Shown here one piece after another: positions 1 through 43,665 of a stretch of DNA of 43,665 nt; the first letter of the stretch is position 1, and the number at the start of each line of letters is the position of its first letter. The stretch is from Chloroflexota bacterium (lineage in GTDB: Bacteria > Chloroflexota > Anaerolineae > UBA4142 > SHND01), in the NCBI GenBank assembly GCA_029778615.1, contig JAKOPZ010000046.1:1-43665 (forward strand). Direction: 5' to 3'. Under the pieces are notes generated by a model, which saw only the letters and a list, made by a program, of their open reading frames with translations, was not told the DNA's origin and ran no database searches. A program made the position numbers and the translations under genes.

Positions 1-3000
1 ACGGCAGGCACAAAGGTCATTGGCAACCCAATGTAGAGACCGCCGCCGTCCGCGTCGTCGTTGTTGTCGCTGTCGGCGGTGTTGTTTGCAATCGTCGCAT
101 TGTACAAACGCAAATTCCCTTTTTCGGCATAGATGCCGCCGCCGCTGCCCGTCGCTTGATTGCCGGAAATGGTCGAGTTGATAATGTTGAGCGCGGTGCT
201 GCCTTCCCCCGCGCCGCTGAACGCGATGCCGCCGCCATTGCCGCCGCTCACGGTGTTGTTGTATATGACGCTGCTGTTCATGGTGAGCGAACGGAACGAA
301 TAGAGTCCCGCGCCGTCGCTCGGATTGTAACCGCCCGCTTCGATGCTGTTGCTGTAAATTTTTACATTCGTGAATGTGGCGCCGCTCGTCGCGCTGTTGT
401 AAATCCCCGCGCCGCGTCCTTGCGAACCGTTTGGCGTAATCGTGTTGTTGTACACATCAACGTTCGTGAGCGTCATGTGCCGCCCGGCGTAAATGCCCGC
501 GCCAAACGCCGCATTCATTCCATCGCCCACAATGTCATTGTCATGTACCGAGCCGCCGGTCATGGTGAACGTTCCCGTGTCGGCGAAAATGCCGCCGCCG
601 ATGGCGACAGCGGTGTTGTTGGCGACGACAACATTCGTGAGCTGCAAGGTTGTTCCCAAACCGCTTGCATAGATACCGCCGCCGAAAAGTGCGCTGCTGC
701 CATTCTTGATGGTCAAGTCCGAAATGTTGACGGTGCCGCCGCTGATATTGAAAACCGTACTCGCGTTGTTGCCATTGACCGCGAGTGTTGACGAACCGGG
801 TCCGGTGATATTGACGCTATCCGTAATCGCGAGTTCGCCTTGTGTGAGAACAATGTCGCCGGTGACGCTGCCCAAGAATGTGATGGCATTCGCGCCGGGA
901 TTGTTGTTGGCGGCGTCAATCGCATCGCGCAGTGTATTGCAATTCAAGCCACTGCACGCGGCGACAACACCATCACCGTTTGTTTGTACGACGAACGGAC
1001 TGATGACGGGCGTTGGTGTATTGGTTGGTGTGTTGGTCGGTGTGAACGTGGGTGTGTTGGTTGGCGTGAACGTCGGTGTGTTGGTCGGCGTGTTCGTCGG
1101 CGTATTGGTGACTGTGGGTGAAAGCGTCGCGGTTGGCGTTGGTGGAATCGGCGCGTAGCCGAGATGCACGAACGCGTTGAGATTGCGGTCTTCGGTGAGC
1201 GCGGGGTTCGCGTCAATGCCTTGAACGTTGCTGCCGTCCAAGTCCGCGCGATAAATTTTGCGCGCTTGTGCCCAATAGATTTTTCCGCCGAGCGTGTCCA
1301 CTGTGATTCCATACGGCGCTTCGCTTGCCGTTACGAGCGTTGTCACATTCGCGCCCGACGGCAAATCGGCGCGGCGAATCTGCATCGTTCCCTCTTGCGT
1401 CCAATAAATTTTTTCATTCGGTGCATCAATATAGATGCCCGTAATGAGCGGCGTGGACGATACGAGCGTTGTTTGCGTTGCCAAATCGGACAGGTCAGCC
1501 CACGTGATGCCAAAGAACGAACTCCAATACACGCGCCCGCGTTCCGAATCCACCGCCAAACCATTCGAACCGTTGTGCGGACCCGTCGGTTCGGGGAACG
1601 TCGTTAGTGTTGACGTATCCAAATCGTACATCTGAATCGTGCCGGTCACCGCGCTGTTGCGCCAAAAGAGTGCATTGGTGGCGACATCGAACGTGAGCGC
1701 GCGCGGCAAGACCAAATTGTCCAAAATCTGGACAACGTTCGAGCCGTCCATATCGCTCCGCATGATGCGCGTATCTTCTGCCCAATAGAAATAATGATTC
1801 ACGCCATCAATGACAAAGCCGCGAATGTTCACTGTGCTGCGGTCGAGCGCAACACTTTCGTCGCTCACATCCGCGATAGGCGCGGAAATGATTTGACTGT
1901 ACGACGGGCGTGACCAAAACAATCGCTTGGCATAGAACGTGCCATCCGGTGTGGACGTACCGGGCGAACGCGTGGCAGTATTCGTCGGCGTGTTGGTGTT
2001 GGTTGGTGTGTTGGATGGTGTGAACGTCGGCGTATTGGTTGGCGTGTCCGTCGGCGTGTTGGTTGGTGTGTCCGTTGGTGTATTTGTTGGCGTGTCGGTT
2101 GGCGTATCCGATGGGGTTGGCGTTGGTGTAATGGTCGGCGTATCGGTTGGCGTGAATGTATTGGTCGGCGTATCGGTTGGCGTGAACGTGAGAGTGCTCG
2201 TCGCCGTGTTGGTCGGCGTCGGCGTAAATTGGTCGTGGTAATCGCAGTGTTTGTACTCGCCGGGCGCGGGGTCGCCGCCGAACCAAGCAACAACGCAAGC
2301 GGATGCTCCGTTGTCGTCTTTGTAGAGAAAGTTGCTGCCATTCGTTCCAAAGCGGACAGTCTTGGTTCCGCTAAAAGTACAAAACTGTCCTTCAACCGCA
2401 CAGAATGTCCAACCTTCATCGGTCGGAGTTGGCGTAATGGATGGTGTGAACGTCGGCGTAAAGGTCGGCGTATTCGATGGCGTGAACGTTGGCGTAAAGG
2501 TTGGCGTGTTCGACGGCGTGAGTGTGAACGTCGGCGTGTTGCTCGGCGTCGGCGTGAACGCTTCGTGATAATCGCAATGCTTGAATTGTCCCGGCGCGGG
2601 GTCGCCGCCAAACGTCGCGTTGTCGCACGTTACGGGTGAGGTGGCGCTGATGAGATAAAAGAACGCGTTGTTGTTTGTGCCATAACGCACGGTTTTCGTT
2701 CCCGTGAACGTACATGGTTGAGATTCGTTCGCGCAATATGTCCAACCCGCGCTTGTCGGCGTTGGCGTGAATGTTGGGGTGAATGTGCGCGTGAACGTTG
2801 GCGTGAGTGTCGCCGTTGGAGCGCTGACGTTGACGCTAACGGACGCGCTGTTGTTGTCCGGATTTCCATCCGTATCAAACATTGTCACACTGGCTTGATT
2901 GGTGAGTTGTCCCGTCGTTCCCGCATTGATGGTGACGCGCACATTAAGGGTGACGATTGCGCCAACGCCAATGTCTTGGAGCGAACATGTAATGACGCGA

Positions 3001-6000
3001 TTGACGGGCGCGGGACAAGTTTCATTGCGGTCGGTTTTCGCATCAATGAATGTGACGCCGTTGGGAATTGTGTTTGTGGCAACGACGCCTGACGCGTTCG
3101 AGATGCCGATATTTTTAATTGTCACCGCGAACGTTTGTAGATTGCCTGCGACGCCCGCGCTCGGAATCGCGGTTTGCGTCAATTCCAAATCGGGCGCGGT
3201 GACAACATTTCCAAACGCGCTGTCAATGGCGATGCCGCCGAACGTAACACTCGTATCGGTAAAGCGCGTGATAATTTCCTCATTGTTTGTCCATTCATAA
3301 TTATAGTTTGCGTACAAACAATTCGGCGCGCACGGATTCGCAATCCGCACCAGCGATGTGGTCAAATCGGCGCGCCACAAGTTATTGTTTATGCTCCAAT
3401 ACATTTTGTTCGCCACCGGGTCAATGCCCAATGTGCCGACTGTGCCCGCCGCGTAATTCCCCTTCGGGTACATCAAAATCTCACTCTGTCCCACGCCATT
3501 GACGGCAGCGGTGTTGTTGCCAAAAACTTGTGACGGGTCAACGGAACGAAAGAGCGCTTTGACTTTTAACGTCTCCGGGTCACGATAACTTTGGACCCAA
3601 TACACGATACCGTTTATCGGATTGACCGCGAGGCGAAGGATGACTCCTTTTTGTTGAAACGTCTGTCCAAATTCTTGGTACGTCGAAATTTTGGAAAACG
3701 CAATCGGCGTGCGCGCGCCTTCAAAATCAATCTGGATGGCGTAAATGACATCGTACGATGTCGAGAACGATTCCGTGTAATACAAACGTCCGCGTTCCGC
3801 ATCGAGCGCAATCGAGCGCGGACTGGCAGGGATGCGATATGCTTCCGCGCCCGAACCGTCAAAATTCGCGCGATAGAGGTAGCCGTTCGCAGTATAAAAA
3901 ATTTTTCCAATGTCTGGCGCGACGACGATATTGTTGGCGTTGGTGAGACCCGAGACAAGCGTTTCGGAATTTGTGCCGTCCACATTCGCACGGCGCACGC
4001 TCGTTCCATCCGCCCAATAAATTTTATTGCGCGCGCTGTCCGGACCAATCGCGCCGGCGACGTTCGCGGTGAAAAGTTGCGATGGCGTACCGTTCGGCAA
4101 CGCGCGCCTCTGCAATTCTCTGTTCGTTCCCAAATACATCATGTCGCTGCGTACCGGCGAATACGACGCGCAGCGTCCGAACGCATCACACGCTTTGATG
4201 GTCAAGCCCTGCGTAATCGTTCCATTCAAACGACACGACGCCGTAATGCGATTGAGGCGCTGACTCCCGTCGGGCGGCGTATTGAGCGTGTTGTATTTCG
4301 ATTGATAACTTCCGCACGGCGATTGCAGACTCGTCGTCGAGAGATTCAAATCTTCTGCCCAAACATCCACATCGGTAAAGCCATAGCCGTACGAAAAATT
4401 CATTCCGACGCGCGGCGGTTTCGTATCAATCTCGCCGTTCCACAATGTCCAACTGGTGCGCGCATCGTTGCGATTGCCCAACACATCGGTCGAGGACAAA
4501 TCAATGTTGAAATCACCTTCGATGTTGCGCGGCACCTGGACGCTCCAACGCGCGGAATTGACGTTGTTACCCGAATTGGTGAGCGCGGTCGCTTGCCACA
4601 CTTGATAAATATCGCGCACCTGGTCGGCGGACAATGGTTGATTCAAGACCATGATTTGGTCGAGATTGCCGAGCAAGTATTCGGACGCGGCGGGCGCGTA
4701 TCCAAAATTGAGATTGCCTTGCGCGGTGTACGCCGAACTCGCTTTGAAACCCAATTCCGCGCGCGCGCCGTCCACATACAAAACGTGTCGCCCGTTGCCG
4801 ACAACCTGCACCGCTTGATGCCATTGTCCATCCGAGTAATTTTTTCCGGTCGAACAAATTGTTTCGAGCGTGCCATTGAATACATTCGAACACACATTGC
4901 CGCCATTCAAATAAATTTGGCGGTCAACGCCTTGCGATGTTTCAAACGACGCGATGCCCGCCCCCGCGTTGCCTGCCATGAACCAAACGACGGTGGAAAA
5001 ATTCGTGGTGGGCAGCGGCATGTTTGGTACGAACATGGATTGCGAACGCGTTCGAGAAAACGCCGCGCTTCCGCCAAAGCGTCCTTCAACGCCCGCCGTC
5101 GGACAATTGGTACAGAATGCGCTGCGATTGTTGCCCGAACTGTCGTTGAACGTCGTCACACCTTCGGGGTCGTCGAGCGAAAGCCAGAGCAACGGTTGCT
5201 CCACCAACGTTGCCAACGCGCGCGAGGTGAATGAGATTTCTGTTTTCGCGATGCCCGATTGAATCGGTCCCGCTTCTTCCACCGCGCCGCCGATGGTGAT
5301 GGGCTGACTGATTTGTTTGACGGAATTGATATTCGCAGGCGTATCGAGCGTGTTGCTCGGCGCGCGTTGGTCAACGGGCACCGTAACATCGTTCGCCGCC
5401 GCCGCTTCCACCAAAGTTGAACTCGAAACCGTAGAAACATTCCCCGCTTTGTCGGTCGCGCGAATTTGGAAAATTTGATTGCCGGAAGGGTCGCTAATTC
5501 TTTCGTTACGTTGGTCATAATCGGGCAGTTGATAACTGATAGACCACGCGCCGGTTGTGGGATTAAAGTTTCCATTCTGCCACGACGCCGAAAACGTGCT
5601 GGAACGCACCTCCACACTTGCGACGCCCGAAGCATTATCGCTTGCCGTGCCGCTGACGCGAATGAGCCACTTGTCGCGAAAATCTTTGACCGCGCGAATG
5701 CGTCCGCCGTTGTTTCCCGCAATCGTCGGACTCACGCCGTCCACAATAATCGAATACTGTTGCGATTCGTTCCCCACGCGGTCAACGGAATCCGTCGCGC
5801 GCACGCGATAGGTGTGCGTGCCTTGCGTGGCGGAACCGTTCCACGTGAACGACCACTGCTGTAACGCGGACGCGGACGAAAACGTTTCGCCGAGCGCGGC
5901 GTCTTGCCACGCGCCGCCGTCAATTTGAATTTCTACTTTTTTGACGCGCGAGGTGGGGTCATTTGCCGAACCGCCGAGAACGAGCGCGGTATTTGGTTTC

Positions 6001-9000
6001 ACCGCCGCGACATCGCTTGTCGCAATCGCCGTCGGATTGTCGTTATCAATTTTGAGTTTCAACGGGAACGCGTTGGTGAGTGAGCCGAGCAGATTCGTCG
6101 TCGGCACGCCGCGATACAATTTGCCGTCGGCGATGTTGGAAATTTCGGTGGACGCGGACGCGGCGCCGTTCGCAATTTTGATGTCGCGGTCAATCGTAAA
6201 ACTACTGCCGCCCGAAACAACATCTTGCGAAACACTCGTGGGATTGCCCGTCGCAACAAAGTTCATTCCGTTCGGCAATGTTGTTTTGAAATTGCCCGTC
6301 GCATAAATTTGTTCCGCGATGCCGAAATCGCCGGGCTTGAGTGCGTTCGTCAGAGTCGTTTTGTAATTTACCGTGTCGCCCGGTTTCACCACATTGTCCA
6401 CATCGTTCAGAACGGCAGTGATTTGAAACGGATTCACATCAATCGCGCGCGCGTCGAGTCCGAATTGTTTTTCGAGCGCGTCGTTGAAGCCATCCCAATC
6501 TTCATCCGCGTCGCCGGGTGACGTAATGATGCGCGTTGTTTTACCGGTGTTGTACGTGAACACGTACCCTGCCAATTCCACATCATCGCGCAGACCATCT
6601 CCGTCCGTGTCTTGCGCTTTGGGGTCAATGCCGAGCGCGAGTTCGAATCCATCACTCAACGTATCATTGTCCGTATCCGCGTCGCGCCAATCAATTCCTT
6701 TCGCGCGTTCGACGCCATCGGGTACACCATCGCGGTCTTGGTCCCATGTGGAATCATCTTCGTCGCGCGTGGACGCGAGAATGCCGTCACCGTCGCGGTC
6801 ACGATTCGAGGTGCAGCCCGACGGAACGCTGTTGTTTGCGGGATAACACAACGCGAGCTTGTCATTGCTGCCCCACTGCATCGCGTAAAATTTATCGAGC
6901 GTGTTGGGAAAAACGTCGAACGTGACCAAATCGCCGAGTTCAATCGTATCCGAACCTTTGAGCGTTTGTTTGTTGCAGTTGCTCAAGAACCAACAATCAT
7001 AGCCGCGCACCGCGTACGCCATTTTCAAATAGAGCGGCATTTTTTGATTCAGACCGAGCGGCAGTTGTTTTTCTTCGCTTTGCAGTGTCTGCGTATTTTT
7101 CGCGCGATAAAATTGATTGAGCGGTCCGAACGCGGTGAGATTTTTCCAACCCGACACCATTTGTTCGAGTTCCGCGCCTTCGAGCGACGCATCTTTGTTC
7201 CACGTCAATTTGTATTTGAACGTCGAACGCAGCAGCTCTTCGGGACCGCGCACAAAGCTCGGCGTGTCGAGATTTTGAATCGCGTTCGTTTCGACGTTGA
7301 CCTGATAACGGATTTTATTGTCCTCGCGCATTCCCAGATTCGGATTCGATTGAAACATTTTCAAATCCGCAAACTTGATGAGCTCGGGACTTTCCATATT
7401 TATCGTGGAACGATATTTGTAGAGCGCGCCCGCAATCGCTTGCGTCAATTCACTCGAAATGCCCCAACACGTGCCGCTCACGTTCGCTTTGCACAAAATG
7501 AGCAGCATCAAATCCACAAACGCGATGAGCGAGGAAACGATGGTGCCGATGACGGAAAATTGAATCAAAAAGAAAATGAGCGCGACGATGAGCGACGCGA
7601 TAGTGTACGCGACGATGGTGTTGCCCGCGATGCTGCCCCACGTCACATCATTTTGGAGAAACTCGACCACCGCCAACACAATCGCGATGGTCACTTCCAA
7701 AATGAGTCCAATCACGCTCGCTTTCAACGACGAGCCAACGAGTTTCGAGTTCGCGGTCAACACACTCCACGCCGCCTCGAGCGCGGCAACGCCGACTTTG
7801 GTGAGCTCCTTGACGAGCTTGATAATTTTCAAAACTGTCAAAACAATTTGAATCGCAAAGAGCGCCACAATCATCAAAATCGCGCCTGCCAACACGAGCG
7901 CGGAATTGCCGCTTAACGTACCCGCCAAAAACAAAATTCCGCCAACCACCAACATCGTGACGACAACCGTTGTCTTGACGGCTTCCAACACATCGCCGAC
8001 GCCCGTTGTATTCCACGTGCCTTTTTTGAATGCCTCGCGCGCTTTTTGAAATTTCGTGACTTGCGCGCTCAATGTGTTTTGTACGCCCGCGTCTTTGAGC
8101 GTTCGGTTTTGGTCTTTGACCCCACCGAGAAATTCAAACAACTTTAGTTTTTCGAGGTTGCGATAGAGGTCAACCTGTTTGACAACGTTCTGCACCATCG
8201 AGCGCGCACCGCCCGCCACTCCGCCCAATGCCGAATCGAGCGCGCTGTCCGTGCGAACTTGATTCACTTGAATCGTGTCCTGGTCTGCCACGCGAATTAC
8301 ATTGGTGAGTCCGCGATTCACCGCGAGATAATGCAATTCCATGAACGCGATTTTGCCGTCCACTACGAGTTGCGAATCGCCCGTGTCGCCCACGTTCGCA
8401 TACCGACGGTCCAACTCCTGCCAATACTTGTCCATCGTCTGCGCCGCCCACTTGCCCGTGACGTTGTTGTACGCATACGGCGTCCAATTCAAACCGCCCT
8501 GAAGCGTTACTTGCGTCTTGTCCAAATTCACCGTGACCGCGCTGCCGTTCCACACCGTTCCGCCTTTGCTGTCACTTTCGGGCGAATAATTGAGCGCGCG
8601 AAAATTGTCTTCGTACGCAAACAACAGCGTCGGTTGAATCGGATTCGCCGCGCTCCAACGCGGCGTGAAATTGTCGTCCAAAATCTTTTTCGCTTCGACG
8701 CTGCCAATGTTCACGAGCGCGGTATCTTGATGCGCGTAACTTTTGGTCACCACGCGCATAATGTTCGGAATGCCCCAACGCTTCAAATCAGGCACGCCGC
8801 CATTTTGCAAACGGTCAAAGCGTTTCGCCAACGCGGTGCTTGCGGCGCCACGTCCCGTCGCGGTAATGTCACTAAAACCATCTGCCACACACGAACCGCT
8901 GCTCGTCGTCACATCACAATCGCGTCCGCGCAAAAATGTGGCGTCGAGTCCCATCGCCGCGCGCAAGAGCGCGGAATCGAGATTGAGGTCATCGTCCACC

Positions 9001-11360
9001 GCAGGGTCTTCGTACACAATCGCGAAATCGGTGCCGCGATTTTCCCGCACGCTCAAACTCGCGATGGAAAAATTGTCATAGTACGTTTGAACGATTTGTG
9101 TTTGATTATGATAGTCCACGCCGTCCTTGACGTACGATTTGCACACGCCGCCTTCGGACTCTTGACATTCGTCCACCAACATTTGAATCGCCCACACCAA
9201 ACGCATCTTGTGCGCGCTGCCCCAACTCGACGCGGTGGGCTTGTACAACATTTTTGCGCTGAATGCGACGCGGTCTTGCGTGCGTGGGTCAGTGACAATT
9301 TGCAATGGCGCATACACAAACGTTGTGTTCGACGCGCCTTGCTTTTTGATAATGCCGTACGCGTCGAGGTCCGTTTGCGCGGGCAAATGCGCGCCGTTGG
9401 GAATTTCAATTTCCAACATCGGCAGCAATTTAATGTCGCCGTTGTCGTCGGGGCTCATTTTGCACGGACTGACGCTCGGCGGATTTTGATGGCGGCACAC
9501 ATCGTAAAAAGTTTTATCGCCGCTCCAATCATCGCGTTGAATCTGTCCCTCTTTGTCGCCCGAGGGCCAATCCAATACATTGAACGCGTACCACAAATGT
9601 TTCGGGTCAGTGGGACGAATCAACAAATCGGCGTACACATATTTGTCTTGCTGCGCGCTGTTGATGATGAGTTGAAACGGATTGTCGCCGCTAAACCCGT
9701 CCGCTTTTTTGAACGGCGATTCGTCTTGCGCGTTCGGCACACCGTCGCCGTCCATATCGCGGTCAAACAAATCGGGCGTACCGTCACCATCCGTATCCAC
9801 CGCGCAATTCGAGCCGTTGCATTTTTTTCCGTCCAAGATATTGTCTTGCATCGTGCTTGGTTCTTGCGGATTGGAATACCACTGCTTGCCGCCGAAACCA
9901 AAACCATTGATTTCGACGTTGTCGTTGACGCCATCTTCATCCGTATCGCGCGCGACAGAATTCGTCCCCAACGCATCTTCTTCGCAATCCCACAACCCAT
10001 CGCCATCGCTGTCCAACGGATTTGTGCACGTCGCTGCTGCGTTTGCGCTCGCGGCGGATGCAGGAAGATTGGAGACTGGAGACTGGAGACTGTTGACTCT
10101 TGACTCTCGACTCTCGACTCCCGACTCTCGACTCTCGACCAACGCGCGCGGGTCACTCTGCGGCTTCCACTCGTTGTACGCTTGAAATTTTTCATACAAC
10201 TCGCGTTCCGCTTTTTGCACGTCCGTTTTCTCTTGCTGCTGTTCCGCTTTCGCGCGCTGTGTGTTCACGAACGTTGACGCCTGCGCGGTCTGCATCAACG
10301 GATTCGCCTCCATTGCAAAAATTACAAATAGCGCGAGCGCGGCGTACACGCGGCGGTCACGATAATGTTTTGCAAAAAACAAAATCAACAATCCAAACAC
10401 CGCAATCGCGAAAAAATACACCGCGCCCTTGCTTGTCATTGCGACGAGCGCGTTTGTCATTGCGAGGAGCGTACTGTGCAACGAAGCAATCTCCCCCGCG
10501 CGAGGTGACACAGATGTCGCGTTGTGCGTACTCGCCGCGCTGGAGATTGCTTCGTCCCTCGCAATGACAAGCGCGTAATCGAAAAAATCAACCGTAAATT
10601 CATAATCCGTGCGCGAATCATCTTTAGCGGACGCGGGCGGAAAATGTGCGACGATTTTTTGGCGCAGTGGCAATCCGTTGTCACGTACCCACAATTCGCC
10701 ATTGCCCGTCATGTGTTCGTACTGCGCGGGCATATCGAGATTCATCGCGTACGGCAGTTCACCTTTTTCGCGCATCCGCGCTTGCAATTGGTCGCGCACA
10801 AACATTGCAAAACCGGGTCCGTCAATGTCGAACGTGTAACGCGTGAACGAAATTCCATCGCGCGTTTCGCTTCCTTCATTCACGATATTTTTCGCGCCCG
10901 CGAGAAATGCCATGAAATCGCCGTCGGGTGCGAACCCGCTCGAAATGTCGTCAATCTGTTCCCAATCCGTATCGCCGCGCCGCGCCATCGCTTTGCCGTT
11001 CGTCATTTGAAACTGCGCGGCAGTTTTCGGGTCAAGCACCGCGCCGCCATTGTCCCAAAACGCCATTTCAAATTTGCGCGTGGAAATATCGGGCGCGTTC
11101 AATCCGCTCGTCGCGCCTTCGAGGTGATAGTTATATTCTTTGCTGGTGCGTCCGACGTTGGAGGTTTGGGCGAGAGGAATCGCGCGTTCGATAATGTCCG
11201 CGCGAAAGGAATAGCCGCCCGTATTGCGCGCGGACTGCCACGCGTTTTTGATTTCACCGCGCGCGTCAAAAAAATTTCCGCCGCGTGCGGCTGCCAACAA
11301 AAGGAAAAGCGCGCTTGCACTCATCACAAGCGCGAGAAGGATGAAAAGGCGTTTCGCCAT
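1..11360 (-). CDS. Giant mosaic surface/secreted protein, C-terminus beyond the window
   Basis: I read one open frame of 3786 codons from ATG at 11360 to the left edge, with no stop. GAGG lies about 7 bases before the ATG. Residues 1-25 form a hydrophobic export segment. Residues 30-260 resemble an LppX/LolA-type lipoprotein domain. There are membrane segments near 312-355 and a cluster near 1128-1290. Asp-rich DxDGDG calcium repeats (thrombospondin type 3-like) lie at about 443-555 and 1517-1600. DUF11-like and Ig-like modules follow, then a LamG/concanavalin-like domain (2057-2257), a YWTD-type beta-propeller (2416-2691), another DUF11 module, and two Cys modules ending GGDPxPGxxKxCDYH. A second propeller (3144-3401) is followed by a right-handed beta-helix from about 3453. 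Thr-Pro linkers separate the last modules. Probable role: surface adhesion or carbohydrate contact (inference). Two DNA repeats are translated within it. The frame is clear; the function is not. Confidence 0.88.
10071..10140. repeat. Heptamer tandem array inside the giant gene
   Basis: Ten consecutive 7-base units, nearly all ending GACT (GGAGACT three times, then GTTGACT, CTTGACT, CTCGACT and variants). The array is translated on the minus strand as a Ser/Glu/Arg/Val-rich linker (about residues 407-430), between a membrane segment and the first calcium-binding repeats. The frame stays open through it. Confidence 0.85.
10433..10572. repeat. Palindromic repeat element inside the giant gene
   Basis: A unit beginning TTGTCATTGCGAGG and ending GAAGCAATCTCC occurs at 10455-10494 and inverted at 10542-10570, with a third partial copy at 10433-10452. 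The left copy carries about 11 extra bases. The element is read through in frame (about residues 263-310), between the LppX-like domain and the first membrane segment. It resembles the dispersed CATTGCGAG/GAAGCAATCTC palindromes I recall from other bacterial genomes. Confidence 0.85.
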
Positions 11361-11393
11361 GCGCCACCTCGACAAGAAAAATGGACCAGACAC

Positions 11394-11639
11394 TTACACG
11401 GAATCGGTACTCTCTTTGGACTCTACAAATTGAGTTGTTGAAGCGGGAGTGGGCGTGGAAACGCGAGGTGACTCGCCCGACTGTTCTTGCAAGAAATGAT
11501 AAAGCCCCTCAACCGAATCAAAACGGAGTTGTTGATTCGAATGAGGGTCTTGGACAAGGACGCGCCATCTGCCGGTTTCGGCGGAACGCCACAGCCGGAC
11601 CAGATATGCCAAATAGTCGGGCGCCGGATTGTTGGGCAT
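11394..11639 (-). CDS. Small conserved protein of 81 residues
   Basis: The start is the ATG at 11639, where the protein-like sequence MPNNPAPDYLAYLVRLWR begins; an open frame continues upstream but reads as low-quality sequence. The core is a YLVRLW, RWRVLVQDPHS and LYHFLQEQ pattern. I recall this from small proteins of Chloroflexota, often as part of larger regulatory loci. The C-terminal 30 residues are Ser/Thr/Pro/Glu-rich and probably disordered. It ends 33 bases before the giant gene on the same strand, so the two may be co-transcribed, and it is divergent from the BTAD regulator at 11790. No catalytic motif is visible and the function is unknown. A -10-like TAGAAT (minus strand, 11674-11679) lies about 35 bases upstream of the start. 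Confidence 0.7.
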   Translation of the reverse strand: MPNNPAPDYLAYLVRLWRSAETGRWRVLVQDPHSNQQLRFDSVEGLYHFLQEQSGESPRVSTPTPASTTQFVESKESTDSV

Positions 11640-11751
11640 GAATGTATCACAAACCGTTCCAAAAAGATACAGGATTCTAGCAAGCAAACGTTCCGCAATC
11701 GTTCCGCGCATTCCCGCCGCTGGCAGAAAATTCACAACGCCCGTCCTGATA

Positions 11752-11757
11752 TATAAT
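11752..11757 (+). promoter_or_regulatory. Candidate -10 box for the first BTAD regulator
   Basis: TATAAT lies 32 bases before the ATG at 11790. The best -35 candidate, TTCACA at 11731-11736, is only 15 bases away, so the promoter is tentative. Confidence 0.35.
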
Positions 11758-11789
11758 TTCCCGCACTGTCTCGCGCGGAAAAAATTGTC

Positions 11790-14700
11790 ATGAGCGATGT
11801 GCTGCATGTTTCAACGCTGGGGGGACTGGAACTGGCACGCCATGGCGCGCCGCTCACCGGTTTCCACTCGCGCAAGGTGGACGCACTGATTGTGTACTTG
11901 GTCGCCACGCGGCAACCGCAGCCGCGCCACGTCCTTGCCGACCTGTTGTGGGATGAACAAACGCAGGCAGCCGCCAACCTCCGCGTCCTCCTTTCGGACC
12001 TTCGCCAATTCCTCGCTCCCTTTTTCCTCATCACACGCGACAGTGTAGAGGTAAATCCATCCGCCGAAATTTGGTACGATGCCGCCGCGTTTGAATCGCA
12101 GCTTGCCGGTGTTGCCGCAGCGCCGGCTCTGCGCGCGCCGGCTCTGCGCGCGCGAACGCGCGAATCAGCCAACGCGCTGGAACGCGCGCTCGCGCTCTAT
12201 CGCGGCGATTTTCTCAAAGGGTTTTATATTCGCGAGAGTCCGCGTTTTGAAGAGTGGGTCTTGCTGGAACAAGAACGTTTGCGGCGGCGCGCCGTCGTCG
12301 CACTCCAAAATCTAACCGACTATTTTTTGCACGCGCGCGAGTACCTGCGCGGCATCGAGACCGCGTCGCGTTTGTTTGAAATTGACCCGTTGAACGAATT
12401 GACGCAGCAGCAAATGATGGAACTCTTGGCGCGCAGCGGTGAACCGAATGCGGCGCTCGCCCAGTACGAAAAATACAGACAACTGCTCGCGCGCGAACTC
12501 GCGGCGGACCCTTCGCCCGAAACGACGACGCTGCGCGACCAAATCCGCGCGGGCACGTTCGCGGAAAAACTCAATCTGGGCGCGCACAGTAATTTGCCGC
12601 GCGCGCTCACCCCTTTTGTTGGACGCGCGCAGGAATTGGCAGAACTGGAAGCGTATTTGCGCGACGCGCAGACTCCGCTCATCACCTTGACCGGCGAAGG
12701 CGGCGTAGGCAAAACGCGGCTCGCGTTGCGCGCGGCAGAAAATGTGGCAGACCAATTCCGCGCGGGCGCGGTGTTTGTTGCGCTCGCGTCCGTCACCGCC
12801 CCCGACGCGGTCATGGCAGCTATCGCCGCCGCATTAAACGTCACAGAAAAACGCGGCGAGACGCTCGCGCGCCGCGTGGAAAAATTTCTGCGCGACAAGC
12901 AACTGCTTTTGCTGCTCGACAATTTTGAGCAAGTGTTGGATGCCGCGCCGCGCGTGACCGACCTCTTGAGCGCGTGTCGCCACCTAAAAATTCTCGTCAC
13001 GAGCCGCGAACGTCTGCGTCTTTACGGCGAACAAAATTTTCCCGTGATGCCCCTGCCCTTTCCAAATCTCGCGCAGCTCTCTGCCCCTGCCGCCGACCTC
13101 GCCGCAAGCATCGCGCGTTATCCCGCCGTCGCGCTGTTTGTCCAGCGCGCCACCGCCGCGCAGCCCAATTTTCAATTGACCGCCGCCAACGCGCGTGCTG
13201 TCGCGGAAATTTGTGCGCGGCTCGACGGACTCGCGCTCGCGATTGAATTGGCAGCCGCGCACGTCAACTTGGTTTCGCCGGACGCGCTGCTCATGCGTCT
13301 CACCAATCGTCTCGACCTTTTGAGCGATGGGGACCGCGACCGCGCGCCGCGTCATCAAACGATTCGACGTACACTGGATTGGAGTTATGCGCTGCTCGAC
13401 GCGCCTGAGAAAAAATTATTTCGCACGCTCGCCGTATTTGTCGGCGGCTGGACGCTGGACGCTGCCGAGCAGCTCGCAAACCACGACCCGCATGTCACGC
13501 TCAATCTGTTGACCCGGCTCGTCGAAAAAAGTTTGGTGCAGCGCGTGGCGGGCGACTTGAATGCCCCGCGCTTTATCCTGTCCGAAACCATTCGCGCGTA
13601 CGCGCTCGAACGTTTGGACAAGCAAGGCGAAGCGGCCGAATGCGCGCGCCGACACGCGTTCTATTTTCTTGAACTCGCGCGCGAGGCAGAGCCCTATTTG
13701 TTGGGACCGTCGCAGGCGCAGTGGTTGGATAAAATCGAACGTGATTTGGAAAATGTGCGCGCCGCGCTCGAGTGGATGATGGCGAACGGACAAACCGAAA
13801 GCGGTTTGGAAATGGCGCACAAGCTCGGACGCTTTTGGACTATTCACGACCATTGGGCGGAAGGACGCCGTTGGCTCGAACGTTTTCTGGAAATGCCCGA
13901 AGCAACCGCGTCCGCGCTGACGCGGGCACGCGCTCATTTCAGCGCGGGTCTGCTCGCGACATTCATGTCCGACCAGCCGGGGGCGCACAAACACTTTGAC
14001 GCGGCACAGCGTTTGAACGCGCCGCCCGGCGACGAATATCTTGCCGCGCAAATTCTCGCCTGTTCCGGCACCGCGTACCAACTGCAAGGCGACTTGAAAA
14101 CGGCGCGCCAGCTCGCGGAACAAGCCGACGCGTTATTTGACCGCGTGGGCACTCGGTACGACAAAGCCTGGTGCGCGTGCACACTTGCCGGCATCCAATT
14201 ATCACGCGGCAGATTTTTCGCGGCGCGCGACAGATTTGCCAACGCCCTCGCGGAATTCCATCGCGTCGGCGACCTTTGGGGCTGCGCGGTCGCATTGTCC
14301 TATTTGGCATTCATCGCGCGCATTACCCTACAGCGTGCGCAAGCCAGCGCGTACAAAGCCAAAGCGCTCGCGCTCTTTGAACAAACCGGCGACCGCGCGC
14401 GCATCGGCACCGTTCATTTTTTTCTCGGCGCGCCTTCGAATGAACCGGAGGAACAGGATACCGAATTGGCGTACTTTCAAGAACGCGTCAATACCCTCGC
14501 TCGACAGAATGACCGCGTCGCCTATGCGCGCGCGCTGTTGGGACTCGCCGGCGCGCTGCATCGGCGCGGCGAACAAGCGCAGGCAAAAAAATTTTTCGCC
14601 GAATGTATGGTGCTGTGTGTGGAATTGGGTTTGGAGAGCGAAAGCGCGGAATGTTTGGAAGGGTTCGCGGGCATCGCGGCGACCCAAGAACACGCGGCGC

Positions 14701-14930
14701 GCGCGGCGCGTTTGTTTGGCGCGGCAGACGTATTGAACCGCGCGCTGCGCGGTCCGGTCGCGCAAAGTTGGCGCGCGAATTATGGGGCAGACCTTGACTT
14801 GGCGCGCGCTCAATTGGACGAACGCGCGTTCAATCAACGGTGGGCAGAAGGACGCGCCATGCCCTTTGCCCAAGCCGTCGCTTATGCGTTGTCGCCCGAA
14901 TCGTTCGCCGATGTGTCGTCGAGAAAATAA
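11790..14930 (+). CDS. BTAD/NB-ARC-type ATPase/TPR transcriptional regulator
   Basis: 1046 residues, AfsR/SARP-like architecture. Residues 1-95 match a winged-helix output domain (HVSTLGGLEL, then SRKVDALIVYL and LADLLWDEQ). Residues 100-260 form the helical bacterial transcriptional activation domain. An STAND/NB-ARC-like ATPase follows, with P-loop GEGGVGKTR near 301, Walker B LLLLDNFEQ near 374 and the TSRER motif near 404. From about 620 to the end there are TPR-like helical repeats. Such proteins are signal-integrating activators in which the ATPase and TPR part gate DNA binding. It stands alone: divergent from the 81-residue gene and convergent with the HAD gene. A second protein of the same build lies at 19781-22760. 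The ligand and target genes cannot be read from the sequence; the divergent giant-protein operon is a reasonable target (inference). Confidence 0.9.
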   Translation: MSDVLHVSTLGGLELARHGAPLTGFHSRKVDALIVYLVATRQPQPRHVLADLLWDEQTQAAANLRVLLSDLRQFLAPFFLITRDSVEVNPSAEIWYDAAAFESQLAGVAAAPALRAPALRARTRESANALERALALYRGDFLKGFYIRESPRFEEWVLLEQERLRRRAVVALQNLTDYFLHAREYLRGIETASRLFEIDPLNELTQQQMMELLARSGEPNAALAQYEKYRQLLARELAADPSPETTTLRDQIRAGTFAEKLNLGAHSNLPRALTPFVGRAQELAELEAYLRDAQTPLITLTGEGGVGKTRLALRAAENVADQFRAGAVFVALASVTAPDAVMAAIAAALNVTEKRGETLARRVEKFLRDKQLLLLLDNFEQVLDAAPRVTDLLSACRHLKILVTSRERLRLYGEQNFPVMPLPFPNLAQLSAPAADLAASIARYPAVALFVQRATAAQPNFQLTAANARAVAEICARLDGLALAIELAAAHVNLVSPDALLMRLTNRLDLLSDGDRDRAPRHQTIRRTLDWSYALLDAPEKKLFRTLAVFVGGWTLDAAEQLANHDPHVTLNLLTRLVEKSLVQRVAGDLNAPRFILSETIRAYALERLDKQGEAAECARRHAFYFLELAREAEPYLLGPSQAQWLDKIERDLENVRAALEWMMANGQTESGLEMAHKLGRFWTIHDHWAEGRRWLERFLEMPEATASALTRARAHFSAGLLATFMSDQPGAHKHFDAAQRLNAPPGDEYLAAQILACSGTAYQLQGDLKTARQLAEQADALFDRVGTRYDKAWCACTLAGIQLSRGRFFAARDRFANALAEFHRVGDLWGCAVALSYLAFIARITLQRAQASAYKAKALALFEQTGDRARIGTVHFFLGAPSNEPEEQDTELAYFQERVNTLARQNDRVAYARALLGLAGALHRRGEQAQAKKFFAECMVLCVELGLESESAECLEGFAGIAATQEHAARAARLFGAADVLNRALRGPVAQSWRANYGADLDLARAQLDERAFNQRWAEGRAMPFAQAVAYALSPESFADVSSRK

Positions 14931-14971
14931 ATTCCGCGTAAACCTCGATGCCGTTGCAAAACGGGCGAACT

Positions 14972-15637
14972 CTATGCCGCGCGTAAAATGCGCCAATGTT
15001 TGGCGCGCGCGATTTTTTCCAGCGCGGCATCGGGCGCCACGGCGACGGGCTCTTGGCTCAATGCGAGCATCGGCGCGTCGGGCGCGGTATCGCCATACGC
15101 GGCGACGAGTTCGCCATCCCCAATCAACACGCGCACGCGTTCCGCTTTGCGTGTGTCCACGCCGATTGCGTCTGCGAAATTTCCGGTGGCGCGTCCGTTC
15201 ACCATTTCCAACGGCGTGGAGAGCACGCGCACTCGTTCCAAATTCAATTTGCGCGCGAACGCATTGGCAATCGGTTCATAGGCGGCGGAAGCCATGACAA
15301 TTGTACAGCCCGCCGCGTGATGCTGCGCCAACTCGGCAATGACGGCGGCGCGGCGCTGTGTCCACAATTCATTTTCGACAACCCACTCGCCGAGCGCGTT
15401 CAATTCGTTTTCGGCAAATCCGCGCAGCAATTTCGCCTGGTCTGCGAGCCACCGATTGCGAAACGATTGCTTGTCCAAAATGCCGACACGCGCCAACAGC
15501 GCGGGGACAAAATGCGCGGCAAAGAAAAATTGAAAAGCGCGCGCGCGTCCGTGTGCGCGCAAATAATGCGCAATCCCGCGCCACGCTTCGCCCGCGCTCA
15601 AGGTGCCTTCCAAGTCTGTCGCAACAAAACAACCCAT
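14972..15637 (-). CDS. HAD-superfamily (subfamily IB, SerB-like) phosphatase
   Basis: 221 residues, usual length for HAD-IB hydrolases. Motif I is FVATDLEGTLS at residues 4-14. The nucleophile Asp is present, but the usual second Asp of DxDGT is Glu. Motif II is IVMASAAYEP, where the Ser and following residues fit the phosphate-binding strand. The region VLIGDGELVAAYGDTAPDAPML carries motif IV (GDxxxD). An all-helical cap (about 20-95) lies between motifs I and II, as in phosphoserine-phosphatase-like and acyltransferase-associated HADs. The start has a good ribosome site (GGGAGTGA about 5 bases upstream). Substrate unknown; a phosphomonoester is expected. It is transcribed away from the lipoprotein gene and converges with the BTAD gene. 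Confidence 0.82.
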   Translation of the reverse strand: MGCFVATDLEGTLSAGEAWRGIAHYLRAHGRARAFQFFFAAHFVPALLARVGILDKQSFRNRWLADQAKLLRGFAENELNALGEWVVENELWTQRRAAVIAELAQHHAAGCTIVMASAAYEPIANAFARKLNLERVRVLSTPLEMVNGRATGNFADAIGVDTRKAERVRVLIGDGELVAAYGDTAPDAPMLALSQEPVAVAPDAALEKIARAKHWRILRAA

Positions 15638-15857
15638 CGCTCACTCCCGCGCGTAAATTTTTACGATATACAAAACCGCGCGCCCGCGCATTGTACACGA
15701 ATTCTTTTGTCGCGCGCGAGCGAAACCTTTGGCACGCGCGCACGTATATTTGCAAATTCGCCCACGCGCGTTCGGACACTGAACGAAAACGCCGCGCCCA
15801 GCGTCTTGCCTGTACAAAACAGCATTACATTTTTGCCAAAGGAATCAGAACTCACAA

Positions 15858-18122
15858 ATGAAAAAATTTACTCTGTTCGTTTTTGCAGCGTTTGCCTTGC
15901 TGGGACTCGCCTGCACGCCGCGTCCGAGCGACCCTGCCGAATTTATCACGCTCAACAAACAGCGCGAATTGCAATTGCTCGGCGCGTGGAAACTGGTCGC
16001 GCTGAAAACCGGCAGCGCGCCGCAGCCGCACGAAACGAAAACATTGACGTTTCAAAATGACGGAAAAATGTTGATGGATTTGTGGGAACATCAACTGACG
16101 TTCAAGTATGAGGTGATGCCCGACCCCGACCATTTGCGCTTGACGTGGGTTGCGAGCACAAATCCAAATGACACACCATGGCAAGAGGCAACGTACGCGC
16201 TCCGCATCAACGGCGATGGATTGACTTTGGACGGCGAACGTTATCAACGCGTCGCGCTGGCAAACGGCGCGACCCTCACGCCGTCACTCGCACAAAACGT
16301 TCTCGCCACGCCCACCGCGCCAAACCCACAGACGGTTACGGCGACGCCAACCGTTTCGCTCAACTCGAACGATTTCGTGAGCGCGCGTTTGGGCGAACCG
16401 TTCACTCTACATCTCAAACAAACAAGCATCCTCACCGATTCACCCGACCAATTTGGCATTTCACTTTTTGCCATCAAACAAGATTCGCGCTGTCCCAAAG
16501 GTGTGCAATGTTTTTGGTCGGGCGAGGTGCGTTTGGAAATTACGTTTCAGGAAAACAGCGTTCAACATCCGCCAATTTATGAAATGACCACGCTGCCCAA
16601 TGACGCAAAAAACAAACTCACCATCGAAAATTATACCGTCGAATTGGTTGACGTGCAGCCGCCGCGCGAGGTAGACAAAAACATCGCGCCCGAAGACTAC
16701 GCGGTCACGTTTCGCGTGACGCGCGCGCCGCAAGCGACGCCGACAAGCGCACCGCCCAATGGCTTGCCAACGTATCCGCTCGACGAACCGTTCGCGTTGA
16801 GAATGTTTCAACGCGCGGAGGTTCGCGACGCGCAATTGAGCATCACGCTGAACGGTGTGTTGGAAGAATCGCGCTGCCCCAAAAGCGTGAATTGCGCGCA
16901 AGCGGGACGCGCGCTCATGTCGTTCATGCTGGAACGCAATCAACGCATCGGTTTCTTTGGTCTCTCCACGTCGCCGCCTGACGGACGCACGCGCGCGTAC
17001 TTTCAAAATTATTCGGTCGAACTCCTCGACGTACAACCGTATCCCGAAACGCCCGACCAAAACATTCGCACGGTGGATTATTCCGCGACGATTGTGGTAC
17101 GCAAAATGCCGCCGCCAACGGTGGTAAAAAAGAATGAAGGATTTGTTTTGCGCGTAGGACAAAGCGTAACGCTGGCAGATGAAAACGCGACGGTCACATT
17201 CGTCAGCGTAGGACACGATTCGCGCTGTCCGTACAACGTCGCGTGTGCGGTGCGCGGCAACGCGCCCGTCACTGTGACGCTCATCGCAGCGAATGGTGAA
17301 ACAACAACGTTTGTGCTCAACACGGACAGCTCGCAGCAAAATACGCGCACGCCCGCAACAGGTTTGTACGGCATGGAACTCAGCGCGCTCACACCGTACC
17401 CGCACGCGGATATTCCCGGGCAAGACATCGCGCCGCAAGAGTACGAAGCCACACTCGTCGTTCGCAAGTTCGCGTCGCCGCAAGGAATCCCCACCAAAAC
17501 TCCCATCGCGCCCAATCCGACAACGTGCGCGGGTTTGACGCAAACCGATGCCGCAGCGATTCTGGGACAAGACGTAAACGCCGAACCGGCGCCGAATGTG
17601 AAAATCAGCGTACTCGCCGGCGATACCTCTTTTTACAAGCCGCGCGGAATTTGTGGCTATACCACTGTCGCCGGAGCCAAAAATGATGTTGACCCAATGA
17701 CATCGCCGTATGTGTGGACGCCGCAGACCGCGCTGGGGGCGGTCACGGCGGAGCGATTGCAAGGAGAAAAGACGTTGGAGCTCGCGCGCATTGCCGACAT
17801 CATTTTGCAATCACAACCCGACGCGGAGACCACACCGTTCTTGATGTTGGAAACGCAGCTCGCGGCGGGCGATTGGAATTCCATTTTCGAGACATTCCGC
17901 AAATTGCCCAATGATTCCGCGCAAGTACATTTTGAAGAGGTAGACAGTTTTGGGGATGAAGGGCTGTGGCTTTGGCGCGCCGCGCCTGTCAATCATTACG
18001 CGGCACTGCTTGTCCGCGACAAAAATTCGTTCGTCGTGATGGAAGCACTCGTGCCCAAAGCAATTGGCCAAGTTGCGGCAAAAGAAGCATTGCACGCGGC
18101 GATGGGGAAAATTTTTCAGTAA
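15858..18122 (+). CDS. Lipoprotein with three CPxxVxC repeat domains
   Basis: 754 residues. The N-terminus is a lipoprotein signal with lipobox LLGLAC (Cys19). A beta-rich module that looks lipocalin-like follows (about 25-135), then a short Thr/Pro linker. Three related domains of about 110 residues come next (about 174-290, 300-410 and 418-545). Each starts with a hydrophobic/Glu strand, carries SRCPxxVxC in the middle (DSRCPKGVQC, ESRCPKSVNC, DSRCPYNVAC), and ends with a strand pattern YxVELxDVQPxP followed by DYxxTxxVxK/R. The paired Cys suggests a disulfide or metal site in each. The last 200 residues are a separate domain with no recognised motif. A ribosome site AAAGGAA lies about 15 bases before the ATG. 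It is exposed at the cell surface by inference; function unknown. Confidence 0.82.
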   Translation: MKKFTLFVFAAFALLGLACTPRPSDPAEFITLNKQRELQLLGAWKLVALKTGSAPQPHETKTLTFQNDGKMLMDLWEHQLTFKYEVMPDPDHLRLTWVASTNPNDTPWQEATYALRINGDGLTLDGERYQRVALANGATLTPSLAQNVLATPTAPNPQTVTATPTVSLNSNDFVSARLGEPFTLHLKQTSILTDSPDQFGISLFAIKQDSRCPKGVQCFWSGEVRLEITFQENSVQHPPIYEMTTLPNDAKNKLTIENYTVELVDVQPPREVDKNIAPEDYAVTFRVTRAPQATPTSAPPNGLPTYPLDEPFALRMFQRAEVRDAQLSITLNGVLEESRCPKSVNCAQAGRALMSFMLERNQRIGFFGLSTSPPDGRTRAYFQNYSVELLDVQPYPETPDQNIRTVDYSATIVVRKMPPPTVVKKNEGFVLRVGQSVTLADENATVTFVSVGHDSRCPYNVACAVRGNAPVTVTLIAANGETTTFVLNTDSSQQNTRTPATGLYGMELSALTPYPHADIPGQDIAPQEYEATLVVRKFASPQGIPTKTPIAPNPTTCAGLTQTDAAAILGQDVNAEPAPNVKISVLAGDTSFYKPRGICGYTTVAGAKNDVDPMTSPYVWTPQTALGAVTAERLQGEKTLELARIADIILQSQPDAETTPFLMLETQLAAGDWNSIFETFRKLPNDSAQVHFEEVDSFGDEGLWLWRAAPVNHYAALLVRDKNSFVVMEALVPKAIGQVAAKEALHAAMGKIFQ

Positions 18123-18247
18123 TTCACCTTACGCAGAATTGTCATTTCGAGCGGTCTGGCGAGAAATCTCGGTGGAAAAAATTGAGATTTCTCACAGAGT
18201 TTACCCCGAAGGATTGAGGGGTTCGAAATGACATGCGTAAGGTGAAT
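18122..18247. repeat. 126-bp palindromic element with 14-bp perfect ends
   Basis: The ends ATTCACCTTACGCA (18122-18135) and TGCGTAAGGTGAAT (18234-18247) are exact inverted repeats. Nested inside are TGTCATTTCGAGC with GAGAAATCTC, and their inverted copies GAGATTTCTC and TCGAAATGACA. It begins at the last base of the lipoprotein stop codon. It looks like a non-coding REP/MITE-like unit; no transposase or target-site duplication is evident. Confidence 0.85.
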
Positions 18248-18257
18248 CAGTAAATAG

Positions 18258-18293
18258 AAAACTGCCGAGCAGAATTACTCGGCAGTTTTTTTT
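18258..18293 (+). terminator. Intrinsic terminator between lipoprotein and murA
   Basis: A perfect stem AAAACTGCCGAG / CTCGGCAGTTTT with an 8-base loop is followed by a T run. It lies between convergent genes. On the minus strand the hairpin is also followed by T-rich sequence, so it can serve murA too. Confidence 0.9.
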
Positions 18294-18297
18294 CGCG

Positions 18298-19641
18298 TCA
18301 GGCAGTCACCCTTTCGGGACTCGGGAGGGAAACTTTTTCAATCTGCAAATTCATCGCGGCGAGGCGCGGCACAATGTCGCCGTACCCGCGTTCCAAAAAG
18401 GGAATTCCATTCACCAGCGTTTCGCCCTCGGCAATCGCGGCGGCGATGACATACGCGAGCCCCGCGCGCAAATCGGGAATCGTAATTTCGTCCGCGTCAT
18501 GAAACGGCGTCGGTCCCGTGATAATCGCGCTATGTTCATGCCCTTGGTCGAGATAACGACACGGCACACTGCCGAGACAATGCGTGGTCAATTGCGTTTT
18601 CGCGCCGAGTTTGTTTAACGCTTTCAAATACCCAAAGCGTTTTTCGTACACCGTTTCGTGAATGACCGAAATGCCATCCGCTTGCGTGAGCAGCACCGCA
18701 AACGGCTGCTGCCAATCCGTCGAAAAACCGGGATACACATCCGTTTCAATCATCGTCGGACGAATCGCGCCGTGTCGGAAAAAACGAATGCTGTCGCTGC
18801 CAATCAATTCGATGCCGCCGCCGACGAGTTGATAGTACGACAAAAAATTTCCGAGAATGTCCGGGCGGATGCCGTGAACGGTGATGTCGCCGTCTGAAGC
18901 ACACGCCAGACACGCCCACGATGCGGCTTCGATACGGTCGCCGAGAATGGGCATATTCGTTCCGCTCAATGCGCTTACACCATCAATCCGAATTTCGCGA
19001 TTGGGCGTCGTAAAAATAATTGCGCCCATCGAACGCAGCATCGTAATCAATTCAAAAATTTCGGGCTCCATCGCCGCGTTCGTAATCACTGTGCGTCCTT
19101 CGGCAAGCACGCCGAGATACAAACACGTTTCGGTTGCACCGACGCTCGGATACGGCAATTGAATGCGCGCCCCGCGTAATTTGCCGTAACGCCGCGCGAC
19201 GAAACCATCGTCCGTTTCTTCGATAATGCCGCCGAACGCGCGAATCGCGGAGAGGTGAAAATCAACGCCGCGCGTGCCGATTTTGCAGCCGCCGAGGACA
19301 GGCACAAACACTTCGCTCCAATGATGCAGTAACGCGCCGAGCAGCAAAATTGGAATGCGATTGCTGCCGGAATGCGGCGTTGGCACGTGCGACGACTTCA
19401 TGGCGGATGGGTCAATCGTCATTGTTCCGTCGTACACCTCGACACGCACGCCCACCGATTCCAACATTTCGCGCGTAATGTCCGTGTCGCCAATCGGCGG
19501 CACATTGGTCAGCGCGGTTTCTTGTTCGCTCAAGAGCGCGGCGACCATCGCCTTCGTCGCAAAATTTTTCGCGCCCAACGTTTTGATTTCGCCGCACACG
19601 GGATGTCCGCCGCGAATGCGGTAGGCAATTGAACTTGTCAT
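18298..19641 (-). CDS. murA: UDP-N-acetylglucosamine 1-carboxyvinyltransferase (MurA family)
   Basis: 447 residues, usual length 415-450. This family transfers enolpyruvate from PEP to UDP-GlcNAc, the first committed step of peptidoglycan synthesis, in the cytoplasm. Seen: GAKNFATKAM near the N-terminus (the substrate-binding Lys-Asn pair), the active-site loop with VLGGCKIGTRGVDFH carrying the Cys that corresponds to Cys115 of E. coli MurA, YPSVGATET, and DVYPGFSTDWQQP. The start chosen is the ATG at 19641, because AAGGAAA lies 8-9 bases upstream; the open frame extends 16 codons further with no ribosome site. The sequence departs noticeably from canonical MurA, so it could be a second MurA-like paralogue. 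It is divergent from the BTAD gene. Confidence 0.88.
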   Translation of the reverse strand: MTSSIAYRIRGGHPVCGEIKTLGAKNFATKAMVAALLSEQETALTNVPPIGDTDITREMLESVGVRVEVYDGTMTIDPSAMKSSHVPTPHSGSNRIPILLLGALLHHWSEVFVPVLGGCKIGTRGVDFHLSAIRAFGGIIEETDDGFVARRYGKLRGARIQLPYPSVGATETCLYLGVLAEGRTVITNAAMEPEIFELITMLRSMGAIIFTTPNREIRIDGVSALSGTNMPILGDRIEAASWACLACASDGDITVHGIRPDILGNFLSYYQLVGGGIELIGSDSIRFFRHGAIRPTMIETDVYPGFSTDWQQPFAVLLTQADGISVIHETVYEKRFGYLKALNKLGAKTQLTTHCLGSVPCRYLDQGHEHSAIITGPTPFHDADEITIPDLRAGLAYVIAAAIAEGETLVNGIPFLERGYGDIVPRLAAMNLQIEKVSLPSPERVTA

Positions 19642-19680
19642 CTCTAATTTCCTTTGTGGGATTACAGTCCTTGCGGATGA

Positions 19681-19686
19681 ATTATA
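19681..19686 (-). promoter_or_regulatory. Candidate -10 box of murA
   Basis: TATAAT on the minus strand, about 40 bases upstream of the murA ATG. No convincing -35 box lies at 16-18 bases. Confidence 0.35.
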
Positions 19687-19780
19687 CATCGTACTTGTGA
19701 TACGAATGAGACGAATTGTATCGGTGAAAGGTTCAGTGCGTGCGCGCGAAAACCACTCTTCTGCCTCATAATTTCACGCG

Positions 19781-22760
19781 ATGGCGAACGAATATCGCTT
19801 GTATCTGCTCGGCGGGTTTCGGCTCGAACGTGACGGGGCGCGCATTCCACTCTATTCGCGCAAAGTGGAATCGTTGTTGGCGTACCTCGCGCTCTTTCCG
19901 CAAGAACACGCGCGCGAAAAACTTGCCGCGCTGTTGTGGGGTGATTCGACGGATGAACAAGCGCGCGTCGCTCCGCCGCGCGCTCAACAATCTCCGCCAA
20001 CAACTGGGTACGGACGCTTTGCTGGCAGACCGCGACACGGTGCAGTTGAATCCCGATTTTCCGCTGTGGGTGGACACGCGCGAATTCCAGCCGATTGCCG
20101 ATAGCCGATTGCCGATAGCCGAGCGCGAATTTGCCATTAGCCATCTGCCATCCGCCCTAAGCGATTATGCGGAACTCCTTCCCGCTTTCTATGACGAATG
20201 GATTTTCCCGGTGCGCGAGGAATATCGCGCGCAGTATCTTGACGCGCTCGTCCGTTCTATCGAAAACGCGCGGGCGGCGAGCGAGTACACACAAGCGATT
20301 GCGTTGGGGCAAAAAATTTTGGCGATTGACCGCGCGCACGAAGAGGCGCATCAACATTTGATGTTTTGTTATGCCGCGTTGGGCAATCGCAGCGCGGCAT
20401 TGGCGCAGTACGACGCTTGTGCAAGCGCTCTGCGCGACGAGTTGGGGGTGGAACCCTCAACGGAAACGCGCGCGTTGTATGCGAGCATTCAGAAACAAGA
20501 AGAAACGGGTTCGCGTGCGGCGCGACTCACCAATTTGCCGAAACCGTTGACGAGTTTCGTCGGACGCGAACGCGAGTTAAATGAGATACGCGCGTTGTTA
20601 GGTAGGGGCGAAGCATCGCGTTCGGTGTCCGTTGCCGAACGCACAATGCATTCGCCCCTACGCCTAATCACTCTTGTCGGCGCGGGCGGCAGCGGCAAGA
20701 CACGCCTCGCGCTCGAAATCGGACGCGCGCTCGTGGAAGAATTTGAACAGGGTGTTTGGTTTGTGGACTTGGCGCCATTGTCTGATGCCGCGCTCGTGCC
20801 GCAGCAAATCGCCAAAGCGTTGGGCGTGCAGGAACAGCCAAATGTGCCGCTTACGGAAACACTCGTCGAATTTTTGCGCGAACGCGAATTGTTGTTGATT
20901 CTCGACAATTGCGAACACCTCCTTGACGCGTGCGCGCGCATTGCCCAGTCTCTAATCTCCAGTTCTCCAGTCTCTATCTTGGCGACAAGCCGCGAAGGAT
21001 TGAACATCGCGGGAGAACAGGTCTATCCCGTTGCGCCGTTGGCGGTGCCGCGCGTGGAAAAATTTTCGCTCGCGCACTTGGCGCAAGAATTTTCTGCAGT
21101 GCGTTTGTTTGTGGAACGCGCGCGTTTGGCGCAGCCGCAATTTATTTTGGACGACGTAAACGCGGCATTTGTGATTCAGATTTGTACACGGCTCGATGGG
21201 ATTCCGCTCGCGATTGAACTTGCTGCCGCACGCGTAAAACAGATGCAGGTGCGCGAGATTGCCGCACGGCTCGACCAACGTTTCGATTTGCTCGTCGGCG
21301 CGCGGACTGCGTTACCGCGTCAACAAACACTGCGCGCGTTGATGGATTGGTCACATGATTTGTTGAATGATGCGGAAAAAATTTTATTCCGCCGCGTGAG
21401 TGCGTTTGCAGGCGGTTGGACAATTGAGCGCGCGGAAGAGATTTGCGCGGATGATTCATTGCCGCGCGCGAAAATTTTGGACACGCTGCTGCGGCTTGTT
21501 GACAAGTCGCTGGTCATTCTGACGGACGGCGACGAAACGCGCTACACAATGCTTGAAACGATTCGCGAATATGCGCGCGAAAATTTACGCATGGCGAACG
21601 AGCTCGAGCCATTGCGCGCGAAACACTATCGGTCTTGCACCGCGTTTGCCGAACGCGCCGATGCCGCACTGTGGAATGACGACGAAAAAAAATGGATGCA
21701 AGTTTTTGAAGTGGAACACAACAATTTGCGCGCCGCGCTCGAATGGAGCATCGAACGCGCGACGCCCGAAACGAAACTTGGCGCGACGATGCGGCTCGCG
21801 GGGGCATTGGCGCATTTTTGGAATTCGGGCGGTTACATTGTGGAAGGGGAACAATGGCTCCACCGCGCGTTGAACCTGGATGAGCGCGCGCGAAATTCGG
21901 CGCATTGTGCGCGCGCGTTGACCGGCGCGGGTTCGATGGCATGGCGGCGCGGTGACTTTGAAGGCGCGATTGGATTTCATTCACGCGCGCTAGAGTTGTA
22001 CCGCGCGAACGCGGATTGGTGGGGCATGGCGTTGGCATTGAACAATTTGGGCGTTCAAAGCGACCAAGCGGGCGATTCCCCGCGCGCCATCGAACTCTAT
22101 CAGGAAGGATTGACCATCGCGCGTGAAAAAAGTTTGGACCGCATCGCGTCGTGGCTGTTGAATAATTTGGGCACGCTGTATATGGACGCGAAAAATCTAG
22201 CGCAAGCGAAACAGTGTTTTGAAGAATGTTTGGTGCTTGCCGAAAAAACGCGTTCACAAAGCACGGCAGCGTTTGTGTTGCACAATTTGGGTGATGTCGC
22301 GTTGTATGGGAAAGATTTTGCAAGCGCGTTGAATTTTTACGACACGAGTCTGCGCGCGGGACAAGCGTTGGGTTCCGCCGACCTCATCGCAGCAAATCAG
22401 TTGTTTCGCGGTTGGACCAAATATGCGATGAATTTGTCGGCGGACGCGTTGACCGACGCGCGTGCCGCGCTGCGACTCCTCTACGAACTGGGCGAAAGAC
22501 CGCAAATTGCTACGGCACTCGACGTAATGGCGGTGCTGCTGGCAGAGCAAAATCATCAAGCCGCCGCGCGCTTGTTTGGCGCGGCGGAAAAACTACACGC
22601 CGAGCTGCATTATCCGTTGGAGCAAGTCTTTCAAGCAGGGTACGAAAGCGCGCGCGCAGCTTTGAGCAAGAACATGGGTGCGGAAGCGTTTGAACACTCG
22701 CGGAAGCAAGGACAAAGCATGTCACTGGAGAAAGCGGTCAACCTCGCGTTCATGGAATAG
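19781..22760 (+). CDS. BTAD/NB-ARC-type ATPase/TPR regulator, frameshifted near its N-terminus
   Basis: About 993 residues if repaired. The N-terminus reads MANEYRLYLLGGFRLERDG, then SRKVESLLAYL and LAALLWGDSTDEQA from 19781. At 19961-19967 (GCGCGCG) the frame shifts: the downstream protein (ASLRRALNNLRQQLG and onward) continues in another frame, as if two bases of a GC run were lost. The rest is intact: BTAD, P-loop GAGGSGKTR near 300, Walker B LLLILDNCEHLL near 370, ATSRE, and TPR repeats to the end (DNLGVQ-type NNLG motifs). Either this is a disrupted gene, an assembly error, or a slippage switch. Three DNA repeats are translated within it (20090-20156, 20602-20661, 20945-20979). It has the same architecture as the gene at 11790. 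Confidence 0.8.
20090..20156. repeat. Heptamer array inside the second BTAD gene
   Basis: Units GCCGATT and GCCGATA alternate four times. After a short gap come GCCATTA, GCCATCT and GCCATCC. It is translated as a linker within the BTAD domain. The same GCCATCT and GCCATTA units recur at 34386-34399. Confidence 0.8.
20602..20661. repeat. GTAGGGGCGAAGCAT-type palindrome inside the second BTAD gene
   Basis: GTAGGGGCGAAGCAT (20602-20616) is matched by an inverted copy ending CGCCCCTAC (20646-20661). The inner stem is GCGTTCGG / CCGAACGC. It is read in frame between the LTSFVGRE motif and the first ATPase strand, where related proteins have a short loop. The same element occurs between genes at 23426-23497. 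Confidence 0.82.
20945..20979. repeat. Short CAGTCTC-type array inside the second BTAD gene
   Basis: Units of 7-8 bases (CAGTCTC, TAATCTC, CAGTTCTC, CAGTCTC) are translated just before the ATSRE motif of the ATPase. The protein length there stays close to that of the first BTAD protein, so the array seems to replace rather than add residues. Confidence 0.6.
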
Positions 22761-22905
22761 TTTGCAAATTCTGCGGTCAAACCTTTGGTGTAGCTCTTTT
22801 GTAGCTTTCGGTTGCTACAATGGCATCAAGAGTTCGGAAATACGGACGAACCAAAAAATCCAAGATTCATGGCATCACAATCCGATGCCGCAGGAGGCAA
22901 TCGAA

Positions 22906-23322
22906 ATGAAGACCCAAATCACAATCACCGAAGGATTACAACCGAATCACAATCTCGGCGGTTTGAAAATCAAACCGCAAATCGTCAACGCCTTGTCACA
23001 GAATCACAATCAAGGCGGCTTGAAAGTGAAACCGCAACTCGTCAACGCCTTGTCGCAGAACCACAATCTCGGCACGTTGCGCGTCAAACCGCAACTCGTC
23101 AACGCCTTGTCGCAGAATCACAATCAGGTTGGGCTGAAAGTCAAAGTGCAACTCGTCAGTGCCTTGTCACAGAATCACAATCTCGGCCCGCTCCAAATCA
23201 AACCACAAATCGTCAACGCGTTGTCCCAAAATCACAATCAAGGGGGCTTGAAAATCCAAGTACAAGGGATGCGCGGCATTCATCTCAATCACAACCTCGG
23301 CGGCTTGAAAGTGAATCGCTAA
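22906..23322 (+). CDS. 138-residue protein of seven 19-residue NHN repeats
   Basis: The start is the ATG at 22906, 8 bases after a perfect AGGAGG; a longer open frame from 22678 overlaps the BTAD gene and is rejected. After a 13-residue head (MKTQITITEGLQP), six 19-residue units and an 11-residue seventh follow. The consensus is NHN-(L/Q)-GGLK-(V/I)-KPQ-(I/L)-VNALSQ. The fourth position alternates strictly L, Q, L, Q, L, Q, L, giving a 38-residue higher-order unit. Repeats differ at many synonymous sites, which argues for selection on protein. There is no signal peptide, membrane segment, Cys or known catalytic motif. Alternating hydrophobic residues with Asn/Gln ladders suggest stacked beta-strands (solenoid or amyloid-like); this is inference. 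A terminator follows at 23376. I do not recognise the family. Confidence 0.85.
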   Translation: MKTQITITEGLQPNHNLGGLKIKPQIVNALSQNHNQGGLKVKPQLVNALSQNHNLGTLRVKPQLVNALSQNHNQVGLKVKVQLVSALSQNHNLGPLQIKPQIVNALSQNHNQGGLKIQVQGMRGIHLNHNLGGLKVNR

Positions 23323-23375
23323 GCGTCGGTCGCACATCATCCGTTGAATACTGCACAGACGATTTCAAACAAAAA

Positions 23376-23402
23376 GGACGTTGCTCGCCAACGTCTTTTT
23401 TG
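23376..23402 (+). terminator. Intrinsic terminator after the NHN-repeat gene
   Basis: The stem GACGTT / AACGTC has a 7-base loop, is preceded by A-rich sequence and is followed by a T run. It lies about 55 bases after the stop codon. Confidence 0.88.
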
Positions 23403-23425
23403 TTAATATCGTCGCCGTCTATCGT

Positions 23426-23497
23426 GTAAGGGCGAAGCATTTTCAGACACGCTCGCGCATCGAGTCGCATCCGCGAATGAAAATGCTTCGCCCCTAC
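23426..23497. repeat. GTAGGGGCGAAGCAT-type palindrome between genes
   Basis: The arms at 23426-23445 and 23478-23497 match at 19 of 20 positions (GTAAGGGCGAAGCATTTTCA and its inverse). This is the same element as the one inside the BTAD gene at 20602. It ends 12 bases before the start of the TPR gene. Confidence 0.88.
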
Positions 23498-23509
23498 CAT
23501 TCACCACAC

Positions 23510-24598
23510 ATGTCCGACCCCGCCGACCTCGCCGTTGAACTCTTTAATCAAGCATTGGAATCCCGCGCACAGGGCGATTTGGAACGCGCGCAAGAATTGT
23601 GCGTGCAAGCGATTGTGTTTATTCAAAATGCCGACGGCGAAAATTCTCCCGATGCCGCGAATTTGTTGAATGTTCTCGCGTCCATACGCGACGAACGCGG
23701 GGACTATGAAGGCGCGATAGAGGCAGCACAACGCGCAGTGAAAATTGTTGACGCGCTCGGCGACGATTTTTCGGGAGACGATGCCGCGCATGTTCGGATT
23801 GAAGCGTGGAGCCGCCTCGGCAATTTGCAACGTCACCTTGCGCGCTATCCCGAAGCCGAAATCATTTTGAAACGCGCACTCGCGTTGGCAATCGCTGAAT
23901 TTGGCGAAGCGAGCGATAAAGCATCCAACGCGCGCAACAATCTCGGTATTCTTTACAAATACACGGGTAAATTCGACGACGCGAAAATTTTGTACGAAAC
24001 CGCGTTAGAAAATATCGAACGCGAATACAGACGCGAACACATTTCCACCGCGTCGCTGTATCACAATCTCGGCGGACTCGAACATGCGCGCGGAAATTTT
24101 GCCGAAGGCGAAAAACCCGCGCGCAAAGCGTGGGAAATTCGAGCGAACGCTTTAGGTTCGCAACATCCCAACGCGCTCGCCGATGCGGTCGCGTATGCGG
24201 GCGTACTCGACGGACTCGAACGCTACGACGAATCGGAAACAATTTATCGCGATGTTCTGGTAGAGTACGAAAAATTGTATCGCGCCGAACATTACGAAAT
24301 CGCCGCTGTGCTGCACAATCTCGGCAATGTGCGTTTTGCGCGCGGCGATTATGCCGAAGCGGAAACGTTGATGCGGCGCACACTCGCCATCAAACAAAAA
24401 TTGTTCGGCGACGAACATCCCGACACCGCGCTCTCGATGAACAATCTCGGCGTTCTCTTGCAAGCACAAGGCAAGATTGACGACGCCCGCGAAATGTTTC
24501 AACGCGCGTTGGAAATTTTTCAAGCGACGCTCGGCGATCAACATCCGCAGACGCAGATGGCGCGGGAGAATTGGGGAGAGGTAGCAGGTAGTAGGTAG
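23510..24598 (+). CDS. Kinesin-light-chain-like TPR protein
   Basis: 363 residues from the ATG at 23510; the open frame upstream is only the palindromic repeat. At least seven TPR units of about 42 residues are visible, with phrases such as NNLGILYKYTGKFDDA, HNLGGLEHARGNFAEGE, HNLGNVRFARGDYAEAE and NNLGVLLQAQGKIDDA. GxxHPxTA linkers between them are typical of the TPR_12/kinesin light chain class. There is no signal peptide and no second domain. Its role is presumably protein-protein contact in the cytoplasm. The last residues (EVAGSR) and the stop codon are written by the start of a heptamer array, so the original C-terminus may have been overwritten. Neighbours are the NHN-repeat gene upstream and an MFS gene downstream. 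Confidence 0.85.
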   Translation: MSDPADLAVELFNQALESRAQGDLERAQELCVQAIVFIQNADGENSPDAANLLNVLASIRDERGDYEGAIEAAQRAVKIVDALGDDFSGDDAAHVRIEAWSRLGNLQRHLARYPEAEIILKRALALAIAEFGEASDKASNARNNLGILYKYTGKFDDAKILYETALENIEREYRREHISTASLYHNLGGLEHARGNFAEGEKPARKAWEIRANALGSQHPNALADAVAYAGVLDGLERYDESETIYRDVLVEYEKLYRAEHYEIAAVLHNLGNVRFARGDYAEAETLMRRTLAIKQKLFGDEHPDTALSMNNLGVLLQAQGKIDDAREMFQRALEIFQATLGDQHPQTQMARENWGEVAGSR

Positions 24599-24636
24599 CA
24601 CGTCCTCCCTACTACCTGCTGCTTGCTACCTGCTAC
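24578..24636. repeat. Inverted heptamer arrays (GTAGCAG family)
   Basis: The left arm has GTAGCAG, GTAGTAG and GTAGCA. The right arm, read inversely, has GTAGCAG, GTAGCAA, GCAGCAG and GTAGTAG. It spans the end of the TPR gene and its stop. The same family and layout recur at 36085-36140. Confidence 0.85.
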
Positions 24637-24641
24637 TCAAC

Positions 24642-25853
24642 GTGTCTTTATTCCGTTCCCTCCGCCATCGCTCTTTTCTCCTCCTCTGGCTCGGACAAAC
24701 CATTTCGCGCGTGGGCGATTTCATGTACGAAATTGCGCTCGCGTGGTGGGTGCTAGAAAAAACCGGCGACGCGACGTTGATGGGCGGCGTCCTCGTTGCG
24801 GCGATTACCCCATCTGTTATTTTCTATCTCATCGGTGGCGTTGCGGTGGACAGATTCTCGCGCGTCGGTTTGATGCTCGCGTCGGATGTGGCGCGCGGCG
24901 CGGTGGTGCTGCTCGTCAGTTTTCTCGCCTTTACAGACCAACTGGAGATTTGGGAAATTGTCGCGGCGAGTTTATTTTTTGGAGTTGTAGACGCGTTCTT
25001 TCAACCGGCGTTCAGCGCGCTCGTCCCTCAAATTGTGCCGCCAGAAGATTTGCCGAGCGCGAATTCGCTTTCGAGCATGAGCGTAAATTTGGGACGTGTG
25101 GCAGGTCCGGCGCTGGGTGCGGGTGTCGTCGCGTTGATTGGTTCACCGCTCGCATTTTTAATTAACGGGATTTCGTTTTTCGCGTCCGCGTTGTTTTTGC
25201 TGCCTCTGCTGCACCTCAACATTCCGCGCGCGGTTGCGGAAAAAGGCGCATCCGTTTTGCGCGAGCTGCGCGAAGGATTCGACACCGTACTGCAATCGCA
25301 ATGGCTGTGGATTAGTATTCTCGTGTTTGCCTTGACCAACATCACGCTCGCGGGACCGTATAGCGTCGCGATGCCATTTCTTGTCAACGACAATTTGCAC
25401 GCGAGCGTCGAAATGTTAGGTCTGTTGTATGCGATGTTTTCGCTCGGTTACGTGCTGGGTGGAATTTTTCTGGGGCGTTATGCGCGGATTCGCAAACGCG
25501 GTTGGTTGATGTATGGTGCGGGTACGATTGCGGCATTGCTGCTCGGACTGTTTGGCTTGCTGCCGCCCTTATGGGTTTTGATTGCTGCCGCGCTGTGCAA
25601 CGGCGCGCTTTTGGAAATGGGGCATTTGACGTGGGTCAACACGCTGCAAGAAATGGTGCCGAATGAAAAGTTGGGGCGCGTGGTGAGCATTGACAACATG
25701 GGTTCGTTCGCGTTACTGCCAATCGGTTTCTTGCTTGCGGGGTGGGCGACGGAACAATTTGGCGCGCCGATGGTTTTTATCAGCGGCGGGCTGTTCACCG
25801 CAATCGTTTCGGCGGCAGGATTGTTGGTACCGGCGATTCGCAATTTGGACTGA
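24642..25853 (+). CDS. MFS transporter (MFS_3/EntS-like exporter)
   Basis: 403 residues starting at GTG 24642. It has about 12 membrane segments. The N-terminal pattern SLRHRSFLLLWLGQTISRVGDFMYEIAL matches the MFS_3 drug or siderophore exporter class. VDRFSRVGLMLASDVARG carries the loop between segments 2 and 3, and FFQPAFSALVPQIV, LPSANSL and GPALGAGVVALIG fall in segments 4-5. The substrate cannot be inferred. It starts just after an inverted heptamer array, 43 bases past the TPR gene, and could be co-transcribed with it. It converges on the BrnA gene. Confidence 0.88.
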   Translation: MSLFRSLRHRSFLLLWLGQTISRVGDFMYEIALAWWVLEKTGDATLMGGVLVAAITPSVIFYLIGGVAVDRFSRVGLMLASDVARGAVVLLVSFLAFTDQLEIWEIVAASLFFGVVDAFFQPAFSALVPQIVPPEDLPSANSLSSMSVNLGRVAGPALGAGVVALIGSPLAFLINGISFFASALFLLPLLHLNIPRAVAEKGASVLRELREGFDTVLQSQWLWISILVFALTNITLAGPYSVAMPFLVNDNLHASVEMLGLLYAMFSLGYVLGGIFLGRYARIRKRGWLMYGAGTIAALLLGLFGLLPPLWVLIAAALCNGALLEMGHLTWVNTLQEMVPNEKLGRVVSIDNMGSFALLPIGFLLAGWATEQFGAPMVFISGGLFTAIVSAAGLLVPAIRNLD

Positions 25854-25907
25854 TAAAAAAAACGGGGCAATTGTTTCGCTCGGATTTTTTTGGTGGTTAC
25901 AAGGAAT

Positions 25908-26204
25908 TTACTCGCTCGCTTTTGGGTGCGCTGCCGCCATTGCCTTTTTCAGCACTGTTTCGCGTACGCCTTGTTTGCGGAGACTGGAAACAAGTTTTTT
26001 TACTTCTGGCTTGCTTTCGAGTGTTTCCAAGTCCTCGCGTAATCCTTGTCCCACATACGCGCGAATCAAGGGTTGATAGCCCGAAAAACCGCGCTGTGGC
26101 GCAACACGTTTCAAATCCTCAATCACATCGGCGGGCATCCGCAACGTAATCGTCGTCATTGGGCGATTCTTGGCAAGTCGAGTTTTCAATTTACTGCTCT
26201 TCAT
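25908..26204 (-). CDS. brnA: BrnA-type antitoxin
   Basis: 98 residues. The central part, MTTITLRMPADVIEDLKRVA followed by GYQPLIRAYVGQGLRED, is the ribbon-helix-helix and C-terminal pattern of BrnA/CopG antitoxins. It overlaps the end of the BrnT gene by 14 bases, the usual toxin-first order of this module. The protein binds its toxin and represses the operon. The last 35 residues (LRKQGVRETVLKKAMAAA) are helical and less typical. It is intact although the toxin gene is broken. The surrounding DNA is AT-richer than the flanking genes, consistent with a mobile module. Confidence 0.78.
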   Translation of the reverse strand: MKSSKLKTRLAKNRPMTTITLRMPADVIEDLKRVAPQRGFSGYQPLIRAYVGQGLREDLETLESKPEVKKLVSSLRKQGVRETVLKKAMAAAHPKASE

Positions 26205-26481
26205 AGCGTTTCCGTTCGGGTTTGGTTGCTTTACGTGCGGAAATCAAGCGAATGGCTTTGCGCCAAACATAGGCGACGTAAAGCAATGACCACTTTTTCG
26301 TCAGACCCACAACTGCCTCACGCGCTTCATCATCAACCTCTCACGCATCCACCATTTGCACAAAGGGGTCCAGAAATACTTGGCACGCTTCTTGAAAGGT
26401 GACCCCGTGTTTGGCAACGTTCGCCGCCTTTTCACTGTCCCATTCAAAATCAATGCCGTCAACTTTGTGCGTAACGTTCAT
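26191..26481 (-). pseudogene. brnT: BrnT-type ribonuclease toxin gene with an in-frame TGA
   Basis: Read from the ATG at 26481, the protein begins MNVTHKVDGIDFEWDSEKAA, continues NVAKHGVTFQEACQVF and DPFVQMVDA, and then meets TGA at 26341-26343 (codon 47). The same frame continues with EVDDEAREAVVG, LLYVAYVWR, IRLISARKATKPERKRYEEQ and a stop at 26191. Both halves together form a normal BrnT (DUF497) of about 97 residues, with the WDxxKxxxNxxKHG motif and the ISARKAT motif. Only one codon is wrong. It is most simply an inactivated toxin; a base-call error cannot be excluded. Confidence 0.85.
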
Positions 26482-26488
26482 CGTGTTT

Positions 26489-26517
26489 AGTTTATGCCAA
26501 CGTATTTACATTGTCAA
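26489..26517 (-). promoter_or_regulatory. Promoter and probable operator of brnTA (leaderless)
   Basis: TTGACA, 17 bases, then TAAACT, with the ATG only 7 bases after the -10 box, so the transcript is probably leaderless. CGTATT and AATACG form an inverted repeat with a 9-base spacer across the -35 region, a candidate BrnA operator. Confidence 0.75.
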
Positions 26518-26534
26518 TACGCTTGATTTGAGAA

Positions 26535-26575
26535 ACAGAAAACCCGTCCTTGTAAGGACGGGTTTCGTTTTTTCA
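26535..26575 (-). terminator. Intrinsic terminator of metK
   Basis: The stem AAACCCGTCC / GGACGGGTTT (26540-26565) lies 14 bases past the metK stop. T-rich sequence follows on both strands. Confidence 0.85.
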
Positions 26576-26578
26576 AAA

Positions 26579-27793
26579 CTATTTTCCGTTTAATCCCGCT
26601 TCCGCGCGCAGGATTTCTGCCTTGTCCATTGCTTCCCATGGCGCGTCAATGTCGTGACGCCCAAAGTGTCCATACGCGGCAGTCGCTTGATAAATTGGGC
26701 GGCGCAAATTCAAATCGCGAATGATTGCCGCCGGACGCAAATCGAAATGCGCGCGCACGAGTTCCATAATTTTGTCGTGCGGAATTTTTTCGGTGCCGAA
26801 CGTTTCCGCGTTAATCGAAACGGGATGCGCCACACCAATCGCATACGCGACTTGGAGTTCAAAGCGTTCCGCGAGTCCCGCGGCGACAACATTTTTCGCC
26901 ACGTAACGCGCAGCATACGCGGCGCTGCGGTCCACCTTGGTCGGGTCTTTGCCGCTGAACGCGCCGCCACCGTGACGCGCCACGCCGCCATACGTGTCCA
27001 CAATAATTTTTCGTCCCGTTAGTCCCGCGTCGCCCATCGGTCCGCCAATGAAAAATCTGCCCGTCGGATTCACAAAATATTTTGTGTTTTCATCTAGCAG
27101 TTCTTCAGGCACCACCGATTCAATCACGTATCTACGAATGTCGGAGGCAATTTTCTTTTGGTCCAAATCTTGCCAGTGCTGGGTTGAAATGACGATGGTC
27201 TCGACGCGTTTGGGTCGCCCATGCGCGTACTCGACCGTCACTTGCGATTTGCCGTCCGGACCCAGATACGGCAGCACGCCATCTTTGCGAACTTCGGCGA
27301 GCCGTTTCGTCAATTTGTGCGCGAGCGAAATCGTCAGCGGCATGTACTCTGCGGTCTCGTTGCACGCGAATCCAATCATCATCCCTTGGTCGCCCGCGCC
27401 AATGCGGTCAATCGGGTCGGTGTCGCCCTCGCGTTCTTCCAGCGCGTGGCTCACCCCGCGGTCAATATCCGGCGATTGCTTTTTGATGGAAACGGTAATG
27501 CCCGCCGTTTTGTAATCCAGACAATACTTGCTGTCGGTGTAACCAATTTTTTCAAGCGTGTCACGCGCAATATCGTACGCGTCAAAGTACGCGGTGGTCG
27601 TAATTTCGCCCATCACCGCGACCAGTCCACCGCTGGCAGCCGTTTCACACGCAACGCGTCCATACGGGTCAACCGCAAAAATCGCATCGAGGACGCCGTC
27701 GGAAATTTGGTCACAAACTTTGTCGGGATGCCCCTCTGTCACCGATTCCGAAGTGAACAAGAGTTTGGGCGAAGTCATGAATGTTGTTGACAT
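26579..27793 (-). CDS. metK: S-adenosylmethionine synthase
   Basis: 404 residues (399 if the second ATG at 27778 is used; neither has a clear ribosome site). It makes S-adenosylmethionine from methionine and ATP in the cytoplasm. Seen: [20 protein letters not shown] with the catalytic His and Asp, the [16 protein letters not shown] loop, [20 protein letters not shown] with the P-loop-like segment and [19 protein letters not shown]. All family signatures are present and the length is normal. It lies downstream of ahcY on the same strand, with only a heptamer-array spacer between them. With ahcY, the kinase, mtnA and the fusion at the right edge it forms a SAM-cycle region. Confidence 0.97.
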
Positions 27794-27801
27794 GGTTTTT
27801 C

Positions 27802-27884
27802 GATTTATGATTTATGATTTTGGATTTATGATTTGTCACGACGTGGAGAGTGAAATCAAAAATCATAAATCAACAATCATAAAT
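27802..27884. repeat. Inverted heptamer arrays (GATTTAT family) between metK and ahcY
   Basis: Units GATTTAT, GATTTAT, GATTTTG, GATTTAT and GATTTGT at 27802-27836. Complementary units AATCAAA, AATCATA, AATCAAC and AATCATA follow from 27854. They fill the whole spacer between the two genes. Confidence 0.85.
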
Positions 27885-27886
27885 TT

Positions 27887-29216
<1,330 letters not shown>

Positions 29217-29239
<23 letters not shown>

Positions 29240-30182
29240 TTAACTCCTCCCATTCTCCGAATTCTTTTCTAAAGCGTTCGATAAATTCTTCTAGCGTGTA
29301 GCGGTGGCTTTGCGTGCCGTATTGTTCGAGCGCATACGTTGCGGCGAGCGAGCCGAGCCGTCCGGTAAATTCCCACGAAAATTTGTGCAGCACCCCTTTG
29401 ACAATCCCCGCGCGGTATGCGTCGCCGGTGCCGGTGGGTTCACCAATTTGGCGCGGCGGCGCAATCGGAATTTCAATGACACGTCCGCGATGGTGAATTT
29501 TGGAACCTTTTTCGCCGTAGGTGACAATCAACGTTTCGGTGGACGCCGCAATTTGTTCGTCATTCCAACCCGTTTTGTTTTTCAACATTTCCAATTCGTA
29601 ATCGTTCAACACAATCATTTTGGAACCCGTACATCCCTCGCGCAAATCCTCGCCGCTCAAACGAATGATTTGCTGCGACGCGTCATAAATGTACGGAATA
29701 CCCAGCTCTTTGCACTCGGCAACGTACTGCACCATCGCGCGCGGGTCGTTCGGCGAAATCACCGCGAGTTCGATGCCGCCATTCACATGGTCTTGAAACG
29801 AAACGAGATGTGCGTGCGCCATCGCGCCGGTGTAAAACGAAGCGATTTGATTTTGCGATTTGTCGGTGGAAACAAAAAACGACGCGGTAAATTCGTCGGG
29901 GATAGCAATGATGGCGGACGTATCAATGTAATGCAATTCGAGCCAGCGGCGGTAATCTTCAAAATCTTCGCCGACCGTCGCCATAATTTTGGGACGTTCG
30001 CCGAGCAGCGCGAGATTGTACGCGATGTTGGTCGCAATCCCGCCGCGCTGTTTCTTCATCGAATCCACAAGAAACGAAACACTAATCTCGTGAATTTTTT
30101 CGGGGAGGATATGGTCCTTGAAATACCCCGGAAAGGACATGATGTAATCGTAGGCAATGCTGCCGGTGATGACGACGCTCAA
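29217..30182 (-). CDS. PfkB-family sugar/nucleoside kinase, possibly adenosine kinase
   Basis: 321 residues. The start is TTG at 30182, supported by GGAG 8 bases upstream. PfkB signatures: RGGIATNIAYNLALLG (first signature) and EPTGTGDAYRAG (anion hole and catalytic Asp). The lid region near 100-130 fits the family. Family members phosphorylate ribose, fructose or nucleosides. The neighbours ahcY and metK make adenosine a plausible substrate, since AhcY releases it (inference). The last residues (RLETRD) and the TAG stop are written by the heptamer array at 29212-29239, so the true C-terminus may have been replaced. An AT-rich 250-base gap precedes it. Confidence 0.87.
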
Positions 30183-30434
30183 GAAATAACTCCGCTATGG
30201 GTGTTTGATGTGTATGATATAATTAGAGCAAAGATGGTAGATGTAAGACCAAAGTGGCTGGACGGCTGATGGTAGCGGTTCAACTTCGCATCCTAGGAGC
30301 GATAAATCGGCGCTTTGGCAGTTTACCATTTTTCTATTTCTGACCAGCTCACCATCTGCTCAAAAGAAATCTTTTGCGCCACAATCTCCAAATATTCCTC
30401 TTTATCTCACCTTATTATTATTTCCACGCTCAAC
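30183..30434. other. AT-rich spacer without a recognised gene
   Basis: No open frame with protein character and no clear terminator. TATATC/TATCAT-like sequences on the minus strand near 30215-30225 could drive the kinase gene, but no -35 box is convincing. Composition is AT-richer than in the flanking genes. Confidence 0.4.
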
Positions 30435-30704
30435 TCATTTTTTGTACGCAAGTTGAAAATAGGCATTTCTGGACGTCAAATATTTTTTCTCAAATTCTGC
30501 TTTTCTGTCCGCATCTGTTTCATTCTCATACGCAGACAGTAGAACTTGCAACTTGAGCAAGACTTCCCGCGCTTGTACAATATTTTCTGGATACGGAGCA
30601 ACCAATGGTTTATTTTGAAACAACTCCGCGTTCAAGAACGCCCATTCATTTTCTGCGTTTAGTTTTTGGTTTTGGTCTAACATATTCTTGATTGCCTGGC
30701 GCAT
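30435..30704 (-). CDS. Unknown protein of up to 89 residues
   Basis: Start uncertain: ATG at 30704 or 30683. Both overlap the end of the preceding gene in another frame. The sequence is Lys, Glu, Asn and Leu rich and largely helical (NAENEWAFLNAELFQN, then VLLKLQVLLSAYENETD). No known domain. Codon use is AT-rich, unlike the surrounding genes. It is the last gene of a minus-strand string that runs from the nuclease-like gene. Possibly laterally acquired; function unknown. Confidence 0.5.
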   Translation of the reverse strand: MRQAIKNMLDQNQKLNAENEWAFLNAELFQNKPLVAPYPENIVQAREVLLKLQVLLSAYENETDADRKAEFEKKYLTSRNAYFQLAYKK

Positions 30705-30924
30705 GTTCCATAATGAATTCCACTTGATTTTCCGTCAACACAAGATAGTCATCCTCGCCCGCCATTTCTTCGGCAATGTTTGCTTTGAATTTGCGAAGCT
30801 CCTTGGCTGTGGCAAATTCGCGAATGATGATTCGGTCTTTGATGATGTCAAACAATTCAAAAGTTTTCCTGCGATAGATGTCACAGTAACGTTTGCCCGT
30901 CAGGAGGAAAATCGCGTTTTTCAT
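30646..30924 (-). CDS. Unknown protein of 92 residues
   Basis: The ATG at 30924 is chosen; TTG at 30930 is in frame and would add two residues. The protein starts MKNAIFLLTGKRYCDIYRRK, has mixed helix-strand character, and ends in a basic tail (KPKTKRRK). No domain was recognised. It begins 12 bases after the stop of the nuclease-like gene and overlaps the next gene by about 59 bases, a tight layout typical of defence or phage-derived cassettes. Base composition is AT-rich. Confidence 0.55.
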   Translation of the reverse strand: MKNAIFLLTGKRYCDIYRRKTFELFDIIKDRIIIREFATAKELRKFKANIAEEMAGEDDYLVLTENQVEFIMEHAPGNQEYVRPKPKTKRRK

Positions 30925-30936
30925 TTTCAAATTGGA

Positions 30937-31920
30937 TTATGCCGCAAGCGAGGACTCGCTCAAGGAAAGACTTTCAATCATTTCAATGCTCTTGTGCAAT
31001 TGGAGCATCAGGATAAACCGAAAGCCCGCAGGTGTTATCACAATTTGTTTGCCGATTTTGCCAAGTAGTTCCAAATCGGTTGCAAAATTCAAAAATGTAT
31101 AGGTTGCAGTACTCAGCGCGCGTGCGGAGCGCCACTCGGTTACCTTGCCACTAATCGTACGAAACATTTGCCGCAAGTCATCAAGAGCAATTGGATAGAT
31201 ATTGCGTGATAGCGTGAATGCACTTTCTACAATCGCATAGATTCCAAAAACCGTTGAAGAATAGAACGGGTCTTGGGCAATGAATCTTTTCAAGAGCTCA
31301 ATCTGCGCTTTGGTAAGTTGCCCGATGAGTGCGCCTTGGTTCATCCCCTGAACGTATTCGTCGCCCAAATCAGTCAACGCATAGACGTTACCGCGTTCGC
31401 GTACCAATCCAAATTCCTTCGCGACACGCAAGTGATGTTGCACACTCGCTTTGCGCAAGTTCCCTCGTGCAACAATATCCGATTGGTTTACCCCTCCGCC
31501 TGCAAGGACATCCAACGTTCGGTTCATCAATCCCAAATTATAAACCCCATAATCATTTGGTTTGATTCTCAAGAACGGTGCACTTGCCGACAACACGCGA
31601 AAATAGTTTTGCAAAACTTGCAGAGGTTCGTAAATCAACAGTCGAACATTCTTGCTTGCGCAGGTTTGAATCTGTTTTTGAGTAGCTTCTACGACCAAGA
31701 GATACGGCTGGATTTCACCAGAAACCAAAAGGTCTTGCTGTTGCAACGACTCTAGTTCATTCTTGTAATCCAAAATTTGCTCAAGCCACTCAACAGTAAA
31801 TCGAGTTATTTTAAGCTCTAACAAATGCAGCGTTTTGCCGCTCGCCAGAAGCAAATCAATGCGCCTCTCACCATCGCGCAACCACATTTGGCGCGCAATT
31901 ACACTGAGCGATGATTCCAA
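30937..31920 (-). CDS. NucS/DUF91-like PD-(D/E)XK nuclease with C-terminal winged helix; N-terminus interrupted
   Basis: 327 residues from TTG 31920. The N-terminal part has RRIDLLLA (Asp22) and LHLLELK (Glu35, Lys37), spaced as in PD-(D/E)XK nucleases of the NucS/DUF91 class. Residues about 150-210 look like a winged helix (SDIVARGNLRKASVQHHLRV, then VYALTDLG). The frame stays open upstream as SESQVEEAFVSNLLYLQQVLG, which fits the family's N-terminus, back to a TAG at 31993-31995. Five codons before that, an ATG at 32010 overlaps the DinB stop as ATGA. So the original gene probably began at 32010 and now carries an early nonsense codon, or it uses the TTG. Role unknown; possibly DNA defence or repair. 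Composition is AT-rich, suggesting transfer. Confidence 0.65.
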   Translation of the reverse strand: MESSLSVIARQMWLRDGERRIDLLLASGKTLHLLELKITRFTVEWLEQILDYKNELESLQQQDLLVSGEIQPYLLVVEATQKQIQTCASKNVRLLIYEPLQVLQNYFRVLSASAPFLRIKPNDYGVYNLGLMNRTLDVLAGGGVNQSDIVARGNLRKASVQHHLRVAKEFGLVRERGNVYALTDLGDEYVQGMNQGALIGQLTKAQIELLKRFIAQDPFYSSTVFGIYAIVESAFTLSRNIYPIALDDLRQMFRTISGKVTEWRSARALSTATYTFLNFATDLELLGKIGKQIVITPAGFRFILMLQLHKSIEMIESLSLSESSLAA

Positions 31921-32006
31921 CCCAAGTACCTGTTGCAGATAGAGTAAGTTGGAAACAAATGCTTCTTCAACTTGGCTTTCACTGATATTGTTCTACTGTT
32001 TTTGCT

Positions 32007-32492
32007 TCATGGAAAAGTGCTATGAAAAATCTGCCCCAAATGTTCTTGCAAATGTCCAAAATAATCGCGAATGAAATAATCCAGTGTCACAGGTTCGTTT
32101 GCCGGAACGGGATGCCACGCGATTTTATCCAGCGAGTGTTTCGCGCGCGGCGTGTGTAAAATCTCGTCAGGAATATTTTCGATGACGTGAAGCAAATGCA
32201 AATTATAGTTCGCCCACAAATCTACCAACGAGACCCAATCTGCTTGTGCATACTTTTGCGCACGCACCCACGCGTCGCCGTCGTATCCTTCAAATACCAA
32301 ATCTTCTTGCAATTGCGCGCGCACAAACCGCGCGTGATTGTTCGCCGCCGAATCAATCAAGTGACCCAAAATTTGTTTCGCGCACCAGCCGTCGTTCAAA
32401 GGCGCTTCCGTTTCCACTTCGGGAATTTCAAGCAAGCGCGCGGAAGCGGATTCGAGGGTCGCGCGGAATTGGGTGAGAAATGCTTCATTCAT
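32007..32492 (-). CDS. DinB-family protein
   Basis: 161 residues from the ATG at 32492, the first point where the DinB pattern begins (MNEAFLTQFRATLESASARL). The four-helix DinB/YfiT fold usually binds a metal through three His. Candidates here are the His in ILGHLIDSAANNHARF and the pair in YFGHLQEHL. DinB-like proteins include thiol transferases and damage-inducible proteins of unknown substrate. The start overlaps the stop of the truncated HEPN gene, and the end overlaps an ATG of the nuclease-like gene, so the genes are translationally coupled. It is part of the minus-strand string after mtnA. Confidence 0.85.
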   Translation of the reverse strand: MNEAFLTQFRATLESASARLLEIPEVETEAPLNDGWCAKQILGHLIDSAANNHARFVRAQLQEDLVFEGYDGDAWVRAQKYAQADWVSLVDLWANYNLHLLHVIENIPDEILHTPRAKHSLDKIAWHPVPANEPVTLDYFIRDYFGHLQEHLGQIFHSTFP

Positions 32493-32670
32493 TTGTAGGA
32501 GTGAGAGTTTCAACAAAGCCGTTGAATTCGCCTTTAACGGTTTGCCAAAGTTGCTCAAGCGGCACAACTAACTTTTTCAATTCTTCCCAATCAATCAAAA
32601 AAGAATAGGAATGACGATAAAAGTAAAGAATCTCGCTAGCAACCTGCTCATGCGATTTGGACAAGGGCAT
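32485..32670 (-). pseudogene. C-terminal remnant of a HEPN (HepT-like) toxin
   Basis: 61 codons. ILYFYRHSYSFLIDWEELKK, then LVVPLEQLWQTVKGEFNGFV, corresponds to the last 50 residues of HepT-like HEPN toxins that pair with MNT nucleotidyltransferases. Those are normally 100-150 residues; the N-terminal helices are missing, and the first residues are only the alternative frame of the MNT gene end. The usual Arg of the Rx4-6H motif appears lost (Leu-Tyr where Arg-His is expected). A deletion that joined the toxin's tail to the MNT gene explains it (inference). Confidence 0.6.
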
Positions 32671-32950
32671 TCTCTCTTTTCAAATGTTCGGCGAAATCGC
32701 GTTGCCTGTCTAAATCCACCAAATCAACCGAATGTTCCAACTCGAACAACAAACGCCCCATCAACGAAAAAAAACGTCCGCGTGGAATGCCACGCGCTGC
32801 CAAGTCAATGTCGGATTCTGCGCGCAGTCGCCCCGTGGTTGCAGAGCCAAATAGAAAAACTTGCGAGCATCCTTCCTCGCGCAAAATTTCTATTGCGCGT
32901 TGAATGTCCTGCTCCATCGCTTTGGGAAATGCTATAGCGGTATTCAACAT
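32648..32950 (-). CDS. MNT-type minimal nucleotidyltransferase (antitoxin of a HEPN/MNT pair)
   Basis: 100 residues with the nucleotidyltransferase core VFLFGSATTGRLRAESDIDL: the GS pair and the DxD Asps. The third acidic strand is SVDLVDLDRQ. MNT proteins neutralise HEPN ribonuclease toxins by AMP transfer. Its partner directly downstream is truncated, so this may be an orphan antitoxin. It starts 6 bases after the mtnA stop with TAGGAA as ribosome site, so it would be transcribed with mtnA under the SAM riboswitch. The gene is intact. Confidence 0.82.
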   Translation of the reverse strand: MLNTAIAFPKAMEQDIQRAIEILREEGCSQVFLFGSATTGRLRAESDIDLAARGIPRGRFFSLMGRLLFELEHSVDLVDLDRQRDFAEHLKRENALVQIA

Positions 32951-32956
32951 GAATTC

Positions 32957-33994
32957 CTACTCCACACCATCCATCACCCTTAACAAATTCTCCGTGAACG
33001 GCGGATACACGATGCCGCGTTCCGTCACAATCGCCGTGAGATATTTGTTCGGTGTCACATCAAACGCGGGATTCCCGACTTGAACGCCAACCGGCGCAAT
33101 TCGCACGCCGTCAATCGTCGTCACTTCTTCTGCGCCGCGTTCCTCAATCGGAATTTCGCGTCCACTTGCCAGCGACATGTCAATCGTCGAAGTGGGCATC
33201 ACCGCATACACAGGCACATTGTTTTCGCGCGCGACGACGGCGAGTTTGTACGAACCGATTTTATTTGCCACATCGCCGTTCGCCGCCACGCGGTCCGCGC
33301 CATAGAAAACTTTGGTCGCAATCCCGCGATACAAATAATGTCCCGCCGCGTTATCCGCAATCAACGTCATCGGCACACCGTACTGCATCAATTCCCACGC
33401 GGTCAAACGCGCGCCTTGCAAGCGCGGACGCGTTTCGTCAACGAGAACGTGAATCTTTTTTCCCTGCCGATGCGCCTCGATGATGCAGCCCAATGCCGTG
33501 CCAACATCCACCGTCGCGAGCGGACCCGTGTTGCAGTGATGCAAAATCGTGTCGCCGTCGTTGATGAGCGACGCGCCAAATCCCGCCATGCGTTGATTGA
33601 GCGCGACATCTTCTTCCGCAATCGCTTGCGCTTCGGCAACCACCAGCGCACGCGAATCATTCACAGACAAATTTGCCGCGCGAAGCTTTTTCAAAATGCG
33701 TTGAATTGCCCAACCGAGATTCACCGCCGTCGGGCGGGTGGCATTCAATTCGCGCCCTACGCGTTCCAATTCTTGAATAAAATCCTCGCGCGTCGTCGCG
33801 TCCGATTGCATTGCCGCGAGCGCCATGCCGAACGCTGCCGCCGCGCCAATCGCGGGCGCGCCGCGCACCCACATTTCCGAAATCGAGCGCGCAATCGTCG
33901 GATAATCGCGAATCTCGACGTATACGAGTTCGGCGGGTAACTTGCGTTGGTCAATCATGCGCACGACACCGTCGCGCAGTTCAAGAGTCCGCAT
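32957..33994 (-). CDS. mtnA: Methylthioribose-1-phosphate isomerase
   Basis: 345 residues from the ATG at 33994 (MRTLELRDG); the frame upstream is riboswitch sequence. It isomerises 5-methylthioribose-1-phosphate to 5-methylthioribulose-1-phosphate in methionine salvage. Seen: RGAPAIGAAAAFGMALA, HHCNTGPLATVDVGTALG with the catalytic Cys, ETRPRLQGARLTAWEL, and GADRVAANGDVANKIGSYKL with the catalytic Asp. Length is normal. Expression is controlled by the SAM-I riboswitch upstream. The U tract of the terminator ends only about 5 bases before the ATG, so the GGGAG that could act as ribosome site lies in the terminator stem. MNT, HEPN remnant and DinB follow on the same strand. Confidence 0.95.
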   Translation of the reverse strand: MRTLELRDGVVRMIDQRKLPAELVYVEIRDYPTIARSISEMWVRGAPAIGAAAAFGMALAAMQSDATTREDFIQELERVGRELNATRPTAVNLGWAIQRILKKLRAANLSVNDSRALVVAEAQAIAEEDVALNQRMAGFGASLINDGDTILHHCNTGPLATVDVGTALGCIIEAHRQGKKIHVLVDETRPRLQGARLTAWELMQYGVPMTLIADNAAGHYLYRGIATKVFYGADRVAANGDVANKIGSYKLAVVARENNVPVYAVMPTSTIDMSLASGREIPIEERGAEEVTTIDGVRIAPVGVQVGNPAFDVTPNKYLTAIVTERGIVYPPFTENLLRVMDGVE

Positions 33995-33998
33995 ATGC

Positions 33999-34025
33999 AA
34001 AAAAAAAGCTCCCACAAGGGGAGCT
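33999..34025 (-). terminator. Riboswitch-linked intrinsic terminator before mtnA
   Basis: On the minus strand AGCTCCC, a 5-base loop, GGGAGCT and nine T follow directly, ending next to the mtnA start codon. It sits 24 bases after the riboswitch aptamer, the layout of a SAM-I expression platform. Confidence 0.9.
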
Positions 34026-34048
34026 ACGCAGAAACGTGGAGTCTCCTC

Positions 34049-34258
34049 CTCATCTTTCAAGTTGCTTGCGACGGCAATAAAAAACACACGCAAGGACTTG
34101 ACGGAATTGGCACCTCATTTAGTCGGTTGGTCGGTTGGTCGGTTGGTCGGTTGGTCTATACCACGCGTGACCATCCGACTATCCGACAATCCGACGGTCT
34201 GACCAAATCGGTTGCCGAGGCATCATGGGGCCGTTCCCTCCGCCTCCTCTGGATGAGT
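34049..34258 (-). promoter_or_regulatory. SAM-I riboswitch (S-box) with expanded P3
   Basis: P1 pairs CTCATC (34258-34253) with GATGAG (34054-34049). Between them are the conserved blocks AGGCGGAGGGA, GGCCC, TGATGCC, TCGGCAACC, then after P3 GGTGCCAATTCC, then a P4 stem (TCAAGT and CTTGCG with their complements) and GAAAGATGAG. This matches the SAM-I consensus in order. SAM binding should favour the downstream terminator and turn mtnA off. P3 is about 96 bases because an 8-mer array lies in it. The leader also has small hairpins upstream of P1, for example GGTTCC/GGAACC. Confidence 0.93.
34123..34207. repeat. Inverted 8-mer arrays inside riboswitch P3
   Basis: TCGGTTGG four times at 34123-34154. 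The roughly complementary units ATCCGACT, ATCCGACA and ATCCGACG lie at 34173-34196. The arms can pair, extending P3 as an imperfect hairpin. Confidence 0.85.
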
Positions 34259-34349
34259 TGTCCAGCAATATTTGATTGCGGTTCCGTGGAACCTAACACA
34301 CAACAACTCACAGAGTCCGCCGAGCACGACAGCCCTGTGAGCCAAAGCG

Positions 34350-34378
34350 AATATAACATGTGGGATACGCTTTGTCAA
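34350..34378 (-). promoter_or_regulatory. Promoter of the mtnA riboswitch transcript
   Basis: On the minus strand TTGACA (34378-34373), 17 bases, TATATT (34355-34350). Predicted transcript start is near 34343, giving a leader of about 350 bases before mtnA. Confidence 0.82.
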
Positions 34379-34383
34379 AAAAT

Positions 34384-34412
34384 TTGCCATCTGCCATTAG
34401 CGAATCTATAAT
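34384..34412 (+). promoter_or_regulatory. Leaderless promoter of the membrane-protein operon
   Basis: TTGCCA, 17 bases, TATAAT. The GTG at 34420 begins 7 bases after the -10 box, so transcription should start at or next to the start codon. The -35 box lies in a run of heptamers (GCCATCT, GCCATTA). Confidence 0.78.
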
Positions 34413-34419
34413 CGTCCGC

Positions 34420-36084
34420 GTGTCTGTGAACAGTGAACGCGTGGCGCGCCGCTGGCGTTTTTTACCCAACGGCATCCGCGCCAATGCGAATACGCTTTAT
34501 CCCGCGCTCGGTCTTGTCCTCACCCTTTTTGCCATCGCTCCGCTGGCGTATCCCGGATTTTTTCAATCGTACACGGGCTACAGCGCCGTCTATAACTTGA
34601 TTGACTTGCACAATCGGCTCGCGACCTTTTTCGCGTGGGCGCCGACGTGGGGACGCGCGTACGATTTTTTCCGTATAGACGGTGCGCTCGGCTATTGGCT
34701 GGCGGAACTCGTTCATCTCGTCGGTTTTTCGTTTCTCGATTCGATAAAAATAATTTACGCGTTGTCGTTTGTGGCGTCCGCGTTCGGCATGTTCAAACTT
34801 ACACACCGCGTTTTGCAAAACGATGCCGCCGCGTTGCTCGCCGCCGCGCTGTATGTGTATTTTCCCGCGCACATTGCCGCCGTGTACCTGCGCGGTAATT
34901 TTGGCGAAGCTGTCGCGTGGGCGTTGTTTCCGTTCGCGCTGTGGAGCGCAATCCATTTTTCCGCGCGTGAAAAAATTGTGTGGCGTGATGCCGCGTACTG
35001 TGCCGCCGCGTTCGCCGCGCTCGTCCTCGCGCAGACGGGTCTGGCAATTCTGTACGCCTTGTTCACTTTGCTCTGGCTTCTCTTTTCGGAATGGCGCCGC
35101 GCAAAATTTCCGACGCGCGCCGCCCTCGCGATGTTGGGCGGACTTGGGCTCGGCATCGTCTTGCAATTGCCCGCACTGCTGCCTCAAACGCGTTTCGGCG
35201 CGGCGAATGGTTTCATGCCCGCGTTCGTATACCCCTTTCAATTTTTGAGCGCGAGTTGGGGCACCGATTTGCCGCGCAGCGACTTTATGGAGAACGCGCC
35301 GTACCAAATCGGTTTCGCCGCGCTCGGGCTGGCGATTCTTGCCGTCGCGCTGGTACTGGAACGCCGGAACGAAAATCTGGCGCGACGCCGCGTGGCGTTC
35401 GCGCTGGTGGCGAGCACTGTCCTTGCAATTTTGATGACGCCGAGCGCCGCGCCGTTGTGGGATTGGGGCTTGAATTTATTTTTACAATATCCGTTTCAAT
35501 TGCTCGCGTTCATTGGCATTTTGTTACCGCTCGCCGCTGTAACGCTCGTCCTCGCCGATGCGCGTTTCCAGGAAATTCCCCTGCTCACCGCGTTATTGAT
35601 TGTGCCGCTGCTCGCGGTGTATCCGTACCTTGCGCCCGAATTTACCAATTTGGCGCCGATGAAACCCGCCCTCGCGCGTTTCAATAACGACGAGCTCGCG
35701 CTCCTCGATGCGAAAATTTTGCGTCCGCCTGGTGTGTGGCGACACGGCGCGACAGTACAGCTGCAATTGACCTGGCAAGCACTCAAGCAGCCGAATCGCG
35801 ATTACACAGTCTTTTTACACATCCTCGATGAAAACGGTCAGCCGTGGGGCGCGACGGACGAAAAGCCGCAAGGCGGACAGGGCGACCAGGAAGGTTCGCC
35901 CGCACAATCAACGCTGCAATGGATTCCGGGACGCGTATATTCGGACACGCACGCGGTGCAAATTGATTTGAATGGTCCGCCCGATGGGTATCACATGGAA
36001 TTGGGAATTTACCAGAGTACGACAGGCGAGCGCGCGTTGACGGAACTGGGAATGGACATGGTGAGGATTGAGGAGCTCAAGTAA
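34420..36084 (+). CDS. PTPS-related multi-membrane protein, paralogue 1
   Basis: 554 residues from GTG 34420, the start that fits the leaderless promoter; the open frame extends 20 codons upstream into the promoter. About ten membrane segments are visible. YWLAELVHLVGFSFLDSIK and AVYLRGNFGEAVAWALFPFAL match the family whose other two members follow. These proteins are usually annotated as 6-pyruvoyl-tetrahydropterin synthase-related membrane proteins, with a GT-C glycosyltransferase-like layout (family knowledge, activity unproven). This member lacks the HDARH motif of the other two. Residues about 430-554 form a soluble C-terminal domain with beta-sandwich character (WRHGATVQLQLTWQAL). First gene of a three-gene operon. 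Confidence 0.82.
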   Translation: MSVNSERVARRWRFLPNGIRANANTLYPALGLVLTLFAIAPLAYPGFFQSYTGYSAVYNLIDLHNRLATFFAWAPTWGRAYDFFRIDGALGYWLAELVHLVGFSFLDSIKIIYALSFVASAFGMFKLTHRVLQNDAAALLAAALYVYFPAHIAAVYLRGNFGEAVAWALFPFALWSAIHFSAREKIVWRDAAYCAAAFAALVLAQTGLAILYALFTLLWLLFSEWRRAKFPTRAALAMLGGLGLGIVLQLPALLPQTRFGAANGFMPAFVYPFQFLSASWGTDLPRSDFMENAPYQIGFAALGLAILAVALVLERRNENLARRRVAFALVASTVLAILMTPSAAPLWDWGLNLFLQYPFQLLAFIGILLPLAAVTLVLADARFQEIPLLTALLIVPLLAVYPYLAPEFTNLAPMKPALARFNNDELALLDAKILRPPGVWRHGATVQLQLTWQALKQPNRDYTVFLHILDENGQPWGATDEKPQGGQGDQEGSPAQSTLQWIPGRVYSDTHAVQIDLNGPPDGYHMELGIYQSTTGERALTELGMDMVRIEELK

Positions 36085-36140
36085 GTAGGAGGTAGCAGGT
36101 AGTAGGACTCGTTCGCTCGCTGCTGCTTGCTGCCTGCTGC
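36085..36140. repeat. Inverted heptamer arrays (GTAGCAG family)
   Basis: GTAGGAG, GTAGCAG and GTAGTAG at 36085-36105 begin directly after the stop codon of paralogue 1. Inverse GCAGCAG/GCAGCAA units lie at 36114-36140, just before the next start. Same family as 24578-24636. Confidence 0.85.
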
Positions 36141-36147
36141 ACACCAA

Positions 36148-38082
36148 ATGACGCAATCAGCCATCACCATCAATCGCTCGCTGAATAACAGTGGCTTGGA
36201 CGCGCTGCGGCGTGTGTTCGCGCGCGTCGGCGTGCGCGTGCGCGTTGATTATTACGCCGTCGCGCTCGCGGCAATTTCACTGTTTGCGCTTGGACCGATG
36301 CTCCAGCCCGGCTATTTTTGGGGCGCGCACGATGCGCGGCATTCGGTGTACTTTTTGTTTGAATTTGACCGCGTGTTCACCGGGGGCGTTTGGTATCCGC
36401 GCTGGTTCCCGGACATGACGTACGGGTACGGCTATCCGCTCTTTAACATTTACGGACCGCTCGCGTTTTACATCGGCGAACTCTTTCACCTCATCGGGTT
36501 CGATTTTGTCACGGCAGTGAAATTGGTGTTTGCGCTCGCTTGGGTTGCCTCGGGCTTGGCGATGTACGGTTTTGTAAAACGTCTTTTCGTCAAGCGCACC
36601 GTCGCGTTCATGGCGGGACTGTTGTTTGTGTTCATGCCGTACCACTTGATTGACGTGTATGTGCGCGCGGCGCTCGCGGAATCGGTCGCGCTGGTGTTTT
36701 TGCCATTGACGCTGTGGGCATTTTACGAAACGGTTCACTCGCGAAATATTCGCAGTGTGTTGTTTGCGGCGTTGGCGTACGCGGGTATGGTGTTCGCCCA
36801 CAATGGCATCGCGTTATTGTTTTCGATTGTTCTGGGCGCGTGGATTATTTTCTTGCTGCTGCGGATTCGCAATCCGCGCTATCCGCTCGTTTCAAAAAAC
36901 GGTATTGCAAAATTGTTCCGCGCATCGCTGCCCACCGCGTTCGGGCTTGCGCTCGGACTCGGACTCACGGGCATTTTCATGCTGCCGCTCGTGTTGGAAT
37001 ACAAATTCATCAACGTCGCGCAGTGGACGCAGAATTATTACAACTATCAAGACCATTTTGTAGAACTGTATCAGCTCTTCAGTCCGTTCTGGGGATTCGG
37101 CATCAGCCGGCAAGGTCCGGTGGATGGCTTGTCTTTTCAACTCGGACTGGTGCCCGTCGTGCTCTTTATTTTTTCCTTGTTCGTCATGATAAACAAATCA
37201 AACGCGCACAATGCAAGCCACCAACGCGCGTATGTTTTGTTCTTTTTTATTTTCTCCCTATTGGTCATCCTCTTGATGTTTGAATTTTCACTGCCCGCGT
37301 GGCAAGCGTTCGGACTCGCAAGCGTGGCGCAATTTCCATGGCGCTTGCTCACGCTCACCACCGTCTTTTTTTCCATCGTCGGCGCGAGTGTGATGTTAAT
37401 GGACGACGAACGACGAACGACGAATGACAAAGCCCCCAATCGCCGCATCACCGCTCCACCGTCTCCAATCTCAAATTTCTCTCTTGCCACCGTCGCGCTC
37501 GCCGCGCTCATCGTATTGGGCAGTTATCCGTACATCACATCACAAAATATTCTCGAACCGCGCGAAGGTCCCGTAAGTCTAGCGGGCTTGATGCGTTTTG
37601 AAAATTCCGCGAACGAAATGACGGGCACCACCGTGTATGCAAACGAACAGCCGTTGTGGTCACCACTCGCGGACAATTACCTCCAACAAAAAAACGTGCG
37701 CTCGAAAATTGATTTCAGCACTGTACCGGACTGGCTTTTCTTGCGCGTCACTCCAACTTCGTTACGCGTGGACGGCGAACGCGTGGATTACAATGCGCCG
37801 AACGGCGATGTGACCATTGTGTTCAATGTGCAAATGTATCCGGGCTGGCGCGCGTACCTCACGCCCTCGCGTTCCACCGACATTGTGCGTGAGCTGCCCA
37901 TTGAAATCGAGCCGCCGTACGGCAGAATCAAAGTGACGCTGCCGCAAGGTGAGCATGGCGTGTGGCTGCGCTTTCAAGACACCCCGCCGCGCACGGCGGG
38001 AACAATTATTTCGGGAATCGCGCTATTGATAACACTCGGAATGTTGACGTGGAATTTCCGTAAACGGAAATTTGACGTTTGA
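36148..38082 (+). CDS. PTPS-related multi-membrane protein, paralogue 2
   Basis: 644 residues from the ATG at 36148; the frame before it is heptamer DNA. Ten or more membrane segments. Near the N-terminus GAHDARHSVYF and YPRWFPDMTYGYGYPLFN match the GT-C-like external loop with acidic residues. PYHLIDVYVRAALAESVAL lies further on. The C-terminal part (from about 480) is a soluble domain ending in a last membrane helix. An in-frame heptamer array (37405-37432) adds Asp/Glu/Arg residues to a loop between membrane segments. Its final residues FDV and stop are written by another array (38071-38105). Presumably acts in the cell envelope; substrate unknown. Confidence 0.85.
   Translation: MTQSAITINRSLNNSGLDALRRVFARVGVRVRVDYYAVALAAISLFALGPMLQPGYFWGAHDARHSVYFLFEFDRVFTGGVWYPRWFPDMTYGYGYPLFNIYGPLAFYIGELFHLIGFDFVTAVKLVFALAWVASGLAMYGFVKRLFVKRTVAFMAGLLFVFMPYHLIDVYVRAALAESVALVFLPLTLWAFYETVHSRNIRSVLFAALAYAGMVFAHNGIALLFSIVLGAWIIFLLLRIRNPRYPLVSKNGIAKLFRASLPTAFGLALGLGLTGIFMLPLVLEYKFINVAQWTQNYYNYQDHFVELYQLFSPFWGFGISRQGPVDGLSFQLGLVPVVLFIFSLFVMINKSNAHNASHQRAYVLFFFIFSLLVILLMFEFSLPAWQAFGLASVAQFPWRLLTLTTVFFSIVGASVMLMDDERRTTNDKAPNRRITAPPSPISNFSLATVALAALIVLGSYPYITSQNILEPREGPVSLAGLMRFENSANEMTGTTVYANEQPLWSPLADNYLQQKNVRSKIDFSTVPDWLFLRVTPTSLRVDGERVDYNAPNGDVTIVFNVQMYPGWRAYLTPSRSTDIVRELPIEIEPPYGRIKVTLPQGEHGVWLRFQDTPPRTAGTIISGIALLITLGMLTWNFRKRKFDV
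37405..37432. repeat. Heptamer array inside paralogue 2
   Basis: GACGAAC, GACGAAC, GACGAAT and GACAAAG in tandem, read in frame as a charged loop (DDERRTTNDK) between two membrane segments. Confidence 0.78.
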
Positions 38083-38105
38083 GGTTTCACGTTTGACGTT
38101 TCACG
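38071..38105. repeat. Heptamer array spanning the stop of paralogue 2
   Basis: TTTGACG, TTTGAGG, TTTCACG, TTTGACG and TTTCACG. The second unit supplies the TGA stop codon. Confidence 0.82.
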
Positions 38106-38149
38106 CCCACATTCGACGCCAACAAGACCGCCACAAGGGGCTATACTAC

Positions 38150-39919
38150 GTGCGCGATAAAATTTTTTCCCCGCATTTGTTTGTCCTCCTCGCGTTTGCG
38201 ACGCTTCTCGCCGCGCCGCTTTCCGCCCCCGGCTATTTCATGTTCGCGCACGACGCGCGTCACACCGTGTACTTTATGCAAATGTTCGACGCGGCGCTGC
38301 GCGATGGCGCGTTGTTTCCGCGCTGGGCGGCGGATATGGTGTTTGGGTACGGCTATCCCGTGTGGCTGATTCTCGCGCCGCTCCCGTACTATGGCGCAGA
38401 ATTTTTTCATCTGCTCGGTCTCGATTTTCCCGCCAGCATCAAAGCGGTAGAAGCGGTGGGCTGGTTCGCGGGAGCGCTCGGCATGTATTGGTTTGCCGCG
38501 CGCGTCATGGACAAGCACGCGGGACTCGTCGCCGCGATAGCGTATCTGTTTGTGCCGTATCATGTGGTGGATTTGTACGTGCGCGGCGCGATGGCGGAAT
38601 TCCTCGCGTTCGTCTTTCCACCGTTCGTTCTATGGGGTCTCTATCAAATTTTTTCTACGCGCCGCGCCTTTTATATTCCGCTCACCGCGCTCGCGTATGG
38701 CGCCATGCTGCTAACGCATGTACAAATGACGGTACTCTTTTCGCCCGTCATCGCGGGATATATGTTGGTGCTGTGGCTTTCTGGCAGAAGCCGGAACACA
38801 GAGCACAGAACAGAGACCACCCAATCACCCAATCACCCAATCACCCAATCACCTAATCACCTAATCACCGCGTCTCCCCTCCTCCGCGCCTCCTTGGCAA
38901 TCGTCTGGGGCGTCGCACTCGCAGCAGTTTTCTTTGTTCCAATTCTGTTGGAACAAAAATATCTGACGAACGACCCGCTCATCGGCGGCTTTTTCAATTT
39001 TCGCCTGCACTTTGTCAATCCGTCCCAGCTCCTCTCGCCGTTCTGGGGCTATGGCTATGCAGGGACAAATGGCAATGACCAATTTTCCTTGCAGCTCGGC
39101 ATCATGCCACTGTTTTTCGCAACGCTCGCGCTGTTCACGCTGAAACGCGGTGATAAAATCAGCGCGCAAATTTTCTATTTCGCGCTCGTCACACTCGGCG
39201 CGGTGTTTGCGATGCTCGCCATCTCGACCCCGTTATGGGAACTCGCCGCGCCGATTGTGGCGTTCACGCAATTTCCCTGGCGCGTGTTGTTCGTCAGCGC
39301 GTTCGCGTTGGCATTTCTCGCGGGCGCGTCCGTGCGCGCAGTGAACCAACGCTACGGCAAGAGCGAACGCGGCGGCGAGGCGTTCGCTACAGCGCTCGTA
39401 TTTTCGCTTGTCATTGCGTTCGCCATGTTTCCGTTTGCGCGTCCCCAATATACGGAAACGCAATTCACGTGGAATACGTTGATGGATTTTCAGGTCAACG
39501 ACCACGAATTGCTCGGCGACACGATTTGGGTGCAGACGCGTCCCGCCGATTCGCCGTTGGTGAATCAATACCGCGCGGGGAACCTCACCACCAAAGCCGT
39601 CGTCGTTCAAGGAGACGCGCAGATTGAATTGCTCGAGCGCCGACCTTCGGGCGATACGGTGCGTGTAACGGCAAACACTCCTGCCCGTATCATGTTTTAC
39701 ACGCGCTACTTTCCGGGCTGGACGGCAATCCTCGATGGAAACGCGGCGCCGCTTGAACCCTTTGGCGAACAAGGACTGATTGCGGTGAATGTTCCGGCTG
39801 GCACGCACACCGTTTCAACGCACTGGGGCACGACGCTCCCGCGCCTCGCGGGAGCGGTCATTTCGCTCGTTGCCCTTCTCGCTCTTTTGTTTGTTCTCTG
39901 GCGCACACGCCGAATCTAA
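38150..39919 (+). CDS. PTPS-related multi-membrane protein, paralogue 3
   Basis: 589 residues from GTG 38150, chosen because AAGGGG lies about 9 bases upstream; the frame is open back to 38072 through heptamer DNA. About eleven membrane segments. AHDARHTVYFMQMF, FPRWAADMVFGYGYPVW and PYHVVDLYVRGAMAEFLAF correspond to the same motifs in paralogue 2. An 8-mer array (38793-38870) adds a Thr/Ser/Pro/Asn/His-rich loop (RNTEHRTETTQSP and following) between membrane segments. A soluble C-terminal domain and a last helix follow. It is the third gene of the operon, 67 bases after paralogue 2. Confidence 0.85.
   Translation: MRDKIFSPHLFVLLAFATLLAAPLSAPGYFMFAHDARHTVYFMQMFDAALRDGALFPRWAADMVFGYGYPVWLILAPLPYYGAEFFHLLGLDFPASIKAVEAVGWFAGALGMYWFAARVMDKHAGLVAAIAYLFVPYHVVDLYVRGAMAEFLAFVFPPFVLWGLYQIFSTRRAFYIPLTALAYGAMLLTHVQMTVLFSPVIAGYMLVLWLSGRSRNTEHRTETTQSPNHPITQSPNHLITASPLLRASLAIVWGVALAAVFFVPILLEQKYLTNDPLIGGFFNFRLHFVNPSQLLSPFWGYGYAGTNGNDQFSLQLGIMPLFFATLALFTLKRGDKISAQIFYFALVTLGAVFAMLAISTPLWELAAPIVAFTQFPWRVLFVSAFALAFLAGASVRAVNQRYGKSERGGEAFATALVFSLVIAFAMFPFARPQYTETQFTWNTLMDFQVNDHELLGDTIWVQTRPADSPLVNQYRAGNLTTKAVVVQGDAQIELLERRPSGDTVRVTANTPARIMFYTRYFPGWTAILDGNAAPLEPFGEQGLIAVNVPAGTHTVSTHWGTTLPRLAGAVISLVALLALLFVLWRTRRI
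38793..38870. repeat. Tandem array inside paralogue 3
   Basis: After short ACAGAGC/ACAGAAC-like units, CCAATCAC occurs four times and CTAATCAC twice. It is translated in frame as an SPNHPIT-type loop. Confidence 0.85.
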
Positions 39920-39936
39920 TTCTCCATTGTAGGCAT

Positions 39937-39964
39937 TTGGCATTTGTTGAACCTATGCTAGAAT
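39937..39964 (+). promoter_or_regulatory. Promoter of the response regulator gene
   Basis: TTGGCA, 16 bases, TAGAAT. The -35 box lies within GGCATTT heptamers. The leader to the ATG at 40064 is about 90 bases. Confidence 0.65.
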
Positions 39965-40063
39965 CACCCCGCCGCGATAAACCAAGACCCACAGGGTTTC
40001 CAAAGCGTGCGCCGCGATTTTTGGCAAGGACACACGAAAACTCTTTAGGTCAGCTTGACACAC

Positions 40064-40759
40064 ATGGACCAACGCAAACGCATTCTCGTCGTTGACGACG
40101 ACCCCAAACATGTGGACTTGCTCCGCATCGCGCTCGAACGCGCCGATTTTGCGGTCGTGACGGCGACGAACGGACTGCAAGGCGAAAAAGCATTTCGCAG
40201 CAATCCGATTGATTTGGTGCTGCTGGATGTCATGATGCCCCAGCGAGACGGTTTCGACATGCTGCGCGATGTGCGCGCGATTTCGCCCGTGCCAATCATC
40301 ATGCTCTCGGCACTGCACGAGACGGAAACGGTGGTCAAGGGGCTGGAGCTCGGCGCGGATGATTACATCACCAAGCCGTTTGAGCTCAAAGAGATGCTGG
40401 CGCGTGTGAACGCGGCATTGGCACGTGTCGAAAGATTAAAGTCCGGCGAAAAGAGTGCGCGCGTGCAAACGCTCGGCGACGTTTCGCTCGATTTGGACCG
40501 CGGCATGGCGCGCATCGGGGAAAAACAAGTCGCGCTGACGCCGATTGAATTGGAATTACTGCACTATATGATGATGCACGCCGGACGGCTGCTGGAACGC
40601 GAGACGCTTTTGCGCGATGTATGGGGTTACGATTATTTTGGCAAAACGAATTTGGTGGATGTTGCCATTCGCCGGCTGCGCGAAAAAATTGAAGTAGACC
40701 CCTCCAACCCTGTTTACTTGCTGACCGTGCGCGGACAAGGGTACCGTTTTGCCGCATAG
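40064..40759 (+). CDS. OmpR/PhoB-type response regulator
   Basis: 231 residues from the ATG at 40064; an in-frame TTG at 40055 is less likely. The receiver domain has the acidic cluster RILVVDDDPKHVDLL, the phospho-acceptor Asp in DLVLLDVMMPQRDGF, and the Lys in DYITKPFELKEM. The winged-helix output domain (about 135-231) has LTPIELELLHYMMMHAGR, LLRDVWGYDYFG, VDVAIRRLREKIE and VRGQGYRF. No histidine kinase lies nearby, so it is an orphan in this window. It is followed by a LysM protein gene on the same strand, a possible target. Confidence 0.94.
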   Translation: MDQRKRILVVDDDPKHVDLLRIALERADFAVVTATNGLQGEKAFRSNPIDLVLLDVMMPQRDGFDMLRDVRAISPVPIIMLSALHETETVVKGLELGADDYITKPFELKEMLARVNAALARVERLKSGEKSARVQTLGDVSLDLDRGMARIGEKQVALTPIELELLHYMMMHAGRLLERETLLRDVWGYDYFGKTNLVDVAIRRLREKIEVDPSNPVYLLTVRGQGYRFAA

Positions 40760-40865
40760 AAACCCGGACTGCTGTCTCACTCTCTGGTGATTCACTCCCT
40801 CGCGCGCCATTTTTCCGAAACGATTCTCAAACAAAATTTGCCAGTCTGTCAGATTTTTCAAGGCA

Positions 40866-42041
40866 ATGTCGAATAATCGTCCCTCCAATCGCCCGCGCAA
40901 CAAACCGCCCGAACCCTGGCGGATTGAACGTATGGTGCAGCGCGTGCCCGCGCATCTCGGCGAGGAAAATAGTTTTTCGCCCTGGCTGGTCGTGGGCGCG
41001 ATTGCCGTCGTCGCCATTGTCGCGGGCTTGCTCGTCTTTTTTTCCGGCATTCCCAATCCCGTCGCGTCCGTCGTGCCTGCAACGCCCACGCGTCTGCGCA
41101 CTCCGCGTCCGCCCGCGACCGTCGTAGTCACGGCAACACCCGAATCCAATACCGCCACGCCCACGCGCCGTCCCACCCCGTACATGGTCGAATACATTGT
41201 CAAAAGCGGCGACGTGCTGCTCACCATTGCGGACAAATTCAATGTCACGGTAGACCAAATCCGCGACGCAAACAATTTGACCAGTGATTTGATCCATGTG
41301 GGCGACAAGCTGTTAATTCCACAACCAACGCCGACACCGAAACCGGGGGCAGTGGCACAGCTCACCGAAGCGCCGCCGGCAGCAACCGCCACACTGCTGC
41401 CGACCGAGACCACTCATGCGACGCCAACGTTGATTGCGTTTCAGCAAACTCAAACGACCGCTCAAGCCACAACCCCCACGCCCACAGCGGGGGTTGTTGT
41501 TTATTACGTCCAATCGGGTGACAATCTCGGCACCATTTCCAAAGCGTTCAGCACCACCGTTGACGCGATTATGGCAGTCAACAAAATGTCCAACACAACC
41601 ATACGCGTGGGACAAGCGATTACCATTCCCGTCGGCGCGTGGACACCGACGTTTACGCCCACGCGTAATATCGAACGCACCATAACGCCAACGCCGCAGT
41701 ACACCTACAATGCGCCCGCGCTGCTTTCGCCCGGCGCAAACGCGCAAATGAACGGCAGCGTTATTTTTCAATGGACGGCTGTCGGCGTGCTGCCCGATTC
41801 CGCGTCGTACATTATTTCGTTGCGTTACAGTGACGGCGAAAACGAAATCACACGCGCGTTCGACGCAGGACGCGGCACTTCATATCGCCTCGACACATCC
41901 CCTTCGGGAATTCCAAATACCGAATACGCTTGGTACGTCGTCGTCGTACGAAGCATCGGCTGCGGTCCCGCGTCGCCCGACGCGACGCAGCCCTGCGCGG
42001 TCAGTCCGCCGAGTGGAACGCGGACATTTGTTTGGAAATAA
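40866..42041 (+). CDS. Membrane-anchored protein with two LysM domains
   Basis: 391 residues. A basic cytoplasmic head (about 1-40) is followed by one membrane helix (VVGAIAVVAIVAGLLVFFSG). Thr/Pro linkers then alternate with two LysM domains, about 115-160 (VEYIVKSGDVLLTIADKFNV) and 213-258 (VVYYVQSGDNLGTISKAFST). A C-terminal beta-sandwich (about 285-391) begins ALLSPGANAQMNGSVIFQW. LysM binds N-acetylglucosamine polymers such as peptidoglycan, so this protein probably tethers the membrane to the wall. It ends 2 bases before the methyltransferase gene, so the two may be co-transcribed despite unrelated roles. Confidence 0.88.
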   Translation: MSNNRPSNRPRNKPPEPWRIERMVQRVPAHLGEENSFSPWLVVGAIAVVAIVAGLLVFFSGIPNPVASVVPATPTRLRTPRPPATVVVTATPESNTATPTRRPTPYMVEYIVKSGDVLLTIADKFNVTVDQIRDANNLTSDLIHVGDKLLIPQPTPTPKPGAVAQLTEAPPAATATLLPTETTHATPTLIAFQQTQTTAQATTPTPTAGVVVYYVQSGDNLGTISKAFSTTVDAIMAVNKMSNTTIRVGQAITIPVGAWTPTFTPTRNIERTITPTPQYTYNAPALLSPGANAQMNGSVIFQWTAVGVLPDSASYIISLRYSDGENEITRAFDAGRGTSYRLDTSPSGIPNTEYAWYVVVVRSIGCGPASPDATQPCAVSPPSGTRTFVWK

Positions 42042-42043
42042 TC

Positions 42044-43665
42044 ATGGCAGACAATTTTCTCACCCGCCTCGCGCAAGCTCCCCTGCTCTGTGACGGCGCA
42101 ACCGGCACATTGTTGTACGCACATGGCGTCGCGTTCGAACAATGTTTTGACGCGTTGAATTTGGAACAACCCGCGTTGGTTCAAGAACTGCACGAAGAGT
42201 ATTTGCGCGCAGGCGCCGAAGTGATTGAAACCAATACCTTCGGCGCGAATCGTTTCAAACTCCAAGAACATGGTTTGGAACATCGCGTCGCGGAAATCAA
42301 CGCGGCAGGCGTGAAACTTGCGCGCAATGCGGTTAACACATCTGGAAAAAACGCGTTCGTCGTCGCGTCCATCGGACCGCTCGGCGTACAACTCGCGCCT
42401 GTTGGTCCCATTTCGCGCCAAGAAGCGCACGACGCGTTCCGCGAACAAATCGCCGCGCTCATTTCCGAAAAACCCGACGCGCTGATTTTTGAAACGTTCG
42501 CCAATCTCCAAGAAATCACCGAAGCCATTCGCGCCGCGCAAGACGTGGGGGCGTTGAATTCAACGCCCATCCCCATCATCGCCCAAATGACGTTCACAAA
42601 TGATGGCGTGACAACCTACGGCTATACGCCCGTTCAAGTCGCGCACGCGCTCGCCGCGCTCAAAGTGAATGTCATTGGCGTCAATTGTTCCGTCGGTCCC
42701 GCGCGCGTGCTGCCCGTCATCGAGCAAATCATTCACACCGTCCGCGACGACCCGCGTCGTCCCGGTATGATTTATTTTTCCGCGCAGCCGAACGCGGGTT
42801 TTCCCGAAGCGAGCGGCGGCAGAATTTTTTATCCCGCAACGCCCGATTACTTTGGCGATTACGCGCGCCGTTTCGCGGAAGCGGGCGTGCAACTCATCGG
42901 CGGCTGCTGCGGCACCACACCGCAGCATATTCGCAACATGCGTCTTGCGCTCGACGCGTACGCGCGTACCGCAAAAAAACGCACGCGCATAACCTCCGCT
43001 GCATCAAACGAAAAAGAAGCAAAACCCATCTCGCACGAACCGCCAACACACTTGCAGCAAAAATTGGATGCGGGACATTTCGTCGTCAGCGTGGAAATGG
43101 ACCCGCCGCGCGGATTCAATCCCGACGCCGTTCTCGCGGGCGCGCTGATTTTGAAACAAGCGGGCGCGGATGTCATTAACGTTGCCGATTCGCCGCGCGC
43201 GCAAATGCGAATGAGCGCGTGGGCAGTCGCGCATCTGATTCAAACCGAAGTCGGTGCGGAAAGCGTTTTGCATTTTCCCGTGCGCGGCAGAAATCTTTTG
43301 CGCGTGCATGGTGATTTGATGGCGGCACATGCGTTACGCGTCCGAAACATTTTCGCGTGCATGGGCGACCCGGTGGCGACGGGCGATTATCCGCAAGCGA
43401 CGGACGCGTATGATGTGGTCCCGTCCGGTTTGGTGAAATTGGTCAAGCAGCATTTCAATCAGGGTATTGACCACGCGGGTACGTCCATCGGCGCGCCGTG
43501 TTCGTTCACCGCCGGTGTCGCCTGCGACCCGAATGCGCGCGATGTCGCGCGTGAAATCAAAACACTGCACAAAAAAATTCAAGCGGGCGCGGATTTTTGT
43601 TTGACACAGCCGATTTATGATGTGCCAACCGCGCGCGAATTTTTGAAACGCTATGCGGACGAATA
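42044..43665 (+). CDS. Bifunctional homocysteine S-methyltransferase / methylenetetrahydrofolate reductase, partial
   Basis: Open from the ATG at 42044 to the right edge (540 codons), so the C-terminus is missing. Residues 1-310 are a homocysteine methyltransferase: LLCDGATGTLLYAHG, NTFGANRFKLQEH, GVNCSVGP with the first zinc Cys and GGCCGTTPQHI with the other two. After a linker of about 35 residues, the MTHFR domain starts (FVVSVEMDPPRGFNP) and continues through FACMGDPVATGDYP, GAPCSFTAG and DFCLTQPIYD. This is the YitJ-like fusion, which reduces methylenetetrahydrofolate and methylates homocysteine. It completes the methionine part of the SAM cycle encoded to the left. Confidence 0.94.
   Translation, partial: MADNFLTRLAQAPLLCDGATGTLLYAHGVAFEQCFDALNLEQPALVQELHEEYLRAGAEVIETNTFGANRFKLQEHGLEHRVAEINAAGVKLARNAVNTSGKNAFVVASIGPLGVQLAPVGPISRQEAHDAFREQIAALISEKPDALIFETFANLQEITEAIRAAQDVGALNSTPIPIIAQMTFTNDGVTTYGYTPVQVAHALAALKVNVIGVNCSVGPARVLPVIEQIIHTVRDDPRRPGMIYFSAQPNAGFPEASGGRIFYPATPDYFGDYARRFAEAGVQLIGGCCGTTPQHIRNMRLALDAYARTAKKRTRITSAASNEKEAKPISHEPPTHLQQKLDAGHFVVSVEMDPPRGFNPDAVLAGALILKQAGADVINVADSPRAQMRMSAWAVAHLIQTEVGAESVLHFPVRGRNLLRVHGDLMAAHALRVRNIFACMGDPVATGDYPQATDAYDVVPSGLVKLVKQHFNQGIDHAGTSIGAPCSFTAGVACDPNARDVAREIKTLHKKIQAGADFCLTQPIYDVPTAREFLKRYADE

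Follow-up and report, generated by a model that had tools for sequence, protein, structure and literature searches.

This work concerns a 43,665-nucleotide stretch of a Chloroflexota contig, here called the window. It holds a small gene whose product consists almost entirely of short repeats, each opening with the residues NHN. Does such a protein stand alone in a single genome, or is it one member of something larger, and what could it be doing among its neighbors? A sequence-only reading of the window had proposed that the protein is under selection, that it evolves as 38-residue pairs, and that it represents an undescribed family. We examined the array, its relatives, and the genes that accompany it, and we consider each of these proposals below.

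A constrained array of 19-residue repeats

The features of the locus are listed in Table 1. The reading frame stays open in the 5' direction as far as 22678, and we chose the listed start because of the ribosome-binding site found there and the MKTQ start of a relative described below. The protein opens with MKTQITITEGLQPNHNLGGLKIKPQIVNALSQNHNQGGLKVK... and carries seven NHN motifs at a spacing of exactly 19 residues, the first of them at residue 14. It comprises six full units, NHN[L/Q]GGLKVKPQLVNALSQ, and a terminal half unit; the sixth unit, which begins at 23230, is divergent, and the C-terminus reads LKVNR. Tandem Repeats Finder reported the array at 22944-23265 with periods of 57 (score 352) and 114 (score 425). 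The protein is strongly basic (pI 11.8), and no cysteine, hydrophobic segment, or signal segment was found in its 138 residues. The sequence-only reading was accurate on the seven NHN units, on the missing signal and cysteine, and on the gene having its own ribosome site and terminator, both of which can be read directly; we call the latter terminator-like, and a scan of the region around the gene gave no excess of such sites.

Table 1. Features of the NHN repeat locus in the window
Feature	Position	Strand	Remarks
BTAD-STAND(NB-ARC)-TPR regulator	19781..22760	+	syntenic regulator in G003
Ribosome-binding site AGGAGG	22892..22897	+	read directly; 9-14 nt 5' of ATG
NHN repeat protein gene	22906..23322	+	ATG 22906, TAA 23320-23322, 138 aa
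Terminator-like hairpin GACGTTG-CTCGC-CAACGTC, then T6	23377..23401	+	read directly
TPR protein, 361 aa from MSDPAD	23513..24598	+	NHN-gene neighbor conserved in Chloroflexota and Acidobacteriota
MFS exporter (PF07690/PF05977)	24642..25853	+	syntenic in G003, 81% identity

The proposal that the protein is selected was upheld by a dN/dS-type check among the repeats. The pN/pS ratio among the window units was 0.50 in the coding frame, whereas the two alternative frames gave 1.13 and 1.06, and codon-level constraint on the repeat frame is real. The strict alternation of L and Q at position 4 was likewise visible in the codons of all seven units (L,Q,L,Q,L,Q,L, encoded by CTC/CAA/CTC/CAG/CTC/CAA/CTC); by chance alone, one in 35 orderings of four L and three Q would alternate. 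The 38-residue pair that had been proposed as the evolving unit was not supported, since DNA identity was about equal between units of the same parity (0.806) and of different parity (0.796), five of ten label permutations grouped the units equally well, and position 4 of the relative in the same genus reads Q,L,L. The closest pair was the adjacent units 1 and 2 (0.91). The data favor a repeat unit of 19 residues over one of 38, and the earlier observation as a whole is confirmed in part, the pair being the part left unconfirmed.

An apparently shrunken relative in the same genus

By profile A1, which was built from Acidobacterial and Chloroflexota units, the NHN gene of the window is the sole copy in its own genome. 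Across 20 genomes of the order, the gene was present in two, the window genome and that of another species of the same genus (G003). The G003 gene is syntenic and encodes 62 residues with three units, NHN[Q/L]GGLKVKPQLTEML. On its 3' side are counterparts of the window TPR protein (82% identity) and of the MFS protein of Table 1; on its 5' side comes a BTAD-STAND-TPR regulator, separated from it by an inserted methyltransferase gene and an inserted gene for a small protein. Frame, ribosome site, and neighbors are all kept between the two species, as is a near-identical terminator-like hairpin 3' of the gene. The G003 array seems once to have been longer and to have since shrunk, because a decayed unit, NLGGLQARAPLTE, can still be read past the stop of the gene (L050 10366-10622, minus strand). 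Four other species of the genus had no convincing NHN gene and no such TPR protein; within the genus, the two genes are either both present (two species) or both absent (four).

Two other sequences from the order resemble single units. Elsewhere in G003, a lone NHNLGGLKVK unit, NHNLGGLKVKARL (L173 2100-2187, G003:C33), closes a 79-residue ORF, one of a series of small genes that follow the TPR end of an apparent second large regulator. In another genome, a small protein with GIAVQTGVKAGGMKDGHW (L166 1345-1590, G010:C99) looks like one unit without NHN and is possibly a wider relative of the family. Searching 400 Chloroflexota genomes by protein and by pattern turned up nothing outside the window that rose above chance or above the control pattern.

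A repeat family that reaches into Acidobacteriota

A degenerate DNA pattern (NHN ... LKVK ... NHN) was run over 84,980 genomes, guided by hypothetical proteins that we presumed to read like KVKTNVKAGG...NHNQT and used as a lead only. The scan yielded one real group, that of the Acidobacteriia MAG G481, one of whose proteins reads MNIKTNVKAGGLRANHNQIGLKAKSAVKAGGVNFNHNQGGLKVK... This genome has about twenty NHN genes of one to about fourteen units each. Profile A1 detected the family in 19 of the 257 genomes searched from a single Acidobacteriota order, a few of these matches being weak. The family consensus is GLxVK[S/T]xVKAGx2-6NHN[Q/E]. Over 159 Acidobacterial units it reads [V/I/M]K[S/T]xVKAGx2-6NHN[Q/E], with S or T at VK[S/T] in 157 units and the G of KAG in 155. 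Units are mostly 19-23 residues long and have the core GLxVKxxx...NHN, with a spacing of 19-26 in G481 and other lengths elsewhere, and members with only one or two units exist.

The window protein shares with this family the tandem NHN motifs at a regular spacing of about 20 residues and the GLxVK that follows NHN[Q/E] (NHNQGGLKVK in the window). NHNQGGLxVK is common to both phyla over ten columns, and the proteins of both groups start inside the unit (MKTQITITEGLQPNHN vs MNIKTNVKAGGLRANHN). Against an HMM of Acidobacterial units only, the window protein scored 34.8 bits, and the best of 2000 column-permuted versions of its own repeat scored 23.1. The VK[S/T]xVKAG core is missing, the corresponding residues being KPQLVNAL in the window and KPQLTEML in G003, and the S/T position of the Acidobacterial units is P, V, or A in Chloroflexota. 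We therefore file the window protein as a distant branch rather than a typical member. This branch may have diverged in function, because the near-invariant S/T and KAG are missing there.

Homology across the two phyla consists of short motifs, and the first Acidobacterial matches were drawn by a pattern into which NHN and LKVK had been built. Independent support for kinship must therefore come from other features: the Q at position 4, the GG that precedes LKVK, the length of the repeat, a protein start inside the unit, and, above all, the shared TPR neighbor. We consider the family relation of the window protein and its TPR partner well supported. The protein is not an orphan of one genome and belongs to a larger NHN family, of which it appears, by sequence comparison, to be a distant Chloroflexota branch. 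The claim that this family is undescribed stood as well: no family in Pfam, NCBIfam, PHROG, or PDB fits the window protein above its own cut-off, and the NHN motif went unmentioned in the literature searched, which consisted mostly of papers outside subscription. Sub-threshold profile matches to Pop8 and DUF4021 were taken as composition artefacts.

Searches of genome contigs with the window protein alone gave no match, tblastn against plasmids gave only a weak Mycolicibacterium match on the opposite strand of an annotated gene, and profile A1 matched nothing in 244 Cyanobacteria, a search run without a positive control. A locus of the control set, L185, looks family-like by regular expression, yet is not a member. 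At L158 8055-8978, two consecutive genes beside a sigma factor and a kinase have NHNQ replaced by NHVE (KTSLKAGG...NHVETGLKSKK).

The TPR protein and other genes of the window locus

The window locus shares with the Acidobacterial loci a neighboring TPR ortholog of about 362 residues. The window TPR protein is 46% identical to those beside the NHN genes in L233 and L228, over 360-362 positions and almost without gaps. It is 34-42% identical to five further Acidobacterial TPR proteins adjacent to NHN genes, with the YHNLGGLEHARG region in common. Ten of the Acidobacterial NHN loci, not all, have a window-like TPR protein above 80 bits, the best control gene reaching 28.8 bits; the enrichment beside NHN genes (Fisher p 0.006) was computed with a small control set, and TPR proteins are common. 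The stretch YHNLGGLEHARG in the window TPR protein resembles the NHNLGGLKVK of the repeat, a likeness that is probably coincidence because the NHN profile gives no significant match to that protein.

Near the NHN gene of the window lie a BTAD-STAND regulator and an MFS protein, where about half of the Acidobacterial NHN loci have C39 ABC/HlyD or ECF sigma/kinase genes. There is no C39 transporter in the window, and no kinase adjoins the NHN genes of the two Chloroflexota species. The MFS protein, two genes downstream of the NHN gene, resembles drug and siderophore exporters and is a possible exporter or immunity protein. The N-terminal part of the regulator (19781 to about 19985) lies in a different frame from the rest. 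In tblastn, the match to the G003 regulator runs in one frame for the first ~62 residues and in another for the remainder, so the window gene is frameshifted or misassembled.

Farther away in the window, a SAM riboswitch (RF00162; 34047-34259, minus strand) lies upstream of a minus-strand gene at 32957-33994, which we take by eye for a methionine-salvage isomerase. Degenerate 12-base repeats of the GTTGGCGTGAAC type occur at 1011-2810 within a very long ORF on the minus strand, which begins at 11360 and extends beyond the left edge.

Regulators and exporters beside Acidobacterial NHN genes

In G481, the 162 genes near NHN genes included 12 kinase and 11 sigma genes, versus none among 236 control genes (p 4e-10). 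Pfam assigned these regulators to PF07638 (ECF sigma) and PF00069 (kinase). Seventeen of the 21 NHN-neighboring sigma factors carry the QxTA motif of ECF43, the site of the phosphorylated threonine in members of that group (PMC13147305; PMC8999054). The association is strong but not universal, since a sigma factor or kinase lies no more than two genes away from 26 of the 52 NHN genes counted over all loci. These proteins are membrane Ser/Thr kinases, in which a kinase domain on the cytoplasmic side is followed by a K/R-rich flank, a main membrane segment, and then a TPR region; given the positively charged flank and the single main membrane segment ahead of it, we predict that this TPR tail is extracytoplasmic.

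At L238, the genes follow one another on one strand in the order NHN-TPR-sigma-kinase-globin-HlyD-C39 peptidase-ABC, overlapping or closely spaced, and L226 mirrors this order. HlyD and C39 genes also occur in L227, L232, and L233, and a C39 gene in L252; most NHN genes have no C39 gene nearby. The sequence-only reading had seen nothing nearby that would suit a peptide natural product. This holds at the window locus, though an MFS exporter lies two genes 3', and fails for the wider family, where C39/HlyD genes are found at several loci.

Globin-like genes lie in or beside NHN operons at L226 2525-2965 (PF00042), L238 13035-13475, and L156 3400-3819, the latter two recognized by eye. At L228 8179-9048, a protein with TPR and SET (lysine methyltransferase) regions lies between two lysine-rich NHN genes and is a possible modifying enzyme.

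A possible exported product under regulatory control

The NHN gene is the small first gene of its loci or an isolated one. Because these loci hold a regulator, a TPR protein, and sometimes an exporter, and no consistent enzyme, we read the repeat protein as what they make, and we infer, still with reserve, that it is their exported product. Our tentative overall account is that the repeat polypeptide is exported, that its production is regulated, and that TPR domains handle or sense it. The regulator (sigma factor and kinase in Acidobacteriota; the BTAD-STAND-TPR activator in the window) would turn on the NHN gene. The TPR protein would bind the repeated, extended, basic segments as a chaperone or adaptor, and the transporter (C39 ABC/HlyD; in the window perhaps the MFS protein) would carry the product out. 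Outside the cell, it could act as a multivalent peptide that competes, coats, or signals. Repetition would multiply the binding unit, one or two units being enough in the shortest relatives.

Export at the window locus is a weaker inference than in Acidobacteriota, because the only nearby transporter is the MFS protein. No canonical double-glycine leader was found in the NHN proteins, and Chloroflexota have VNAL in place of the KAGG stretch. KAGG is not kept in many units, and hence we do not claim it as a C39 cleavage site. One can also imagine a full circuit, in which C39/HlyD-exported NHN proteins are sensed outside by the kinase TPR tail, ECF43 is phosphorylated, and the operon is induced again, Chloroflexota having rewired the repeat and TPR proteins to a cytoplasmic STAND-TPR activator; we offer this as speculation with a small chance of being right.

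The main rival to export keeps the NHN protein in the cytoplasm, as a scaffold that binds TPR domains multivalently and tunes the adjacent regulator and that, in Acidobacteriota, is phosphorylated at VK[S/T] by the neighboring kinase. It would account for the near-invariant S/T beside adjacent kinases, for the loss of that residue exactly in the Chloroflexota branch that has no kinase neighbor, and for a strongly basic protein without a signal peptide. We nevertheless judge it unlikely, although with a real share of the probability, because C39/HlyD exporters share NHN operons, S/T is retained even at loci without an adjacent kinase, and the TPR tail of the kinase is predicted to face outward. 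The near-identical tandem units and the C39 peptidase transporters would also suit a multi-core RiPP-like precursor cut into peptides of ~20 residues, for example by C39 at KAGG, as would the SET-domain/TPR protein at L228 and the methyltransferase beside the G003 gene. These two enzymes were each seen at that one place only, however, and no RiPP modifying enzyme was found among the five window genes scanned. With no consistent modifying enzyme, with non-canonical leader positions, and with a GG that many units replace with GR, GK, GA, or others and that the window protein lacks, such a precursor is quite improbable. Least probable of all is a decaying or non-functional ORF, a selfish tandem repeat. 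The presence of the gene in just two of 20 genomes of the order, the decayed and lone units in G003, and the frameshifted window regulator point that way, but they are set against a pN/pS of 0.50 in the coding frame only, the features retained in G003, and the recurrence of both the family and its TPR association in another phylum.

The protein might also be structural, a self-assembling beta-solenoid or amyloid-like assembly with one coil per unit and stacked Asn/His ladders. The AlphaFold model of the window protein was not usable (pLDDT 38). For a six-unit Acidobacterial relative (pLDDT 70, pTM 0.62), AlphaFold modeled two strands per unit of ~20 residues, INQNH and LKVKSAVKA. VIA-align matched this model to assorted beta-helices with Z up to 9.9, though values near 8-10 may reflect a common arrangement only and are close to those of repeats without kinship; Foldseek returned no match at E <= 0.001. 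On these models, no fold rises clearly above background in either search, and a beta-solenoid is possible for NHN proteins and only modestly favored for the Acidobacterial relative. The existence of single-unit relatives argues that a solenoid is not required in the family, and members with one or two units are too short to form one alone. A solenoid is moreover a fold, compatible with the other readings, and as an explanation of the locus we consider it improbable.

The exported product thus stays our provisional choice, and the earlier interpretation as a whole is supported in part. A family with some twenty copies in one Acidobacterial genome has been passed over by annotation pipelines because it has no Pfam or NCBIfam model. 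It is often found alongside TPR proteins, kinase-linked sigma factors, and peptide exporters, which offers a hypothesis for the targets of many ECF43/kinase pairs of soil bacteria, and a window protein that had seemed an orphan now has testable partners, one TPR protein and one transporter.

Comparison with known systems

Several known systems resemble parts of these loci. BASS, the amyloid signaling linked to NLR/STAND proteins, also has a short repeat-like sequence adjoining a STAND protein; in the window, however, the motif is missing from the STAND regulator (profile A1 matches the NHN gene only), and no effector domain is attached. The FxSxx-COOH systems similarly pair a small peptide gene with a TPR protein, and NF040586 is the best NCBIfam match of the window TPR protein, at 152.6 bits, below the cut-off of 300. 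They differ in that the window protein ends in LKVNR rather than FxSxx, and a radical SAM partner was not seen.

NHLP/NHLM bacteriocin export (TIGR03796, TIGR03797, TIGR03794) and other C39-ABC systems are like the Acidobacterial NHN loci in that small ribosomal products have a C39-ABC transporter and an HlyD-type adaptor next to them. In NCBIfam, the C39 transporter at an NHN locus matches TIGR03796 and TIGR03797 best, the Acidobacterial L227 transporter reaching 164.9 bits against a cut-off of 853.3. The NHN substrate is instead a tandem repeat without an evident double-glycine leader and has TPR, sigma, and kinase partners, and the window locus has an MFS protein in place of the C39 transporter. 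Finally, the ECF43 sigma/Ser-Thr kinase modules (EcfP-PknT, EcfK-PknS) share with many NHN loci a PF07638 sigma factor with QxTA beside a membrane kinase. The NHN loci add to this a repeat protein, a TPR protein, and an exporter, and in the window a BTAD-STAND regulator takes the place of the module.
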